A stretch of 64,000 bases of DNA from positions 1 to 64,000 of the forward strand of contig JAFIGD010000012.1 of the NCBI GenBank assembly GCA_020831625.1. The letters run 5' to 3'. The translations under genes were made by a program, and so were the position numbers. Source of the stretch: Verrucomicrobiota bacterium (lineage in GTDB: Bacteria > Verrucomicrobiota > Kiritimatiellia > SS1-B-03-39 > UBA6053). The notes under the pieces were generated by a model, which saw only the letters and a program-made list of their open reading frames with translations, was not told the DNA's origin and made no database searches. Shown one piece after another: positions 1-64,000 of this stretch; position 1 is the stretch's first letter; the number at the start of each line of letters is the position of its first letter.

Positions 1-2
1 GT

Positions 3-58
3 AACCAAAGGCGGCTGCGAACCCTCGTACCTCGGGCCCGCAGCGCCTAAACGTTCTG
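3..58 (+). other. attC-like recombination site (left edge of cassette array)
   Basis: An imperfect palindrome runs from AAC at 3-5 to GTT at 53-55. The left arm GGCGGCTGCG (10-19) pairs with CGCAGCGCC (40-48), leaving one unpaired G, which is the extrahelical-base pattern of integron attC sites. The tail GCCTAAACGTTC (46-57) is repeated exactly at the last site of the array (4471-4482). The R'' box is partly cut off by the window edge. The identification is structural: no integron integrase is in view. Confidence 0.6.
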
Positions 59-83
59 TAATAAAATGATTCCTGTAGGCTAC

Positions 84-674
84 ATGGCGAAACACATTGC
101 ATTGAAACCTGACTGGCTGAAGGCCGATCAGGTTGAGGAGATTTTGTCGGTAAGCGATTGCACCTCGGTAGATTTTGCCGACTGGATCAACTATTGGAAA
201 CACAACGGTTTCTGGTTTTTTGACACAAGCGATTTGATCGTCAAGATAGCAGAAGAGAATAAATTAGATCTTTCATCGGTTCGATGGTTTTACTATGAGG
301 CCTACGAGCAGGAATTTGATGATGATTTGGGAAAATGGCGTGCGTTCACACCTGAAGAATCTTTTGGCACAACTGTTGTTCCACCTACAGAGAAACATTT
401 AAAGGGATTCGATATCGTTACATATTCCTGCAGTGCCAATGCAGAATGCTCACTCTTGTCATGCAACCATCTTGCGGAGAAATACAAGGTGAATCGTCAT
501 TGCCTTTTCAATACTTTTGAGGAGGCCATAAAGTTCTTTGAAGAGAAAGCGTACCTTGGCTGCGAACCTGGCCCATTACGTATATTCGCCGTATATGAAG
601 TCCCGAAACCAATGCGAACAACCTCAGAACCATCAGTCTCACCGAACCCTCCTCCGTCGGGTCCGGTGGACTGA
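84..674 (+). CDS. Cassette-borne hypothetical protein (about 196 aa)
   Basis: This is a soluble acidic protein with no signal peptide or membrane segment, rich in aromatic residues (for example YWKHNGFWFFD near its start). I do not recognise a characterised domain, although the N-terminus beginning MAKHIALKPDWLKADQVE reminds me of uncharacterised cassette proteins. The ATG at 84 is preferred to the in-frame ATG at 66 because TAGG lies a few bases upstream and the protein then begins with the conserved-looking MAKH. The last codons, for a low-complexity proline/serine tail, run into the attC-like palindrome at 624-684, which is common for cassette genes. It is the first complete cassette ORF of the array, read away from the presumed integrase side. 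Function unknown. Confidence 0.7.
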   Translation: MAKHIALKPDWLKADQVEEILSVSDCTSVDFADWINYWKHNGFWFFDTSDLIVKIAEENKLDLSSVRWFYYEAYEQEFDDDLGKWRAFTPEESFGTTVVPPTEKHLKGFDIVTYSCSANAECSLLSCNHLAEKYKVNRHCLFNTFEEAIKFFEEKAYLGCEPGPLRIFAVYEVPKPMRTTSEPSVSPNPPPSGPVD

Positions 675-684
675 GACGTTGTCG
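624..684 (+). other. attC-like site
   Basis: AAC (628-630) and GTT (678-680) flank a stem in which TCAGTC pairs with GACTGA and CACCG pairs with CGGTG. A single unpaired T and a mismatch near the loop give the asymmetry expected of attC. It overlaps the end of the upstream cassette ORF and defines the boundary of the next, very short, cassette. Confidence 0.55.
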
Positions 685-909
685 ATGTGCTTAGACCTGG
701 ACGACAAAACCGCAGCCCGAATTAAATCACGACGCCTTGCAAGCCGCCACACCATCTTGGGCGAGTTCCACTTTACGGAAATGGGCTTCCATTTGTTTGC
801 AAACCACCAAAAATCTCTAAAAAATTTGACAGCCGTCATACCGAACCCTCCCGACAACCAACTCCGCCACCGAACGAGTCGGTGCGGGCGGCGTTCAGCA
901 GGGAAATAA
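685..909 (+). CDS. Possible small cassette ORF (74 aa), unsupported
   Basis: An ATG five bases after the cassette boundary opens a frame of 74 codons, which ends in TAA just past the next attC-like site. The product is basic and has no recognisable domain. No Shine-Dalgarno sequence precedes it, and the frame is also open upstream of the boundary, so it may be chance. It is listed because the roughly 215-base unit between two attC-like sites has no other + strand ORF. The unit may equally be a non-coding cassette. Confidence 0.25.
   Translation: MCLDLDDKTAARIKSRRLASRHTILGEFHFTEMGFHLFANHQKSLKNLTAVIPNPPDNQLRHRTSRCGRRSAGK
860..899 (+). other. Short attC-like site
   Basis: AAC (860-862) and GTT (893-895) bracket a compact stem: CCGCC (864-868) pairs with GGCGG (887-891) and ACCGA (869-873) pairs with TCGGT (879-883), with a GCG bulge at 884-886. 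It is shorter than its neighbours but has the same AAC/stem/GTT layout and lies directly before the DUF2513 cassette gene. Confidence 0.45.
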
Positions 910-910
910 A

Positions 911-1279
911 ATGAAGAGAGATATGAATTTGATCCGTGATCTGCTTGCCTTCGTACAAGAGCAACCTGCGGGAAAGCTTATCCAGCAGGTAAACGCCCCA
1001 GAGGGAATCGATCCTTCTACGGTTGGCGAGCATATTGACCTACTCGTTGAGCATGGACTGATCGAAGGTGAAGTTATGGATGTGAATTCACCCGCATTCA
1101 TCATTCAACGTCTAACTTGGGAGGGGCATGATTTTCTGCAAGCGATACAAAACGAAACAGTATGGAAAAAGGTCCTCGGAAAGTCCAAAGATCTTGGCGG
1201 GGCTATGACGCTAGAAATTGCGAAGAGCCTGAGTAAAAAGTATCTCATGGAGCTTGCTGGTCTGGAATACCATGGTTGA
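911..1279 (+). CDS. DUF2513 family protein (cassette-borne)
   Basis: The 122-residue protein begins MKRDMNLIRDLL and contains the pattern HIDLLVEHGLIEGE followed by RLTWEGHDFLQAI, which are typical of DUF2513, a small winged-helix-like family common in accessory and prophage regions. No signal peptide or transmembrane segment is visible. The family is thought to bind DNA because of its fold, but its target and role are unknown. The gene starts 15 bases after the GTT of the preceding attC-like site, the tight spacing usual for cassette genes. A role in control or defence is possible but nothing in the sequence shows it. Confidence 0.75.
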   Translation: MKRDMNLIRDLLAFVQEQPAGKLIQQVNAPEGIDPSTVGEHIDLLVEHGLIEGEVMDVNSPAFIIQRLTWEGHDFLQAIQNETVWKKVLGKSKDLGGAMTLEIAKSLSKKYLMELAGLEYHG

Positions 1280-1344
1280 CTGAAGCAGTCCCAAACCACT
1301 TATTTCAGCCATTTATTCATAATATTCAGTAAGGGAAGTTGTTA

Positions 1345-1821
1345 ATGTCATTAAAAAAATGTAAAGAATGTGGAAAGAAAATAAGTAGTAAAGCAACTGC
1401 ATGTCCAAATTGTGGGTACAAAAAGAAAGATAAAGGTTGTTTAGTGGCTTTAATCTTAAGCATACTAACTGTTACCGTGATTTGGACTGCAATGGATGAT
1501 TCCGCTGCTTTATACAAAGATCCAAGTACAGCTAAAACTGTTGATGTGAGCATAAATACCACTACAACAGAAATCCAAATTACAAATTTATCCAGCTCAG
1601 AAGCTGTGGGTAAATTTATCGAGATCAGAATAAATGATTACTCAGCTAAAAATGGTTATTTAGGCGGTTTTACGATGCCAGAAGTAGGGAAGACCACAGG
1701 AATACCTTATCAGGTATTTGTAAGAGGCCGTGATAATGCAATTTTTAATCCTCGAACCACAGCCATAAGTGAATTGTGGGTTGGCGGTGGTGGATATGAT
1801 TACAAGGGCTATGGAAACTAA
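1345..1821 (+). CDS. Zinc-ribbon, single-pass membrane protein (cassette-borne)
   Basis: The ATG at 1345 is preferred over an upstream TTG because AAGGGA sits 8 bases before it. The N-terminus carries two CxxC pairs (CKECG and CPNCG) that form a zinc ribbon, followed by a lysine patch and one hydrophobic segment, LVALILSILTVTVIW (about residues 35-50). About 100 residues then lie outside the membrane, beta-rich and reminiscent of bacterial Ig-like or FxLYD folds, with no motif I can name. The DNA is strikingly AT-rich compared with the chromosome around it, which fits recent capture of a cassette from another genome. Zinc-ribbon plus TM plus beta-domain proteins are common; their function is generally unknown. 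Confidence 0.7.
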   Translation: MSLKKCKECGKKISSKATACPNCGYKKKDKGCLVALILSILTVTVIWTAMDDSAALYKDPSTAKTVDVSINTTTTEIQITNLSSSEAVGKFIEIRINDYSAKNGYLGGFTMPEVGKTTGIPYQVFVRGRDNAIFNPRTTAISELWVGGGGYDYKGYGN

Positions 1822-1826
1822 GTCAA

Positions 1827-1894
1827 GCTGAACAATAAAGGTCGTAGCGAAAGCGGAGCGTAGCGGAGCTTTCGACTGCACCTTTTGGTTGAAC
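1827..1894 (+). other. attC-like site ending in a consensus R' box (GTTGAAC)
   Basis: GCTGAAC (1827-1833) resembles R'' and GTTGAAC (1888-1894) matches the R' consensus GTTRRRY exactly. Between them AAAGGT pairs with ACCTTT and CGAAAGC pairs with GCTTTCG, with an unpaired stretch between the two stem blocks. It closes the AT-rich zinc-ribbon cassette. The last four bases, GAAC, are also the classical IS91 target tetranucleotide, and the next mobile element begins immediately after them. Confidence 0.6.
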
Positions 1895-2167
1895 AAGCCC
1901 GGTGGATCAGAGTGAGGCTGATCTACTGCGTTTTATGTTTTGGGGTTTCGGGGTGTTTCTCTCTCACCGAGACCGCCTGCATACCTTCCAGTTCGATTTG
2001 TGGAGCGTTTTCTTTCTGACGCCGTTTTTGCGGGCCGGATTTAACGCGTTCGCAAACCGGATTCCGCTCCAAATTCTGCTCACCGGGAGCACGGCACACA
2101 AGATCTGCGTGACGGCTTTTTCCGGAAATGAAAACGTCGTCGAACTGGGACAATTCCGGGGATGAAT

Positions 2168-3289
2168 TTAAGCGCATTTTCTTCCGGGATGTGGTGGATC
2201 GCGACCCGACTTCCATCGCGGGTTCAAATAGAGAAAGCGCTGGGTCGGGGTGCCGCAGTGGGTGCATTTTGAGATCTCGGGTAGCGGTTCTCCCGGGGGT
2301 GCGCCCAGTTCCACGGGACATCCGGTGAACAGCGCGATGCGTTCGCGGCGGGATTTTCCCGCCGGATGGCAGAAGCCGTAATATCGAATGGAACGAAGGC
2401 CTCCTGGCAGAACATGGCGCAGATACCGGGTCACAAACTCCACGCCGGTTATGGTGTCGATTCGCTGTAAATCCCCGTGTGCACGGTTTTTCCACTTGAA
2501 GCTGACGGTGTCTTTTCGGGTGGAGACAATCCGGCGGTTGCCAATCACCGATCGACAGACGTAGGCCCCGAGATATCGAATGGCATTGCCCCCGGAGCCA
2601 AAGGGTTGAAGATCCACTCCCCAGTTCATGTTCCATACCGCAGGGTCCACCGCCTTGAGTTCATCACTGAGAGAGGAAGTGGCCAGCAGGTCGCGAAAGC
2701 GGGCGCGAAATACGGTGCGGAGTGCCTTTTGCGGGACGAGGAATGCCGGATTTTTGACCGTGACCACCCGTCCATGTTTATCGGTGCCCGCCCCGGGGAC
2801 GATGGTGTGGATGTGGGGATGGAACCCCATCCGCTGATTCCAGGTATGCAAAACCATGGTGAAGCCGCTTTTGTCCGCCCCCAGCCATTTGGGGTTGGCC
2901 AGTACATCGGCAAGTGACCCGGATGCAGCCTTGAAAAACAGATCATAGACGCTCTTGGCTTCCCGGCTGAAAAACAGGTTGCGCAGTTGGGAGGGCAGGG
3001 TGAAGGTGATCATAAAATAAGGCGCACCCACCCGTTTTTCCAGTTCGCGTTTCACCCATTTCGCGTTGCCCATGCCGCCGCATTGCGGACAGGATCGGTG
3101 GTTGCAGGAATGAAAATGAAACGCCTGTTTCCCACAACACGGGCAGGCGTTGACATGTCCCCCCATCTCCGCGGTGCGGCAATGGGTGATCGCCCAGACC
3201 GCCCGCCTTTTGGCGGGATCCGGAAAGGGGTTCCCTGCCTCAAACTCAGGCAGGAACCGACGCAGAACGTCAATAACGGATGCAGACAC
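2168..3289 (-). CDS. IS91-family transposase (HUH, Y2)
   Basis: This 373-residue protein would nick single-stranded DNA and drive rolling-circle transposition. The N-terminal zinc-binding domain is clear (CPCCGKQ, then CNHRSCPQCGG, roughly residues 48-75). The HUH metal motif HPHIH follows in GFHPHIHTIVPG, and the paired tyrosines occur in YLGAY, about where IS91 has its Y2 catalytic pair. It starts with GTG, 7 bases after the stop of the recombinase gene, so the two are probably co-translated. Length is slightly short of classical IS91 transposase (about 400), but all motifs are intact and no frameshift is seen, so the element may be active. Confidence 0.9.
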   Translation of the reverse strand: MSASVIDVLRRFLPEFEAGNPFPDPAKRRAVWAITHCRTAEMGGHVNACPCCGKQAFHFHSCNHRSCPQCGGMGNAKWVKRELEKRVGAPYFMITFTLPSQLRNLFFSREAKSVYDLFFKAASGSLADVLANPKWLGADKSGFTMVLHTWNQRMGFHPHIHTIVPGAGTDKHGRVVTVKNPAFLVPQKALRTVFRARFRDLLATSSLSDELKAVDPAVWNMNWGVDLQPFGSGGNAIRYLGAYVCRSVIGNRRIVSTRKDTVSFKWKNRAHGDLQRIDTITGVEFVTRYLRHVLPGGLRSIRYYGFCHPAGKSRRERIALFTGCPVELGAPPGEPLPEISKCTHCGTPTQRFLYLNPRWKSGRDPPHPGRKCA

Positions 3290-3296
3290 GCCGGGA

Positions 3297-4337
3297 TCAG
3301 CGGGGCAAGTCGTTGCAGAGGCTTTCGATGAGCCTCCGGCTGTCCTGATCGCTGCGGTGAGTCAGATGCAAATAGATCATGGTAGTGTTGATATGGTTAT
3401 GACCCAGCAGATCCTTCACCAAGTGCAGGCTGGCACCCGCCTCCACCAGGTGGGTGGCAAAGGAGTGACGCAGGGTATGCGGACTGGCCTGTGGTAAATG
3501 AAGATCCTTGCGTGCGAGGGTCATCAGGCGCTGGAGCGCGGATACTGTCATCGGCTGGGTGGCTTCAAACATCCGTTGTTTTAAGGCTTCCTGATCGCAT
3601 CGTCCCCGTCCCACGGAGGGGAAGAGCAGGATAGGGTTGCGGTGAAAGGCCCAGTAGCGGCGCAAATCATCGACCATCACCGGAGGAATGGGCACCATCC
3701 GGTCCTTGCCGCCTTTGCCACCCCGCACCCAAAGCTTGCCCTCCTTGCCGTTGATATCGTGCACGGTGAGGCTCAGGCATTCAGATAAACGCAGACCGCA
3801 GACATAAATCAGTTTTGCCGGGATACGGTAGCGGCGCAGGCGGATATGGTTGAGCAGAGCGATGACCTGTTCGCGGGTGAGCACGGAGGGGAGTTCGTCG
3901 TGATCCCGGATCTTGAGCTGACTGAAGACCTCCCAATGTTCCTGTTGGAGCATCTCTGCATAAAACAGCCGGAGAGCCGCGGCAGACTGGCGCATGGTTT
4001 TTGGCTTCCAGTGACGTTCCGTTTTCAGGTGTAGAAAAAACTCCCGGATTTGTTCTTCGATAAGCTGAGCCGGATCCGCTTCAAAGTGTTCGAGGAGTAG
4101 CCGAAGCTGTCGATAATAGGAATGCCGGGTGCGGGTGTGATCGTAGCGCAATGCCAGACACTCGGCAAAACGTTTCATGCTGGGGTAAAGATGATCGTAC
4201 GTCAGGGGATCTTTCAAGTTGCGAATGACATCGGGTCCTCGTTGCCGATTACGTGTTGTGGTGTTTTGGACTTGCCCTTTGGGGCTGCGGCCCTCAGACT
4301 GTGCTGAGGAGTTGCGGGGGGTGTTGTAGTATGCCAT
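3297..4337 (-). CDS. Tyrosine recombinase associated with the IS91-like element
   Basis: A SAM-like N-terminal core-binding domain is followed by the catalytic domain. The catalytic residues are visible: R in [14 protein letters not shown] in [16 protein letters not shown] in [13 protein letters not shown], and H plus the nucleophilic Y in [17 protein letters not shown]. The extra patch that distinguishes integron IntI integrases between motifs II and III is not present, so this is not taken as the integron integrase. Phage-integrase-like genes next to IS91-type transposases are a known arrangement, with an unclear role, perhaps resolving circular intermediates. The ATG at 4337 (MAYYNTPRN) is preferred to upstream in-frame starts that would add a non-conserved leader. 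Confidence 0.85.
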
Positions 4338-4431
4338 AAACCCTACAGTGCCAATCCCCGCCACTCCTGCCGATCTCCATCCACAACCAAATGAAACCAC
4401 CATCAATTAAACCCTGCCGCGTAGCGGCTTA

Positions 4432-4485
4432 GTTCAACTATTGGCTGGTGAGAACGCTTCGCGTCTCACAGCCTAAACGTTCGCC
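4432..4485 (+). other. Last attC-like site of the array
   Basis: GTTCAAC (4432-4438) fits the R'' consensus RYYYAAC and is followed by TTGGCTG pairing with CAGCCTAA, then GTGAGA pairing with TCTCAC and ACGC pairing with GCGT. One unpaired A lies in the left arm. The site ends AAACGTTC, the same 12-base tail as the site at the window start. It is the most convincing attC-like structure in the region. Beyond it the sequence belongs to an eroded chromosomal gene. Confidence 0.65.
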
Positions 4486-4487
4486 AG

Positions 4488-4789
4488 ATGGAGGGGATCA
4501 ACCAGATCGGCGAACCGTTAACAAATTACGGGGCAATTGACATCCTGTGGTTCGAGGGTTGCGGGTCGGGAAATCACACCTGCGACTGGCGGCGAAATGT
4601 TTCCCGAAATCCGCCGCATGCAGTCCAATTTGCTCATCTTCAGCATGGGCGACCCTGACATCCGCCGGGTTGGAAACGCGGCCGGACCGGGCCATCGGCC
4701 AAATCCGGCCTGATCCATCGGCACCGCACGGATACGGGTGTCACCCACATGATCCGACAGGCGATGAATGTCCTTCCAGATTCATTTAA
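4488..4789 (+). pseudogene. Remnant of an alpha-L-fucosidase (GH29-like)
   Basis: Two different frames carry pieces that look like one enzyme. The frame from 4488 reads INQIGEPLTNYGAIDILWFEG, close to the TNYGxIDxxWFDG segment near the catalytic aspartate of GH29 fucosidases, here with E in place of D. After a shift near 4590 another frame reads EMFPEIRRMQSNLLIFSMGD, like the following IRxLQPxxLI stretch. Stops and a further frame change follow. Neither the N-terminal nor the C-terminal part is present. This suggests a chromosomal fucosidase gene destroyed at its 5' side by the cassette array and now decaying. A chance match is possible; the family call rests on remembered motifs. Confidence 0.4.
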
Positions 4790-4813
4790 AGTGTCTGTGC
4801 CTGGACTTCCGAC

Positions 4814-4842
4814 TTGTCAAAGCCCTCTTTCTGGGGCATAAG
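4814..4842 (+). promoter_or_regulatory. Candidate sigma70-type promoter of fusA
   Basis: TTGTCA (4814-4819) is followed after 17 bases by CATAAG (4837-4842), about 65 bases before the fusA start. The -10 is a weak match. A run of T and AGGA lead into the fusA ATG, so this is the only sensible place for its promoter. Confidence 0.3.
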
Positions 4843-4908
4843 GACCCGCTCCCAAGCTTTTACCGGCTGGGATTGCACGATTCCCGCCCTCTTTTTTAGG
4901 ACTATTTT

Positions 4909-7005
4909 ATGAAAAACGATCTGCTTAAAACACGTAACATTGGTATTTCCGCGCACATTGACAGCGGTAAAACGACGCTTTCCGAGCGCATTCTTTTCTA
5001 TTCCGGCCGTATTCACAAGATTGAGGAAGTGCGCGGCGGCGGCGACGGTGCCACCATGGACCATATGGAGCTGGAGAAGGAAAAGGGCATCACCATCACC
5101 TCCGCGGCCACCACGGTCTCCTGGAAAGATCACAAAATCAACCTGATCGACACCCCAGGGCACGTGGACTTCACCGTGGAAGTGGAGCGTTCGCTGCGCG
5201 TGCTCGACGGCGCGATTCTGGTGCTTTGCGGCGTGGCCGGCGTTCAGTCCCAGTCCATCACCGTGGACCGTCAGATGAAACGCTATCGGGTGCCCCGCCT
5301 GGCGTTCATCAACAAACTGGACCGCACCGGCTCGAATCCCGACAAAGTGATCAGCGATTTGTGCGAGAAACTTCATCTCAACGCGGTGGCCTTCGAAGTG
5401 CCCATCGGGTTGGAAAGCAATCTCGAGGGCGTGATTGACCTTTACACCCGCAAAGCCATTTATTTCCGGGGCTCCCAGGGTGAAACCATCGAGGAAACCG
5501 ACGAGATTCCCGAGAAGTACCAGGATGAAGTTGAAGAAAAGCGCATGGCTATGCTGGAAGCGGTTTCCATGTTTGACGACGCGATCATGGAAAAATTGCT
5601 GGAAGGTGAAGAGCCCACCGCTGAACAGTTCCACGCCGCCGTTAAAAAAGGCGTGCTCGCCAACGAACTGGTTCCTGTTTATATGGGGTCCGCCTTCAAA
5701 AACAAAGGCGTTCAGGTTCTGCTCGACGCGGTGGTGCGCTACCTCCCCAATCCGACCGAAGTTCCCAACATCGCAAAAAACGTGGATGACGAGGCGGAAG
5801 TCGTTCAACTCAAAGCCGATGCCAAACTGCCTATGGTGGCCATGGCGTTCAAAATCACCGATGAAACCTTCGGCCAGTTGACCTACACCCGAATTTACCA
5901 GGGAACGCTCAAGAAGGGCATGACCATCGTCAACAGCCGTACCGGCAAAGGCATCCGCCTCGGCCGTCTGCTGCGGATGCATTCCAACGACCGTGAAAAC
6001 ATCGACGAAGCCTTCGCGGGTGATATCGTGGCGATGGTCGGCATCGATTGCGCCTCCGGTGACACCTTCTGCGATGACAACATTCAGGTGACGCTTGAGT
6101 CCATGTTCGTTGCCGAACCGGTGATTTCCTTTTCGGTGAGCTGCAAAGAAAGCGCGGATTACGAGAAAATGTCCAAGGCGCTGCAGCGTTTCATGAAAGA
6201 GGACCCGACCTTCCGCGTGCATACCGACGAGGAATCCGGCGAGACCATCATCTCCGGCATGGGTGAGCTTCACCTCGAGATTTATATCGAGCGTATCAAG
6301 CGCGAATACAAAGCCGAAGTGCTTGTCGGTCCGCCGCAGGTAAACTACCGCGAGGCGATCACCAAACAGACCGAATTCAACTACACCCATAAGAAACAGA
6401 CCGGCGGTTCCGGTCAGTTCGCGGTGGTGATGGGCGATATCGAGCCGATGGAGGCCAATTCCGAGGCCACTTTCGAATTCAACAACCTTATCAAGGGCGG
6501 AAATATTCCCTCCGAGTACATTCCTGCGGTGAACAAAGGCTGCGCCGACGTGATGAACGAAGGTCCGCTGGCCGCCTTCCCGGTGGTGGGTGTGCGGGTG
6601 AATCTTCGCGACGGTAAATACCATGACGTTGACTCCAGCGATATGGCGTTCAGGATTGCGGCCCGCGCCGCCATGCGTGAGGCGATCCGCAAGGCCGCCC
6701 CGCAGATCCTGGAACCGATGATGAAAGTCGAAGTCGAAACCCCTGAAGAATATCAGGGTTCGGTCATCGGCGACCTCAGCTCACGCCGCGGCATCATCGG
6801 CGGCATGGATTCCCGCGGGGAAGTCAACGTTGTCAACGCCACCGTGCCCCTCGCGGAAATGTTCGGCTATTCCACGGCGCTGCGTTCGCTCACCGCCGGA
6901 AAAGCCACCTACACCATGGAATTCGAGCGTTATGAAGGCGCGCCCAACAACATCGCCAAAGACGTGATGGAAAAACGGGCCGAAAAGCTCAAAAACGACG
7001 AGTGA
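4909..7005 (+). CDS. fusA: Elongation factor G, spd/mitochondrial-type EF-G1
   Basis: EF-G catalyses GTP-driven translocation on the ribosome. At 698 residues it is full length. The G1 motif AHIDSGKTT, switch-[10 protein letters not shown] and G4 INKLDR are intact, and domains II to V follow ([18 protein letters not shown] in domain III). Two features place it with mitochondrial EF-G1 and the spd group of spirochaetes, planctomycetes and deltaproteobacteria: HIDSGKTT instead of the usual HIDAGKTT, and the segment [16 protein letters not shown]. In that group EF-G1 does translocation and a second EF-G helps recycle ribosomes, so a second copy is expected elsewhere. It is monocistronic here rather than in a str operon with rpsL-rpsG-tuf. 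AGGA lies 7 bases before the ATG. Confidence 0.95.
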
Positions 7006-7025
7006 GACTTTTCTCATTCGACGTG

Positions 7026-7055
7026 AAAAAAGCGGCCGCGCGGCCGCTTTTTTTG
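7026..7055 (+). terminator. Rho-independent terminator after fusA
   Basis: A near-perfect GC-rich hairpin, AGCGGCCGC pairing with GCGGCCGCT, is followed by seven T residues and preceded by six A residues. It lies 20 bases after the fusA stop. Because the A tract mirrors the T tract it may also stop transcription of the convergent gene at 7073. Confidence 0.85.
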
Positions 7056-7072
7056 TGCCGGGCGGTGTGCAT

Positions 7073-8365
7073 TCACGCTTCCAGAAGAAAGGGGCGGACA
7101 TCCTCGCCGGTCAGTTCGCCTTTCACGTTTTCGAGGGTGACCTGTTCGGCGTGGCGCAGATAGAGGCCCCAGGCCGGAAGCTGTTTGCCCCTTGAGGGCC
7201 CGGGGACTTTTTGAAACATGTTGACTTCCGGGTAGCCGTCGCTGTTTTCTGGAACCTGGGTCATAATCTGTTCCGGAGGGGTGCCGCCCCGGGTTCGGAA
7301 GAAAATATCCCGCAGGATCACATTCCGAACCGGGTGTCCGGGATAGCCGGTAATGGAACTGGTGATGGGGCCGCTGATTTCAACCCGCATCCGTTCGATC
7401 CGGATGTCGGAGACCGTGCCGCCGCCGGTGAAATGCTCATTGGGAATCTGACGGTGATGCCGGTTCCCCAGTTTGATGAAGACGGGGGTGAGGCAGTCCT
7501 CGACCGTAAGATCCTCGATAACGATGTGGCGCATCTCTCCGCCATCGGTACATTCCAGCGCACAGCCGGTGATGGGTGGACGCGGGCCGGCAACCAGATC
7601 CAGATAGAGTTCGTGCGCGGAGCGCCGGATGCGGCAGTTGCGCACGGTGATGTGTTCAAACCCTCCGACGGATTCGGTGCCGAACTTCACAGCGTGGCAG
7701 TTTGACCTTAACTCGCAGTTCTCCACCAGAATGTGTCCGCATTTAACCGGGCCGGTGCTCTTGAACACCAGGGCGTCGTCATGGCTGTCGATCCGGCAGT
7801 CTCGCACGGTCACGTGTCTGCATCCGTCCAAGTCCAGTCCGTCGTTGGTGCCGTTGCCGTGGTTCCAGACCTTGAGGCCGCGGATGTCGATTTGTTCGCT
7901 CTGCAGGTATTGCTGCATCCAGCTGCCGGAGTCGCGCAGCGTCAGTCCGGCGACTTTCACTTTGCGGCATCGGATGAACTGAAGCCCGAGCGGTTGGGAT
8001 TCCCCCATCGGCAGGTGGTCACGCAAACCGTGGGAGCCGTCGATTTCGCCTTCCCCCGTGAGCCCGACCTCTTCGGCGTCGAGCGCGCCGATGAGGCGGC
8101 GGGAGAAAGGTCTGCGGGAGATCAGATCCTCCGGAAACGATTCCGGGAAGTCTTCGAGATCCGCGCCGGCTTTCAAAACCGCCCCTTTTTCCAATTCGAG
8201 GGTGACACCGGAACGAAGCCAAACCGTGCCGGTGTAAAAGGTGCCCGCAGGGACTTTGACCCGACCGCCGCCGCTGCCGTGCACCCGGTTGATCGCGGTT
8301 TGGATTTGTTCGGTATTGCGAAGTCGGTCCGGCCGGGCGCCGGTTTGGGTGATGTACTGTTCCAT
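7073..8365 (-). CDS. GH28-like parallel beta-helix glycosidase (polygalacturonase-type)
   Basis: A 430-residue right-handed beta-helix protein, related to polygalacturonases and rhamnogalacturonases that hydrolyse uronic-acid-containing polysaccharides. The start has the usual NTEQIQTAINRVHGSGGGRV segment. The GH28-like motifs occur in order around residues 165-235: NDGLDLDGC, SHDDALVFKS and NCHAVKFGTES, with the two neighbouring acidic DD residues as expected for catalysis. No signal peptide is visible, so it may act in the cytoplasm on imported oligosaccharides, unlike most secreted pectinases. It is divergent from polA and has no sugar-uptake neighbours here. The exact substrate cannot be read from the sequence. 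Confidence 0.8.
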   Translation of the reverse strand: MEQYITQTGARPDRLRNTEQIQTAINRVHGSGGGRVKVPAGTFYTGTVWLRSGVTLELEKGAVLKAGADLEDFPESFPEDLISRRPFSRRLIGALDAEEVGLTGEGEIDGSHGLRDHLPMGESQPLGLQFIRCRKVKVAGLTLRDSGSWMQQYLQSEQIDIRGLKVWNHGNGTNDGLDLDGCRHVTVRDCRIDSHDDALVFKSTGPVKCGHILVENCELRSNCHAVKFGTESVGGFEHITVRNCRIRRSAHELYLDLVAGPRPPITGCALECTDGGEMRHIVIEDLTVEDCLTPVFIKLGNRHHRQIPNEHFTGGGTVSDIRIERMRVEISGPITSSITGYPGHPVRNVILRDIFFRTRGGTPPEQIMTQVPENSDGYPEVNMFQKVPGPSRGKQLPAWGLYLRHAEQVTLENVKGELTGEDVRPFLLEA

Positions 8366-8547
8366 CGGTATGAGGGTCCTTTCGCCCGTGAGGGGCGGGT
8401 TTCGAGTTTAATTCCAGCCTTGCATAGACAAAATCAAGTCTTCTTAAAAGAAAACAAAGGGGTTTTTTCGGTCGGTTCGGATTGCGGAAGGCTTGATTTT
8501 TTTGAAAAAGGCTTTCGCGCGCGGCGCGGGAATGATTGAGTGCGGGC

Positions 8548-11325
8548 ATGTCTAAAACGCTTTACCTTCTCGACGGCATGGCTCTGGTGTACCGGGCGCA
8601 TTTTGCACTGATCACCCGTCCGATTCTCACCTCCTCCGGCCGCAACACCTCGGCGCTGTACGGATTCACCAATACCCTGCTGGATATTCTGGAGAACCGG
8701 AATCCGACGCATATCGCGGTGGCGTTCGACACCTCCGCGCCGACCGAACGTCACGAAATTTTTCCGGAATACAAGGCCCAGCGCGAAGCGATGCCGGAGG
8801 ATCTGGCGCTGGCGATTCCGGATGTGAAACGGCTGCTGAAGGCTTTTAACATTCCGATTCTTGAGAAGGACGGGTTTGAGGCTGATGACATCATCGGCAC
8901 CCTGGCCCGCCGGGCCGAAGCCGAAGGCTATGAGGAAACCTTTATGGTGACCCCGGATAAGGATTACGGTCAGTTGGTGGATGAAAACACCCGCATGTAC
9001 AAACCCGGGCGCAAGGGGGGCGAGGTGGAAATGCTGGGGCCGAAAGAAATTTGTGAGCACTGGGGCATTGAGCGGCCCGAGCAGGTGATTGATATTCTCG
9101 GGCTGATGGGGGACAGTTCGGACAACATTCCCGGCGTTCCGGGAATCGGTCCCAAAACCGCGCAAAAACTGATCGCCGAATTCGGCAGTATCGAGAATCT
9201 GCTGGGGAATCTGGATCAGGTGAAGGGCAAGAATCAGGAGAAACTACGGGAATTTGCCGAACAGGCGCGCTTGAGCCGTCGGCTGGTGGTGATCAATTGC
9301 GCGGTGCCAATCGGGCTGGGACCGGATGATTTGCTTCGGGGAGAGCGGGACGCGCAGGCCTTGCAGGAGCTGTTTATTGAGTTTGAATTCAACAGCATTG
9401 GCAAACGGCTGTTCGGCGACGCCTTTTCGGCGGGACGGGGGCAGGCTCCGCGCGAGGTGCAGGGGGATCTGTTCGCGGGCGATGCGCCGGAGGCGCCTTT
9501 GCTGGCGGTTCCGGACCGGAAAACGCTGAAGGATGTCGCGCATGAGTACACGTATATTGACACCCGGGACGGGGTGGAGGCGATGGTTCGGACCCTGCAG
9601 GCGGCGGAGAAGGTCTGTTTTGATTTGGAAACCACGGGTCTGGATGTGCTGGACACGGAAATCGTGGGGCTGGCGTTTTCCGACAAACCGGGGCGGGGAT
9701 GGTTTGTGGCCTGCACACCGGAAACCGAAACGGAACGGCTGGAGCAGCTAGCGCCGTTATTTCGCAACAAAACCTTGTTAAAAATCGGCCATAATCTGAA
9801 ATTTGATCTGGGAGTGTTGTTTGCCAAGGGGGTGACGGTGGAGGGGCCGTTTGCCGACACCATGATCGCGCACGCGCTCCTGGAGCCGGATCAGCGGCAC
9901 GGCATGGATGATCTGGCCATGGCGAAACTGAATTATACGCCGATTCCGATTTCCGAGCTGATCGGTCCCAAAGGCAAAGAGCAGGGAACGATGCGGGACG
10001 TGCCGTCGGAGAAGCTTACGGCGTATGCCGTGGAGGACGCGGACATTACCCTGCTACTGTATGAGCTTTTGCTGCCGCAGTTGGAAAAAGAGCAGCAGTT
10101 GGAGGTGTTTGAAACCATTGAAATGCCGCTGGTTCCGGTGCTGACCCGGATGGAGCTGGAGGGGGTTCATCTGGACACGGCGGATCTGGGCGCGTTCAGT
10201 GAGCGGCTCGGCAAACGGCTGGAGGAATTGGAGGCGCGGGTGTTCGAGATTGCCGGTGAGACCTTTAATCTGAACAGTCCCAAGCAGTTGGGGGTGGTGC
10301 TGTTTGAAAAGATGCAACTGGTGGACAAGCCCAAGAAAACGAAAACCGGACAGTACAGCACCAATGAGCAGACCCTGCAGAATCTGGCGGGTAGTCATGA
10401 GATTGTGGACGTGATCCTGGAGTTCCGGGAGGCCGGGAAGCTGAAATCGACCTACGTGGACGCGCTTCCGAAGCAGGTGCATCCGAAAACCGGCCGGGTG
10501 CATACCCGCTACCTGCAGACCGGAGCCGCGACCGGACGGCTGTCCTCGATTGATCCCAATTTGCAGAATATTCCCATCCGCACCGAACTCGGCCGCGAAA
10601 TCCGCAAAGCCTTTGTGCCGCGTTCCGGCGGGTTCACGCTGCTGGCGGCGGATTATTCGCAGATTGAACTGAGGATTATGGCCCACCTCAGCAAAGATCC
10701 GGGGATGTGCGAAGCGTTCCGGGACGGACTCGACATTCACGCGGCCACCGCCGCCAAAGTGTACGGGGTGGAACTGGACGGGGTGACCTCCGACATGCGG
10801 CGCAAGGCGAAAATGGTGAATTTCGGGATCATATACGGGATCAGCGCTTTCGGACTGTCACAGCGGCTTTCGATTCCGCGCGGAGAGGCGGGGGACATCA
10901 TCGACGCCTATTTCAAGCAGTATCCCGGCGTGAAGGATTTCATGGACCGGGTGGTGAAGGACGCCCGGAAAACCGGGTATGTGGAAACGCTTTGCGGCCG
11001 CCGCCGGGTGATTCGCGACATCGATTCCCGCAATCAGACCGTCCGCCAGGGCGCGGAGCGCACCGCGATCAATTCGCCGATTCAGGGAACGGCCGCCGAC
11101 ATGATCAAGCGGGCCATGATCGCGGTGGACGCCCTTTTGCGGGAGCGGAACACGCGGACCAGGCTTTTGCTGCAGGTTCACGATGAACTCGTTTTCGACC
11201 TCGCGGAGGAGGAGGCGGAGGACCTCACGCCCGCGATTGCCGGGGCCATGCGCACCGCGCTGACGCTGGACGTGCCGGTAGTGGTGGAGGTCGGGACGGG
11301 TGAGAACTGGCTTGCGGCGCATTAA
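8548..11325 (+). CDS. polA: DNA polymerase I
   Basis: Full-length (925 aa) repair and Okazaki-fragment polymerase. The N-terminal 5'-3' exonuclease (about 1-290) contains AFDTSAPTERHE, TPDKDYGQLV and the helix-3-turn SSDNIPGVPGIGPKTA. The middle 3'-5' exonuclease is active by motif: FDLETTGLD (Exo I), HNLKFDLGVL (Exo II) and YAVEDADIT (Exo III). The polymerase domain has motif A DYSQIELRIMAHLS, motif B RRKAKMVNFGIIYG and motif C QVHDELVF. Retention of proofreading distinguishes it from the exonuclease-dead versions of many bacteria. The ATG at 8548 (MSKTLYLLDG) is chosen over a TTG 12 bases upstream because the family starts here. Confidence 0.95.
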   Translation: MSKTLYLLDGMALVYRAHFALITRPILTSSGRNTSALYGFTNTLLDILENRNPTHIAVAFDTSAPTERHEIFPEYKAQREAMPEDLALAIPDVKRLLKAFNIPILEKDGFEADDIIGTLARRAEAEGYEETFMVTPDKDYGQLVDENTRMYKPGRKGGEVEMLGPKEICEHWGIERPEQVIDILGLMGDSSDNIPGVPGIGPKTAQKLIAEFGSIENLLGNLDQVKGKNQEKLREFAEQARLSRRLVVINCAVPIGLGPDDLLRGERDAQALQELFIEFEFNSIGKRLFGDAFSAGRGQAPREVQGDLFAGDAPEAPLLAVPDRKTLKDVAHEYTYIDTRDGVEAMVRTLQAAEKVCFDLETTGLDVLDTEIVGLAFSDKPGRGWFVACTPETETERLEQLAPLFRNKTLLKIGHNLKFDLGVLFAKGVTVEGPFADTMIAHALLEPDQRHGMDDLAMAKLNYTPIPISELIGPKGKEQGTMRDVPSEKLTAYAVEDADITLLLYELLLPQLEKEQQLEVFETIEMPLVPVLTRMELEGVHLDTADLGAFSERLGKRLEELEARVFEIAGETFNLNSPKQLGVVLFEKMQLVDKPKKTKTGQYSTNEQTLQNLAGSHEIVDVILEFREAGKLKSTYVDALPKQVHPKTGRVHTRYLQTGAATGRLSSIDPNLQNIPIRTELGREIRKAFVPRSGGFTLLAADYSQIELRIMAHLSKDPGMCEAFRDGLDIHAATAAKVYGVELDGVTSDMRRKAKMVNFGIIYGISAFGLSQRLSIPRGEAGDIIDAYFKQYPGVKDFMDRVVKDARKTGYVETLCGRRRVIRDIDSRNQTVRQGAERTAINSPIQGTAADMIKRAMIAVDALLRERNTRTRLLLQVHDELVFDLAEEEAEDLTPAIAGAMRTALTLDVPVVVEVGTGENWLAAH

Positions 11326-11391
11326 CTTCCAAAACTGTAGGTTTTTACATTTTTGTCGTGACGAAAGCGTAAATCGACATATGTTGCGGGT

Positions 11392-13110
11392 ATGGAAATG
11401 CTTCGTTTAGCTTTGGCACAAATTAACACCACGGTGGGCGCGTTTGAGGAAAACCGCGCGAAAATTGTGGCGTATTGTCAGAAGGCGGAGCAGGCGGGCG
11501 CGGATTTGGTGTTGTTTCCTGAGTTGGCGCTGTGTGGATATCCGCCGGAGGATTTGGTGTTGAAGCCTCATTTTCTGCGGACAGCGGCGGGGGAGGTTGA
11601 ACAGCTCGCGTCGGAAATTCCGCCTTCGGTGACGGCAGTGGTGGGGGTGCCGGTCGCGGGCGGGTGTCTGCCGCGGAATGCGGCGGCGGTTCTCTCGGGG
11701 GGCCAGGTGGCGGGTGTCTACGCGAAAATGGCGCTGCCGAATTACGGGGTGTTTGATGAGCAGCGGGTGTTTGAGCCGGGGAGCCGGGCGATGTGTCTTG
11801 CGTTCGGGGATCTGCGGATCGCGCTGCATATTTGTGAGGATTCCTGGCGGCCGGACGGGCCGGTGGTCCGCGGGCTGAAGGGATGGTCGCCGGACCTGCT
11901 GCTGAATTTGTCGGCCTCTCCGTTTCACCGCGGAAAATTTCCGCAGCGGCTGGAGGTGATCCGCTCCACGGCGCGGGCGCTGGAAACGACGGTGGCGTAC
12001 TGCAACCTGACCGGGGGGCAGGATGAGCTGGTGTTTGACGGGGGCAGTTTTGTGGCGGGTCCGGACGGTGCGGTGATCGCGCAGGCGCGGCGGTTTGAGG
12101 AAGAACTTTTGGTTGTGGATTTGCCTGTTCGCGGGCGGAAGCGGGAAGGGGAGGCGGATTCCGGGGAAATTGACCGGGTTGTTTTGTGCCCGGTCAAGAG
12201 CGCGGACCCGGCACCGTTGCCGGGGAGAGCGGATCCGGCGCCGATGGGTGAACTGGAGGAGGTGTATCGCGCGCTGTGTCTGGGCTTGAAGGATTACACG
12301 GAGAAGAACCGGTTTGAATCGGTGCTGGTGGCGGTCAGCGGCGGCATTGATTCGGCGCTGGTGGCGACGCTGGCGGTGGACGCGCTGGGGCCGGAGCGGG
12401 TTCACGGGATCAGCCTGCCCACGCGGTTCAATTCGGAGGGAACGCGTTCGGACGCGGAGGCGCTGGCGAAGAATCTGGGAATTGAGATGCCGATGGTGTC
12501 GATTCAAAAGCTTTACGAGGACGCGTTGAATTGCGTGGGGCCGTTGTGGGAAGGAAAAGGGGTGGATGTGACCGAGGAGAATCTTCAGGCGCGGATCCGG
12601 GGGCTGCTGGTGATGGCGCTGTCGAACAAGTTCAACCGGCTGGTGCTGGCCACCGGCAACAAGAGCGAGCTGGCCACGGGCTACTGCACGCTGTACGGCG
12701 ACATGTGCGGGGGCTACGCGCTGATCAAGGATGTGCCGAAAACTGTTGTGTTTGATTTGTGCCGCTGGATCAATGAACACGCGGGCCGCGAGCGGATTCC
12801 GGTGAGCACGATTGAGCGGCCGCCGAGCGCGGAGCTGCGCGAGGATCAAAAAGACAGCGACAGCCTGCCGCCGTATGATTTGCTGGACGCGATTCTCGAG
12901 GCCTATGTTGAGAGAGACATGAGCCGGGACGAGATTGTGGCGCTGGGGCATGATCCTCAGGTCGTGACCCGCGTGGTGCGTCTGGTGGACGGAAACGAGT
13001 ACAAGCGGCGTCAGGCGGCGCCGGGTGTTAAAATTACCCCCAAAGCGTTCGGACGCGACCGGCGGATGCCGATCACCCATCATTTTATTCCACCCTGGAT
13101 CCCCTTATGA
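11392..13110 (+). CDS. nadE: Glutamine-dependent NAD+ synthetase
   Basis: A two-domain enzyme of 572 residues that makes NAD+ from nicotinate adenine dinucleotide, ATP and glutamine. The N-terminal nitrilase-like glutaminase has its E-K-C triad in FPELALCGYPPE, YAKMALPNYGVFDE and LHICEDSW. The C-terminal synthetase has the ATP pyrophosphatase P-loop VSGGIDSALVATL and the conserved LATGNKSELATGYCTLYGD. Ammonia is channelled between the two. Its stop overlaps the start of a NifA-like sigma54 activator (ATGA), so the two are translationally coupled. That links a glutamine-consuming enzyme with a regulator of a family often concerned with nitrogen, which may be meaningful. Confidence 0.95.
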   Translation: MEMLRLALAQINTTVGAFEENRAKIVAYCQKAEQAGADLVLFPELALCGYPPEDLVLKPHFLRTAAGEVEQLASEIPPSVTAVVGVPVAGGCLPRNAAAVLSGGQVAGVYAKMALPNYGVFDEQRVFEPGSRAMCLAFGDLRIALHICEDSWRPDGPVVRGLKGWSPDLLLNLSASPFHRGKFPQRLEVIRSTARALETTVAYCNLTGGQDELVFDGGSFVAGPDGAVIAQARRFEEELLVVDLPVRGRKREGEADSGEIDRVVLCPVKSADPAPLPGRADPAPMGELEEVYRALCLGLKDYTEKNRFESVLVAVSGGIDSALVATLAVDALGPERVHGISLPTRFNSEGTRSDAEALAKNLGIEMPMVSIQKLYEDALNCVGPLWEGKGVDVTEENLQARIRGLLVMALSNKFNRLVLATGNKSELATGYCTLYGDMCGGYALIKDVPKTVVFDLCRWINEHAGRERIPVSTIERPPSAELREDQKDSDSLPPYDLLDAILEAYVERDMSRDEIVALGHDPQVVTRVVRLVDGNEYKRRQAAPGVKITPKAFGRDRRMPITHHFIPPWIPL

Positions 13111-14642
13111 AAAAGATAAACGAACAGAGAAGCCTTAAAGACCTCGAATTTGTCACGGAAATCGCCCATATTCTGGAGCGGAGTCTGGATGTGCGTGAAA
13201 TTGTGAATCCGATAATGGACGCGATGACCCGGCATCTCGGGATGAAGCACGCGACGATCACGCTGCTGAACCGGAAGACCAATGATATTCTGATTGACGC
13301 GGCGCACGGGCTGACGCCGCAGCAGGCGCGCCGGGGGCGGTACAAGCTCGGGGAGGGCGTGACCGGTCAGGTGATTGAAAGCGGGGAGCCGATTCAGGTG
13401 GAGCGCACCAGTGAGTCGCCGCTGTTTTTGAACCGCACGCAGCGTTTCGGGGCGCAGGAATCGAGTTTCATCTGCGTGCCGATTAAAACCGGGAAAACGG
13501 TGGTGGGTGCGTTGAGCGCGGACCGTCCGTTTGATGAGACGGTGGATTTGGAGGCGGACATGGCGATCATGGAGATTGTGGCGTCGCTGTTGGCGCAGTC
13601 GGTGCGGCTGCGCCGGAGCGCCCAGGAGCGGGGTGAAAAGCTGGAGTCCGAAAACGAGCGGTTGCGGGCGGAGTTGAAGGATCGTTTCCGGCCCTCGAAC
13701 ATCATCGGGAATTCGCACGAGATGCAGATTGTGTATGATCAGATCGCGCAGGTGTCGAAGAGTCAGACAAGCGTGTTGATTGAAGGCGAGACCGGCACCG
13801 GCAAAGAGCTGGTGGCGCATGCGATTCACTACAACAGCGACCGGGCGGACAAGCCGTTCATCAAGGCGCACTGCGCGGCGCTGCCGGAGAATCTGATCGA
13901 GAGCGAACTGTTCGGGCATGTGAAGGGATCCTTCACGGGCGCCACGACCGACCGCAAAGGGCGGTTTGAAATGGCGGACGGGGGCACGCTGTTTCTGGAC
14001 GAGATCGGTGAAATTCCGCCCAGCATTCAGATTAAACTTCTGCGGGTGCTGCAGGAGCGTGAATTTGAGCGGGTGGGCGACACGAAGACAACGAAGGTGA
14101 ATGTGCGGGTGATTGCGGCGACGAACCGGAATCTTCAGCAGATGGCGGCGGAGGGGACGTTCCGGGAAGACCTGTTTTACCGTCTGCACGTGTTTCCGAT
14201 TTACGTGCCGCCGCTGCGCAAGCGGAAAAGCGACGTCCTGCAGTTGGCGGATTTCTTTCTGGAGAAGTACAGCAAGAGCAGCGGCAAACACGTCCGGCGG
14301 CTTTCGAGTCCGGTGATCGATATGCTCTACAGCTATCACTGGCCCGGCAACGTGCGCGAGTTGGAGAATATCATCGAGCGCGGGGTGATTCTGGCCGAGG
14401 GCGACGCCCTGCATCCGCATCATCTGCCGCCGACGCTGCAGACCGCCGAGCAGGTTGGAACACCGCCCAAAGGCAGTTTGAAGAGCCTGGTGGAGACCTA
14501 TGAGCGCGATTTAATCTCCGACGCGTTGAAATCGGCGCGCGGAAACATGGCTCAGGCGGCGCGCTCGCTGGAGGCAACCCAGCGCATCTTCGGATACAAG
14601 GTGCACAAGTACAATATCAATCCGAAGCAGTACGCGGGGTGA
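13107..14642 (+). CDS. NifA-like sigma54-dependent activator (GAF-AAA+-Fis)
   Basis: The 511-residue protein has an N-terminal GAF sensor (about 20-165), a short coiled linker, an AAA+ domain with Walker A GETGTGKE and Walker [12 protein letters not shown], and a Fis-type helix-turn-helix at the end ([20 protein letters not shown]). The sigma54-contacting loop reads GSFTGA rather than GAFTGA. The C-terminal signature, ending in a [12 protein letters not shown] segment, is that of NifA and relatives, but no nif genes are in view, so the target could be ammonium transport or general nitrogen assimilation. It lacks a receiver domain, so it should respond to a ligand or protein partner through GAF. 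It starts inside the nadE stop. Confidence 0.85.
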
Positions 14643-14652
14643 TCTACCCCGT

Positions 14653-15216
14653 TTACCCGTTCAGAATATCCTTTTCCTTCGCCGCAAGTGTGCTGTCCAC
14701 GAGGCCGACGTATTTGTCGGTGAGTTTCTGAATGTCGGCGAGGGCGCTGTCGCGGATGTCCTCGGTGATGTCGCCGCTCTTTTCGAGGCCTTTGATCAGA
14801 TCGTTGGCGTCGCGGCGGAGGTTGCGGATGGCGATGCGCTGCTCCTCGGCGTTGCGGCCGGCGATTTTGATCATTTCCCTGCGGCGCTCTTCACTGGGCT
14901 CCGGCACGGGAATGCGGATCAGGCGGCCGTCGTTCATGGGGGTGACCCCGATGTTGGCGGCGAGAATGGCCTTGGTGATGTCGGGGAGAATGGAGGGATC
15001 GAAGGGGGTGATCACCAGCAGGCGGGGCTCGGGAATGGAGATGTTGCCGAGCTGCTGCAGGCGGGTGGGGGCACCGTAATAATCCACGGTGATTTTATCG
15101 ACCATGGAGGGGTTGGCTTTGCCGGTGTTGAGGCCGGTGTATTCCTCTTTTAGGAATTCCACCGCTTTTTGCATTTTTTCCTCGGTCTCGAGGGTCATCA
15201 TTTCCAGATCGTCCAT
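14653..15216 (-). CDS. frr: Ribosome recycling factor
   Basis: RRF splits post-termination ribosomes together with EF-G. The 187-residue length is typical, and the family core is present: TGKANPSMVDKITVDYYGAP, LLVITPFDPS, LIRIPVPEPSEERR and RNLRRDANDLIK. A strong TTAGGAGG precedes the ATG by 6 bases. It follows pyrH by about 44 bases, the usual pyrH-frr order; rpsB and tsf, which often precede pyrH, are absent here. It is convergent with the NifA-like gene, and a short hairpin (CGGGGT/ACCCCG) lies between them. Confidence 0.95.
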   Translation of the reverse strand: MDDLEMMTLETEEKMQKAVEFLKEEYTGLNTGKANPSMVDKITVDYYGAPTRLQQLGNISIPEPRLLVITPFDPSILPDITKAILAANIGVTPMNDGRLIRIPVPEPSEERRREMIKIAGRNAEEQRIAIRNLRRDANDLIKGLEKSGDITEDIRDSALADIQKLTDKYVGLVDSTLAAKEKDILNG

Positions 15217-15260
15217 TGGGGCCTCCTAAGAGTTGTGGCTGGGGGTGTCGGGGATATCGA

Positions 15261-15989
15261 TTATTCGTGAATGCTGGTGCCGACGGGTTCGCCGGCGACC
15301 ACGCGCAGAAGTTCATCGGTTTTGAAGAAGTCGAAGACCACGATCGGAATGTGGTTTTCGTGACAGAGCGAAAAAGCGGCGGTGTCCATGACCTTGAGCC
15401 GGCGGGAGATGGCCTCCTGATAGGTGATGGACTCGTAGCGGACCGCGTCGGTGTGGACCTTGGGATCTTTGTCGTAGATGCCGTCGACTTTGGTGCCTTT
15501 GAGAAGACAGTCGGCCTGTATTTCCGAGGCGCGGAGGGCGGCGGCGCTGTCGGTGGTGAAAAAGGGATTGCCGGTGCCGGCGGCGAAAATGACCACGCGT
15601 CCTTTCTGGAGGTGGCGGGTGCCGCGGCGGAGGATGAAGGGTTCGGCGATGCGGGGCATGGTGATGGCGGAGAGGACCCGGGTCTCGACGCCGATCTGCT
15701 CCAGGGTGGACTGCAGCGCGAGCGAATTGATGACGGTGGCGAGCATGCCCATGTAGTCGCCCTGTGAGCGGCTGATGCCGTGTTTTTCACCTGCGAGGCC
15801 GCGGAAAATGTTGCCGCCGCCGACGACGAGAGCCACCTGGACTCCGGCGGCGTGGACGGTTTTGATCTGCCGGGCCACGCTGAGAATGACATCGGCATCG
15901 AGATTGTGGCCGGTGGTTTTGTTGTGCAGGGTCTCTCCGCTGAGTTTCAGGAGAATGCGCTTGTACTTGGGCTTGAACGGTTCTGTCAT
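15261..15989 (-). CDS. pyrH: UMP kinase
   Basis: Phosphorylates UMP to UDP with ATP in pyrimidine nucleotide synthesis; a homohexamer of the amino-acid-kinase fold. The 242-residue protein starts MTEPFKPKYKRILLKLSGE, and the typical segments VALVVGGGNIFRG, DYMGMLATVINSLALQ and FAAGTGNPFFTTDSAAALRA are intact. The ATG at 15989 with AGGAGA just upstream is chosen over an upstream in-frame ATG that would add 27 unrelated residues. It is transcribed together with frr. Confidence 0.95.
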   Translation of the reverse strand: MTEPFKPKYKRILLKLSGETLHNKTTGHNLDADVILSVARQIKTVHAAGVQVALVVGGGNIFRGLAGEKHGISRSQGDYMGMLATVINSLALQSTLEQIGVETRVLSAITMPRIAEPFILRRGTRHLQKGRVVIFAAGTGNPFFTTDSAAALRASEIQADCLLKGTKVDGIYDKDPKVHTDAVRYESITYQEAISRRLKVMDTAAFSLCHENHIPIVVFDFFKTDELLRVVAGEPVGTSIHE

Positions 15990-16089
15990 GTCTCTCCTAT
16001 TAGCCCGATTCGGTCGCGCTTCGCAACCAAAAAGCGAGACAACCGGGATTAAGATTGACTTTCCGTCCATAAATCCGGAGTTTATTTCG

Positions 16090-17079
16090 ATGACATCTCC
16101 GGTTGTGATTCTGATTGTTGAGGCCCTGGCTGTTTATTTTCTGGTGCTTTGGGCGCATTCCTTGCGGCACCGCTTCGGACCGGTGCATTTTTACGCGCTG
16201 ATGGGCGGGCTTACGGCGGTGATGTCGTGGGTGACCGACGCGGGGATGCGGGTGGAGATTTCCGGCGTTTACTTCAATGTGGGCTCCACCGTGTTTTATA
16301 CGGCTCTGCTTCTGGGGGTGTTTGTGATCTACGTGTTTGACGGACCGAGGACCACCCGGATTCTGATTTCAACGGTTATCGGGGTGTCGATCATGGTGCC
16401 GCTGATTGCGATGGTGCTCCATTTACAGGACACGCTTTTGTCTGGGGGCACAATTCAGGACGTGCCCGTGCCCAGTCTGCGCATTAACACGGCTTCGGTT
16501 GTGACCACACTGATTGATTTGATTTTTCTGGCGATTGTCTGGGAGGCGCTGGGCAAACCGGGCCTGCGGATGAAACTGGGCCTGCGGACGTTTCTGACGC
16601 TGCTGGGGGTGATGTGGCTGGATGTGCTGTTGTTCACAACGTTCGCGTTCGCGGGGACGGAAGGATATTGGGCCATCATGAAAGGAACGCTGATCAGCCG
16701 GTTTTTCATCAGCGTGGCCGCGTTTCCGATGCTGTATATTTACATTCAGATGCAAAGCCGCCGTAAAGATGTCACGCTGGAAAACCGTCCGGTGCTTTCG
16801 ATTTTGAAACAGATTGCGGACATTACCGAGGAGCTGCACAGCGCGCATGAGGAAATCGAACGGCGCAAACAGGCGGAGGCCGCTTTGAAAAAAGCGCTGT
16901 CGGAGGTGAAAACCCTGCGGGGCTTTCTGCCGATTTGTTCGGGTTGCAAGAAAATCCGGGACGACCAGGGATACTGGCAGCTGATTGAACAGTATCTGAG
17001 TGAGCACTCGGACGCGGAGTTCAGCCACGGGATGTGTCCGGGATGTTTGCGAAAATATTATCCCGAAGATGCCGGATAG
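16090..17079 (+). CDS. 7TM protein with coiled coil and C-terminal CxxC/CxxC module
   Basis: Seven hydrophobic segments fill residues 1 to about 225. A coiled coil (around IADITEELHSAHEEIERRKQ) follows, then a C-terminal block beginning TLRGFLPICSGCKKIRDDQG and ending CPGCLRKYYPE. That last block, with two CxxC pairs about 40 residues apart, recurs as a tail on many response regulators and PAS proteins in deltaproteobacteria and relatives, with no known function; a metal site is plausible. No kinase, cyclase or HAMP domain is present, so the tail itself may be the output or a docking site. The start at 16090 lies about 100 bases from divergent pyrH. Its end is 4 bases from convergent recR. 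Confidence 0.6.
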   Translation: MTSPVVILIVEALAVYFLVLWAHSLRHRFGPVHFYALMGGLTAVMSWVTDAGMRVEISGVYFNVGSTVFYTALLLGVFVIYVFDGPRTTRILISTVIGVSIMVPLIAMVLHLQDTLLSGGTIQDVPVPSLRINTASVVTTLIDLIFLAIVWEALGKPGLRMKLGLRTFLTLLGVMWLDVLLFTTFAFAGTEGYWAIMKGTLISRFFISVAAFPMLYIYIQMQSRRKDVTLENRPVLSILKQIADITEELHSAHEEIERRKQAEAALKKALSEVKTLRGFLPICSGCKKIRDDQGYWQLIEQYLSEHSDAEFSHGMCPGCLRKYYPEDAG

Positions 17080-17083
17080 GGTG

Positions 17084-17680
17084 TCACAGACTTTGGCGGC
17101 CCGCGAGGGCGCGGCTGAGGGTTTCGGGGTCGCTGTAGGCGAGTCCGCTGCCGGCGGGTATGCCGAAGGCGAGCCGGGTGATGCGCAGGCCGAGGGGATG
17201 AAGCTGTTCGGCGAGGAAGGCGGCGGTGGCATCGCTTTCGACGTCGGAATTAAGGGCGAGCAGGATTTCGGTGACCCGGTCCTCCTGAATTCGTTTGAAC
17301 AGGCGGTCCAGCACGGGCTGGGTGACGGTTTCCTGCTGATGCGGGGAGAGTTTGCCCTGCAGGCAGAAATAGTGTCCGTTGAAGGTGCGGGCCTGCTCCA
17401 GGATCTGGATGTCGGGCGCGCCTTCGACGATGCAGAGGAAGGCGGGATCCCGGTTCGGATCGGTGCAGATCCGGCAGGGGACCGCGTCGGTGGAGGTCAA
17501 ATTGCCGCAGCGGGGACAGAGGGTGAGTTCCCGTTCGGCGCGGTCGAGCGCGGTCTGCAGTTCGCGCAGCAGGGCGTGGTTCCGCAGAATGAGCCGGTAG
17601 GCCATCCGTTCGGCGGTGCGCCGCCCGATCCCGGGAAGGCGGGCGAGCACGCGGATGAGGTTCTGCAGGGCTTCGGGCAT
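17084..17680 (-). CDS. recR: Recombination protein RecR
   Basis: RecR works with RecO and RecF to load RecA on gapped DNA. The 198-residue protein has the N-terminal helix-hairpin-helix (LPGIGRRTAERMAY), the four-cysteine zinc finger (CPRCGN and CRIC), and the Toprim domain (LCIVEGAPDI and ALNSDVESDATAAFL). It lies 4 bases after ybaB in the widely conserved dnaX-ybaB-recR cluster. Confidence 0.95.
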   Translation of the reverse strand: MPEALQNLIRVLARLPGIGRRTAERMAYRLILRNHALLRELQTALDRAERELTLCPRCGNLTSTDAVPCRICTDPNRDPAFLCIVEGAPDIQILEQARTFNGHYFCLQGKLSPHQQETVTQPVLDRLFKRIQEDRVTEILLALNSDVESDATAAFLAEQLHPLGLRITRLAFGIPAGSGLAYSDPETLSRALAGRQSL

Positions 17681-17684
17681 GCGG

Positions 17685-17999
17685 TTACAGGCTCATGCCG
17701 GGGATGTTCAGGCCCTTGGTGATTTTGCCCATTTCCTCGCTCATGGTTTCGCGGCCCAGGTTCAGCGCGCCGGCCACGGCGGTGAAAACGAGATCCTGGA
17801 GCATGTCGACATCTTCGGGATCGACGACTTTGGGGTCGATTTCAATGCCTTTGAGGGTGCCGTCGCAGGTGGCGCGGGCGGTGACCATGCCGCCGCCGGA
17901 GGTGAACTCGACTTCGCGGGTGGAGAGTTCGTCCTGCATTTGGGTCATTTTCGCCTGCATGGCCTGGGCCTGCTTCATCATTTTCATCATGTTTGCCAT
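17685..17999 (-). CDS. ybaB: Nucleoid-associated protein, YbaB/EbfC family
   Basis: A 104-residue dimeric DNA-binding protein. It starts MANMMKMMKQAQAMQAKMTQ, a methionine-rich helix typical of the family, followed by the central strand region EFTSGGGMVTARATCDGTLK. AGGAGA sits close to the start. It is between dnaX and recR, with gaps of about 30 and 4 bases, so it is part of the same transcript. Confidence 0.93.
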   Translation of the reverse strand: MANMMKMMKQAQAMQAKMTQMQDELSTREVEFTSGGGMVTARATCDGTLKGIEIDPKVVDPEDVDMLQDLVFTAVAGALNLGRETMSEEMGKITKGLNIPGMSL

Positions 18000-18029
18000 A
18001 GAAAGATCTCCTGAGAGGGGTGAGGGGGG

Positions 18030-19756
18030 TTAGGGTTGAATTTCGACAATGTCCCCGTGGAAGACTTCGAGGACTTCCCGGACGGTTTGATTACGCAACC
18101 AGGCCTGCGGATTCAAGCCCGCGCTTTTGGAATCGAAGGGGGCGTTTTCGCCGCCGGTGTTTTCGGTCGCCGCGGCGGAGGGGTCCACCGCTTTCCGGGA
18201 CCAGCGGACGGGGTGATCGAGGAGGGCGAATTCGATGTGGACGGGATGACCGAGCACTTTCTGGAAAAAGTGGCGGAGGCTGCCGGGGTCGAGGCGGCGG
18301 GCGTGGTCGAGGTCTTCGGCGAATTCGGGATCGAAGCCGATTTTCAGGTGGCTGGACGAGAGATCGGTGGGCCAGGAGTCGCGCAGGATATGCTGAAGGG
18401 TGGGCTGCACGACGGCGCAATGCTCCACGAGGTCGGGCCATTGTTCCTGCAGATCGTTGAGTGAGAGGATTTTCGACTCGTCCGTGACGGGGCCGGTTTC
18501 GGGTGCGGACGGGGGGACGGGCGGAAGCGGAGGCTCCGATGCCGGGGGCGTTGGCGCGGTGGGCTCAGGCGTCGGGCTTACTTTTTTTTTTCGGGGGCGG
18601 CGCTTTCGGCGGGCAGTCCGGCTTTGAGAGCCTGCACCTGGCGGAGGACCTCGTCGAGGGTGACATGTTGCGCGGCGCGGGCGGCGCGGATGAGGCTGGT
18701 TTCGAGCAGGGTGCGCTTGGACAGGCTGTATTTCAGGCGGGACTCGGCTTCGAGGAGGGTGTCGAGCAGATTGGACACGCGGGCGGGGTCGACCTGGGCC
18801 GCCTGCTTGCGGACGACTTCGAGCTGGCTGTCTGTGAGTTCCTTCAGAAGCTCGTTTTCGGGGCTGTAGGCCTGAATGAGGACGTTGCGGAGGTGTTCGA
18901 GGAGGTCGACGAGGACGCGTTCGAGGTCTTTTCCGGTTTCGTCGAAGCGGGCGATGGCGTTGAGGAGGCCCTGGATGTCGTGGGTGAGGATGGCGCCGGC
19001 GAGGTCTTCGAGGTTACGCTGGGAGACGAGGCCGAAGACGCTGAGGACATCTTCTTCGGCGAGGTCTTTGCCGCGGAAGGCGATGAGCTGATCGAGGGCG
19101 GACTGGGCGTCGCGCATGCCCCCCTGCGAGCCGCGGGCGATGGCGACGAGGGCGTCCATGGAGGCGTTGACGCCCTCGGCTTCACAGATGACGCGCAGGC
19201 GGTCGGCGATGTCCCGGGAGAGGATCCGGCGCAGGTCGAAGCGCTGGCAGCGGGACATGATGGTGGCGGGGATTTTCTGCGGCTCGGTGGTGGCGAAGAA
19301 GAATTTGACGTGGGGCGGGGGCTCTTCCAGGGTTTTGAGCAGGGCGTTGAACGCGCTGGTGGAGAGCATGTGGACTTCGTCGATGATGTAGATCTTGTAG
19401 CGCGAGTTGTTGGCGCCGAATTTGGCGTTTTCGCGGATTTCGCGGACGGCGTCGACGCTGTTGTTGCTGGCGCCGTCGATTTCGAGCACGTCCATGGAGG
19501 TGCCGGCGGTGATTTCCCGGCAGCGGTTGCAGGTGTTGCAGGGATCGATGGTGGGGCCGGTTTCGCAGTTGAGGCATTTGGCGAAGATGCGGGCGGTGGT
19601 GGTTTTTCCGGTGCCGCGGGGGCCGACAAAGAGGTAGGCGTGGGCGACGCGGTCGCGCTCGATGGCGCGGGCCAGGGTATCGGTGATATGGGCCTGGCCC
19701 ACCACGTCGGCGAAGCGTTGGGGACGGTATTTGCGGGCGATGACTTCGTATGCCAT
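18030..19756 (-). CDS. dnaX: DNA polymerase III gamma/tau subunit, with predicted -1 frameshift
   Basis: The clamp-loader ATPase. Zero frame gives a 392-residue gamma-like product ending in EKKK (stop at 18578-18580). It has Walker A GPRGTGKTTTARIF, a four-cysteine zinc site starting CLNCETG, DEVHMLS and the SRC motif. Directly before the stop lies A10G (18591-18581). In the -1 frame the reading frame continues through a proline-rich linker and a C-terminal domain to 18030, giving a 575-residue tau-like product; 1727 bases plus one re-read base is a multiple of three. The start at 19756 (MAYEVIARKYRP) has AAGGA 6 bases upstream. The C-terminal part looks like a separate gene starting at a GTG at 18428 only if the frameshift is overlooked. 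Confidence 0.9.
18578..18591 (-). promoter_or_regulatory. Slippery A10G tract with adjacent UAA in dnaX
   Basis: On the coding strand ten A residues, one G and the stop TAA follow each other directly. Ribosomal -1 slippage on A-AAA-AAG codons is known from E. coli dnaX, and transcriptional slippage on a nine-A run is known from Thermus dnaX. Both mechanisms are compatible with this tract. The downstream frame is open for about 180 codons and is not otherwise expressed from a credible start. Confidence 0.75.
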
Positions 19757-19820
19757 AAGATTCCTTGCGGGATGGATTTGTCCGCGAGTTCCGGCGACCC
19801 GGCTCGGGCCAGGCGGTCTA

Positions 19821-19914
19821 CGGCGCCCGGACAACTGGTCTTAGTGCTGCTGCCTTCCGGCCCTGACACGGTTCGTCCGTGTCCGTCGCATAGGACCCAG
19901 CCTTCAACACCGGA
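19821..19914 (-). ncRNA. ffs: Small signal recognition particle RNA
   Basis: The minus strand carries the conserved SRP domain IV core, with GTCAGGGCCGGAAGGCAGC and then AGCAC, the Ffh-binding loop. A hairpin GACACGG/CCGTGTC precedes it, and the two ends pair (CGGTG at the 5' end with CGCCG at the 3' end). The size, about 94 bases, fits the small bacterial 4.5S type without an Alu domain. It lies directly upstream of dnaX in the same direction, an arrangement also seen in Bacillus and others. Ends are set by the terminal helix and are approximate. Confidence 0.88.
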
Positions 19915-20010
19915 TCACCGGAACTCACGTTCAAATCATTGTTTGAATCCCCTAGCTTATCTGGACGGGAATGGCAAGCAGGGTCATGCATTTTGAGGGA
20001 TTTAGGCGGA

Positions 20011-22056
20011 TCACCAGTCCAATTCGATCAGGAGAGGATCGTGATCGCTGCCGCGGAGGGGGAGTTCGCCGGCGGGGGCGTCGGGGAAATCGGCGTTGAT
20101 ATGGAGAAAACTCGCCCAGACGAGGCGTTCGCGCAGGTTGGGGGACAGGAAGAGGTGGTCGAGGGTGCCGGCGTGGGCGCGGAACACGTAGCTGTAGGCA
20201 TTGGCGGGGTCCCGTTCGATGATCCAGTCGTAGGTGTTGAGCATGCCCGCGTTGTAGATGGAGCCCAGCTGATCAAGAGGCGGCCAGAAGGGATCGTCGG
20301 GGCGGGCGTAGTGGTTCAAATCGCCGCCGAGGATCACGCCGTCCTCGGGAAAGTGTTTTTTGAGGGTGGCCGCGATGGCGGCGTTGACGTCCGCCTGAAG
20401 GGTCCGGCGTTCGGTGCGCTGATCCGGGCGGGCGCTGAAGTGATTGTTGAGCAGCCAAAGGATCCGTCCGCTTTCGGCGGTTTCCCGCAGACCGAAGACC
20501 TGCACCGCCCGCGAAAAAACGCTGCTCAGGTCGGAGGGGGCCTCGGCTTCGAAGTAGAAATTGAAGGCCTTGGGGTTTGCAACCTCGGCATTCATGGCGA
20601 AGGGTCTCAGATTGAGGGGCAGGTCCGGGTTTTCGCCGAGGACGGGGTGACCGGCTTCGGCCGGAAGGGGTTCGAAGGTGTCGGGGCAGTAGAGGAAGGC
20701 GGTGATGATGCCGCGGAGGTCGCCGGCGTTGCGGTTGACGGCGCTGCCGTATACGGGCCCGCCCTGGGCGACGATTTCGAGAATCAGTTCCTGAACGGCA
20801 TCCAGTTCGCCGTCGGCGTCATTGACGGTGCCGAAGACCATGCCGTCCGGGGTGAGCACGGCGATGTCCTGATTTTCCATTTCCTGGAGCATCAGGATTT
20901 GCGGGGCGCGCAAGGCGTGGATGATCTGGTCGGCGACGATGCGGAGCTGTTCCCGGTATTCGGCGTCGGATGAGTGCAAATAGGTGAAGGGCGGCCGGAC
21001 ATGACCGGTGCCGGGGTTGGTGTGAAAGTCGACATCACTGAAGGGATCGTCCACAAAATCGTACAGATTTTCGATGTTATAGGTGGCGATGCGCAGGCGG
21101 TCTTTGGAGCCTTCCGGCACGGGGAGGTGCCACGTGGCGGGAGATTCGCCGCCGCGCCATTCCGGCAGATGTTCCACCTGAAGGATATAATTTCCGAAGC
21201 TGTATTGGATTCCGCCCGTGAGTTCCCCGGGAAACACGGTTCCGGTTTTCCAGGGCGGGAGGCGCTGATCGCCTTCCGGGGTGCGGCCGCGCAGGCCCAG
21301 ACTGCCAAGGACGACTCTCATGCCGTGGCCGTCCAACCGGTGTTCTTCGGGGACACCGCTGAGGGGATGCGGACCGCGGAACAGGCGCCGTTCCGCTGCC
21401 CGGGGGGCGGCGAGGTTGGGGTTTTCGGCGGGGGTGATCCAGATTTGGTAATCGGCGTTGCGGTTATTGGGGAAGGAGCCTGAAACGGTGGTCGCGCCGG
21501 GGTTCAGCGACACCCGCATGCCTTCATGCCGTTCGAGAATCCGGTGCGTTTCTGCCGGATCGATCGACAGTTCAAGCGGTGTCGGGGGCAGCAGCGCGTC
21601 CACATCTCCGCCGCTCCGGCGTTCCAGCAGCACCGCTTCGGAAAGCTCGGTCTGTCCGAAGCGTTCGTTCACCACCCCGCGAAGGGTGACGATATCGCCG
21701 AGTTCCAGCGGTGAAACGCCCTGGTCCTCCGTCCGTAAATTGATTTCGCCGCCGATATAGACAAAGATCCCGTCGGAGCTGAGCGGATCACCGTCGGCCT
21801 CGGCGGGGAGATCCTGCACCATGATGCCGAACAGCTCATGTCCGGCGGAGGCCCGCCAGCGGAGCATTTGATGCACGACGCCGCGGATGATCACGGTTTC
21901 GCCCGTGAGCGGGGAGCGGTGCCGCAATCCGTCGTCCGCGTTCGTGACGCGGCCCTGAACGGTTCCGATGGGCAGGCGGTCCGGATACGGTTCTGCGGCG
22001 AGGAGAGCGGGCAGCAGAAGCGCCGCGGCAAAAAAGGATAAACGTGTTTGCATCAT
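20011..22056 (-). CDS. Secreted endonuclease/exonuclease/phosphatase-family nuclease (ExeM/NucH-like)
   Basis: The 681-residue protein has a cleavable signal peptide (FFAAALLLPALLAAEP), an N-terminal OB-fold-like part beginning near VQGRVTNADDG, and a C-terminal EEP nuclease domain from about residue 330. Its metal and catalytic residues appear in RIATYNIENLYDF, MLQEMEN, ILGGDLNHY and GSDHDPLLIEL. This is the layout of ExeM/NucH extracellular nucleases that degrade DNA outside the cell for nutrients or biofilm turnover. A tandem ATG start lies only 5 bases after the stop of the XylR-like sensor gene and lacks its own clear ribosome site, so translation is probably coupled. No terminal anchor is seen. 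Confidence 0.8.
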   Translation of the reverse strand: MMQTRLSFFAAALLLPALLAAEPYPDRLPIGTVQGRVTNADDGLRHRSPLTGETVIIRGVVHQMLRWRASAGHELFGIMVQDLPAEADGDPLSSDGIFVYIGGEINLRTEDQGVSPLELGDIVTLRGVVNERFGQTELSEAVLLERRSGGDVDALLPPTPLELSIDPAETHRILERHEGMRVSLNPGATTVSGSFPNNRNADYQIWITPAENPNLAAPRAAERRLFRGPHPLSGVPEEHRLDGHGMRVVLGSLGLRGRTPEGDQRLPPWKTGTVFPGELTGGIQYSFGNYILQVEHLPEWRGGESPATWHLPVPEGSKDRLRIATYNIENLYDFVDDPFSDVDFHTNPGTGHVRPPFTYLHSSDAEYREQLRIVADQIIHALRAPQILMLQEMENQDIAVLTPDGMVFGTVNDADGELDAVQELILEIVAQGGPVYGSAVNRNAGDLRGIITAFLYCPDTFEPLPAEAGHPVLGENPDLPLNLRPFAMNAEVANPKAFNFYFEAEAPSDLSSVFSRAVQVFGLRETAESGRILWLLNNHFSARPDQRTERRTLQADVNAAIAATLKKHFPEDGVILGGDLNHYARPDDPFWPPLDQLGSIYNAGMLNTYDWIIERDPANAYSYVFRAHAGTLDHLFLSPNLRERLVWASFLHINADFPDAPAGELPLRGSDHDPLLIELDW

Positions 22057-22061
22057 CGGAT

Positions 22062-22946
22062 TCAGGTGGAGGCGCGTTCTTTAACGCCGATGGGGTCAAG
22101 GCGGGTGAATTTGGGAACATCCTCACCTTTCATCATTTTGTCCAGTAATTCGGCGGCATGAAATCCGATTTCCTGCCCTGGCATCATGACACTGCTGAGA
22201 GGCGGGGTGCAGGATTCGCAGTAATATTTGTTGTTGTCGACGCCGAGGATGGCGACGTCTTCGGGGATTTTCAGGTCGTGGTAGCGGCAGCCGTCGCAGA
22301 GTTGGACGGCCATGCGGTCCATGGCCATGAAGGCTCCGAAGGGTTTTTCAATTTGTGTCAGGAAATGGAAGGCGCTGAAGGGGGAGGAGTCGTGCAGACC
22401 CGGGAGCGGGTCGGTGTGAACGCAATCCATGCACTTGTTTTCGCTCCAGACCCACCACCAGGCGGCAAGGTTGTTATGCTGGCAGTACGTCCGCACGCCC
22501 TGCCAGCGGTCGATTTCAAAATTCCAGTTCATGCCGGAGACATAGAGGATTTTTTTCAGGCCCTTTTCATGGAGATAGCGGGCGCCCATATTCCCGATGG
22601 CGCCGGGGGTCGAGCTTAACTGCGGGAAGGGGGAGTCGGGAAGCAGGCCGGAGAGGTCAATCACCGGGCCGCCCCATTCCTGAAGTTGTTCCATGCGCTT
22701 GTGGTCGGTGATGTTGGCAATCACGCCCCGTAAATTTGGGGAGCGGAGGAGTGTTTTCAGGAGGTATTCCTGATGGCCCGCGTCGCGAAGCACCCACTGG
22801 GGCCGTTCGTTCCGGAATTGATTGACGCCTTTCAGGATTTGGGCATCGTAACCGGCGGGATTGAATCCGACCAGACCAATATCTTCCCATTGGCCATGGA
22901 TGGATTCATACAATTTCAGGGCTTCAGGATGGGTTTCAATATGCAT
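22062..22946 (-). CDS. XylR-type ligand-binding sensor lacking its AraC DNA-binding domain
   Basis: The 294-residue protein is a periplasmic-binding-fold (type I) sensor of the XylR/LacI class: IGLVGFNPAGYDAQILKG, NMGARYLHEKGLKKILYV, VAILGVDNNKYYCESCTPPL and SSVMMPGQEIGFHAAELL. In XylR-family activators the segment GVxERxST is followed by two AraC-type helix-turn-helices. Here the protein stops exactly after GVKERAST, and neither the N-terminus nor the flanking DNA has a helix-turn-helix. It could be a free sugar-sensing partner of another regulator, a dominant-negative form, or a truncation. GGAG lies just before the ATG at 22946; a TTG 9 bases upstream is also possible. The nuclease gene follows at once. 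Confidence 0.65.
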   Translation of the reverse strand: MHIETHPEALKLYESIHGQWEDIGLVGFNPAGYDAQILKGVNQFRNERPQWVLRDAGHQEYLLKTLLRSPNLRGVIANITDHKRMEQLQEWGGPVIDLSGLLPDSPFPQLSSTPGAIGNMGARYLHEKGLKKILYVSGMNWNFEIDRWQGVRTYCQHNNLAAWWWVWSENKCMDCVHTDPLPGLHDSSPFSAFHFLTQIEKPFGAFMAMDRMAVQLCDGCRYHDLKIPEDVAILGVDNNKYYCESCTPPLSSVMMPGQEIGFHAAELLDKMMKGEDVPKFTRLDPIGVKERAST

Positions 22947-23078
22947 AATCTCCAAGGATAGATCATTCCTATTTGAAAGGGAAGATGTTTTTTCGGTGGA
23001 GGTCGATAAGACAATGACTTTGACATCGATAGGATTTCATACTATTGGGACTTTCTGAGACTTCACGAAAGATTAATT

Positions 23079-23705
23079 ATGAGCAAACCACAAAGTGATA
23101 TGACCTTGTTGATTACCGGTAACGATCCGGAGTTGTTTGCGTGGTTTGTTGAGGATTCTCTTGCGGAAAAAGACGGCCAGGGGGGATATATTTTTCAAAA
23201 AGGTGAAACCAATGTCCGTTTTTATGGCGGGGAATCTCTCCCGGAGGATATCCCGGTTAACACGTTGGACGGTTGTTTTTGTCTGGTGCGTTTTGTGGAC
23301 TATCTGGGTATGCAGGAGCTCTCACAGCAGTTAAAAGTCCTGGCGGACGCGGTTCAAATCCCCATTCATTTTCTGATTTACCGCAAGGCGAATGAGCAGG
23401 ACTTCAAAATGAGCTGTCCGTTTTGCGGTCAAAAGCTTTGGGTCCGCGACGCGGATTTGGACAAGCGTGGCCGTTGTCCGAGCTGTAAAAAGGGGTTTAC
23501 GTTGCCGAAACAGGAGGATCAGGTGATACAATTGCTTGGGCTCAGGCAGGATGCGCCGGTATATCGGTTAATGCATGAGGATGCGTCCTCGCTGGCCGCC
23601 GCCGTGCGATTGTTCACAAAGCGCAAGCAGGAACGGGACGTGTTATTGTCCACGAAACAGGTGTTTCGGGAAAACGCGGACACAATGGTGCTCCGGGTGG
23701 ACTGA
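23079..23705 (+). CDS. Cytoplasmic protein with kinase-type zinc ribbon, unknown function
   Basis: A 208-residue soluble protein. The first 105 residues resemble no enzyme I can name; the pattern LLITGNDPELFAWF and IPIHFLIYRK suggests a receiver-like or P-loop-like alpha/beta fold without key residues. Residues 113-136 form a zinc ribbon with spacing CX2C-X16-CX2C. This is exactly the spacing of the N-terminal ribbons of the two kinases at 25535 and 28031, and like theirs it is followed by a short linker ending in a proline-containing segment. It may therefore bind the same partner or belong to the same pathway. It is convergent with the UDG-like gene, 3 bases apart. Confidence 0.5.
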   Translation: MSKPQSDMTLLITGNDPELFAWFVEDSLAEKDGQGGYIFQKGETNVRFYGGESLPEDIPVNTLDGCFCLVRFVDYLGMQELSQQLKVLADAVQIPIHFLIYRKANEQDFKMSCPFCGQKLWVRDADLDKRGRCPSCKKGFTLPKQEDQVIQLLGLRQDAPVYRLMHEDASSLAAAVRLFTKRKQERDVLLSTKQVFRENADTMVLRVD

Positions 23706-23708
23706 GGT

Positions 23709-24449
23709 CTACTTCGAGAGCTTTTTGCGGGTCCATTCGGGGACGGAGAGTCCGAGATCCTGCAGGATTTTCTGCAGATCGTTCCAGGCGGCGCGTTTCC
23801 CGGCGGCATTGTTGACGAGATACGAGGGCGCGTAGGTTGCGATCATGCGGCCGGCGGGACTGGTCTGCCATTTACCGCGGACGAGGTTCAGGCCCATGTT
23901 CAGGGTGCAAAACAGCTCATTGGCCTTTTCCCCCATGCAGAGAATGCGGCAGGCTTTGTCCGTGCAGTCCGTGATGTCGGTGACCGGTTCGGGGTTGTCG
24001 GGGAGGGGATATCCGATGGCGTACAGCATGGATTGCAGCAGTTCCCGGTATTCGGGCTGCTTCAGTTCGCCGGCTTCGAGAACCAGTAACAGGGTGGTTT
24101 GATCCGGTGAATGGTTTTCCAGACATTCCGGCAGTCGATCCAGGTGGAGCATGACCAACCCGGTGTTTTTTGCGGCGGGTGGTGCGGGCGCTGCCACAGG
24201 GGGGGGCGGTTTGGGATGAGGGGGTGGGGGCGCTGCGGTTTGGGCCTGCATGTCGGGCTTGGCTGCCGGGGCCGGGGCGGGTGCCAGTGTGGCAGAAGGA
24301 AGGGGGCCGGCGCAGGGCACGGACCGAATTCCCTGATCCTGCAAGTCCCGGACGAATTGATCCAGGGTGTTCAGAAGAGAGGACAGGGAGGATGAATCGT
24401 GAGCGGATGTCGGAGCGGATGTCGGAGCGGATGTCGGAGCGGATGTCAT
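23709..24449 (-). CDS. Degenerate uracil-DNA-glycosylase-like protein
   Basis: The 246-residue product has an Ala/Pro/Ser-rich first 100 residues and a C-terminal part resembling type 4/5 UDG: LLQSMLYAIGYPLPD, LCMGEKANELF, LVRGKW and GRMIATYAPSYLVNN followed by KRAAWNDLQKIL. Two key elements are lost. The N-terminal GExPG catalytic loop is not recognisable, and the conserved HPSYLL histidine is alanine (APSYL). The protein probably no longer excises uracil but may still bind DNA or a partner. Its ATG overlaps the stop of the pseudouridine synthase (ATGA), so the two are co-expressed. The start codon lies in a four-copy 12-base repeat. Confidence 0.55.
   Translation of the reverse strand: MTSAPTSAPTSAPTSAHDSSSLSSLLNTLDQFVRDLQDQGIRSVPCAGPLPSATLAPAPAPAAKPDMQAQTAAPPPPHPKPPPPVAAPAPPAAKNTGLVMLHLDRLPECLENHSPDQTTLLLVLEAGELKQPEYRELLQSMLYAIGYPLPDNPEPVTDITDCTDKACRILCMGEKANELFCTLNMGLNLVRGKWQTSPAGRMIATYAPSYLVNNAAGKRAAWNDLQKILQDLGLSVPEWTRKKLSK
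24401..24448 (-). repeat. Four perfect 12-base tandem repeats at the start of the UDG-like gene
   Basis: The unit GAGCGGATGTCG is repeated four times, the last differing in one base where the ATG lies. In frame it encodes SAPT copies in the N-terminal tail. Twelve bases is a multiple of three, so copy-number change would lengthen or shorten the tail without breaking the gene. Confidence 0.85.
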
Positions 24450-25408
24450 GGTGAGGGTTTTCGAAGGAGTTCCAAATAGTCGCGCATATCGGAGGGGAGC
24501 GGGGCTTCCAGGGACAGGAGTTCTTTGTGCTTTGGATGCGCAAAGCGCAAGCGAAAGGCGTGAAGCATTTGCCGGGGCGCGTGGGGCCAGCGTCCGCCAA
24601 GCTGGGCAAAGCGGCCGCCGTAAACGGTGTCGCCGAGGACGGGATGGCCGATATGCGCCATATGGACCCGGATCTGGTGTGTGCGTCCGGTTTCGATTCG
24701 GATCAGAAAACGCGAGGCGGTACCGGCGGCCAGGCCCTCTTCCAATTCATAACGGGTCAGCGCGGACCGCGCTCCGTCTCCGTTCACCATCTGTCGTTTC
24801 CGGTCTTTGGGGTGGCGGCCGATGGGAAGCTCCACCGTGCCACCGGCGTGTTGCGGGATGCCTTTGGTGAGGCACTGGTACTCTTTATGGATTTCGCGCT
24901 GTTTGAAAAGTTGCTGAAGGGATTCCAGCGCGGTGTTCGTGCGCGCGAAGATGATGAGCCCGCTGGTGTCGGCATCCAGGCGGTGAACCAGACCGGGGCG
25001 CATGGGGTCGTCGCCGACATCCGCCAGATCGGGAAAGGCGTGCAGGAGCGCATGCACAAGGGTGCCGGTCCGATGTCCGGGCGCCGGGTGCACCACCAGT
25101 CCCGCGGGTTTGTTCACCACGATTATGTCCCCGTCCACATGCAGAAGGTCAAGGGGGATGTTCTCGCCCTCCACTGTGTCGGGTTCCCGGGGCGGCGGAA
25201 TATCCACTTCCAGGGTTTGACCCGGCCGCAGGCGGTCCGATCCGCTCAGGGGAAGGCCCTGACTTTGAACCCGTTGTTCCTTGAACCATGTTTGGATTTG
25301 ACTGCGCGAAAATTCTGTAAATTGGTCCGACAACCATTTGTCCGCTCTCGGGTGGGCCGGAAACAGATCCTCCGGCAGGGTGAACGATGAGAGATCTTCT
25401 TGATTCAT
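24446..25408 (-). CDS. RluA/RluD-family 23S rRNA pseudouridine synthase
   Basis: A 320-residue enzyme with an N-terminal S4 domain (ADKWLSDQFTEFSRSQIQTW) and a catalytic domain containing VHRLDADTSGLIIFAR, where the aspartate of HRLD is the nucleophile, and RIETGRTHQIRVHMAHIGHP. It converts specific uridines of rRNA to pseudouridine; RluD-type targets in helix 69 are likely, but RluC or other paralogues cannot be excluded. Its start faces the first kinase gene, with about 125 bases between them, and its stop overlaps the UDG-like start. Confidence 0.88.
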   Translation of the reverse strand: MNQEDLSSFTLPEDLFPAHPRADKWLSDQFTEFSRSQIQTWFKEQRVQSQGLPLSGSDRLRPGQTLEVDIPPPREPDTVEGENIPLDLLHVDGDIIVVNKPAGLVVHPAPGHRTGTLVHALLHAFPDLADVGDDPMRPGLVHRLDADTSGLIIFARTNTALESLQQLFKQREIHKEYQCLTKGIPQHAGGTVELPIGRHPKDRKRQMVNGDGARSALTRYELEEGLAAGTASRFLIRIETGRTHQIRVHMAHIGHPVLGDTVYGGRFAQLGGRWPHAPRQMLHAFRLRFAHPKHKELLSLEAPLPSDMRDYLELLRKPSP

Positions 25409-25534
25409 GGTGACTTTTTCATTTCTTTTTTATGATTACAGTGTTTAGTTACGTCAACTGTATCTGTTTCGGTCCTTCGGGTCACGAAAACAGGCTTTAA
25501 ATTTATGACCTTTTGAACACAACGCTACACGATT

Positions 25535-28024
25535 ATGGATCCAAACGCGAACACCTTGGGGATTTTTACCGAACCCGTAAAGCAAATTGCATGTCCACAC
25601 TGCAATGCGGAGCTGGATGTCTCGGAGTTTGATGTCTTCGAGGACATTGTCTGTCCGGCCTGTCAACAAACCATCAAGGTGCCGGGGCGGCTGGGAAATT
25701 TCATCCTGATTGACGAACTGGGGCGCGGGGCGATGGGGTGTGTTTATTTGGCCCAGGACGAGTCGCTGGGCCGTCTGGTGGCATTGAAAGTCATGCGAAA
25801 AGAATACGGCGATGACCCCAAGATGCTGGAAAGCCTGCAGAAAGAGGCCAAGGCGATGGCGACGCTGAACCATCGGAACGTGGTTTCGGTGTATTCATTC
25901 GGCCGCGAAAAAGGGCAGCCGTTTTTTGTGATGGAGCTTCTTCAGGGGGAGCGGTTGGATGCGATGATGGCGGACGGGGGGATTGTGAACGAGGTGCGGC
26001 TTTTGGAAATCGCGCTGGATGTTGCGGGCGGACTGGAGGCGGCGGGCAGTGCCGGCTTGACGCACGGAGACATCAAGCCCGCGAATATTCTGATGAATGA
26101 CAAGGGGGTCGCCAAGGTGGTGGATTTCGGTCTGGCCCGTTTTATGGATCCAGACGCGGAAATCGAGATTTGGGGCACGCCGTATTACATCGCGCCGGAG
26201 AAAGCGCGGAAGAAAGGGGAGGACAGCCGCAGTGATCAGTACAGCCTGGGCGCGACAATGTATCATGCTCTGGCGGGTCAACCTCCTTTTAACGGAGACA
26301 ATCCGACCAAAGTTGTTCTGGCGGCCCTGAAGGAGGAGACGCCGGTGATCACGGACGCCAATCCGGATGTGTGTCCCCGCACGGCGTCGGTGATTCGGCG
26401 GATGATGGACAAGTCGCCGAATAAGCGGTATCCGACTTATGCCTCGCTCCGTTCAGATTTGGAACTGGCTTTGTCTGAAGCCCGCGCGGTGGAGGAGGCC
26501 CGGCGCCTGGCGGAACAACAGGAACAGGCGGGGAAAAATAAAAAGAAAAACACGCTGCTTCCGATTATGATGTCGGTGGCGACGTTGATTCTGGTCGCGG
26601 TGGCGCTGGGAATTTTTATGCAGGGCCGCAGAAGCCGGGCCGCGGGTCAGGTCACGTATCCGGGGCCCTCACGTGCATTGCATGAACCGCTGCTGCGCAA
26701 TGTGGAGGACCGCAATCTCCGCACGGCTGCGGACGCGCTGAGGCTTAATCAGCTGAATGAGTTTGCCGAGAGTATGGGGTATGCCTCCCGGAATATTCCT
26801 GAAATTCATGCCGCGCAGGCCTGGTACAATTTTTTTCTGGCGGGGATGTTGCTTTATGCCCAGCATCCGGATGCGGCCCGTGAACGGTTGGAGGCGGTCG
26901 TAAACCAGGATCCGATCCTGTTTGACGGAGGGCGGACCCCCCGCGAAGATCCAAGACTTCTGGCCCGAAAAGCGCTGGGTCAAATCAGTGAGCGGGAATT
27001 CAGCCGGGCTCTGCGGAATGTCGAGCCGTATTTTGTTCATCTGGCTGAATTGGCACAGGGATATCAACTGATACTGGACGGGCGTTCAAACGATGCCGCC
27101 CGCCATTTCCGCTCTTATGCGGAATACCGTCCCAGCGGCGGGATTGCCTGGCCGTACGTTTTACAGGTTCTGGCCCCGTCGATGCATCTGCCGCGTCCGC
27201 AAATTCCCATTCCCGCTTCGGTCCTGTCGCTTTCCGGGTCTCAAGGTGCGGGGGGGGACTCCCTTCCGGAAGCGGCCGCCGAGCAACCCCGGGCCCCCCA
27301 ACCGAATCCGCTATCGGGTATGGGGGTGCGTGACAATCAGAACCGGCCTCTCTTTCAGGTGGCCCGTGAGGACTCCCGGCAGCGGCTTACCGGCAATTTG
27401 CGCGCGCCTTCCTGGAGCACGACTCCAAACGGGGAAATATATTTTCTGGGGTCCGGCGAAGTGGTGACCGAGGCCCGGGGGTTAAATCTTCTGGCGGAAC
27501 GGCGTTTCACGCTGGCAACGATCCTTGAAATTCCCGCGTCGGTTTCAGGTTCTGAACCGGCGGTGTTGATTCACGGTGGATCTCCGGTCCGCTCCCAGGG
27601 GGGCGGACTCCAGTTTCAAGGGTATTTGATTACCCTGGAGAACGGCGCACTTCGGGTTCGAATCGGTGACGGAAATCAACTTGTTGTTGACCGCACCGCC
27701 CGTCCCGGAAATTTGACTCCCGGTAAAAAGCAGCTGCTGACACTGTCCTGGGCCGGCTGGAGCCCGGAGGGTCAGGCCTCGATGCGGCTGATTCTGGGGC
27801 TGGACGACCAGGAGGTCGGGAACTGGACCCTCCGCGAAAACGAAATGCCGCCCTCGCTGGTGGAACATTTCGTTCTCTTCGGTCGTGCACCCCGGGAGGC
27901 CAACCGCTTTGACTTTGGTCAGGAGGGCATCACGGTGCTTCGTTCCTTCATCCTTGACCGGCCGGTCGGGATTACGACATTGTTTGATGAATACCGGGAA
28001 CGGATTGCCGCCTGGAACCGTTAA
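25535..28024 (+). CDS. Membrane Ser/Thr protein kinase with N-terminal zinc ribbon (HGD, non-RD)
   Basis: An 829-residue protein. Residues 20-43 form a zinc ribbon (CX2C-X16-CX2C). The kinase domain (about 55-318) has the glycine loop LGRGAMGCVY, VALK (K85), the catalytic loop HGDIKPANIL, and DFG in VVDFGLARF. The usual HRD arginine is glycine, which predicts that activation-loop phosphorylation is not needed for activity. One transmembrane segment lies near 345-366. The outer part (about 460 residues) has a helical repeat-like region and a C-terminal beta-rich, LamG/concanavalin-like domain (FQGYLITLENGALRVRIGDG) that could bind carbohydrate. A paralogous kinase follows 6 bases later, so the two form an operon. 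No Shine-Dalgarno is obvious. Confidence 0.88.
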   Translation: MDPNANTLGIFTEPVKQIACPHCNAELDVSEFDVFEDIVCPACQQTIKVPGRLGNFILIDELGRGAMGCVYLAQDESLGRLVALKVMRKEYGDDPKMLESLQKEAKAMATLNHRNVVSVYSFGREKGQPFFVMELLQGERLDAMMADGGIVNEVRLLEIALDVAGGLEAAGSAGLTHGDIKPANILMNDKGVAKVVDFGLARFMDPDAEIEIWGTPYYIAPEKARKKGEDSRSDQYSLGATMYHALAGQPPFNGDNPTKVVLAALKEETPVITDANPDVCPRTASVIRRMMDKSPNKRYPTYASLRSDLELALSEARAVEEARRLAEQQEQAGKNKKKNTLLPIMMSVATLILVAVALGIFMQGRRSRAAGQVTYPGPSRALHEPLLRNVEDRNLRTAADALRLNQLNEFAESMGYASRNIPEIHAAQAWYNFFLAGMLLYAQHPDAARERLEAVVNQDPILFDGGRTPREDPRLLARKALGQISEREFSRALRNVEPYFVHLAELAQGYQLILDGRSNDAARHFRSYAEYRPSGGIAWPYVLQVLAPSMHLPRPQIPIPASVLSLSGSQGAGGDSLPEAAAEQPRAPQPNPLSGMGVRDNQNRPLFQVAREDSRQRLTGNLRAPSWSTTPNGEIYFLGSGEVVTEARGLNLLAERRFTLATILEIPASVSGSEPAVLIHGGSPVRSQGGGLQFQGYLITLENGALRVRIGDGNQLVVDRTARPGNLTPGKKQLLTLSWAGWSPEGQASMRLILGLDDQEVGNWTLRENEMPPSLVEHFVLFGRAPREANRFDFGQEGITVLRSFILDRPVGITTLFDEYRERIAAWNR

Positions 28025-28030
28025 GTTCCG

Positions 28031-29182
28031 ATGAGTGCCGGCACTAAAAATTTTTTGATCCGGTCCGATAAATTGGGCCGGGCACACTGCGAGCACTGCG
28101 ACACGCTGCTGGATGTTTCGGATTTTCATGTGTTTGAGCTGATCGAATGCCCCGAGTGCGGAAAGCCGACCACCGTTCCGGGTCAACTGGGCGATTATAT
28201 TCTCCTGCATGAACTCGGCCGCGGCGGCATGGGGGCGGTGTTTCTGGCCCGCGACACCCGGCTCGGGCGGAAAGTCGCTCTGAAAATTCTGAACTCGGTC
28301 TACGGGCAGAATCCTGAATTTATCGACGCGCTGCTTCAGGAGGCCAAAGCGACCGCGGCGTTAAACCATCAGAATATTGTTCATATTTTCAGTTTCGGCC
28401 AGGTGTATCAACAGCCGTATTTTGTCATGGAGCTGGTGGATGGCATTCGTCTGGACCAGTGCATCGGCGTGAAACTGGAACCGGACGAGGCGGGCTGGCT
28501 GGAACTCATGGCGCAGGTGGTGGACGGATTGGCGAACGCCCAGACGCACGGCCTGATTCACGGGGATGTGAAACCGGCGAACATGCTGATGGACGAACGG
28601 GGCGTTGTGAAAATTTCAGACTTCGGCATCGCCCGCTTCGGCGAGTCCGGGCCCTCAGACACGATTTTCGGAACCCCCATGTATATAGCGCCGGAAAAGG
28701 CGAGGGGCAAAGCGTATGATCACCGCTCCGACCAGTACAGTCTCGGCACAAGTTTTTGGCATTTGGTCACCGGCCGTCCCCCATTTGTGGGAAAAACCTC
28801 ACGGGCGGTGGTTTTCAACCGGTTTGAAAAACCGCCGCCGGACTTGCGTGAAGTGATGCCGAATCTTTCGGATTCGTTTGCGGCGTTGATTCTGAAAATG
28901 ATGGCCTTGAATCCGGAGGAACGGTTTGAGGATTTTTTCGCGCTCAAATCCGAAATCGTGAGACTTCAGACCGCCGGGTTTTCCGAGGCGTTCGCACAGG
29001 AAACGCTTCAGGATCAATCGCTGAAGGAGGTGGAGACCCAGCCGGTTTTGACGGTTTTGGACAATACCGACGTGCAAACGCCCCCCTCACAACCCGACCG
29101 CCGGGATAAAATGCTCTTGGGACTACTCTGGGGAGGCGTTGCCGCGGGGTTTTCCGTCATTCTCTGGATGCTTCTGCGTTGA
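28031..29182 (+). CDS. Tail-anchored Ser/Thr protein kinase with N-terminal zinc ribbon (HGD)
   Basis: A 383-residue paralogue of the preceding kinase. Its zinc-ribbon cysteines are at 20, 23, 40 and 43 and its kinase lysine at 85, the same positions as in the first kinase. It has LGRGGMGAVFLA, HGDVKPANML and ISDFGIARF, followed by GTPMYIAPEKARG. The only membrane segment is at the very C-terminus (LGLLWGGVAAGFSVILWML), so the enzyme faces the cytoplasm with no outer sensor and may pair with its larger neighbour. Plausible substrates include the nearby membrane protein with repeated TMxI motifs, but this is inference. Confidence 0.88.
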   Translation: MSAGTKNFLIRSDKLGRAHCEHCDTLLDVSDFHVFELIECPECGKPTTVPGQLGDYILLHELGRGGMGAVFLARDTRLGRKVALKILNSVYGQNPEFIDALLQEAKATAALNHQNIVHIFSFGQVYQQPYFVMELVDGIRLDQCIGVKLEPDEAGWLELMAQVVDGLANAQTHGLIHGDVKPANMLMDERGVVKISDFGIARFGESGPSDTIFGTPMYIAPEKARGKAYDHRSDQYSLGTSFWHLVTGRPPFVGKTSRAVVFNRFEKPPPDLREVMPNLSDSFAALILKMMALNPEERFEDFFALKSEIVRLQTAGFSEAFAQETLQDQSLKEVETQPVLTVLDNTDVQTPPSQPDRRDKMLLGLLWGGVAAGFSVILWMLLR

Positions 29183-29190
29183 CGCAGCGG

Positions 29191-29853
29191 TCACGGCAAC
29201 ACGTCTTTTTTGCGTTGTAAACGCCAAACCGACACCTCTCCAACTTGGAGTATGTTTTTCCGAAGCCAGTCTTCGGTTGAAAGCATGTCAAAAAACGTTT
29301 TGGCCACCGGACGGCCGGGTTCGCTCAGCCACACTTCTCCGCCGGGTGCCAGCAGGCGGTTGAAGGATTCGAGCAGAGGCAGAAAATTCCGCTCCTCATA
29401 GGCCACATCAGCGGCCAGAATCCAGGAGACACGCAAAGCATCCGGCGGGTTCCGCCAATCGATCAGCTGGGTGGCGGGTGAATCAATGCCGGCGCATTGA
29501 GCGTTCCAGGCGGCGAGGGTAAGAGCCTCCGGCATATAATCCGACCAGATGCCTCGGGATCCCCGGCGGCATGCCGCCAGGCCCGGCAGTCCCGGCCCGC
29601 ATCCCAGCTCCAGCCAAGGGCCTTCCGGCCGGGAATCCACGGTCAGAACCGCCTCCGCTAAAACCCGGGCCGAAGGCCAGAGCTCCGCCCAGTAAGGGAG
29701 CCGCTCATCGAGGACGTCCGGATGATCCGGGGCTTTCTCGGCAAGTGCCTCAAGCAGGCGGTCCGGATGCTTTGCGGTCCAAAGCGCGAACGACTCGGAA
29801 CCGACCCGGACCGTGGTGGAGATCATTTCACATGGGAAATCGGGTGTGGACAT
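29191..29853 (-). CDS. Class I SAM methyltransferase, METTL21/ETFB-lysine-type
   Basis: A 220-residue Rossmann-fold methyltransferase. It has the pre-motif PYWAELWPSARVLAEAV, motif I LELGCGPGLPGLAA and the acidic motif-II residue in GIWSDYMPEAL, then ILAADVAYEERNF. The WAELWPS-type segment before motif I is characteristic of protein lysine methyltransferases of the METTL20/21 group, so a protein substrate is likely rather than a small molecule. Which protein is modified cannot be told. It is convergent with the kinase operon (8 bases) and divergent from the TMxI-repeat gene. Confidence 0.7.
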   Translation of the reverse strand: MSTPDFPCEMISTTVRVGSESFALWTAKHPDRLLEALAEKAPDHPDVLDERLPYWAELWPSARVLAEAVLTVDSRPEGPWLELGCGPGLPGLAACRRGSRGIWSDYMPEALTLAAWNAQCAGIDSPATQLIDWRNPPDALRVSWILAADVAYEERNFLPLLESFNRLLAPGGEVWLSEPGRPVAKTFFDMLSTEDWLRKNILQVGEVSVWRLQRKKDVLP

Positions 29854-29956
29854 GAGCCTTTGTTTATCGGCTCACACCCAGTTGGATCAAGCTCTACTTT
29901 GCAGACACCCGGTAAAACTGTAATTTTGGAATAGGTTATGCTTTATTTTCCAGACC

Positions 29957-31903
29957 ATGACCACGCACGATTCCGGGAGCACGTCCGGTCCAGAAAAAAA
30001 ACTGAGTTTAAAATATCGTTTATCGCAGCTAAACGAGAAAAAATTCGCATTGGATGACGAGTCGTCTGATGCGGACAAAACAATGCAAATTGTTCTGCCT
30101 GAAGAGGATGAGTCTAATCAGACGATGCAGATTGATGAGGGGGATATACAAATTCACCCCGATTATCGTTCGGGGCATCCCGGGCCAGGTAAACCGGATG
30201 AATCCCCTGAACATGAAGCGGAACGGACGATGCGCCTTTCAGATCTTTCTCAGGAAGAAGAGTCGGACCGCACCATGTTGATCAATTTTGAAAAGGACGG
30301 AACCCTGGAAGAGGCGGCGTCTGACCGGACAATGAAAATCAAATGTGATCGGGATGAGATCAGTGAAGAAGAGGCTTCTGACCGGACGATGATGATTGAT
30401 TTGGGGAAAAACAAGGGGGGGGGAGAGGATCACCTGGACCGAACAATGATGATTGACCTGGGGAAAAGCGGGGCGGGGGAAGGAGCGGAATATGACCGGA
30501 CGATGATGATTGATTTGGACCGTGACCGTGATGCCCTGCCGGAGGGCACAGACCGGACCATGCTGATTCACATGAACCGGCAAGCGGATGAGGAGCCGGA
30601 GATCGAAGCTCGTGTGCACCCCCCCTCCGAGTCAAAAACCGCGCGGTACGCGAAAGTGGTTCGTCCGGGAGAGTCAAAGTCCCGCACGTCATCGCTGCCT
30701 CTGAGCATGAGCAAAGCCGACGAATCCCGCCACACACCCATGGGGGATCCCCGCAAGCGGAGCAGCGTCAAGCGAACCCTTTCGGGGGGATCATCCCCTA
30801 TGGAAGAAATGCGGAATGAGAATCCACTTTGGGCCTGGACCCGGGCTGTGCATCCAACCCGGGGAGGACTGGCGGCACTGCTCTGTTTTCCCGTCTCCGG
30901 CTTGGCCTTCGTGAATATCGCGTTTTCCTGGATGATTCCCGATCATCCGGGGCCCTTGCCGATTGTGGGTTCGGACGCTTTTGTCAGCCAATATTTGGTG
31001 CCTGATTTGGCCACAGGCTTCCTCTTATGGTTTATTATGGCGATGCTCGCTCAAATTCTGTATTCCGGCGCGGGAGGTCGGCCGCCTTTATTGTGGACGT
31101 TGAAGATCATGGTGTTCGCCCTGCTGCCGTTCGCGTTGGTTCGGCTGGGCTGGATGGGGGTGCATGTGCTGATGAACGGACCGGAGTCGTTTCTGCGGGG
31201 ATACCGCCCCCCCTGGGCGAGCGGTGTCACCCCCGTGCTCTATTTTCTGACGGGGGCACTGACCGTGTTCATGCTCTCAAAAGCCGCCTCCAGTGTGCAT
31301 TGTCAGGCGCACGAAAAGAGGGCGCTGTTTTCCTTCTCATTGATTCCGATATTGTTTTTGACCGGACACATTGCCTTTATGCAGATACAGGGCTGGCGTT
31401 TTGAACAGCGCATCGGTCCCGCCTGGCGTCGGGCGGAATCGGCCTGGTCCGAGTCCCGTTCCCGTGAGGCCTTGCCGCTTTTAGAGGAGGTTTTGGATTA
31501 TCCGCGGATTCTGACTCCGTCTCAAAAAGCCCGGTTTTACCAGATGCGCGGTGAGCTGCGGTTACAGGAGGGGCTGGTCCTGAAGGCCCGCGAGGATTTT
31601 ATCCGTACGGTGCAGTTGCTGCCGCCCTCCCATGCGGAAAACCGAATGGCCCGCGCCGCGAATCTCCTGGCGCTGGACCGGGTGGATTTGGCCCGGGTTC
31701 AGCTGCAGATTGCGGAGGAAATGCGGCCCGCTTCGGCCAATGTCCACCGCTGGCTGGCCCGTTTGGCTCTCGGTGACTTTGACCCCGAATTGAAAAACCC
31801 GGCACTTGCGATTGATTATGCCCGCCAGGCGGTCGCCCTCGAGCCGAGCGCCCCGAATAAAGCGCTGTTGGAACGGACTGAGCGGGCCCTAAGCCCGCTC
31901 TGA
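29957..31903 (+). CDS. Membrane TPR protein with nine TMxI motifs, probable kinase substrate
   Basis: Three parts make up 648 residues. Residues 1-275 are acidic, disordered-looking and cytoplasmic, with T-M-x-I/L at threonines 42, 56, 91, 106, 125, 144, 163, 182 and 201. The last six are spaced exactly 19 residues and most sit in (S/L)DRTMMI-like contexts. Residues about 290-480 hold five hydrophobic segments. The C-terminal 170 residues are TPR-like (AESAWSESRSREALPLLEEV, LKAREDFIRTVQLLPPSHAE). Thr followed by Ile or Leu at +3 is the preferred form of phosphothreonine ligands of FHA domains, so the repeats may be multi-site docking points phosphorylated by the neighbouring kinases. No homologous characterised protein is known to me. 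Confidence 0.7.
   Translation: MTTHDSGSTSGPEKKLSLKYRLSQLNEKKFALDDESSDADKTMQIVLPEEDESNQTMQIDEGDIQIHPDYRSGHPGPGKPDESPEHEAERTMRLSDLSQEEESDRTMLINFEKDGTLEEAASDRTMKIKCDRDEISEEEASDRTMMIDLGKNKGGGEDHLDRTMMIDLGKSGAGEGAEYDRTMMIDLDRDRDALPEGTDRTMLIHMNRQADEEPEIEARVHPPSESKTARYAKVVRPGESKSRTSSLPLSMSKADESRHTPMGDPRKRSSVKRTLSGGSSPMEEMRNENPLWAWTRAVHPTRGGLAALLCFPVSGLAFVNIAFSWMIPDHPGPLPIVGSDAFVSQYLVPDLATGFLLWFIMAMLAQILYSGAGGRPPLLWTLKIMVFALLPFALVRLGWMGVHVLMNGPESFLRGYRPPWASGVTPVLYFLTGALTVFMLSKAASSVHCQAHEKRALFSFSLIPILFLTGHIAFMQIQGWRFEQRIGPAWRRAESAWSESRSREALPLLEEVLDYPRILTPSQKARFYQMRGELRLQEGLVLKAREDFIRTVQLLPPSHAENRMARAANLLALDRVDLARVQLQIAEEMRPASANVHRWLARLALGDFDPELKNPALAIDYARQAVALEPSAPNKALLERTERALSPL
30257..30571 (+). repeat. 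Six 19-residue (57-base) degenerate repeats carrying DRTMxI
   Basis: Threonines at residues 106, 125, 144, 163, 182 and 201 recur every 57 bases without any slippage in spacing. At DNA level the units are diverged apart from the GACCGGACNATG-type core, while at protein level the core (D)RTMxI is almost invariant. That pattern suggests selection on the motif rather than recent duplication. Three further copies upstream (42, 56, 91) have irregular spacing. Confidence 0.8.
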
Positions 31904-33940
31904 CGGATCGGTCGATGACACCAGCGGCAGTCCGATTTCAAACGCGGCCCCTTTTCCGGGTTCTGAATGAACCTGAATATAGCCTCCGGCCTGCCGAACG
32001 AGGCCGTAAACGGTGGCAAGCCCCATTCCCGTTCCGTTGTCCCGGGATTTTGTGGTGAAAAATGGATCGAATATTTTGGACTGCAGGTCCGGGTCCATCC
32101 CCGGTCCGTTGTCTTTGACATGCAAGCGGGCGTAAACGCCGCCGGGGCAGTCCGGGATAGTATGCGCCGCCAGAAAAAACGTGTCGGTGCGGATTTCGAT
32201 GGTTCCCGGACCCGCCAGCGCGTCCCGCGCGTTGATGCAGAGGTTCATCAGGATCTGGTCCACACAGGTTGGATCAATTTTTACGGGAAGAGGTGTTTCC
32301 GAAGGATTCCACAGGAGGCGGATATCTTTTTCAAACAGATTGTTGAGGAGGCCCCGCAAATCATTGATGACATCATTCAGGTCCACCACAACCGGGCAAA
32401 GATCCTGTTTACGGGAAAACGCCAGCAGTTGCCGGGTGATTTTAACGGAGCGGGTTGCGGCGCTGTGAATATGGTTCAGTTCCTCCATTTCGGGAGAATC
32501 GGGCGGCATTTTCATTTTCATCAGTTCGCAGCCGCCCAGAATAACCCCCAGCATGTTGTTATAATCGTGGGCGACGCCGCCGGCCAGCCGACCGACCGCG
32601 TCGAGCTTGTGGGCGTGGAACAGCTCCGCCTGCAGGGCCAGCTGTTCTTTTCTGGCGTCTTTCATGGCCTGAATGTCCTCATGAAATCCGATAAACCGGT
32701 TTTCCTCCAGACGCCTTGCACAAATCCGGACCCAAAACCGCTCGCCCGACTTCTTTTTCAATTGCATTTCCGCGTCCATGAATCCCTCCTCCAGCAAGGA
32801 CGCGAACTGTTTTCCCGCCAGTCTCTGAAAATCATCCGCCACCAGGGTCGACACGGGTTGACCCATCAGTTCCCGCTCGGAGTATCCCGTCATTTCGCAG
32901 GCCATGGGATTCAGTTCCTGATAGAGCCCCAGCTCATTGACAATAAAGACACCGAACGGAGCGTGATCAATATAACTCCTCCATTTTTGTTCACTGTCCC
33001 GAAGTTGAGCGTTGGCATCTCTGAGCGAGGCGACGGCCTGATCCACTTTCGACCGCAACAGGGCGTTAAACACCACAAAGGTAGATAAACTCACAGCCAA
33101 CAGCAACATAAGACCCGACATCCAGGTGGGGATCACATTGCGGGAGTCAGATTTCATCCAGCGGGCCAGAACCTGGAAGTAGGGTGAATTTGCCCGGTTT
33201 TGCCAGTCACGGATGTTCCGGTCGATCGCGCCCAGCACATCCGCGTTTTCCCCGCGGTTGGCCACAAAATACAAAGCGACCGGATTAAGAATTACCGGGG
33301 TTTTCCGCAGGCCGTGCCGGTTGTACACCATGTCGCCGAAAAATTGATTGGCGACGACAGCATCCGCCTGATTGGCCACAACCATGCGGAAAGCCTCGTC
33401 AAACGAGTCCGCGGGTACCAGCGTGAAGGATAATTCCAGACCTTCCGCCAGCCGCTGAAGCACATTCGCCTGAACCGAGTCTTTCAACACCGCAACACGC
33501 AGCCCGTTCAAGTCGCCCAACCCTTCAATCCGAAACCGTCGGCGCGCATAGACCTGAGACCAGGAGGTGATTACAAACTCGGAATGGAAATCCATTATTC
33601 GGGCCCGGGCGGCGGTATGGGCAACGTCCGGCATGAGATCCAGCTCATTGTTTTGCAGTTTTTGCAACCCCTCCGCCCAGGTGACCGGCACATAGTCTAA
33701 TTCCCATCCCTCAACCTCCGCAATCGCATCAAGAAGTTCCAGAAAAATACCGGACGCATTGCCTTCGGGGGTCATAAACACTTTCGGCGGATTGTCATAA
33801 ACCCCTACGCGAAGGGTCCGCGCGGACACCGGCACACCCATCCAAACGGCTGACATCAAAAACAACGCGAACTTTCGCAAAAGGGTCCTGCTCCTCCGCG
33901 GGACGTCTCCCCCTCCTCCATGCTTTCGATGGTGATTCAT
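31889..33940 (-). CDS. Sensor histidine kinase: SBP_bac_3 - PAS - HisKA - HATPase
   Basis: A membrane sensor with an extracellular solute-binding type 3 domain (TLRVGVYDNPPKVFMTPEGN onward, about 40-270), a membrane segment (WMSGLMLLLAVSLSTFVVF), a PAS domain (SYIDHAPFGVFIVNELG), a HisKA region with the phospho-histidine in LAGGVAHDYNNMLG, and an HATPase domain with N, G1 and G2 boxes (NLCINARDAL, DNGPGMDP, GTGMGLATVYGLV). The HDYNN form is typical of kinases that often partner NtrC-like or orphan regulators. A signal peptide (LFLMSAVWMGVPVSA) fits the outer domain. The ATG at 33940 is chosen; an upstream TTG would add 11 residues. Its last 15 bases overlap the end of the convergent TMxI gene. 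Confidence 0.88.
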   Translation of the reverse strand: MNHHRKHGGGGDVPRRSRTLLRKFALFLMSAVWMGVPVSARTLRVGVYDNPPKVFMTPEGNASGIFLELLDAIAEVEGWELDYVPVTWAEGLQKLQNNELDLMPDVAHTAARARIMDFHSEFVITSWSQVYARRRFRIEGLGDLNGLRVAVLKDSVQANVLQRLAEGLELSFTLVPADSFDEAFRMVVANQADAVVANQFFGDMVYNRHGLRKTPVILNPVALYFVANRGENADVLGAIDRNIRDWQNRANSPYFQVLARWMKSDSRNVIPTWMSGLMLLLAVSLSTFVVFNALLRSKVDQAVASLRDANAQLRDSEQKWRSYIDHAPFGVFIVNELGLYQELNPMACEMTGYSERELMGQPVSTLVADDFQRLAGKQFASLLEEGFMDAEMQLKKKSGERFWVRICARRLEENRFIGFHEDIQAMKDARKEQLALQAELFHAHKLDAVGRLAGGVAHDYNNMLGVILGGCELMKMKMPPDSPEMEELNHIHSAATRSVKITRQLLAFSRKQDLCPVVVDLNDVINDLRGLLNNLFEKDIRLLWNPSETPLPVKIDPTCVDQILMNLCINARDALAGPGTIEIRTDTFFLAAHTIPDCPGGVYARLHVKDNGPGMDPDLQSKIFDPFFTTKSRDNGTGMGLATVYGLVRQAGGYIQVHSEPGKGAAFEIGLPLVSSTDPSERA

Positions 33941-34120
33941 GATTGACGACAGTTTACCGGGTTTCCTATACAATATACAAGGTAATAATTTTTACGCCTT
34001 TGGATAAATCTTGGCGCGATCTGTTTTTTTCATTGCAAGTTTTGACGGTCCATGGAATTGTGTTCAAGTGCAGATGCCGTTTCTGCATGAATGTTCACCC
34101 CTCTGAATAGGTTAACTATA

Positions 34121-36022
34121 ATGAAAAAATTCTCCCGCGTTCCCGCAGGTCTCTTTAGTCTGCTGTCTTTGTCGCTTGCACGTGTCCCGGCGGAAATCCC
34201 GCCCGCCGGCGTCCCCTGGACGCTTCCCGACGTGGCCACTGCGCTTCATCCCGGCGCGGAGACCGCCCCGGCCTCCTCTCCCGTCACCTATCCGGATTCG
34301 GATGGATTCGCCGCCCGCCGGAGAATCGTGCTGGAGGGCGTCGCCGACAACAATCTCAACAGCTGGCGGCGGGGATACTTCACCGGGGGCGATCCCGGCA
34401 AGTACCTTCCCGGACACGCCATGGCCAAGCTGCTCCTGGGACAGAACGATCCCGATATTGTCCGTCTCTATAACGACAACCGCTCCGTCCGCGAACATTA
34501 TCACTTCGCGGCGATGAACTGGGGGCGCTTTCTGCCAATTTTCGGCCCCCATATTCTTACCCCGGAGAAACAGGCCGAACTGGCGGAACGCGCCGCGGGC
34601 TACACCGCCTATCATTCGGGCGGAGGCACGGAAAATCACGTCACCCAATGGCGGACCCAACTCCCGGTTCTGCCCCATTATTTGGAGGGAAACGGTTCGA
34701 TCGGCCGGCGCTCCAAAGAGGATGTCCTCAATACCGGAAAAGAATGGCTTCGCACTTATGTCCGGGGCATTTATCAGGGGGGCAACGGTGAATGGGACTC
34801 CAGTACCTACCTCATTTTCACCATGAACGGACTGCTGAACATCTATGATTTCGCCAAGGATGAAGAGGTCCGCCTTATCGCCAAAGCCGGTCTGGACTGG
34901 TTCACCACCGCCTATGCGCTCAAATACCGCGACGGGCTGTTCACCGCGCCCCTGCAGCGCGGGTTCGTCGACAGTCCCCACGGGTCCGAAACGGATCAGA
35001 CCGGCTATCTCTGGTTCGGGTCCAACGCGGACCTTACCCCGGCGGACACCCGGGGATTCCGCTATACGGTCCACGCGGCATCTTCGGCCTACCGCCCCAA
35101 TGAAACGCTTGTGAATCTGGCCCGCAAAGATCTGCCCGGCCTGCCCGTGACCTTCCACAACACCAAACCCAACTACTGGGGAACCACCGGCAGTCCGCGG
35201 CCCTCCGTGCATCACGAAACCTTTTACATCAGTCAGACGTTCTCGTTAGGCAGTCTGTGGAACGGACAGGGCAGCCAGCTCAGCCGCATGGGGCTGGTGG
35301 TGGATTCACCCGAAGGCGGCGTGGGTTTCAGCGGCGGCCATCCACGCTCCAGCGATCACAACGGAAACAAGACCGGCATCGGTTTCGCCAGCGGCACCTC
35401 CCGCTATACTCAGACGATGCAGGCCGACAATACGCTCATCAGCCTCAGTCTGTCGCCGGAGGATGAGGAACACGATTACGCGTATTTCCGGATTCCCAAT
35501 GACAGCACGCTGGAGCCGGTGACGGCCGGCGGCCACACCTGGTGGACCCGCCGGATTGAAAACACGCTGGTCGCTGTCCTTCCGATCAGCGAAGGCGAAC
35601 CGGAAATCACCACCCACGGCGAAGGCCGCCGCATGGCAACCTTCCTGAAAATTCCCGGACGGAAAGCGGGCTTTGTTCTGCATGTGCTGGAGAATATTGA
35701 GGCCGACGGAATCGCGGACGCCCTGGCCGACGCCCGGTTGGACACCTCCGCATTGGAGACGGATCTGGCCCTGAAATTCCAAACCCCGGCCGGACAATCC
35801 CTGATGATGCGTTTTATCCCCGCGGAGGAGGGCGACCGTCATGCCGCGAGAGCGCCCCATGCGGAAATCGACGGCGAAGCGGTCACGTTCGGCCAGCGCC
35901 CGGTCTACGATGGCCCCTTTGTTCATCAGGCCGACGGCGTGCTGTCGGTCAACGACGGCCGACAGGGGTTTGTCATCGACTTCACCGGGGATCTTCCCGT
36001 TTATAAAGAGTGGTCAAACTAA
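34121..36022 (+). CDS. Secreted lyase-like toroid protein (heparinase/alginate-lyase-like), substrate unknown
   Basis: The product of 633 residues has a signal peptide (FSRVPAGLFSLLSLSLA). An alpha-helical N-terminal half includes GGGTENHVTQWRTQ and GGNGEWDSSTYLIFTMNGLL, and a beta-sandwich-like C-terminal half follows. The TENH segment and the (E)WxSxxY segment recall polysaccharide lyases and heparinase II/III-like toroid enzymes common in planctomycetes and verrucomicrobia, in which Asn and His lie in the active site. I cannot assign a PL family. The ATG at 34121 (MKKFSR) is chosen over one 30 bases upstream because the signal peptide starts here. It appears to be monocistronic. Confidence 0.55.
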   Translation: MKKFSRVPAGLFSLLSLSLARVPAEIPPAGVPWTLPDVATALHPGAETAPASSPVTYPDSDGFAARRRIVLEGVADNNLNSWRRGYFTGGDPGKYLPGHAMAKLLLGQNDPDIVRLYNDNRSVREHYHFAAMNWGRFLPIFGPHILTPEKQAELAERAAGYTAYHSGGGTENHVTQWRTQLPVLPHYLEGNGSIGRRSKEDVLNTGKEWLRTYVRGIYQGGNGEWDSSTYLIFTMNGLLNIYDFAKDEEVRLIAKAGLDWFTTAYALKYRDGLFTAPLQRGFVDSPHGSETDQTGYLWFGSNADLTPADTRGFRYTVHAASSAYRPNETLVNLARKDLPGLPVTFHNTKPNYWGTTGSPRPSVHHETFYISQTFSLGSLWNGQGSQLSRMGLVVDSPEGGVGFSGGHPRSSDHNGNKTGIGFASGTSRYTQTMQADNTLISLSLSPEDEEHDYAYFRIPNDSTLEPVTAGGHTWWTRRIENTLVAVLPISEGEPEITTHGEGRRMATFLKIPGRKAGFVLHVLENIEADGIADALADARLDTSALETDLALKFQTPAGQSLMMRFIPAEEGDRHAARAPHAEIDGEAVTFGQRPVYDGPFVHQADGVLSVNDGRQGFVIDFTGDLPVYKEWSN

Positions 36023-36027
36023 CCCCG

Positions 36028-36253
36028 GGTGATGCTCACCCGCGTACAAGCACGCGGGACTCGTATTATGGGGTAAGGTTGTCCTCTAGCCGCAGGTGAT
36101 GCTCACCCGCGTGACAAGCACGCGGGACTTGATTGAAAATGGCTTTGTGTCGAGCCCCATGCCCTCGCGGCATGGGTGAGGTTCACCTGTGGCTAGTCGA
36201 ATTCTCGTAAAGACCACGAGTCCCATGCCCTTGCGGCATGGGTGAGCATCCCC
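36028..36253. repeat. Four REP-like double-hairpin elements, two in each orientation
   Basis: Copies at 36028-36061 and 36095-36129 read GGTGATGCTCACCC, stem, loop, stem, GGGACT. Copies at 36153-36187 and 36219-36253 are in the opposite orientation. Each has a small hairpin (GGTGA/TCACC with TGC loop) sharing two C residues with a larger one (CCCGCGT/ACGCGGG in the first pair, CCCATGCC/GGCATGGG in the second). The stem sequence differs between pairs but pairing is kept. They lie between two convergently read-out genes' edges, where REP/BIME elements usually are. No RAYT transposase is in the window. Confidence 0.75.
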
Positions 36254-36376
36254 TCCGGCTGTTGTAGATCCTTCAGCTCCCACCCATTCCGGGATGCGCT
36301 CTCTTTGGTTCAACGATTGAATATTTGATTGCTTTTCCCTATTAAACCTATCACTATAAAATTAAGATATATTATA

Positions 36377-36406
36377 TTGACTTATCGTGAAGTTTCGATG
36401 TATTAT
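36377..36406 (+). promoter_or_regulatory. Sigma70-type promoter of the RND operon
   Basis: TTGACT (36377-36382), an 18-base spacer and TATTAT (36401-36406) lie in a very AT-rich stretch 27 bases before the ATG of the RND gene. GTGAAGTTTC inside the spacer is echoed by GTGAAACCTTTC just downstream, which may be an operator. The rest of 36254-36376 shows no gene. Confidence 0.55.
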
Positions 36407-36432
36407 GCGTGAAACCTTTCAGGAGAAACCGC

Positions 36433-39252
36433 ATGAAATTATTTTTGACCAAACTCGGCCTACGTTTTCCCATCCCGGTGATGCTGATCGTGCTGGCGGT
36501 CACCGCCGTGTTGACCGTTCAGTTCCCGAAAGTGAACTTTGACAACAACCCGGAAAACATGCTGGAGTACGATGAGCCGGTCCGGGTGATTCATCGCGAT
36601 GTGAAGGCGCGGTTTGATTTGTACGACTTTGTAGTGGTCGGCATCGTGAACTACGACCATCCCGGCGGGGTGTGGAATCCGGAAACGCTGGCACGGGTTC
36701 ACACCCTGACGCATGAATTGGTGAGCCTGCACCAAACCGAAGCGGGGCGTCCGGCGGTGACACGGAACGGGGACTCGTTCACGCCGGAACTGAATCCGAC
36801 CGGATGGTGGGCGAATGTGTTGGCCGCCGCGTTCCGTCAGGACGGGGAACGACTGTTCACAGAGGAGGGGGAATCGGGCTTAATTACGCGCGAGATCCTC
36901 GCGCCCAGCGTGGTGGACACCATCCGTCAGTTGGAAATGGGCGCGCTGGACATCCGGTTCCTGATGGAGGAGCCGCCCGCGACGCAGGAGGAGGCGGACG
37001 CGCTGTTTCATGAGGCCTGGAACAATCCGCTCTACCGCGACACCCTGCTTTCCGAAGATCGGAATGCGCTGGGGGTGTATCTTCCGATCCTCGGAAAAGA
37101 GTTTTCATACAATATTTCCAAGCTGGTGGAGGCACTCACGGCGGATTGGCCGGAGGAGGATGTCATATATATTACCGGACTGCCGGTCGCGGAGGACACC
37201 TTTGGTCACGAAATGCTGATTCAGATGGCCACCTCGGCGCCCATGGCGGGTTTGATGATCTTTTTGCTGCTGCTGTTTTTTTTCCGGCGGCTTTCCCTGA
37301 TCATCGCGCCGATGATCATCGCGGTTGTTTCGGTGCTGACCACTATGGGCCTGCTGATCGGCATGGGCTTTGATGTTCACATCATGAGTTCCATGATCGC
37401 GATTTTCCTCATGCCCATCGCGGTGGCCGACTCGGTGCACATTCTCAGCGAATTTTTCGACACCTATCCGAAATATAAAGACAAGGTGAAGACCCTCGAA
37501 CACATCATGAGCCATCTGTTCATGCCGATGCTGTTCACCAGTCTCACCACCATCGCGGGCTTCGCCTCGCTGGCGCTGACCCCGATTCCTCCGGTGCGGG
37601 TGTTCGGATTGTTCGTCGCCTTCGGGGTGGCCATGGCCTGGGTGCTGTCGGTGATGCTGGTTCCCGCCTACATCATGGTGTTTGTGACCAAAAAATCCCT
37701 GGACCGCCTGGAAACGCCCAAGGTTGTCACCGAAGAGGAAAAAGGCGGCGTGCTGGACCGTTTCCTGACGGGTGTGGGCGGCATTGCGGTGAAGCGCGGC
37801 AAAACCGTTGTCGGCCTGGTCGCCGCGCTTGCGGTCATCGCCGCGTGGGGAATCAGTCTGATTGAAGTGAACGACAACCCGGTGCTTTGGTTCACGCCAA
37901 ACCATCGGATCCGCGAGGCGGACCGGGTTTTAAATCATCACTTCGGCGGAACGTATCCCGCCTATCTTCAGTATCGCGCCGCCGGCGGGGACGGCGCGGT
38001 GCGGCTGCCGGAGAGCGCGCCGGAAGCATTGCGGACTCTCGCCGCGCGGGGCGCGTCCTGGGAGGACCTCGAGGCCGCCGCCCGGGAATCCGACACCGAA
38101 CGGCTGCCGGACACGGACGCCTTGATCGACGAAGTGCTCTATATGGATCCGGACGGTCTGGTGTGGACGGATCTTCCGGAAGCGGTGCGGGGGCATTTGG
38201 CGCAAGAGGCGGACGTGTTGTCCGGCCTGGAGGGCGAAGCGCTTCAAGATCAGGTCTTAAATCAATTGGAATCCCTTGGCGGCGAACGCTGGGAGGAGAC
38301 CGTTCGCACGGCCAGAGTAAATGCCGAGGCCCCCGCCTTCCGCCAGCCGGCGGTGTTGCGCTGGATTGCGGACCTTCAGGCGCACATCGCCGAAAGTGAG
38401 CGCATCGGCAAATCCACCTCGGTGGTGGACGCGCTGAAGAAAGCGCATCTGGAACTCAACCGGACCGGAAGTCCGGAGGATGAGGCGGTGTTTTACACGG
38501 TTCCGGACAACGCCTCGGCGACCGCGCAGGTGTTTCTGCAGCTTGAAGGCATGAAAAAGCGGGACAGTCTGTTTCATCTGGTCACCCGCGACTATAATGA
38601 ATCCATTCTTTGGCTGCAGCTCACCAGCGGCGACAACCTGAATATGCAGCGGGCCAAAGCGGAAATTGACGGATGGATCGACGCGAATCCGCCGCCGATC
38701 CCGATGGAGTTCGAGTGGGCCGGTCTCACCTATCTGAACGTCGTCTGGCAGCAGCGTATGGTCGGCGGCATGCTGAGCGCGCTGCTCAGCAGTTTCGTGG
38801 TGGTGCTGCTGATGATGACCTTCCTGTTCCGGGACTGGAAATTCGGTTTGCTTTCCATGGTGCCGCTCTCGCTGACCATCGGACTGACCTACGGCATCAT
38901 CGGCCTGGTGGGAAAAGCCTACGACATGCCGGTGGCGGTGCTGTCCTCGCTGACGCTTGGCTTGAGTGTCGACTTCGCGATCCACTTCCTGCAGCGGTCC
39001 CGTGAACTGGTGCGCGAAAAAGGAAGCTGGTCCGCCGCCTGGCCGCTGATGTTCCGCGAGCCCGCCCGGGCGATCAGCCGCAACGCGATTATCATCGCCA
39101 TCGGTTTCACGCCGCTGCTGTTCGCGCCGCTGGTGCCGTACCGCACCGTCGGTTTCTTTCTGGCCACCATCATGTTCGTGTCCTGGGTGGCGACCCTGTT
39201 CATCCTCGCATCGCTGATCACCCTCTTCCAAAAGAAACTGTTCACTCCATAA
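36433..39252 (+). CDS. RND/MMPL-superfamily exporter
   Basis: A 939-residue inner-membrane exporter. A first transmembrane helix (PVMLIVLAVTAVLTVQF) is followed by a large periplasmic loop, then a block of five helices with the conserved D in MPIAVADSVHILSEF. The second half repeats the plan (HHFGGTYPAYLQYR, then DLW-type helices and LGLSVDFAIHFLQRS). The duplicated SSD-like architecture and the paired acidic residues show proton-driven export, probably of lipids or other hydrophobic compounds, like the MmpL/HpnN group. AGGAGA lies 6 bases before the ATG. A LolA-like and a beta-barrel protein follow in the same operon, suggesting transport to the outer membrane. Confidence 0.9.
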   Translation: MKLFLTKLGLRFPIPVMLIVLAVTAVLTVQFPKVNFDNNPENMLEYDEPVRVIHRDVKARFDLYDFVVVGIVNYDHPGGVWNPETLARVHTLTHELVSLHQTEAGRPAVTRNGDSFTPELNPTGWWANVLAAAFRQDGERLFTEEGESGLITREILAPSVVDTIRQLEMGALDIRFLMEEPPATQEEADALFHEAWNNPLYRDTLLSEDRNALGVYLPILGKEFSYNISKLVEALTADWPEEDVIYITGLPVAEDTFGHEMLIQMATSAPMAGLMIFLLLLFFFRRLSLIIAPMIIAVVSVLTTMGLLIGMGFDVHIMSSMIAIFLMPIAVADSVHILSEFFDTYPKYKDKVKTLEHIMSHLFMPMLFTSLTTIAGFASLALTPIPPVRVFGLFVAFGVAMAWVLSVMLVPAYIMVFVTKKSLDRLETPKVVTEEEKGGVLDRFLTGVGGIAVKRGKTVVGLVAALAVIAAWGISLIEVNDNPVLWFTPNHRIREADRVLNHHFGGTYPAYLQYRAAGGDGAVRLPESAPEALRTLAARGASWEDLEAAARESDTERLPDTDALIDEVLYMDPDGLVWTDLPEAVRGHLAQEADVLSGLEGEALQDQVLNQLESLGGERWEETVRTARVNAEAPAFRQPAVLRWIADLQAHIAESERIGKSTSVVDALKKAHLELNRTGSPEDEAVFYTVPDNASATAQVFLQLEGMKKRDSLFHLVTRDYNESILWLQLTSGDNLNMQRAKAEIDGWIDANPPPIPMEFEWAGLTYLNVVWQQRMVGGMLSALLSSFVVVLLMMTFLFRDWKFGLLSMVPLSLTIGLTYGIIGLVGKAYDMPVAVLSSLTLGLSVDFAIHFLQRSRELVREKGSWSAAWPLMFREPARAISRNAIIIAIGFTPLLFAPLVPYRTVGFFLATIMFVSWVATLFILASLITLFQKKLFTP

Positions 39253-39264
39253 GGAACCCCTCCA

Positions 39265-40047
39265 ATGAAAAAATATGTATCTCTTCTTCTTTTCCCGCTG
39301 TTGCTCTCCCCGCTCTTCGCCGACGCGCCGGACGTGATGGCGATCATTCTCAAGGCGGAACAGGCCGCGTATTTTGCCGGCAAGGACGGGATCGCCGATG
39401 TCAACATGGTTATTCACGATGCCGGCGGGTCCACCCGCGAACGCGAATTCCGCATTCTCCGCTGGAATGGTGAGAACGGTCAGCAGAAATTCTACGTGTA
39501 CTTCAACCGTCCCGCCGACGTGCGCGCCATGGCCTATCTGGTCTGGAAACACGGCGAAGGGCGTGACGACGACCGCTGGCTCTGGCTTCCTTCGATCGGG
39601 CGCGTGAACCGCATTGCCCCCGGAGACAAGCGCACCGCCTTTGTGGGTTCGGATTTTGTTTATGAGGATGTGTCCGGCCGCAGCCCGTTTGAAGATGAGC
39701 ACGAGCTTCTGGAAACCACGGATACCGCCTACCACATCCGCAGCACACCGAAGAATCCGGGTTCGGTTGAATTCGCATTCTATGAGGTGTGGATCGACCG
39801 CGAGACCCATCTGCCGCTGAAAGCTGAATACACTGACCGCCGCGGCACGGTGTACCGCCGCGTCACCGCCGACACGGTTGAAGTGATTCAGGGCTATCCC
39901 ACGGTGATGGTCTCCACGGTGGAGGACCTCAGCCGGAACAGCAAAACCGTGAACACCTTCACAAACGTTCAGTACGATGTCGGGCTGAATGAGAATATTT
40001 TCTCGGAGCGCTTTCTTCGCCGTCCGCCCCGTGAAGCCACACGTTAA
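39265..40047 (+). CDS. Outer-membrane lipoprotein-sorting (LolA-like) periplasmic protein
   Basis: The 260-residue protein has a signal peptide (MKKYVSLLLFPLLLSPLFA) and the LolA-like half-barrel fold of the family often annotated as outer membrane lipoprotein-sorting protein. The family segments are MVIHDAGGSTREREFRILRW, DDDRWLWLPSIGRVNRI and FVGSDFVYEDVSGR. Such proteins are regularly encoded next to RND/MMPL exporters and are thought to carry hydrophobic cargo across the periplasm. The gene is 12 bases after the exporter and about 20 before the barrel gene; AAGGA lies upstream of the ATG. Confidence 0.85.
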   Translation: MKKYVSLLLFPLLLSPLFADAPDVMAIILKAEQAAYFAGKDGIADVNMVIHDAGGSTREREFRILRWNGENGQQKFYVYFNRPADVRAMAYLVWKHGEGRDDDRWLWLPSIGRVNRIAPGDKRTAFVGSDFVYEDVSGRSPFEDEHELLETTDTAYHIRSTPKNPGSVEFAFYEVWIDRETHLPLKAEYTDRRGTVYRRVTADTVEVIQGYPTVMVSTVEDLSRNSKTVNTFTNVQYDVGLNENIFSERFLRRPPREATR

Positions 40048-40068
40048 ATTTAAATGGAGGTACTCCGA

Positions 40069-41298
40069 ATGAAACGATTTCTTCCCCTGTTTTTCAGCAT
40101 GGTCGCGCTGCTTCCGCTGCGCGCGCAGATCGACGGTTTTATCGAGGCGCGTCTGGGCGGCCGCACGCAGAGCGATCCGGGTCAGGATTCCGCCTCCATC
40201 CGCGAGGTGCGCTGGCAAATCGAATATAAGGAGTTTTTCGGGCCGGTGGATATCGAGATCAAAGCGGATCTGGTCTACGATGATCTGGACGGTAACCGGA
40301 CGGATGTCGATTTGGACAACGGAACCGGCTGGTTTGATTTGCGCTCCGCGTCATTCGCCTTCCGGCCATCGGACTGGACGGATGTGAAAATCGGGCGGCA
40401 GGTCTTCACCTGGGGCACCGGGGATCTCCTGTTCATCAACGACCTGTTCCCGAAAGACTGGCAGTCCTTTTTCAACGGGCGCGATGTGGAATACCTCAAA
40501 GCCCCCTCGGACGCGGTCTGGGTGGCGAATTATGTGGGCGACTGGACGCTGGATTTCATTTGGATGCCCCGCTTTGATGCGGACCGGTATTTGGACGGGG
40601 ACGGCATTTCCTTCGGCAACCGGATGTTCACACCGGACAACCCGATGCCCGCCGATGTGCCGACAGGCTCCGAAGTGAATTTCAGGCTGTCCCGGTATGT
40701 GGGGTCGATGGAGATCGCCGGATATGTGTACGACGGCTATTGGAAATCGCCCGGCGGCTTTTCCATGGACGGGCGGGCGCAGTTCCCGCGGCTGAGTGTG
40801 TACGGCGCCTCCGCGCAGGCTCCCGGCTTTGGCGGTCTGGTGAATGCGGAACTTGGTTATTACGATTCCCGGGACGACCGAAACGGAACCGATCCCATGA
40901 CGCCCAACAGCGAGGTCCGCGCGCTGGTCGGATACACCCGCGAACTTAAAACCGATTTTACATTGGGGGTGCAGGGATATGTCGAATGGATGCAGGATTA
41001 TGATGCCTACCGCGACACGCTTCCCGAAGGCATGAGCGGGCGGGACGACGTGCGGCAGGTCACCACGCTCCGGCTGACCCGGATGCTGATGAATCAAAAT
41101 CTGACGGTGTCCGGATTTCTATTCGCCTCCCCCACCGACGAGGACGGCTTTCTGCGCGCCAGCGTGGAGTACAAATGGTCCGACACCCTCACCACCACTC
41201 TGGGCGTGAACGGATTTTTCGGAAACGAACCCGACACCTTTTTCGGCCAGCTTGAAGACAACAGCAACGTATACATCGCCATTCGGCGGTGGATGTAG
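40069..41298 (+). CDS. Outer-membrane beta-barrel protein of the RND operon
   Basis: A 409-residue protein with a signal peptide (MKRFLPLFFSMVALLPLRAQ). It has alternating amphipathic strands from start to end and no transmembrane helices: VRWQIEYKEFFGPVDIEIKA, VKIGRQVFTWGTGDLLFIND, FLRASVEYKWSDTLTTTLGV. The GRQVFTWGxGD segment is typical of the DUF1302-like and alginate-porin-like barrels that accompany RND exporters and LolA-like proteins. It ends in an aromatic-rich strand, as needed for BAM insertion. GGAGG sits upstream of the ATG at 40069. The three genes probably form one trans-envelope route. Confidence 0.75.
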   Translation: MKRFLPLFFSMVALLPLRAQIDGFIEARLGGRTQSDPGQDSASIREVRWQIEYKEFFGPVDIEIKADLVYDDLDGNRTDVDLDNGTGWFDLRSASFAFRPSDWTDVKIGRQVFTWGTGDLLFINDLFPKDWQSFFNGRDVEYLKAPSDAVWVANYVGDWTLDFIWMPRFDADRYLDGDGISFGNRMFTPDNPMPADVPTGSEVNFRLSRYVGSMEIAGYVYDGYWKSPGGFSMDGRAQFPRLSVYGASAQAPGFGGLVNAELGYYDSRDDRNGTDPMTPNSEVRALVGYTRELKTDFTLGVQGYVEWMQDYDAYRDTLPEGMSGRDDVRQVTTLRLTRMLMNQNLTVSGFLFASPTDEDGFLRASVEYKWSDTLTTTLGVNGFFGNEPDTFFGQLEDNSNVYIAIRRWM

Positions 41299-41421
41299 GG
41301 AGAGGTGAGTGGGCCGCACCGCGCCGCCGATGGGAATCTGAATTTGATGAGATGAGACCTGGCGGCGGCGTTGATGGGGTGGTGCGTTCCTGCGGTATTG
41401 GGAGTTCCAACACAACATCAT

Positions 41422-41481
41422 CCTAATCCTAATCTTAATCTTAATCTTAATCTTAATCGTAATCGTAATCTTAATCGTAAC
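41422..41481 (+). repeat. Ten tandem hexamers CNTAAT between two genes
   Basis: Ten six-base units follow each other, with only the second base varying in order C, C, T, T, T, T, G, G, T, G; the last unit ends in C. They lie in the 250-base gap between the barrel gene and the DUF2892 gene, which otherwise holds nothing I can name. A microsatellite of this kind can change length by slippage. Confidence 0.9.
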
Positions 41482-41549
41482 AATTCCGAACCCGAACCCG
41501 ATTTCCTCACACCTCTTTCCATCCTCCAACCTCCACCCCCAGGAACATT

Positions 41550-41738
41550 ATGACCATCGAAAACAAAATCCGTATTCTCGCCGGCACCATGGTGCTGATT
41601 TCTTTCACGCTCGGCCGGTATGTCAATCCCGCCTGGCTTTGGCTGAGTGTCTTTGTCGGGGTGAATCTCATTCAAAGCGCGTTCACGCATTTCTGTCCGG
41701 CGGAAATGATTCTGAAACGCTTTGCTGAAAAGCACTAA
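41550..41738 (+). CDS. DUF2892 small inner-membrane protein
   Basis: A 62-residue protein with two hydrophobic segments, MTIENKIRILAGTMVLISFT and the region LWLSVFVGVNLIQSAFTHF. It matches the DUF2892 (YgaP-like transmembrane) family, including the CPAEMILKRF end, in which the cysteine is conserved. Proteins of this type often accompany rhodanese or thiol metabolism, though none is nearby. AGGA lies 6 bases before the ATG and a hairpin terminator follows. Confidence 0.85.
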   Translation: MTIENKIRILAGTMVLISFTLGRYVNPAWLWLSVFVGVNLIQSAFTHFCPAEMILKRFAEKH

Positions 41739-41787
41739 ATTTTACGTTTTGACTAAACTTTATTTGAGCTGAAGTGTAGTTTGATCT

Positions 41788-41817
41788 AAATCCGTATGGA
41801 TGGTTTCATACGGATTT
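41788..41817 (+). terminator. Hairpin terminator after the DUF2892 gene
   Basis: AAATCCGTATG pairs with CATACGGATTT over 11 bases around an 8-base loop and ends in a short T run. It lies 50 bases after the stop and 40 bases before the next gene, so it separates the two. Confidence 0.65.
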
Positions 41818-41857
41818 TCAGGATATTTTATTCGATCATTCTACGAAAGCTTGGATT

Positions 41858-44677
41858 ATGAACAGACGTGCCCGCAGTGTCGACCGCTTGAAAATCTGTG
41901 GAGTTTTATGGGGGGTCGCGTGCCTTATGCCTGTGTCCTTCGGGGAGGATTTGTTTGTTTTCGGTTCGCCGACGGCGATTCTGGCGGGTCAGGAACTGGC
42001 CCCGGATTTGGCCACGAGGCCGCTGAGCGAGCGGTTCGGGGCGACCGAAGGGGTTCCGGAGGGGGTGGCGCCGTGGCGTTTGGCGGGGGTGCGGCAGGAC
42101 CGGGTGATTCTGCGGTACAGCAACGGGGAACCCCCGGAAATTCTGGAGCGGGCGCTGATTGCCAATCTGACCCCGGCGAATCTGAACGAGGTCTTTCTGC
42201 GCCGGGTGACGGGGATGAGCGACAATCCGAATTTGAGTCTGCTGACGCTGTATACCGAGGACGTGGCGCTGGCGGAGCTGGTGGAAGGGTATTCATTTGC
42301 GATGGATGTGGACGCGGCGGTTTATGCGGTGGACACCCGCGGCCGGGTCACGGAGGAGACCTTTGCCGGGGAAGCGGTGGTTTCTTCTCCGGTGGAGTAT
42401 TCCGTGGAGAATCTGGTTTTGCAGGATGATGACGAGGCGCGGTTTGAGATTTTTTCGGCGGCCTGGTCTTTTCAGCCGACGGTGGAGATCGATTTCACGA
42501 TTGTCGGTCATGCGTTGACCCGTTTTGAGGTTTCGGCGCGGGGGCCGTTGTCGGTGGAGTATGATCTGGGCATTGAAATTCACGGGGGAGTGCGGGAGTG
42601 GGGGGGGCGGAGGCATGTGGTGCCCGGAACCGTGGGAGGATCGCTGGCCTATCTGGGGATGCTGGGAGAGATTCCGCTGTGGGCGGCGCAGCGGAGCCGG
42701 CTGGAGGCGGAGTCGCGGCATTTACGGAACTACACTACTACGGTGCGGGGCGGGATGGCCGAGGAATTGGAGATCAACTGGTCGGCCCGGTATCAGCCGG
42801 AGGAAAATCTGAACGTGTTCTGGCAGCGCACGTTTGTGCCCGGCGGGCCGCAGCGTTCGCCGAATATCGAGTTTACGGTGACCGAGGGACACCGCATCGG
42901 GCGGGCGCGGGGGTATCTATATTTGCATCCCCGTTTTGAGGTCGAGGTGGTCGGCGTCGGCAGGGTGAAAGTGGATCCGCGTCCTGAACTCAACTTCCGC
43001 AATTATCCCTCCACCGAGATGATCAACAAGGATGAACCGGTCAAGGAGTTGGAGGCACGCCTGGCCTTGTATGGGCGAATGGAACTGGTAAAGGGGACGG
43101 ACGACTGGCATCTGAACTGGCTGGCGCCTTATGAAATGACGTTTCTGCCGCTGGCAGATCCGGCGGATGCGGCGGGGGCCCTGCAGTGGCACCGGCAACC
43201 GACTCACGCCGGCGTGGTGGCGGGCCATCCCCTTGTCCTGAATGCCCATGCCACCGCCGGAGGGACGGAGACGAATTATCAATGGTACAAGGATGGTGCC
43301 CCTTTGCCGGGACAAAACCGGTCCCGTCTGGTGATTCCGGAGGCGCAACCTTCCGATGCCGGGGAATACAGGGTGCAGGTGAGTTCGGGCTCGGCCGCGG
43401 CGATGTCCGGTCCGGCGGTGGTGAAAATTTCTCCTTTTCTGCCAGGGGATCCGGCGGCCAATGCCCCGGAGGGCTTTGTCTATATTCCGGCGGGGACGTT
43501 TCAGTTCGGTTCGGACCAGGAATCGTTTCCCTATCAGTTTCTTTATGCGATCAAGGGGTCGAGTATCTACCGGCCCTTCTATGTGTACGGAACGATGGCG
43601 GATATTGATCATGATTTTTGGGAGGAGCATTATCAAAATGCCGACTGGGAAACCCTGGAATGGTCTTATTTTGATTTGGCCCAGAATTATGTCGATGGCC
43701 GGAACGTGGAAAAAATCAGTGCGGAAATGAAAGTGAACCGGAACCTGTTGATTTCTCCGATGTATGTTTCGAGCACGGCGATGACCTATGCCGAATATCT
43801 TGAAATCAGGGATTGGGGGTGGGAGAATGGCTATGCTTTCGGTCCGTTCAGTCAATTGTTTCCGCCGGGACCGGGGTCACCTGACAGCCGCTGGCCGGGA
43901 GCGGGGGCATCGCCTACAACCAATGAGAACCATCCGGTTACCCAGGTGGCCTGGTACACGGCGGTGAAAATCGCCAATGCCCGGAGTGAGATGGAGGGCC
44001 GGGAACCGGTGTATTACATCCGTCGCGAGGGCGGTCCGAAAGAGGTTTGGCGGACCGGAGATTACGTGAAACGAAGCACGGACGGCGATATCATCATCAC
44101 CGATTTCAGCAAAAACGGGTATCGGCTCCCCAACTATGCCGAGCACAAGTATATGAACGCGGCCAACACGACGACGGATTTCTGGGCCGGCAATATGTCC
44201 TGGGGGCCGGAATATTTTGGCGACGGGAATCTTTGGGAATCGGAAGCGGAGAAAGTCGATCCGGTGCTCAATGAGATGACCAATTATCCGGCCTCCTGGA
44301 TCGAAAATGAGGAGGTCGGTCCCATGACGGTGGAGGTCGACGGACGCCGGGTGAATCCTTTCGGTCTGTATCTGACTTCCGGAAATATCCGCGAGTGGGT
44401 GAATGACGCGGTCAATGTGGACTGGCGGCGGTGGGAGCCGGACACCGATATCAATCCGTTGGTGCGGGATAATTTCCTGACCTATACTTTTCACTACGAT
44501 CCCGCTCAGAACAGTTTTAACGAGAGAAACCACACAACGCCCCACCGGATGCTGGCCAATCAGGGCATGTCGCCCTGGTCGCCGTTTTTCCGGTCCAGGA
44601 TGGGTGAGCGGGCCCATTTGGGCAGTGCCCAGCCGGGATACGGCTTCCGTCTGGTCCTGAACATCCCCCGAGACTGA
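41858..44677 (+). CDS. Secreted Ig-like/FGE-fold protein without catalytic cysteines
   Basis: A 939-residue exported protein. After a signal peptide (ICGVLWGVACLMPVSFGE) come about 420 residues of beta-rich sequence with no recognised family. An Ig-like domain with YQWYKDGAPLPG and PSDAGEYRVQV follows (about 445-525), then an FGE/SUMF1-type domain from residue 538 (GFVYIPAGTFQFGSDQES, GYRLPNYAEHKYMNAA, SGNIREWVND, GYGFRLVL). True formylglycine-generating enzymes need active-site cysteines; this domain has none, so it is a binding or structural version. The giant protease gene starts 29 bases after its stop, so the two are probably co-expressed. Confidence 0.75.
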   Translation: MNRRARSVDRLKICGVLWGVACLMPVSFGEDLFVFGSPTAILAGQELAPDLATRPLSERFGATEGVPEGVAPWRLAGVRQDRVILRYSNGEPPEILERALIANLTPANLNEVFLRRVTGMSDNPNLSLLTLYTEDVALAELVEGYSFAMDVDAAVYAVDTRGRVTEETFAGEAVVSSPVEYSVENLVLQDDDEARFEIFSAAWSFQPTVEIDFTIVGHALTRFEVSARGPLSVEYDLGIEIHGGVREWGGRRHVVPGTVGGSLAYLGMLGEIPLWAAQRSRLEAESRHLRNYTTTVRGGMAEELEINWSARYQPEENLNVFWQRTFVPGGPQRSPNIEFTVTEGHRIGRARGYLYLHPRFEVEVVGVGRVKVDPRPELNFRNYPSTEMINKDEPVKELEARLALYGRMELVKGTDDWHLNWLAPYEMTFLPLADPADAAGALQWHRQPTHAGVVAGHPLVLNAHATAGGTETNYQWYKDGAPLPGQNRSRLVIPEAQPSDAGEYRVQVSSGSAAAMSGPAVVKISPFLPGDPAANAPEGFVYIPAGTFQFGSDQESFPYQFLYAIKGSSIYRPFYVYGTMADIDHDFWEEHYQNADWETLEWSYFDLAQNYVDGRNVEKISAEMKVNRNLLISPMYVSSTAMTYAEYLEIRDWGWENGYAFGPFSQLFPPGPGSPDSRWPGAGASPTTNENHPVTQVAWYTAVKIANARSEMEGREPVYYIRREGGPKEVWRTGDYVKRSTDGDIIITDFSKNGYRLPNYAEHKYMNAANTTTDFWAGNMSWGPEYFGDGNLWESEAEKVDPVLNEMTNYPASWIENEEVGPMTVEVDGRRVNPFGLYLTSGNIREWVNDAVNVDWRRWEPDTDINPLVRDNFLTYTFHYDPAQNSFNERNHTTPHRMLANQGMSPWSPFFRSRMGERAHLGSAQPGYGFRLVLNIPRD

Positions 44678-44706
44678 ATTTTTAAGATTTAAACCGGACT
44701 ATTCTG

Positions 44707-47700
44707 ATGCGTAAACCCATTTCCATTCTGATGTTTCTGACGCTGGCCCTGGCCGCGCTGCTTTTTTTTATCACCGGAGACCCGGCATCGGCACCGGGTC
44801 CCGGAGAGTCCGTGACCCTCCCGGCGGTCGGACAGTCCGTTGACGCGGATGCGGGTGCCCCGCAGGCTGATGCGGCCGGGCCTGCGGAGCCGCGCGCTGA
44901 AGAAGCGGCGGTTGGGCCGGAGGCAGCGGAGAAACCGGCGGAACAGTCGGCTCGCCGTGCCGAAGATCTGATGCCCGGATATATTCAGGCCGTTGGGCGC
45001 CGCCGGGCGGAGCTGCCGCTGGTGACCCACCGTCATGCGGATGCGGACCGTCCGCTGCCCGCCCACGCGAAGTGGCCGACTGGCGCGACCCGTTCCGTCT
45101 CCTGGAGTGAGCCGGGACCGGACGGGGAAATGCGCCGGGTGACGGTTGTGCAGCCGTCCGATTTGCCGTATCCGGTCCGCGTGGAGGAAATGCTGCATCA
45201 TGACCCCCGCAATCTGGAGCGCCTGCGGGAGATGCCCGACGCGGTGGAACCCCGGCATGTGGAGCTGCTGGCGGAGGAAATCGCCGACGCGGTGATGGTG
45301 CGTTTGGGCGAGGGGAAAACCGAAGCGGATTTGCGGGCCGCCGCTGCGCGGATTGGCGCCGAACCCGCACGGGTGCTGAGTCATCGATTGAGCGCCTACC
45401 GGATTCAGTTGCCTGAGATTACCCCGGACGGGGCCCCGGAGGCGGTGCTGGCCCTGGCGGACATCGGGGTGGAAACCGGTTCGCTGCGCACGGTGGAAAC
45501 CGATTCGATTGTCCGGAAAATGGATTTGGTTCCCAATGATCCGCAGTTTCAGGACGGAACCCTTTGGGGGATGAACAACATCAAGGGCCCCGGGGGCTGG
45601 GCGATTCAGAACACCGCCGAGGATGTGATCATCGGCGTGATCGATACCGGGGTGAATTACAACCATCCCGATCTCGGCGACAATATGTGGATCAATCCCA
45701 GTCCCGGCAGCTATCCGGGGATCAGCGGAGATATTCACGGAATCAATGCGATTACCATGAGCGGGGATCCGATGGATGATCAGGGGCACGGAACCCATGT
45801 CGCGGGGACCGTCGCCGCGGTTGGCAACAACGGAGTCGGCGTTGTCGGGGTGGCCTGGGAGGCACAGATCATGGGATTGAAATTCCTTTCCGCGCAGGGC
45901 GGGGGCGCGATTGGGGACGCCATCACCTGTCTGGACTATGCGATCGAAATGGGGGCGCACCTGACCAACAACTCCTGGGGCGGCGGTCCGCCGAATCAAA
46001 CCCTCTTTGAACTGATTCAGGATGCGCGCGACGCCGACCAGTTATTTATCGCGGCGGCGGGAAACAGCGCCAACAACAACGATATCAGTCCAATCTATCC
46101 GGCGACCTATCCGGTGGACAATGTCATCGCGGTTTCCGCGATCAACACGGTGGAGAATTTGGCCAGTTTCTCCACCTTTGGTCCTTCGACGGTCCTTCTG
46201 GGCGCACCCGGGACTCAGGTGCATTCCACCTATCATGAAAGTCCGTGGTACCAGAGCTTCAACGGGACCAGTATGGCGGCTCCCCATGTGGCCGGTGCGG
46301 CGGCGCTGATTTTGCAGCATCACAACTTCGAGACCTACGATGTGGTCAAGGCCCGCCTGACCGAATCGGCGCGGCAAATTCCCGGACTGCAGGGACGGGT
46401 CATTACCGAAGGCACGCTGGATCTGCCCGCCGCGTTGAGCGTTGAGGAGGACGGAAACATGGCGGTCCGTTTGACCGTCCGCGGGCAGCAATCCAGTTCC
46501 TTTGTTTTCGCCGGGGAGGACGCGGTGCTGAGCCTTTCGCTGACCGACCTTTTGCCGGTGAGTGACGCCACCATCACGGCTTCCGCCGACCCGGCGGGAC
46601 CTCAGGGGGCGAGCATCACTTTTGCTGCCGATCCGGCCGCGCCGGGCGTGTACACCGCCGATTATACGCTGCCCACGTTTGCCGGGGGGGAGGAAACGGA
46701 AATGGTTGTGTCGCTGAACATCTCCGCGCCCGGAAAAAACACCTACACTGACAACGTTGTGGTCGATATCCAAACCCGTCCGGAAAACCGCTTTCTGGCC
46801 AGTGCCCTGGAACTGGATGCGGCCAATCCCGGCAGTGTGACCATCAACAACACCTTTGCCGAAAAAGAACCCGGCGAGCGGGAACGCATCAATTTCCTGC
46901 GATTCAGGCGTTCGCTCTGGTACACCTGGACGCCGGAGTCAGTGGCCTCGGTGGAAATCAACACGCTCGGTTCACTTACCAACGCCGGTTCCGATATGGA
47001 CACGGTGCTCGCGGTGTATACCTCGCCGGTGTCCGATCCCGGAATGGGCGACCTGGTGGAGGTGGTGACCAATGCCGATATTTCAGGTGAGAACCGGCTG
47101 AGCCGGGTCACCTTTGACGTGCTGGAGCCGGGAACCACCTATTGGATTCAAACCGGGGACGCCTATCGGGCGGGGGATTTGCAGTTGAATGTGATTCCGG
47201 TTTTTGAGGCGCCGATTGTGACGCAGGAGCCTCCGGCTTCGGTGACGGTTTTCGAGGGATTGCCCCTGCGCCTGAACGCCTTTCTGGCTGGCGCCGACAG
47301 TTTTCAGTGGTTGAAAGACGGCCAGCCCTTAAGTGAAGGCGGCCGATTCAGCGGGACGCAAACCCCCAATCTGGTGGTGGATCCGGCGATTGCGTCCGAT
47401 GCGGGATCGTATCAACTCCGGGCGACCAATCAAAACGGTTCCCAAACCACCCCTGCCGCGGTGGTGACGGTGCAAACGCCGACCGGACTGTCCTCCTGGA
47501 CGCGGCAGGATCCGCAGCCGACGGGGAACGATTTGGGCGGCATCGCCCACGGAGCCGGACGAAAGGTGACGGTGGGCAGTCAGGGAACGCTTTTGGTGCG
47601 TTCCGACGGCGCGGCGGAATGGGAGCGGGTGAGTACCGGGACCGATGCCCGGTTGAACGATGTGCTTTTTCATGCGGGACAGGGCTTTATCGCGGTGGGG

Positions 47701-50700
47701 GACGGGGGAACGATTCTGGTCAGTTCCGACGGAGGCAGTTGGACCACGGCCGCCAGCGGCACCGGTCAGGCCCTGCGGGCGGTCGCAACCAACGGCAGCA
47801 AATATGTGGCCGTGGGCGGGGACTATCTGGAGGGGATTGTTTTGGAAAGCGCCGACGGCCAGACCTGGACGGACCGGACACCGGCGGGTCTGGAATCGGT
47901 TCTTTACAGCGTGGTTTGGGCGGGAACCCGCTTTGTCGCGGTCGGCGGGCACTGGCGGACCGATACCGGGATTGTGATGGACAGCGGCGACGGGATTTCC
48001 TGGACGGAGCATTCCCTGAATGACGTGCCCACTCTGCATGGCGTGTCCCATGATGGCGGCACCCTGGTGGCGGTCGGGGGCGACTGGCTGGAACCGGTGA
48101 TCCTGCTCAACACCGGCGCGACTTCGTGGGACGAGGCGATGGTCCCTTCGGAGGAAACGCTTTATGGCGTGGGTCAGGCCGGAACTCTCTGGCTGGCTTT
48201 CGGTGAGCGGGGAACGCTGTTGAGCAGTGCCGACGGCCTGAACTGGACGTCGCTGGACAGCGGCACCGATTTCGCCCTGCGCGGGGCGGTATGGGACGGT
48301 ACTGATTTTACCCTGGTCGGTGACGGCGGGGTCATTCTGGAAAGCGGGGACGGGGCTGTCTGGACGCTGCAAAATCCCGGAACGCGTGTTTCCCTGGAGG
48401 ACATTGACGGAGGCGGACTCGGGTTGATGACGGTGGGAGAAAAGGGTGCCGCACGTTTTTCCGCAGACGGATTGAACTGGCAGGACGCCTCCTTCACGCC
48501 GGGACAGCGTTTTCTGGGTGTGGCCACAAACGGCTCGGTGTTTGTGAAAGTCGGGCAGGGCGGGGACATTCTCTCCAGTTCCAACAACGGGGACAGTTGG
48601 ACATCCCGTTTCAGTAAGGAGAATCGAGCCTTGGAAGCGGTCACCCGGGGCAATGTGTTTGTCGCGGTGGGTTCCGGCGGGACGATTGTGAGCAGCAGCA
48701 ACGGCACCTCCTGGACGGAGCGCACTTCGCCGACCTCCCTGCGCCTGCGGGCGGTGGCCTACAATGGCTCCGAATGGCGGGCGGTCGGTCAGGACGGGGT
48801 GATTCTCGGCAGCGGCAACGGCAGCAGCTGGCAGATGGTTCACTCCGGGCTCGGCACCACCCTGCGCGGAATCACCCACAATGGCGACGACTGGATTGCC
48901 GTCGGCGACGGCGGGGCGATTTGGCTGAGTGTGGACGGAAACGACTGGAACCAAATTTCCCCGCCCGCGAACCGCACCCTGCACGCGGTCACTTCCGGCG
49001 GCGGCACCACCTTTGCGGTGGGTTCCGGCGGAACGCTTCTGACCAGTGCGGATGGTCTGGTCTGGGAAAAACGCAACACCCGGGTGAGCGCGAACCTGCT
49101 CGGGGCCGCCTACAACGACGGACTCCTGGTTGCAGTCGGCGGGATGGGGACGGTTTTGACCTCGGTGGCACTGGATACAGTGGCGACTCCGGAGATTTCG
49201 CCAGACTCGGTGGGCAATGAGGCATCGGTGGTGGTGACCCTGACCACGGCCACGGAAGGCGCGGATATTTTCTATACGCTGGATGGCTCGGAGCCGACCC
49301 CGTCGTCGACGCCGTACATCAACCCTTTCACGCTGACGAATCCGACCCCCGTCAAAGCCCGCGCCTTCAAGGAAGGCATGGAGGCCAGCGGTCTGGCGGA
49401 GCGCACCTATTTCCTGCAGGGGGCGCCGTTTATTCTTGAGCCCGCGAAGGATTTGGCCCTGGCCGTGGGCGGCAGCGGCAACCTGATGCCGGTGATTTCC
49501 GGCGATGAGCCGATGACGTTTCGATGGGAAACCTCCGCCGATCCCGCCGGCCCCTGGACTGCGGTTCCGGGCGGCGACAGCGGGATCCTTTCGTTTACGA
49601 ACGCGCAGTCCGGCGATGCCGGGCACTACCGGCTGTTGGTGGAGAATGCGGTCGATGAGCTTGTCAGCGATCCGGTCCGGGTCTGGGTGTGGGAGGTTCC
49701 GGCCATTACCACGCAGCCGCAGGATGTGACGGTGGGTTCCGGGAGTCCGGTTACCCTGACTGTCGAAGCGAGCGGGGGAGGACCCCTTTCGTATCAGTGG
49801 CGCAAGGACGGGGAGCCGATTTCCGGGGCCACCGGCGCAAGCTACACCCTCAGCTCGGCCAGCCTCACGGCTTCCGGAGTCTATTCGGTCGAAGTCAGCA
49901 GTCCGGTGGGCAGTGTGGTGAGTGACAACGCCACGTTAACGGTGGGGATTCCCCCCCGTTTTCTGACGCAGCCGCAACCGCTGACCCGCGCCGCCGGGGA
50001 CAGCGCGGCGCTCTCGGTCTCCCTTTCGGGATCCGAACCGATGACGGTGGAATGGCAGTTTCAAGCCGGCGGATCCGGGGACTTTATCTCTTTGGGCGTT
50101 ACTACTCCGACCCTCACGCTGAATGATGCAAGTGGCGCCGACAGTGGCAACTACCGGGTCGTGGCGAGCAATGCGTACGGCAGTCGAACCAGTGAAGAAG
50201 CGGTTCTTACGGTGCTCGAAGTCCCGACAATTACCGCGCAGCCTTCCGACACTTCGATTATCCTGAGTCAGTCCGGCGGATTCAGTGTGGGGGTGTCCGG
50301 CGCCGAACCGTTCAGCTATCAATGGCTCAAGAACGGGAATGTTGTTCCCGGGGGAACCGGAAGCACGCTGGCGTTTGCTTCCGTACAGGCTGAGGACGGC
50401 GCCGGCTATTCGGTTTTGGTCTCAAATGAGGTCGGTGCGGTGCAGAGCGCGTCCGCGACGCTGACGGTTCTTTTCCCGGCGGTGATTACCGGGCAGCCGA
50501 CCGAACAGGATGTGGAAATCGGGCAGAACGGGACCTTTACCGTGACCGCCGCCGGAACCGACCTGACCTACCAATGGCAGGAGAATCTTGAGGGAAGCTG
50601 GACGGACTTGACCGGTGAGGAGAGCCCTCAGCTGGTGCTCAGTGCAGTGACCAAAGAGGACGACGACGGACGGCAATTCCGGGTGATCGTGGACAACGCC

Positions 50701-53700
50701 TATGGCGATCCCGCAATCAGCTCGGTCGCTGCGCTGAATGTCCTGGAGGCGCCTTCGATCGTGGCGGATCCGCAGTCGCAGAGCATTGTGCTGGGCCAGT
50801 CGGTCACCTTTGAAGTCGAGGTTGACGGTGACGAGCCTTTGAGCTACCGCTGGCGGCGCAACGGGTCCAATATCAGTGGAGCCACATCCTCCACGTACAC
50901 GATCAATTCTGTCACCGCCAACCGCGACGGCGATGTGTACACCGTGCGGGTAACCAATCCGGTCGGCGAAGTGATCAGTGCGGGGGCGGCCCTGACGATT
51001 CTGTATCCGCCGACGATCCTGAATCAACCGAACAGTCAGGTGGCCGCGGTTGGCGACACGGTGACCTTTTCGGTGCTGGCCGACGGCGATCCCACGCTGT
51101 TGTATCAATGGCGGAAGGACGGGGCCGATATCGACGGGGCCAACGGGGCCAGCCTGACTCTGGAGGATGTCGACACCGGCGATGCCGCCGATTATTCGGT
51201 GGAGGTGACCAACGATTACGGGAACGCCACCTCCAGCAACGCCACCCTCACGGTGCGGGAGTCGCTGGATTTTGTTCATGCCGTCCGCATCACCTTTGAC
51301 GGCTACACCGACAGCGAAGTGCTGACGAATTTCCCGGTTCCGGTGAAGCTGAACAACGGGATTCTTGGATTTGACTACGACGGCTTTGTTTCCGAAGAGG
51401 GCGGCGATCTGCGCTTCTGGACCTCCGATCTGCAGCCGCTCGTTTACGAGATCGAGCAATGGGATACGGACGGTGATTCCTATGTATGGGTCCGTCTGCC
51501 CGAGTTGGCGCAGGGAACGTTCATTTATGCCAGCTGGGGTGATGCCGAGGCGAATCCGGTTCCCAACAGCCCGGAATATACCTGGACCGGGGATTTCCTC
51601 GCGGCCTGGCATTTGCATACCGATCCTGAAAACACCCCGGACAGCGCCAATCTGGTTTCCGACAACAGCGGAAGCCTGGACACCACGCAGACCTCTGTGA
51701 ACCCGGCCCTGGTTCCGGGGGTGATCGGACCGGGGTTTGAAATCCGCAACAACAGCACCCACCGGGTGCTCATCAGCAATGACTCCCACCTGGCTGAACG
51801 GGATCAGGCGACGTTTTCCTTCTGGTACCGACGGGATATTACCGGCGGTCCGAACGGAGAGATTTTCGCGCATGCGCGGTCCGGCATCAACCGCCGCATC
51901 GGCTATTATTGGGGCGGGTCCGATTATGATGACGGCATCGCGTTTTATCCCCGGGTGGCCAGCGGGACCGTAAACAGTCCGGATCTCTACAGCGGAACCC
52001 TGAGCGTGGGGCAATGGTATCATGTCGCGGTGACTCAGGACCGAAGCGGGAACAATGCGGATTTCCGACTTTACATTGACGGTGTCGAAGTGGACACGGC
52101 CTTAAACCGCAGCTTGAACAGCAGCGACCGGTGGATCCTGGAGCCGAACCGGTTGATTGGCGGATCGTTCCCGGATTCAACTCCCAACGCCACCCTCGAT
52201 GAAATGCGGATGGCCTCGACGGTGCGTTCCCCGGCGTGGATCAGGGCGGAATATCTGTCGATGAATGATCCGCACAGTTTCGGAACCTACGAACCCGCGA
52301 CGGTGATTCCGAACACCCCGATTATCACCATGGTGACCCCCGCCGCCGATACGGTTCGAATTCCCGGGGACGTGGGGATGCTTCTGGAGGCGGAAGTTAC
52401 TGAGCCGGTTGAAGAAAGCGGGGCTCTGGCCTACACCTGGACCGCGCTGACCGGGCCCGGCCCGGTTGCCTTCAGTGACCCGAACGGGCTGTCCACCGCC
52501 GCGGCGTTCAGCGGACTTGGCGAATACATCCTGCGGCTCGACGTGACCAATACCGAAGACTCGTCCTTGAACGCCGAGAAACTCCTGACGGTTATCGTGA
52601 CCGACGAGGAATTCAGTGGCGGCGGGGGATCGAGTGAATGGAGTGGTGCCGCCCTGGGACTCGAAGGCGGCGGTTTCTCCTTTGAAGGCGGGGAAATGGT
52701 TCTGGAAGCGCAGAATGAAAACGGTTCCCTCGGCAGTGACGGGATCAATGGTGATTTGGATATCGCTTATTTTGTCTCGGTTCCAGTCACCGGGGACGGC
52801 GTGTTAACCGCGCGTTTAACGCAGAACGGAGCAACCTCCGGAATCAGTAACATCTGGTCCAGTATGGTGGGCCTCATGATTCTGGATGATCCGGAAGAAA
52901 CCAACACCGCGAAGTTTGCCTCGACCCTGGCGCAGCAGCGCTCCACCGGGATTAATGATTTTCAAACCTTTACCCGGTCCTCCCCGTCACAAAGCGGCGG
53001 GCTCCGCCAATTGCGCACCTATGAAACCGGTACGGGCCCGGTCCGGCTGCGGATTCAACGAACCGGCAACACCATTCAGTCGTTTGTCGAAAACACCGGC
53101 GGAACCTGGCAGGAGTTGTACACCGCGACCATGACCGGGTTGTCCGAAGAGGTTCATGTTGGGTTTTACCTCACCAGTTGGGCGCAGGACCACACCGCGA
53201 CCTTTGACCAGATCGAACTCGATTTTGCCGGTGAAGCCGCCGACAACATCGGCCCCTGGGTTTTTGCCGGGGCGGATGCTTTCGGCGTGCGGGACGAAGC
53301 GATTACGCTGTACGGGGAGATGGAGGATGACGGGTTGCCTGATCCTCCGGGCGAAGTGACCCTGGCATGGGCCCAACTCAGCGGTCCGGAAACGGTCAGT
53401 CTGTCCGATCCTTCGGCCCTGCAACCGGCCTTTACGGCCAGCGTGAACGGGGAATACCGTTTCCGCCTGGCAGCCAATGACGGCGAGGTGACGACTTTCG
53501 CGGACGTGACCATCGATGTGCAGGGCAGCAATCCGGTGGCGTTTACCAGTGAACCGGTGGTCAATGCGGTGGTGGGCGAAGCGTACAGCTATACCGCAAC
53601 CTTTACCGGTGGCGATGAAGCGACGCTCAATTTTAACGCCCCGGGTCTGCCCGACTGGCTGGTCTTGTCGCAGGGAAGCGACGGGCGGGAATGGATTCTC

Positions 53701-55914
53701 AGCGGCACCCCCGGTGTTAATGACCAGGGGGGGCATTCGGTGCAGTTGGTTGCTTCGGACGGTGACAGCGAAGCCACGCAGGACTTCGGGATCACCGTCT
53801 GGCCGGAAGGCACCGTGCCGGGGATGCCGGAAATTGTACTTCTGCCGCAGGGTGATATTGAACCGACTACCGCTGACCTCAACGCCGATTTGCTGAAGGG
53901 TGAAGAACCGGTTACGGTAAAAGTTTGGTATGGCCCGAGCGATGGCGGCAGCGATGCCGGTGCCTGGGCGGAGGAATTGGATCTGGGAGATCAGTCTGTC
54001 GGGGAGATTGCCGCAACCTTAACTGGCTTGACGGAGGAATCGACTTACTACTACCGCTTCGTGGCGACCAACAACGTGGGCGAAGCGCAGACGGCGACCG
54101 ATAGCTTTACTACCCCGATCGACCTCAGTGGCATCGAGCCGCAAATTACCCTGATCCGTCCGACCGTGGAATGCGTCCGCATCCCCGAAGGGGTCGGACT
54201 GGTGCTCGAGACCGAAGTCACGGAAACCGGCGGCGAAAGTGGTCAGTTGACCTTGCTCTGGGAGCATACGGCGGGCGCCGGGAACGTCAGTTGGGAAACC
54301 ACCGATACGCCGGAAACGGTGGCTTGGTTCAGTGCGCAGGGCGAATACACCCTCCGCCTGACCGCCGATAACGGCGTAAATAGTGAGGTGCTGGAGATTA
54401 GCGTCGAAGTGGTTGATCCGGCTCTGGTGAGCAGTGGAGACGCCGGAACGCCTACTGAGGAACTCCTGCTGCTGGTGGACTTTAACCATCAAACTTCGAT
54501 CGGAGGGTACTCGCCTCCAAGCAGCGGCGCCGCGCCCCGGAATCCGAACCCGGACGGTAACGGTCACTATTGGAACACCATTCACCGCAACGTGATTGGG
54601 AACAATTCAACCTCAGAGAACCTGCAAACAAGTGACGGCGGCGGCTCAAGTATCAGCCTCTTCATGAGCAGCGGGATTGGAAATCCAACCACGGACGGGC
54701 AGTGGACGGGCGCGGACCCGGCCAGACCGGTTCTGCCTGCGTGGGTGCCCTCTGATGTTCCCAATAGCCAGAATCCGCTGGATGACCGGGCCAACATCAG
54801 TAACAGCAACGGCATTTTCCGGCTCAGTGGATTGCCCGAACTGGCTCCGGGAGAAACGTTCCGCCTTGAGCTGGTCTCCGCAACCACCTTTACCGGGGCG
54901 GGCGCGAATGATCCCGGCCTCTTCAATCTGGAGGCCGCCAATTCGACCGGCGGGAACCGTGCGGGGAATGATGTGGACAGTATTGTGCCCCGCAACGGGT
55001 TGGACGGTGTCCCGTTGGTGTGGCATGAAAACAGCGGCTCGAATCCGGACCGCTTCGGGTTCGCCTTTAACAGCCGGACCGATGCGGACATGGGCGGGAA
55101 TATCCCCAATCAGGGCTGGATCGTCTGGGACCATGTGCTGGCCGACAGCGGGGAGATTTCGATTCACGCCAGCGCCCAGGGCGGCGATGCGCGGGCACCG
55201 GTGAATGCCCTGGCGGTTTATATCGTCTCGGAGGACCATCAAAACATCGGACCGCTGGTGAACGCCGGAGAGGCGCAAACCGTGAATGCCGGGGAGGAAG
55301 TGACCCTGAACGGAACGGTACAGGACGACGGCCTGCCGGAGGATCCGGGCACGGTCACGACCGAATGGATCCAGCTCTCGGGTCCGGAAACGGTGACCCT
55401 GAGCGGCCCGTCCGGGTTGTCGCCAAACTTCACGCCGACCGGGGCGGGTGAGTATTCGTTCCGTCTGATCGCCTTTGACGGGGAGGTGGCCACCGCGGAT
55501 GAGGTCACGGTCACGGTGGAGGACGAGCCGTTGACGCCGTTCGAAGAATGGCTGGCGGAGAATGAGCTGGATCATCTGGATCCGGACGCGGCGACGGTGA
55601 TCAAAGGCGGCCGCGAGGTGAGTTTGCGGGAGGCCTATTTGCTGGGCGACGATCCCGGCGATCCCGACGATGTGCTGCACATCAGTGAAATGACCCCTCA
55701 GCCCGACGGCGAAACCCTTCGTCTTTATTTCCCCGGGTTGGCGAACCGGGTGTACCGGGTGGAATATACCCACGATTTAAGCGCCGGAACCTGGACCCTG
55801 GAGCCGGCCGTGTTTGAGGGCGGCGGCGAAACGCTGTCCCTTGATGTGCCCCTGCCGTCGGGCGACGACGCCCCGCAACGGTTCTACCGCATCCGGGTCG
55901 GTTTCCCCGAGTAA
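44707..55914 (+). CDS. Giant subtilisin-like (S8) multidomain surface protein, 3735 aa
   Basis: A signal anchor (ISILMFLTLALAALLFF) and a long leader precede an S8 protease with D313 (GVIDTGVNYNHPDL), H361 (DDQGHGTHVAG), oxyanion N453 (AAAGNS) and S522 (FNGTSMAAPHVAG). Next come an Ig-like domain, fourteen 35-45-residue repeats of the VAVGDGGTILxSxDGxxW type (about 930-1490), a CHB_HEX_C-type domain (IFYTLDGSEPTPSS), and several Ig-like domains (YQWRKDGxxIxGA). A DUF2341 domain (about 2185-2290), a LamG domain (AEYLSMNDPHSFGTYE at its end), PKD/cadherin-like modules and further sandwich domains follow. The last 150 residues are a C-terminal domain of the type that ends many verrucomicrobial surface proteins. 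Active by motif; substrate unknown. Its end overlaps the convergent regulator by 31 bases. Confidence 0.9.
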   Translation: MRKPISILMFLTLALAALLFFITGDPASAPGPGESVTLPAVGQSVDADAGAPQADAAGPAEPRAEEAAVGPEAAEKPAEQSARRAEDLMPGYIQAVGRRRAELPLVTHRHADADRPLPAHAKWPTGATRSVSWSEPGPDGEMRRVTVVQPSDLPYPVRVEEMLHHDPRNLERLREMPDAVEPRHVELLAEEIADAVMVRLGEGKTEADLRAAAARIGAEPARVLSHRLSAYRIQLPEITPDGAPEAVLALADIGVETGSLRTVETDSIVRKMDLVPNDPQFQDGTLWGMNNIKGPGGWAIQNTAEDVIIGVIDTGVNYNHPDLGDNMWINPSPGSYPGISGDIHGINAITMSGDPMDDQGHGTHVAGTVAAVGNNGVGVVGVAWEAQIMGLKFLSAQGGGAIGDAITCLDYAIEMGAHLTNNSWGGGPPNQTLFELIQDARDADQLFIAAAGNSANNNDISPIYPATYPVDNVIAVSAINTVENLASFSTFGPSTVLLGAPGTQVHSTYHESPWYQSFNGTSMAAPHVAGAAALILQHHNFETYDVVKARLTESARQIPGLQGRVITEGTLDLPAALSVEEDGNMAVRLTVRGQQSSSFVFAGEDAVLSLSLTDLLPVSDATITASADPAGPQGASITFAADPAAPGVYTADYTLPTFAGGEETEMVVSLNISAPGKNTYTDNVVVDIQTRPENRFLASALELDAANPGSVTINNTFAEKEPGERERINFLRFRRSLWYTWTPESVASVEINTLGSLTNAGSDMDTVLAVYTSPVSDPGMGDLVEVVTNADISGENRLSRVTFDVLEPGTTYWIQTGDAYRAGDLQLNVIPVFEAPIVTQEPPASVTVFEGLPLRLNAFLAGADSFQWLKDGQPLSEGGRFSGTQTPNLVVDPAIASDAGSYQLRATNQNGSQTTPAAVVTVQTPTGLSSWTRQDPQPTGNDLGGIAHGAGRKVTVGSQGTLLVRSDGAAEWERVSTGTDARLNDVLFHAGQGFIAVGDGGTILVSSDGGSWTTAASGTGQALRAVATNGSKYVAVGGDYLEGIVLESADGQTWTDRTPAGLESVLYSVVWAGTRFVAVGGHWRTDTGIVMDSGDGISWTEHSLNDVPTLHGVSHDGGTLVAVGGDWLEPVILLNTGATSWDEAMVPSEETLYGVGQAGTLWLAFGERGTLLSSADGLNWTSLDSGTDFALRGAVWDGTDFTLVGDGGVILESGDGAVWTLQNPGTRVSLEDIDGGGLGLMTVGEKGAARFSADGLNWQDASFTPGQRFLGVATNGSVFVKVGQGGDILSSSNNGDSWTSRFSKENRALEAVTRGNVFVAVGSGGTIVSSSNGTSWTERTSPTSLRLRAVAYNGSEWRAVGQDGVILGSGNGSSWQMVHSGLGTTLRGITHNGDDWIAVGDGGAIWLSVDGNDWNQISPPANRTLHAVTSGGGTTFAVGSGGTLLTSADGLVWEKRNTRVSANLLGAAYNDGLLVAVGGMGTVLTSVALDTVATPEISPDSVGNEASVVVTLTTATEGADIFYTLDGSEPTPSSTPYINPFTLTNPTPVKARAFKEGMEASGLAERTYFLQGAPFILEPAKDLALAVGGSGNLMPVISGDEPMTFRWETSADPAGPWTAVPGGDSGILSFTNAQSGDAGHYRLLVENAVDELVSDPVRVWVWEVPAITTQPQDVTVGSGSPVTLTVEASGGGPLSYQWRKDGEPISGATGASYTLSSASLTASGVYSVEVSSPVGSVVSDNATLTVGIPPRFLTQPQPLTRAAGDSAALSVSLSGSEPMTVEWQFQAGGSGDFISLGVTTPTLTLNDASGADSGNYRVVASNAYGSRTSEEAVLTVLEVPTITAQPSDTSIILSQSGGFSVGVSGAEPFSYQWLKNGNVVPGGTGSTLAFASVQAEDGAGYSVLVSNEVGAVQSASATLTVLFPAVITGQPTEQDVEIGQNGTFTVTAAGTDLTYQWQENLEGSWTDLTGEESPQLVLSAVTKEDDDGRQFRVIVDNAYGDPAISSVAALNVLEAPSIVADPQSQSIVLGQSVTFEVEVDGDEPLSYRWRRNGSNISGATSSTYTINSVTANRDGDVYTVRVTNPVGEVISAGAALTILYPPTILNQPNSQVAAVGDTVTFSVLADGDPTLLYQWRKDGADIDGANGASLTLEDVDTGDAADYSVEVTNDYGNATSSNATLTVRESLDFVHAVRITFDGYTDSEVLTNFPVPVKLNNGILGFDYDGFVSEEGGDLRFWTSDLQPLVYEIEQWDTDGDSYVWVRLPELAQGTFIYASWGDAEANPVPNSPEYTWTGDFLAAWHLHTDPENTPDSANLVSDNSGSLDTTQTSVNPALVPGVIGPGFEIRNNSTHRVLISNDSHLAERDQATFSFWYRRDITGGPNGEIFAHARSGINRRIGYYWGGSDYDDGIAFYPRVASGTVNSPDLYSGTLSVGQWYHVAVTQDRSGNNADFRLYIDGVEVDTALNRSLNSSDRWILEPNRLIGGSFPDSTPNATLDEMRMASTVRSPAWIRAEYLSMNDPHSFGTYEPATVIPNTPIITMVTPAADTVRIPGDVGMLLEAEVTEPVEESGALAYTWTALTGPGPVAFSDPNGLSTAAAFSGLGEYILRLDVTNTEDSSLNAEKLLTVIVTDEEFSGGGGSSEWSGAALGLEGGGFSFEGGEMVLEAQNENGSLGSDGINGDLDIAYFVSVPVTGDGVLTARLTQNGATSGISNIWSSMVGLMILDDPEETNTAKFASTLAQQRSTGINDFQTFTRSSPSQSGGLRQLRTYETGTGPVRLRIQRTGNTIQSFVENTGGTWQELYTATMTGLSEEVHVGFYLTSWAQDHTATFDQIELDFAGEAADNIGPWVFAGADAFGVRDEAITLYGEMEDDGLPDPPGEVTLAWAQLSGPETVSLSDPSALQPAFTASVNGEYRFRLAANDGEVTTFADVTIDVQGSNPVAFTSEPVVNAVVGEAYSYTATFTGGDEATLNFNAPGLPDWLVLSQGSDGREWILSGTPGVNDQGGHSVQLVASDGDSEATQDFGITVWPEGTVPGMPEIVLLPQGDIEPTTADLNADLLKGEEPVTVKVWYGPSDGGSDAGAWAEELDLGDQSVGEIAATLTGLTEESTYYYRFVATNNVGEAQTATDSFTTPIDLSGIEPQITLIRPTVECVRIPEGVGLVLETEVTETGGESGQLTLLWEHTAGAGNVSWETTDTPETVAWFSAQGEYTLRLTADNGVNSEVLEISVEVVDPALVSSGDAGTPTEELLLLVDFNHQTSIGGYSPPSSGAAPRNPNPDGNGHYWNTIHRNVIGNNSTSENLQTSDGGGSSISLFMSSGIGNPTTDGQWTGADPARPVLPAWVPSDVPNSQNPLDDRANISNSNGIFRLSGLPELAPGETFRLELVSATTFTGAGANDPGLFNLEAANSTGGNRAGNDVDSIVPRNGLDGVPLVWHENSGSNPDRFGFAFNSRTDADMGGNIPNQGWIVWDHVLADSGEISIHASAQGGDARAPVNALAVYIVSEDHQNIGPLVNAGEAQTVNAGEEVTLNGTVQDDGLPEDPGTVTTEWIQLSGPETVTLSGPSGLSPNFTPTGAGEYSFRLIAFDGEVATADEVTVTVEDEPLTPFEEWLAENELDHLDPDAATVIKGGREVSLREAYLLGDDPGDPDDVLHISEMTPQPDGETLRLYFPGLANRVYRVEYTHDLSAGTWTLEPAVFEGGGETLSLDVPLPSGDDAPQRFYRIRVGFPE

Positions 55915-57107
55915 GCGTCGGGTCGGTCAACGGACTGGACTTCCCGCCGATAATCCCGGGGTTGCCGTCCGCTCCAGTTGCGGAAAGCCCCGGAGAAAGC
56001 GCCTTGATTGGTGAAGCCGGATTCGGCGGCCACTTGCTGGATGCTGCGTTCGGGGTGCGCCCGGAGGATTTGCGCGGCGCGCTCCATGCGGAGATTCAGC
56101 AGGAAGGTGCGGGCGCTCTCGTTGAGTTCCTCGCGGAAGAGGCGGTTGAGGCTGCGTGAGGACATGTTCAGGCAGGCGGCGAATTCTTCGACACTGGGGG
56201 GGAATCCCGACTGGATCCGCTGCCAGGCCCAGCGAATGCCCAGAGCCAGCACCGGGTGACCGCAGGCGGGTCCGGCGGTCGAGGCTTTGGCGATGACGCC
56301 CTCGGGGGGAAAGAAACGGCACAGATCCGTGACCGGTCCTCGTTGGGTTTCGGGCTGTATGAACCATTCCATGGCGGCCCGGCCCTTGGCGGCATTTGCG
56401 GTCTGTACGCAGGAAATGGACCGCCGCGCGCCGGGGAGCCAGCGGTAAGCGACAGGCAGATCGCCCGCGAGGAGGCCGGTGGTGTGCACCCGTTCCGGGA
56501 AGTAGCGGTACAGGCAATGCTCCACATGCTGGGCGATGGGATGGTCGATTGCGAAAATGCCGGCGTCGGGCTGAAGGGATTCCAGATACGGCGCCAGACA
56601 TTCCGCCATCGCGTCCATGTATGCCTGCGGGTTCCAGCGGTTGTCCGGCGCCCAGTCCTTGAGGGCGGGAAGGCCGATCGATCGATAAACAATCTTTTGA
56701 TTGCGCACGGTTTCGGAAAATCCCTGTATACGTTCAGTGGAAAAGTGCTGGCCATGAATTCCGATGGTCAAATATTCACTGTATCCGTTCCGCAGCAGGT
56801 GCTTCGCGGCAATTCGGCCCACTTCCACGTCATCATTCAGCAGGTTTCCACATTCCGGAAGCGGACCCCGGGCGTTGCTGAGATTGATGACCGGAAAGGC
56901 CTCGGGAAATTCAAACCCTTTCCAAACCCAGCAGATCATCCCCAAACAGGAGCGGGCGTCCAGATGGCGGTGGAGCCGGTTCAGCTCCTCGATGGCATGG
57001 GGCCATTCTCCCCGGTCCGCCGCCCCGCACAGTCCGCGCCAAATCTCCACATGGCTCACCATCTGTCGATCCACAACCGCCACAAGATAAGGGATATTTT
57101 GGTTCAT
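55884..57107 (-). CDS. XylR-type AraC-family transcription regulator
   Basis: A 407-residue activator. The N-terminal 290 residues are a periplasmic-binding-like sensor (NDDVEVGRIAAKHLLRNG, GIHGQHFSTERIQGFSE, DAGIFAIDHPIAQHVE). The C-terminal 110 residues are the two AraC helix-turn-helices (NMSSRSLNRLFREELNESAR and SIQQVAAESGFTNQGAFSGA). The ATG at 57107 (MNQNIP) is chosen; the longer open frame upstream adds 64 residues of AT-rich, hydrophobic leader. It is divergent from the first PEP-CTERM gene, so it may control that gene or the giant protease. The family usually senses sugars. Confidence 0.85.
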   Translation of the reverse strand: MNQNIPYLVAVVDRQMVSHVEIWRGLCGAADRGEWPHAIEELNRLHRHLDARSCLGMICWVWKGFEFPEAFPVINLSNARGPLPECGNLLNDDVEVGRIAAKHLLRNGYSEYLTIGIHGQHFSTERIQGFSETVRNQKIVYRSIGLPALKDWAPDNRWNPQAYMDAMAECLAPYLESLQPDAGIFAIDHPIAQHVEHCLYRYFPERVHTTGLLAGDLPVAYRWLPGARRSISCVQTANAAKGRAAMEWFIQPETQRGPVTDLCRFFPPEGVIAKASTAGPACGHPVLALGIRWAWQRIQSGFPPSVEEFAACLNMSSRSLNRLFREELNESARTFLLNLRMERAAQILRAHPERSIQQVAAESGFTNQGAFSGAFRNWSGRQPRDYRREVQSVDRPDAYSGKPTRMR

Positions 57108-57370
57108 TGGGTGAATTAAGCAAATCATGTGGCGGAAAAACAGAAAAAAGAGATGGAGGGGTGTGAACGGCCGCGGTTTTTTTAGCGAACAGCGGATGAA
57201 ATGGGCGGTTTTCAGGCTGAAAGTGAAGGTTTCACCATTAAAATATAATAAAATGCATATTTTGTCTGAAAATATGAAATAAATTGCTGTTAATAGCATA
57301 TACGGGAATGGGGGAATAGAGTATATTTATCATAGCAGCAATCTTGTCTCCATCTGGAAAAGGAAGAATC
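57108..57370. promoter_or_regulatory. Divergent control region with AAAATGCATAT motif
   Basis: About 260 bases of AT-rich DNA separate the XylR-type regulator from the first PEP-CTERM gene. It holds an 11-base motif AAAATGCATAT at 57250-57260 and small inverted repeats, such as TGCT/AGCA in a 14-base frame near 57295. The same 11 bases occur at 58362-58372, before the second PEP-CTERM gene. This may be an operator; no clear -35/-10 pair is claimed. Confidence 0.35.
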
Positions 57371-58132
57371 ATGAACACACTCAGCAAAGTCTTATTCGCC
57401 ATCGGTCTCGGTTTCACCCTGACCGCTCAGTCCGCTCCGATTATCATCAACAACGCAAACGGGGATGACAACACCTTTAATCTTGAGTTCTCCACCGAAG
57501 GCACCGTTTATCGGGCGGATTTTGAGGATTTGCCGCGATCAGACGCTTATAGATCAAACGTAAATTTTTCGCAAAACGCTTATCGAGCGAGTCGAACCGG
57601 GTTCAGAGATTTTCAAGATAATACAAACACACGCACAGATAGAACAGGATTTTTCTACCTCGTGAATGACCTTATCACTGAAGATTATGACGCTCCCGGC
57701 AGTAACATAGCTTTGGGCTTTTTAAATCAAACAGAATGGTTTGGACTGCATGTGACAAACACGTCCGGTTCAACCATCGCCGGCTTTGAGTTGGATTTCA
57801 CCGCTGTTCTGAGAGATCAAAACGCAGCTCAAGTCTACAGTTTTGAATATTCGATTGATGGTGGAACGTTCACGCAATTTTCCGACCTCAATTTTGGTGG
57901 CACAAATACAACTGAAAATAATCCACTGACTCTCTCTGCGACTCTTCCCAATTCGAGCTTAGCGGATGGTGAATCCCTTTTCATTCGTTGGAATAATAAT
58001 CGAACATCATCTAATGATGGTGTAGCTGGTTTTGACGAAATCAACCTCACCGTCATCCCCGAACCCGGGACGCTGGCGATGATCGGGATTGCGGCATTGG
58101 CGGGGCTGATCGGTTTCCGCCGCCGCCGGTAG
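57371..58132 (+). CDS. PEP-CTERM sorted extracellular protein (first)
   Basis: The 253-residue protein begins with a signal peptide (LSKVLFAIGLGFTLTAQSAP) and ends with the sorting signal VIPEPGTLAMIGIAALAGLI followed by GFRRRR. This has the PEP motif, a hydrophobic helix and a basic cluster, and is recognised by an exosortase that anchors or releases the protein at the outer surface, usually with exopolysaccharide. The middle is beta-rich with no named domain (IAGFELDFTAVLRDQNAAQV). GGAAG lies before the ATG at 57371; an upstream start would add nine residues. No exosortase is in the window. Its coding region is poorer in GC than the genes around it. Confidence 0.85.
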   Translation: MNTLSKVLFAIGLGFTLTAQSAPIIINNANGDDNTFNLEFSTEGTVYRADFEDLPRSDAYRSNVNFSQNAYRASRTGFRDFQDNTNTRTDRTGFFYLVNDLITEDYDAPGSNIALGFLNQTEWFGLHVTNTSGSTIAGFELDFTAVLRDQNAAQVYSFEYSIDGGTFTQFSDLNFGGTNTTENNPLTLSATLPNSSLADGESLFIRWNNNRTSSNDGVAGFDEINLTVIPEPGTLAMIGIAALAGLIGFRRRR

Positions 58133-58190
58133 GACGATGTGACGGGAAAAATGAAGGGGGCGGCGGTTTGATTGGCCGTCGCGTCCCGGG

Positions 58191-58225
58191 TTGAGGCGGG
58201 GAACCCTTTGGGCTCCCCGCCTCAA
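58191..58225 (+). terminator. Strong hairpin after the first PEP-CTERM gene
   Basis: TTGAGGCGGGGA pairs with TCCCCGCCTCAA, with an inner ACCC/GGG(C) part, giving about 15 paired bases around a short loop. The T run after it is broken (GTCGTTTCTG), so termination efficiency is uncertain. Confidence 0.5.
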
Positions 58226-58428
58226 GTCGTTTCTGACTTCTTCCGGCAAGAGCCATTTGATGAATCGATTGTAGGCGTGTTATTTTGCATGGAATGTTAA
58301 TATTTAATCAAAAATCATTCTTAAAGCGGTTTATGGCGAAAAAACCGGAAAATGACGCCGAAAAATGCATATACTTAAACCGGCGCGGGGTGTAGTGTTT
58401 TAAAATGATCTTTAATGAGGTGAAAAAT

Positions 58429-59421
58429 ATGAAAATCTTGATTAAATCCACACTGTTTTCTGCAATGACGCTCCCGATGTTGGTGTTTGGTCAATTATTT
58501 TGGAATCCGAACGTCGATGAGTACGACACGGTTGGCGGTAACGGCAATTGGAATGATGCGGGGGTTTGGTGGGACGGCACGTCGAATGTGACCGCCGGTA
58601 CCGATCCCGGGCAGGAGGTGATTTATGAAGGAAGCGGCAGTGTGGGGGGCAGCACATTCCAGCCGCAACGTCTCGAATTTCAAAATCTTACCGGTGATTA
58701 TAATATCAATCATGGTCTGGAATTGAGGTTGTCCGGGTCACATGCTGTCCATGTGAAGGACGGAAATTTTGATGTTTATATTCAAAGCTTGGGGATGCAG
58801 GCGGGTACGGGCGCGAATCGTTCTGTCCGGAATGACGGCACGGGAACCGTCACGGTGAATTCAACCTTGAGGCGTTTTGGGGGCGGCACCACAAATTTGA
58901 CGTTTCTGGGTGACGGTGACTTTCAGATAAACGGTGCCGGCGCGATGGGCGGTGAATTAATCAAAAATGACAGCGGCCATTTGACTGTAAACGGAAACAT
59001 GAACAGTTTTTCAAACGGGATTGTGTTGAACGGAGGCAGCCTTTGGATGGATAATTCTGCGACATCGTTTCTTTGGAACAGCGGGGAAATTCATGCGGAT
59101 CTTGACGAAAGCGGATTTAGTTCCAACACGATTGACCTGTCCGGGGATTTCACCCGGGGCGCCGGAAGTGATTTCACTTTTGATTTCAGGGGCTTCAACG
59201 CAACACAGGAAGCAACCTATCTCCTGATGAATTTTGCGGACACAACATTTGCCAACTCGGATTTTTCCGCTGCAAACATCACCTATGATTCGGGGCTGTC
59301 CGGTCAGTTTAATGTGACCGGGACGAGTTTGGAGTTTTCGGTGATTCCTGAACCCGGCACGCTGGCGCTGATCGGCTTTGCGGGGCTGCTGGGGTGGATG
59401 CGGCTGCGCCGCCGTCGGTAA
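58429..59421 (+). CDS. PEP-CTERM sorted beta-helix-like protein (second)
   Basis: A 330-residue exported protein with a signal peptide (MKILIKSTLFSAMTLPMLVF) and the C-terminal signal VIPEPGTLALIGFAGLLGWM then RLRRRR. The body carries autotransporter-type repeats rich in Asn, Gly and Thr (VKDGNFDVYIQS, NDGTGTVTVNSTL, KNDSGHLTVNGNMN), expected to form a parallel beta-helix. GAGGTG lies 7 bases before the ATG at 58429. It shares its sorting signal and the upstream 11-base motif (58362-58372) with the first PEP-CTERM gene, so both probably belong to one regulon. Confidence 0.85.
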   Translation: MKILIKSTLFSAMTLPMLVFGQLFWNPNVDEYDTVGGNGNWNDAGVWWDGTSNVTAGTDPGQEVIYEGSGSVGGSTFQPQRLEFQNLTGDYNINHGLELRLSGSHAVHVKDGNFDVYIQSLGMQAGTGANRSVRNDGTGTVTVNSTLRRFGGGTTNLTFLGDGDFQINGAGAMGGELIKNDSGHLTVNGNMNSFSNGIVLNGGSLWMDNSATSFLWNSGEIHADLDESGFSSNTIDLSGDFTRGAGSDFTFDFRGFNATQEATYLLMNFADTTFANSDFSAANITYDSGLSGQFNVTGTSLEFSVIPEPGTLALIGFAGLLGWMRLRRRR

Positions 59422-59534
59422 GTCGCGGCGTGGGATGACGGAAAATCCTTCCTGAAAAGAATTGCGGAACGGGCCAGGCTTGGGCAAGGTCCGGGTATGA
59501 CATTCAGGCGATTCTTGAAAGGGAGGCGAACACG

Positions 59535-60449
59535 ATGACGGATCCGGAACCGGTTTCGGGGGCCAGGGCGTACTGGCGTTTATTGCGGCCGTATCAGTGG
59601 TCGAAAAACCTGTTGATCTTCCTTCCGCCGCTTTTGGCGCATGAGGTGACTGGCGCGGAGAAGCTTCCACACCTCGTTTGGGCGTTCATTTGTTTCTCGC
59701 TGGCGGCCTCGGCGGTGTATGTGCTGAATGATTTTGTGGATGTGGAGGCGGACCGGCGGCATCCCCGGAAGCGGTTCCGGCCTTTGGCGTCGGGCGCGGT
59801 TCCAAGGGGGTATGCGGTACCGCTTTCCCTTGCGCTGGCGGGCGCGACCCTGGCGGCCGGGGCGTTTTTATTGCCGTATCCGTTTCTTTGGGTGCTGGCG
59901 GGGTATCTGGCGGCGAATGTGGCGTACACGTTTTGGTGCAAGCACCAGCCGGTGCTGGATGTGGTGGTGCTGACACAGATGTATGTGATTCGGATCGTCG
60001 CGGGCGGCGTGGCGGCGGGGGTGGAGGTGACGGACTGGCTGCTGGGTTTCAGTCTGTTCCAGTTTTTGTCGCTCGCCTTCGCCAAACGCTATGCGGAGTT
60101 GCTGGAGGCGCGGGCGTCGGGCGGCGCGGAAGGGGATTTGATCCGGGGCTATCGCCTGGGCGATTTGGCGGTGGTGCGGATTCTGGGGGTGAGTTCGGGG
60201 ATGCTGGCGGCGCTGGTGATGGCGCTGTACATCCGGAGTCCGGATGTGCTGCGGCTGTATACCGAGCCCAAACTGCTGTGGCTGGTGTGCTCGGCCCTCA
60301 TTTTTTGGACGGGGCGCCTGTGGCTGCTGGCCGACCGGGGTGAAATGTCAGATGATCCGGTGGCGTTCGCGCTGCGGGACCGCGCGAGTTACTGGACGGG
60401 CCTGTTTCTGGCGGCGGTGGTGTTGGCCGCGAAACAACTGTCGTTATGA
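59535..60449 (+). CDS. UbiA-family prenyltransferase (DPPR-synthase-like)
   Basis: A 304-residue polytopic membrane enzyme with about eight helices. The first aspartate-rich motif is NDFVDVEADRRHP followed by RPLASGAV, typical of the family group that transfers phosphoribosyl onto a polyprenyl phosphate (decaprenyl-phosphate phosphoribosyltransferase). The second motif region FAKRYAEL is like that group too. Possible products are lipid-linked arabinose precursors or another polyprenyl intermediate; quinone prenylation is less likely on these motifs. GGAGG sits 8 bases before the ATG. It lies after the PEP-CTERM genes and ends 3 bases from the convergent phosphoesterase. Confidence 0.78.
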   Translation: MTDPEPVSGARAYWRLLRPYQWSKNLLIFLPPLLAHEVTGAEKLPHLVWAFICFSLAASAVYVLNDFVDVEADRRHPRKRFRPLASGAVPRGYAVPLSLALAGATLAAGAFLLPYPFLWVLAGYLAANVAYTFWCKHQPVLDVVVLTQMYVIRIVAGGVAAGVEVTDWLLGFSLFQFLSLAFAKRYAELLEARASGGAEGDLIRGYRLGDLAVVRILGVSSGMLAALVMALYIRSPDVLRLYTEPKLLWLVCSALIFWTGRLWLLADRGEMSDDPVAFALRDRASYWTGLFLAAVVLAAKQLSL

Positions 60450-60452
60450 GTG

Positions 60453-61241
60453 TCAATCCCCCACGGCGATGCGTTGCAGATCAAAGGGACGCATGTTGGC
60501 CTGGCGGAAGCGTTCCTGCGCCCAGGCGATGTCGTATTCGACGCGGCGATGGACAATCGAGCGGTCGGCCGGATTATAGAGGCAGTAGGCGGCGCGGGGA
60601 TCGGAATCGCGGGGCTGACCGACGCTGCCGACGTTAATGCTGTATTGTTTGTCGGCATGCATGAGGTAGGGCGTTTCGTCGGGGTGGATGCCGTGTACCT
60701 CTTTTCCGTTTTTTTCCCAAATCACCGGCACGTGGGTGTGGCCGTGGAAGCAGAGATCCGCGGGCTGGTTCCGGAAACAGTATTCCGCGTCTTCGAAATC
60801 CTGAATGTAGTGGAAGGTTGCGGGCTGGTAGTAAGTGGAGTGCACAATGCAAAAGTCATCAATTTCACCGTCCAGCGGGCGGGCGCTGACCCAGTTGATG
60901 TCGTCTTTGCTGAGTTCTTTCAGGGCCAGCCGCAGGGAGGGTGTCAGTTCGGTGCCGACATCATTGAGGGTGCGCCAGGCGAGCATAAGCATCATGAGCT
61001 CGTGATTGCCGAGCACGGTTTCCTTGCAGATTTCTCGGATGCGTTGCACACAGGCCCCGGGAGACGGCCCGTACCCGACCACATCACCCAGGCAAAACAC
61101 CCGGGCGACCGGGAAATCCTCCATGTCCTCGAGCACAGCCTCCAACGCATCCAGATTTCCGTGGATGTCGCTCAGAAACGCGGTGAGTCCTTCGGAGGAA
61201 TCAGACGGGGGGGCCTCGGAGGAGGGGGCTCCTGTATGCAT
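60453..61241 (-). CDS. Calcineurin-like metallophosphoesterase (YfcE/MJ0936-like)
   Basis: A 262-residue enzyme with all metal-binding motifs: SDIHGNLDALEAV, GDVVGYGPSPGACV, GNHE, HSTY and GHTHVPVI, followed by NVGSVGQPRD. These form a di-metal centre that hydrolyses phosphomonoesters, phosphodiesters or nucleotides; substrates of this subfamily are mostly unknown. The first 18 residues are a Ser/Pro-rich extension. It is divergent from the NtrC-like gene and convergent with the UbiA gene. Confidence 0.82.
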   Translation of the reverse strand: MHTGAPSSEAPPSDSSEGLTAFLSDIHGNLDALEAVLEDMEDFPVARVFCLGDVVGYGPSPGACVQRIREICKETVLGNHELMMLMLAWRTLNDVGTELTPSLRLALKELSKDDINWVSARPLDGEIDDFCIVHSTYYQPATFHYIQDFEDAEYCFRNQPADLCFHGHTHVPVIWEKNGKEVHGIHPDETPYLMHADKQYSINVGSVGQPRDSDPRAAYCLYNPADRSIVHRRVEYDIAWAQERFRQANMRPFDLQRIAVGD

Positions 61242-61350
61242 GATCAGGAATTAGCACTTTGTGGGTTTATTGTAAAGGTGAGAAAAAGCTGGAAAACGGT
61301 CAGAGGATTCGTCATAACAAATTAAAGATTTTTCGAAAACAGGAAACACT

Positions 61351-62736
61351 ATGGTTAAAATTCTTCTGGTTGATGACGAACCCAGTATCTTATCGGTGAT
61401 GAGCACCCTGCTGAAAGGCCAGGGTTTTGAGGTTTTACCCGCAATGGGCGCGGAAAAAGCGCTGGAGCTTCTGCGGACAGAAGCCTTTGATTTGATGATT
61501 ACGGATGTGAGAATGCAACCGATTGACGGGCTCGAGCTTCTCAAAAAAGCGAAAAGTATGCAGCCGTCGCTGGCGGTGATCATGATTACGGCCTTTGGCT
61601 CCGTTGAATCGGCGGTGGAGGCGATGAAAGTGGGGGCGTATGATTATGTGACCAAGCCGTTCAAGGTGGACGAATTGATGATCACTGTGCAGCGGGCGCT
61701 GGAGTATCGGCGGGCGATTTCCGAAAATCTGGAGCTGAAGGCGCAGTTGCAGGCGCGGTACGGATTCGAGAACATGGTGGCGGAAAGCGCGGCGATGCGG
61801 AAGATTTGTCATATGATCAAGCGGGTGGCACCGACGGATCAGACGGTGCTCATCGGCGGCGAGAGCGGGGTGGGAAAAGAGGTGATCGCCAAGGCGATTC
61901 ATGCGAACAGTGTGCGGCGTGGCCGGAATTATGTGCCGATCAACTGCGCGGCGCTGCCGGAGCCGCTGTTGGAGTCGGAATTGTTCGGGCATGTGAAAGG
62001 GTCGTTCACCGGAGCCTCCTCCGATAAAGAGGGCCTGTTTGAAACTGCGGACGGCGGCACGATTTTTCTGGATGAAATCGGGTCGATGACCCTGAATCTG
62101 CAGGGGAAGCTGTTGCGGATTCTGCAGGAGCGGGAACTGCGGCGGGTGGGCGGCACGAAACAAATTCCGGTGGACGTGCGGGTGATCGCCGCGTCCAATG
62201 AGGATCTGGAGGGGCTGATCGCGGCGGGAAAATTCCGGGAGGATTTGTATTATCGGCTGAGCGTGATTCCAATCACGATTCCGACGCTGCGGGAGCGGCC
62301 CGACGATATCCTGCCGCTGGTGTTTCATTTTCTGCGTTTGGTGATGGGGGCGCAGGAGGCGCTGCCGGAGATTACCCCCGAGGCGCAGATTGTGCTGGAG
62401 GGATACAGTTGGCCGGGCAATGTGCGGGAACTGGAGAACGCGGTGCGGCACGCCTGCACCTTCGCGGACGAGGGACGGATCACGGTGGAGGATTTGCCGG
62501 CGAAAATCGTACAGCGCTCGGGCATTCCCCGGGCGGCGGACGGAAACTCCGGCGGGGGCGGGGATGTGTGCGGGGTTCACGCGGGCAAATCGCTGAAGGG
62601 CTTCCTGCGTGAAATCGAAAAGGACTTTATCGTGCACGCGATCCGCAGACATCAGGGCGACAAAGACAAGGCGGCCAAGGAATTGAAGGTGAGCCTGGCC
62701 ACCCTCTACCGGAAACTGCCGGATCCGGAAAGCTAA
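61351..62736 (+). CDS. NtrC-family sigma54 response regulator (REC-AAA+-Fis)
   Basis: A 461-residue two-component regulator. The receiver domain (1-120) has the acidic pair (LVDDEPS), the phospho-acceptor aspartate in MITDVRM, T in MITAFGS and K in VTKPFK. The AAA+ domain has GESGVGKEVIAKAIH, the contact loop GSFTGA and GGTIFLDEIGS. The end has a Fis-type helix-turn-helix (DKAAKELKVSLATLYRKLPD). Without its kinase beside it, the partner is unknown; the sensor kinase at 31889 lacks a linked regulator and is one candidate. AGGAAAC precedes the ATG. Confidence 0.9.
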   Translation: MVKILLVDDEPSILSVMSTLLKGQGFEVLPAMGAEKALELLRTEAFDLMITDVRMQPIDGLELLKKAKSMQPSLAVIMITAFGSVESAVEAMKVGAYDYVTKPFKVDELMITVQRALEYRRAISENLELKAQLQARYGFENMVAESAAMRKICHMIKRVAPTDQTVLIGGESGVGKEVIAKAIHANSVRRGRNYVPINCAALPEPLLESELFGHVKGSFTGASSDKEGLFETADGGTIFLDEIGSMTLNLQGKLLRILQERELRRVGGTKQIPVDVRVIAASNEDLEGLIAAGKFREDLYYRLSVIPITIPTLRERPDDILPLVFHFLRLVMGAQEALPEITPEAQIVLEGYSWPGNVRELENAVRHACTFADEGRITVEDLPAKIVQRSGIPRAADGNSGGGGDVCGVHAGKSLKGFLREIEKDFIVHAIRRHQGDKDKAAKELKVSLATLYRKLPDPES

Positions 62737-62743
62737 GGGGGAA

Positions 62744-62799
62744 GTGACGAGTGACGAGTGACGAATGACGAATGACGAATGTGGAGTGACGAATGACGA
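62744..62799 (+). repeat. Eight tandem 7-base units (RTGACGA)
   Basis: Units GTGACGA/ATGACGA follow each other from 62744 with one variant copy (ATGTGGA). They fill part of the 165-base gap between the NtrC-like gene and purH. Similar minisatellites are often seen in intergenic regions of related bacteria. No function is evident. Confidence 0.85.
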
Positions 62800-62902
62800 G
62801 TGGGGTGTGACGCGTGTGAATGAGTGGGGAAATCTGCTTTTCAGCCGGGGCCGGGGTTGGTATGGGGGGAGCCCTTTTTAACGAACAAACAGGATAATGA
62901 CC

Positions 62903-64000
62903 ATGAACCGACCGATTCAACGCGCTCTGCTGAGTGTTTCCGATAAAACCGGCATTTTGGATTTCGCCCGCGGCCTGCATGAGGCGGGTGTGGATTTGCT
63001 TTCGACCGGCGGCACCGCCAAGGCGATTCGCGATGCCGGTATCCCGGTGCGGGATATTTCGGAGTTCACCGGGTTTCCCGAGATGCTGGATGGCCGGGTG
63101 AAAACTCTCCATCCCAACGTTCATGCGGGGCTGTTGTATTTGCGGGGGAATGAAGAGCATGAGGCCACGATGAAGGAGCACGGTCTGGAGCCGATTGACC
63201 TGGTGTGCGTGAACCTCTATCCCTTCGAGGCGACGGTGGCCAAGCCGGATGTGACCTTTGAAGACGCGATTGAAAACATCGACATTGGCGGTCCGACCAT
63301 GCTGCGTTCAGCGGCGAAAAACATGAAATTCGTCACGGTGGTGACCGATCCGGCGGATTACAGCCGGGTTCTGGGGGAGATGAAGGAAAACGAGGGCGCG
63401 ACCACGGAAAGTTTCCGGCTGCGGCTGGGGCAAAAGGTGTTCGCCCGGGTGGCCTCCTACAATGCGGCGATCGCGGATTATCTGGCCCCGCGTGTGTCGG
63501 GCGGCGACGCGCCGGCGCCGTTTGTGTTGGCGATGAATGACTGTCTGCCGCTCCGCTACGGCGAGAATCCGCATCAGCCCGCGCGACTGTATCGGGAGGC
63601 GCCGGGCCCCGAGGCCTGCGTGGCCCATTGCGAACAGTTGCACGGCAAGGAAATGTCGTACAACAATTTTTTGGACGGGAACGCGGCCCTGGAGGCGGCC
63701 CGCGAATTGGTGGGAACGCCCGGGGCGGCGATCATCAAACACACCAATCCCTGCGGATTCGCCACCGGAACCACGTTGCGCGAGGCGCTGGAGGCGGGAT
63801 GGGCGGGCGATCCGGTGTCGGCGTTCGGATCGGTGATTGCGGTCACGACACCGGTGGATGCGGACGCGGCCGACTTTCTGGCCCCCCGTTTTGTGGAGGT
63901 GATCATTGCCCCGGATTTCACGCCGGAAGCCCTGGAAAAACTGACCGCCAAAAAGAATCTGCGTTTGTTGAAACTACACGCGCCGTTTAAACCGGCCCGT
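62903..64000 (+). CDS. purH: PurH (AICAR transformylase/IMP cyclohydrolase), 3' end beyond window
   Basis: The first 366 codons of the bifunctional enzyme for the last two steps of purine synthesis. The N-terminal IMP cyclohydrolase (MGS-like) domain has ALLSVSDKTGILDFARGLHE, LLSTGGTAKAIRDAG, GFPEMLDGRVKTLHP and ENIDIGGPTMLRSAAKN. The transformylase domain begins with YGENPHQPARL and includes the catalytic KHTNPCG. The ATG at 62903 is preferred to one 6 bases upstream because of its spacing to AGGATA. The gene runs off the window at 64000 with an open frame. Confidence 0.93.
   Translation, partial: MNRPIQRALLSVSDKTGILDFARGLHEAGVDLLSTGGTAKAIRDAGIPVRDISEFTGFPEMLDGRVKTLHPNVHAGLLYLRGNEEHEATMKEHGLEPIDLVCVNLYPFEATVAKPDVTFEDAIENIDIGGPTMLRSAAKNMKFVTVVTDPADYSRVLGEMKENEGATTESFRLRLGQKVFARVASYNAAIADYLAPRVSGGDAPAPFVLAMNDCLPLRYGENPHQPARLYREAPGPEACVAHCEQLHGKEMSYNNFLDGNAALEAARELVGTPGAAIIKHTNPCGFATGTTLREALEAGWAGDPVSAFGSVIAVTTPVDADAADFLAPRFVEVIIAPDFTPEALEKLTAKKNLRLLKLHAPFKPAR

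Follow-up and report, generated by a model that had tools for sequence, protein, structure and literature searches.

Arrayed Thr-x-x-Ile/Leu motifs in a Verrucomicrobiota membrane protein and in an unrelated, class-wide protein family: predicted docking sites for FHA domains

The N-terminal tail of P0001, a membrane protein encoded in the window (the whole stretch of 64,000 nucleotides analysed here), carries an array of nine TMx[IL] motifs (Table 1), and the same motif recurs in an otherwise unrelated protein family found in much of the bacterial class. With moderate confidence, we interpret P0001 as a membrane-anchored, multi-site phosphothreonine docking protein that would be written by Hanks-type kinases and read by FHA domains. 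This interpretation, put forward in an earlier note as a phospho-docking scaffold, draws on features that can be read from sequence: the arrays, their specificity for Thr and for the residue at +3, the membrane segments, a genome that encodes both kinases and FHA domains, and the joint distribution of arrays and FHA domains across genomes. It is the reading that best fits the strict use of Thr, the Ile/Leu at +3 and the five FHA and eleven kinase domains of the genome; conservation of the motif, which the earlier note made a test of its reading, is mixed, with one close orthologue keeping the array and eight Yip1-TPR homologues of P0001 lacking it.

Table 1. Features of the array gene and its neighbourhood (positions in the window).
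Feature	Position	Strand	Basis
Array protein P0001 (648 aa), with a motif tail at the N-terminus, a Yip1-like membrane domain and a TPR-like C-terminus	29957..31903	+	Translation, Pfam, orthologue L001/L008 at 73-76% identity
Acidic, disordered-looking tail, residues 1-304 (K+R 44, D+E 65)	29957..30868	+	Low-confidence model, charge count
Nine TMx[IL] motifs, T42 to T201, mostly DRTMxI	30080..30568	+	Motif scan
Six 19-residue units, T106 to T201; spacer diverged, motif conserved	30266..30607	+	Unit comparison
Five hydrophobic segments, Yip1-like	30869..31393	+	Hydrophobicity; Yip1 E 1.4e-5, below cut-off
TPR-like helical C-terminus	31430..31900	+	Pfam TPR_16, structure model
Hanks-type kinase P0002, 829 aa	25535..28024	+	Pkinase E 6.3e-46
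Hanks-type kinase P0003, 383 aa, hydrophobic C-terminal segment	28031..29182	+	Pkinase E 5.9e-47
Methyltransferase-like gene separating the kinase genes from the array gene	29191..29853	-	Pfam scan

The array of P0001, its membrane domain and its gene neighbourhood

Translation placed the motifs at T42, 56, 91, 106, 125, 144, 163, 182 and 201, exactly the positions claimed in the earlier note. The preceding residues were DR in six cases, in agreement with the description "mostly preceded by DR", and DK, NQ and ER in the remaining three. Successive motifs are 14, 35 and 15 residues apart, and then five times 19. On shuffling of residues 1-295, for which the looser pattern TMx[ILVM] was counted, the mean was 0.21 motifs and the maximum 5 in 20,000 shuffles. 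Among the 230 open frames of the window (stop to stop, at least 100 codons), P0001 alone has more than one TMx[IL], and three frames have one. I, L or V is found at +3 from 10 of the 19 Thr of residues 1-295 (2.4 expected), but from 1 of the 31 Ser; P0001 therefore carries a T-x-x-I/L array specific for Thr and not for Ser, as does the tail-anchored family described below.

Six units at exactly 57 bp, of which Tandem Repeats Finder recovered only 2.4 copies, might be seen if the tail had grown by slippage of a 57-bp unit, leaving a neutral or structural repeat with a motif that has no partner. We regard this as very improbable: the motif, six residues long, is 83-100% identical in protein between units, whereas the spacers have 0-38% amino-acid identity and 31-62% DNA identity, the Thr codons are mixed (ACA, ACC and ACG), the motif is kept in a diverged orthologue with turnover of its sites, and it occurs in a non-homologous family across the class. 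Recent tandem duplication was rejected as the whole explanation because the spacers are too diverged and the Thr codons too mixed. The orthologue (L001), 76% identical to P0001 overall, carries eight motifs at spacings of 33, 16, 15, 18, 15, 20 and 19 residues; T56 of P0001 has no counterpart in it, and it has a TMQI where P0001 has no motif. Given the diverged spacers, the varied Thr codons and this orthologue with eight motifs at partly changed positions, the motif looks selected, and turnover of sites at a nearly constant number would be expected if a disordered tail served for docking. The exact 19-residue period reported in the earlier note stands for five consecutive spacings of P0001 but is absent from the orthologue; it was rejected as a structural ruler on account of this loss.

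Matches to P0001 were obtained in 16 of 146 related genomes, its own included; in several of these the match is confined to the TPR part (L022 is TPR-only). The Yip1-TPR homologues L009, L010, L011, L013, L014 and L017 and the own-genome paralogue L023 contain no TMx[ILVMF], and L012 has a single one, inside a hydrophobic stretch. L009 and L010 belong to the same genus as P0001, yet have no array. Conservation of the motif in orthologues, the lack of which had been named as evidence against docking, thus holds for one close orthologue (L001/L008) but not for these eight other homologues. The motif is therefore a property of the tail, and the possibility that it is a feature of the Yip1-TPR family was rejected.

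Behind the tail lie five hydrophobic segments and a TPR-like region, as the earlier note had it, with the qualification that both family matches fall below the curated Pfam cut-offs: residues 305-469 match Yip1 (PF04893, E 1.4e-5) at 25.5 bits against a cut-off of 28.6, and residues 492-550 match TPR_16 (E 5.8e-5). By that cut-off P0001 is not a member of the Yip1 family, which it resembles in its hydrophobic segments and from which it also differs in being bacterial and in having a TPR-like end and a motif tail. No PDB sequence matched P0001 at E 0.01. The AlphaFold model, built from two sequences and of low confidence (mean pLDDT 42.7), has neither helix nor strand in residues 1-289, consistent with the disordered-looking tail previously described. 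A cytoplasmic location of the tail, also part of that description, is likely in view of its length, its acidity and the lack of an evident signal sequence. Because the number of segments is odd, tail and TPR region would lie on opposite sides of the membrane; the charge pattern (a first loop without K or R, and six K/R in residues 480-510) favours neither orientation.

The two kinase genes start 4.4 kb and end 0.8 kb upstream of P0001, at the distances given in the earlier note, with the addition that an opposite-strand, methyltransferase-like gene intervenes, which makes it unlikely that kinases and array gene form one operon. The kinase order is the same in L001/L110, where the first kinase is broken off at the contig start, and L001 has a similar minus-strand frame at the place of the methyltransferase-like gene. 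Kinases adjoin the Yip1-TPR protein in both genomes in which that protein is tailed. Around untailed homologues, kinases were sought with a catalytic-loop pattern and through BLAST clustering with P0002/P0003, with the surroundings of the G010 homologue left out: none was found in L105, L106, L107, L108, L111 or L029, and L109 has one kinase about 4.4 kb from the homologue. Motif tail and kinase neighbours go together, but this constitutes one syntenic event in one genus. No type VI secretion family was detected among the ten neighbourhood proteins scanned against Pfam. Where the array gene ends, the opposite strand encodes (31889-33973) a histidine kinase with an N-terminal SBP_bac_3 solute-binding domain and a PAS domain.

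A tail-anchored array family and the specificity of its sites

The DNA pattern D-[RS]-T-M-x-[ILV..] matched the six DR sites in P0001 and, on another contig of the same genome (G000:C15), a DRTMQI; it also gave a DRTMNI reading at C42, outside any open frame of 100 codons. The array protein of C15 (hereafter referred to as the C15 protein; 532 aa, L025:2650-4248, own genome C15:96649-98247) has a hydrophobic segment near its C-terminus and no Pfam or NCBIfam match. In its residues 1-480, I, L or V lies at +3 from 19 of 36 Thr (5.4 expected), compared with 1 of 41 Ser. The protein has matches in 13 of 146 related genomes (own included), among them all 11 genomes searched of the taxonomic family. 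Profile A2, built from eight rows of its C-terminal part, matched at least 156 of the 288 genomes of the class, in 91 of 113 genera, with at most 12 candidates scored per genome; G025 was missed in this search and matched in a phylum-wide draw, in which 42 of 194 genomes matched A2, all listed as the same class or nearer. Profile A1 matched, in the genome itself, only P0001 and the C15 protein, plus three weak matches in frames of 22-61 aa. When the motif was sought with A1 in the 11 taxonomic-family genomes, P0001-type and C15-type proteins and scattered single matches were recovered, and nothing in G006.

P0001 lacks the C-terminal anchor and the homologous KTxxIKRP block that define the C15 family. 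It is not among the own-genome matches to the C15 protein or to A2, and consists of an N-terminal tail and a Yip1-TPR body; the motif alone is in common. The 30 best-scoring of the 156 orthologues found (L075-L104) were read, and have 6 to 28 T-x-x-[ILV] sites per protein. In the regions read, C15-family genes have as neighbours, named by eye, a short lipoprotein-like gene and mutY, thioredoxin or frr/pyrH; a kinase motif was not found in these regions. The C15 protein is the more general finding. Since P0001 shares its motif with this class-wide, tail-anchored protein, it appears to have joined, at a later stage, a motif vocabulary already in use in the class.

Thr with I, L or V at +3 exceeded expectation in all 30 of these best-scoring orthologues, +3 was the highest of eleven offsets in 26 of them, and Ser with such a residue at +3 was slightly above expectation in seven. 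A set of 18 representatives (each stretch longer than 60 aa, and no two sharing above 45% identity across more than 50 aa) was analysed in the stretch before the best-scoring domain, chosen because the profile itself holds the motif; weaker profile matches remain inside this stretch. Here 157 of 342 Thr had the +3 residue (49.6 expected), a count reached in none of 5000 shuffles. The other Thr offsets gave 29 to 74, the latter at +5 (74/342, 49.6 expected). Ser was depleted at +3 (24/311, 45.1 expected), with none of 5000 shuffles as low. Outside every profile match, the Thr excess was weak (10 of 46 Thr in six representatives, about 5.7 expected, reached by 90 of 2000 shuffles). In 228 other open frames of the fetched contexts, used as background, Thr and Ser were flat at 0.20-0.24 at all offsets (0.23 at +3), in a set that retained some array-family members (e.g. 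a 294-aa frame of L112) and in which individual frames scatter, the highest having 8 of 13 Thr.

The residues enriched around the C15-family sites read K-x-x-T-x-R-I-D-L, a consensus that DRTMMIDL of P0001 matches at T, I, D and L. The residue at position 0, counted in 30 related and hence not independent sequences, was Thr in 69 of 71 x.RI[DEPSA], 55 of 58 xM.I and 53 of 53 x.[RKML][ILV][KR]RP contexts; in the looser context x.[RKQEMP]I[DES] it was Thr in 121, Pro in 8 and Ser in 1 of 147. An extended strand would be compatible with the alternation in T-x-[RK]-I-D-L; an excess is also seen at +5, and the neighbourhood points to no reader. The sites might accordingly be a linear motif independent of phosphorylation, in which T-x-x-I-[DE] adds as a beta strand to a partner or fits its groove, with dynein light chain and PDZ ligands as analogues. 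A plain strand ligand would, however, be expected to tolerate Val, Ile or Ser, which hardly ever replace Thr in the first and third of the contexts above, and we consider this explanation distinctly unlikely. Docking read by FHA domains calls for Thr, and not Ser, sites with a preferred residue at +3, and such sites were found. FHA domains are described as specific for phosphothreonine in PMC3953482, and a pThr-x-x-Ile mode is reported for yeast Rad53 FHA1, beside Asp at +3, in PMC4037201.

FHA domains and kinases in the genome and across the class

Searches of the genome gave five FHA domains and eleven Pkinase matches above cut-off; FHA proteins, the absence of which the earlier note had named as evidence against its reading, are thus present. 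We take GR, SxxH and NG to be the elements of the phosphothreonine site of the FHA domain. R and S of this site are named in PMC3953482. All three elements are kept in L002 and in the FHA protein of L027 (match L005), and the FHA domains of L003, L004 and L006 deviate in the site by eye, with NP replacing NG in L004. The best PDB sequence matches of the L002 FHA domain were entries for GarA, oxoglutarate dehydrogenase inhibitor, TB39.8 and Rv1747. Clear orthologues of L002 were found in 24 of the 28 genomes searched (L125-L148), and all 24 keep GR, SxxH and NG. Four array-positive genomes (G012, G076, G102 and G144) have generic FHA matches only and no clear L002 orthologue, so that L002 is not an obligate reader. 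KTA[KR]L, which resembles the array motifs, is present in the tail of L002 in 9 of 11 taxonomic-family genomes (L131 is without it and L135 is masked), and in none of the 13 orthologues outside the family. The pattern I-[KR]-[IL]-[KNS]-[KR] is present in 13 of the 24 orthologues, including all 10 readable family members.

L002 (L002:1411-2028, own genome C26) is a short FHA protein ending in IKIKRN, which resembles the KTxxIKRP blocks of the array family, and most of its orthologues have a GKGYxTILREIV-like segment after the FHA domain. The FHA protein of L027 (L027:8793-9446, own genome C97) is also short; it has one TMQL site and ends in a region with a hydrophobic segment at the C-terminus. 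The overlapping frame that follows its gene on the same strand is pilin-like by eye. The FHA domain of L006/L030 (own genome C50:42300-42494) is N-terminal on what was identified by eye as a CpaF-like secretion ATPase, and 3.6 kb beyond it lies L003, another FHA protein, which has a hydrophobic segment.

FHA domains were found in 265 of the 288 genomes of the class and in all 156 array-positive genomes. None of the 23 FHA-less genomes (20 listed; G222, G224 and G226 by elimination) has the array, and 12 of these 23 have kinases. No array was found in 109 of the 265 FHA-positive genomes, in a search of at most 12 candidates per genome that missed at least G025. All 23 FHA-less genomes fall within families f18 and f31. 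The array is missing from the FHA-positive members of these two families as well, so that these absences amount to about two independent observations and are in large part explained by lineage. One f18 genome, G140, has sixteen kinase matches and no FHA domain; ten other FHA-less f18 genomes have no kinase match. For the co-occurrence of the repeat with kinases and FHA proteins, which the earlier note had proposed as a check, the FHA distribution has its negative side carried by these two families, and kinase adjacency is the single event in one genus described above.

The preference for Thr and for the +3 residue could stem from a kinase alone, if the sites were kinase targets rather than docking sites: the kinase would need T-x-x-I/L, and phosphorylation would supply bulk negative charge or alter the contact between tail and membrane, with no FHA reader. 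Kinases select basic and acidic flanks of the kind present in K-x-x-T-x-R-I-D-L, and kinases, not FHA genes, adjoin P0001. Nevertheless, the twelve kinase-bearing FHA-less genomes all lack the array, though they represent only two lineages, and KTA[KR]L is shared with the FHA protein L002 within the taxonomic family. We judge this explanation unlikely, and retain docking of FHA domains as the preferred reading.

Known systems, proposed mechanism and significance

No published description of such threonine-motif arrays was found in the open-licence literature, in agreement with the earlier note, which knew of no description of this architecture. In bacteria, kinase-to-FHA signalling has mostly been described at single sites, in actinobacteria and in secretion systems. 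The mycobacterial and corynebacterial systems combine a Hanks kinase with an FHA reader, and their known ligands have single or few phosphothreonine sites. The FHA domain of L002 relates the present case to the GarA/OdhI, TB39.8 (FhaA) and Rv1747 systems by its PDB matches, but the mycobacterial and corynebacterial systems are not known to have an array or a tail-anchored array family. Several Thr sites in a disordered tail are found in the Rad53 SQ/TQ clusters of yeast checkpoint proteins.

PMC3953482 provides one single-site case from a secretion system. In the Agrobacterium TssL-Fha-PpkA system described there, the kinase target is a Thr of an inner-membrane protein, located in its cytoplasmic N-terminal region, and once phosphorylated this Thr is bound by an FHA protein, in the manner proposed here; that system has one site, in type VI secretion, whereas nine and more arrayed sites are present here. 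The sites also resemble the pTXXI of Mdt1, which is recognized by Rad53 FHA1 according to PMC4037201. The arrays suggest a previously undescribed set of predicted phosphorylation docking sites.

In the mechanism that we propose, the disordered N-terminal tail of P0001 would present its nine T-x-x-[IL] sites to the cytoplasm, and at least one Hanks-type kinase, with the adjacent pair P0002 and P0003 the most likely, would phosphorylate the tail threonines. FHA-domain proteins would then recognize pThr-x-x-Ile/Leu and assemble at the membrane, and the multivalency of the tail would set the number of FHA proteins bound. We infer the phosphorylation, the kinase and FHA protein concerned, and a cellular output from the patterns described above. 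A wider reading can be offered tentatively: one dedicated membrane-anchored scaffold may serve as the general FHA docking hub of a PVC-group class, which P0001-like membrane proteins would join by evolving the same tail motif, and such a hub would be a bacterial counterpart of multi-phosphosite adaptor proteins.

If this is true, a strict Thr-x-x-Ile code in a class-wide scaffold and in a second protein would provide a sequence rule predicting kinase targets and FHA partners, and would serve a little-studied bacterial group. The question of whether one FHA protein reads all these sites would thereby become directly testable.
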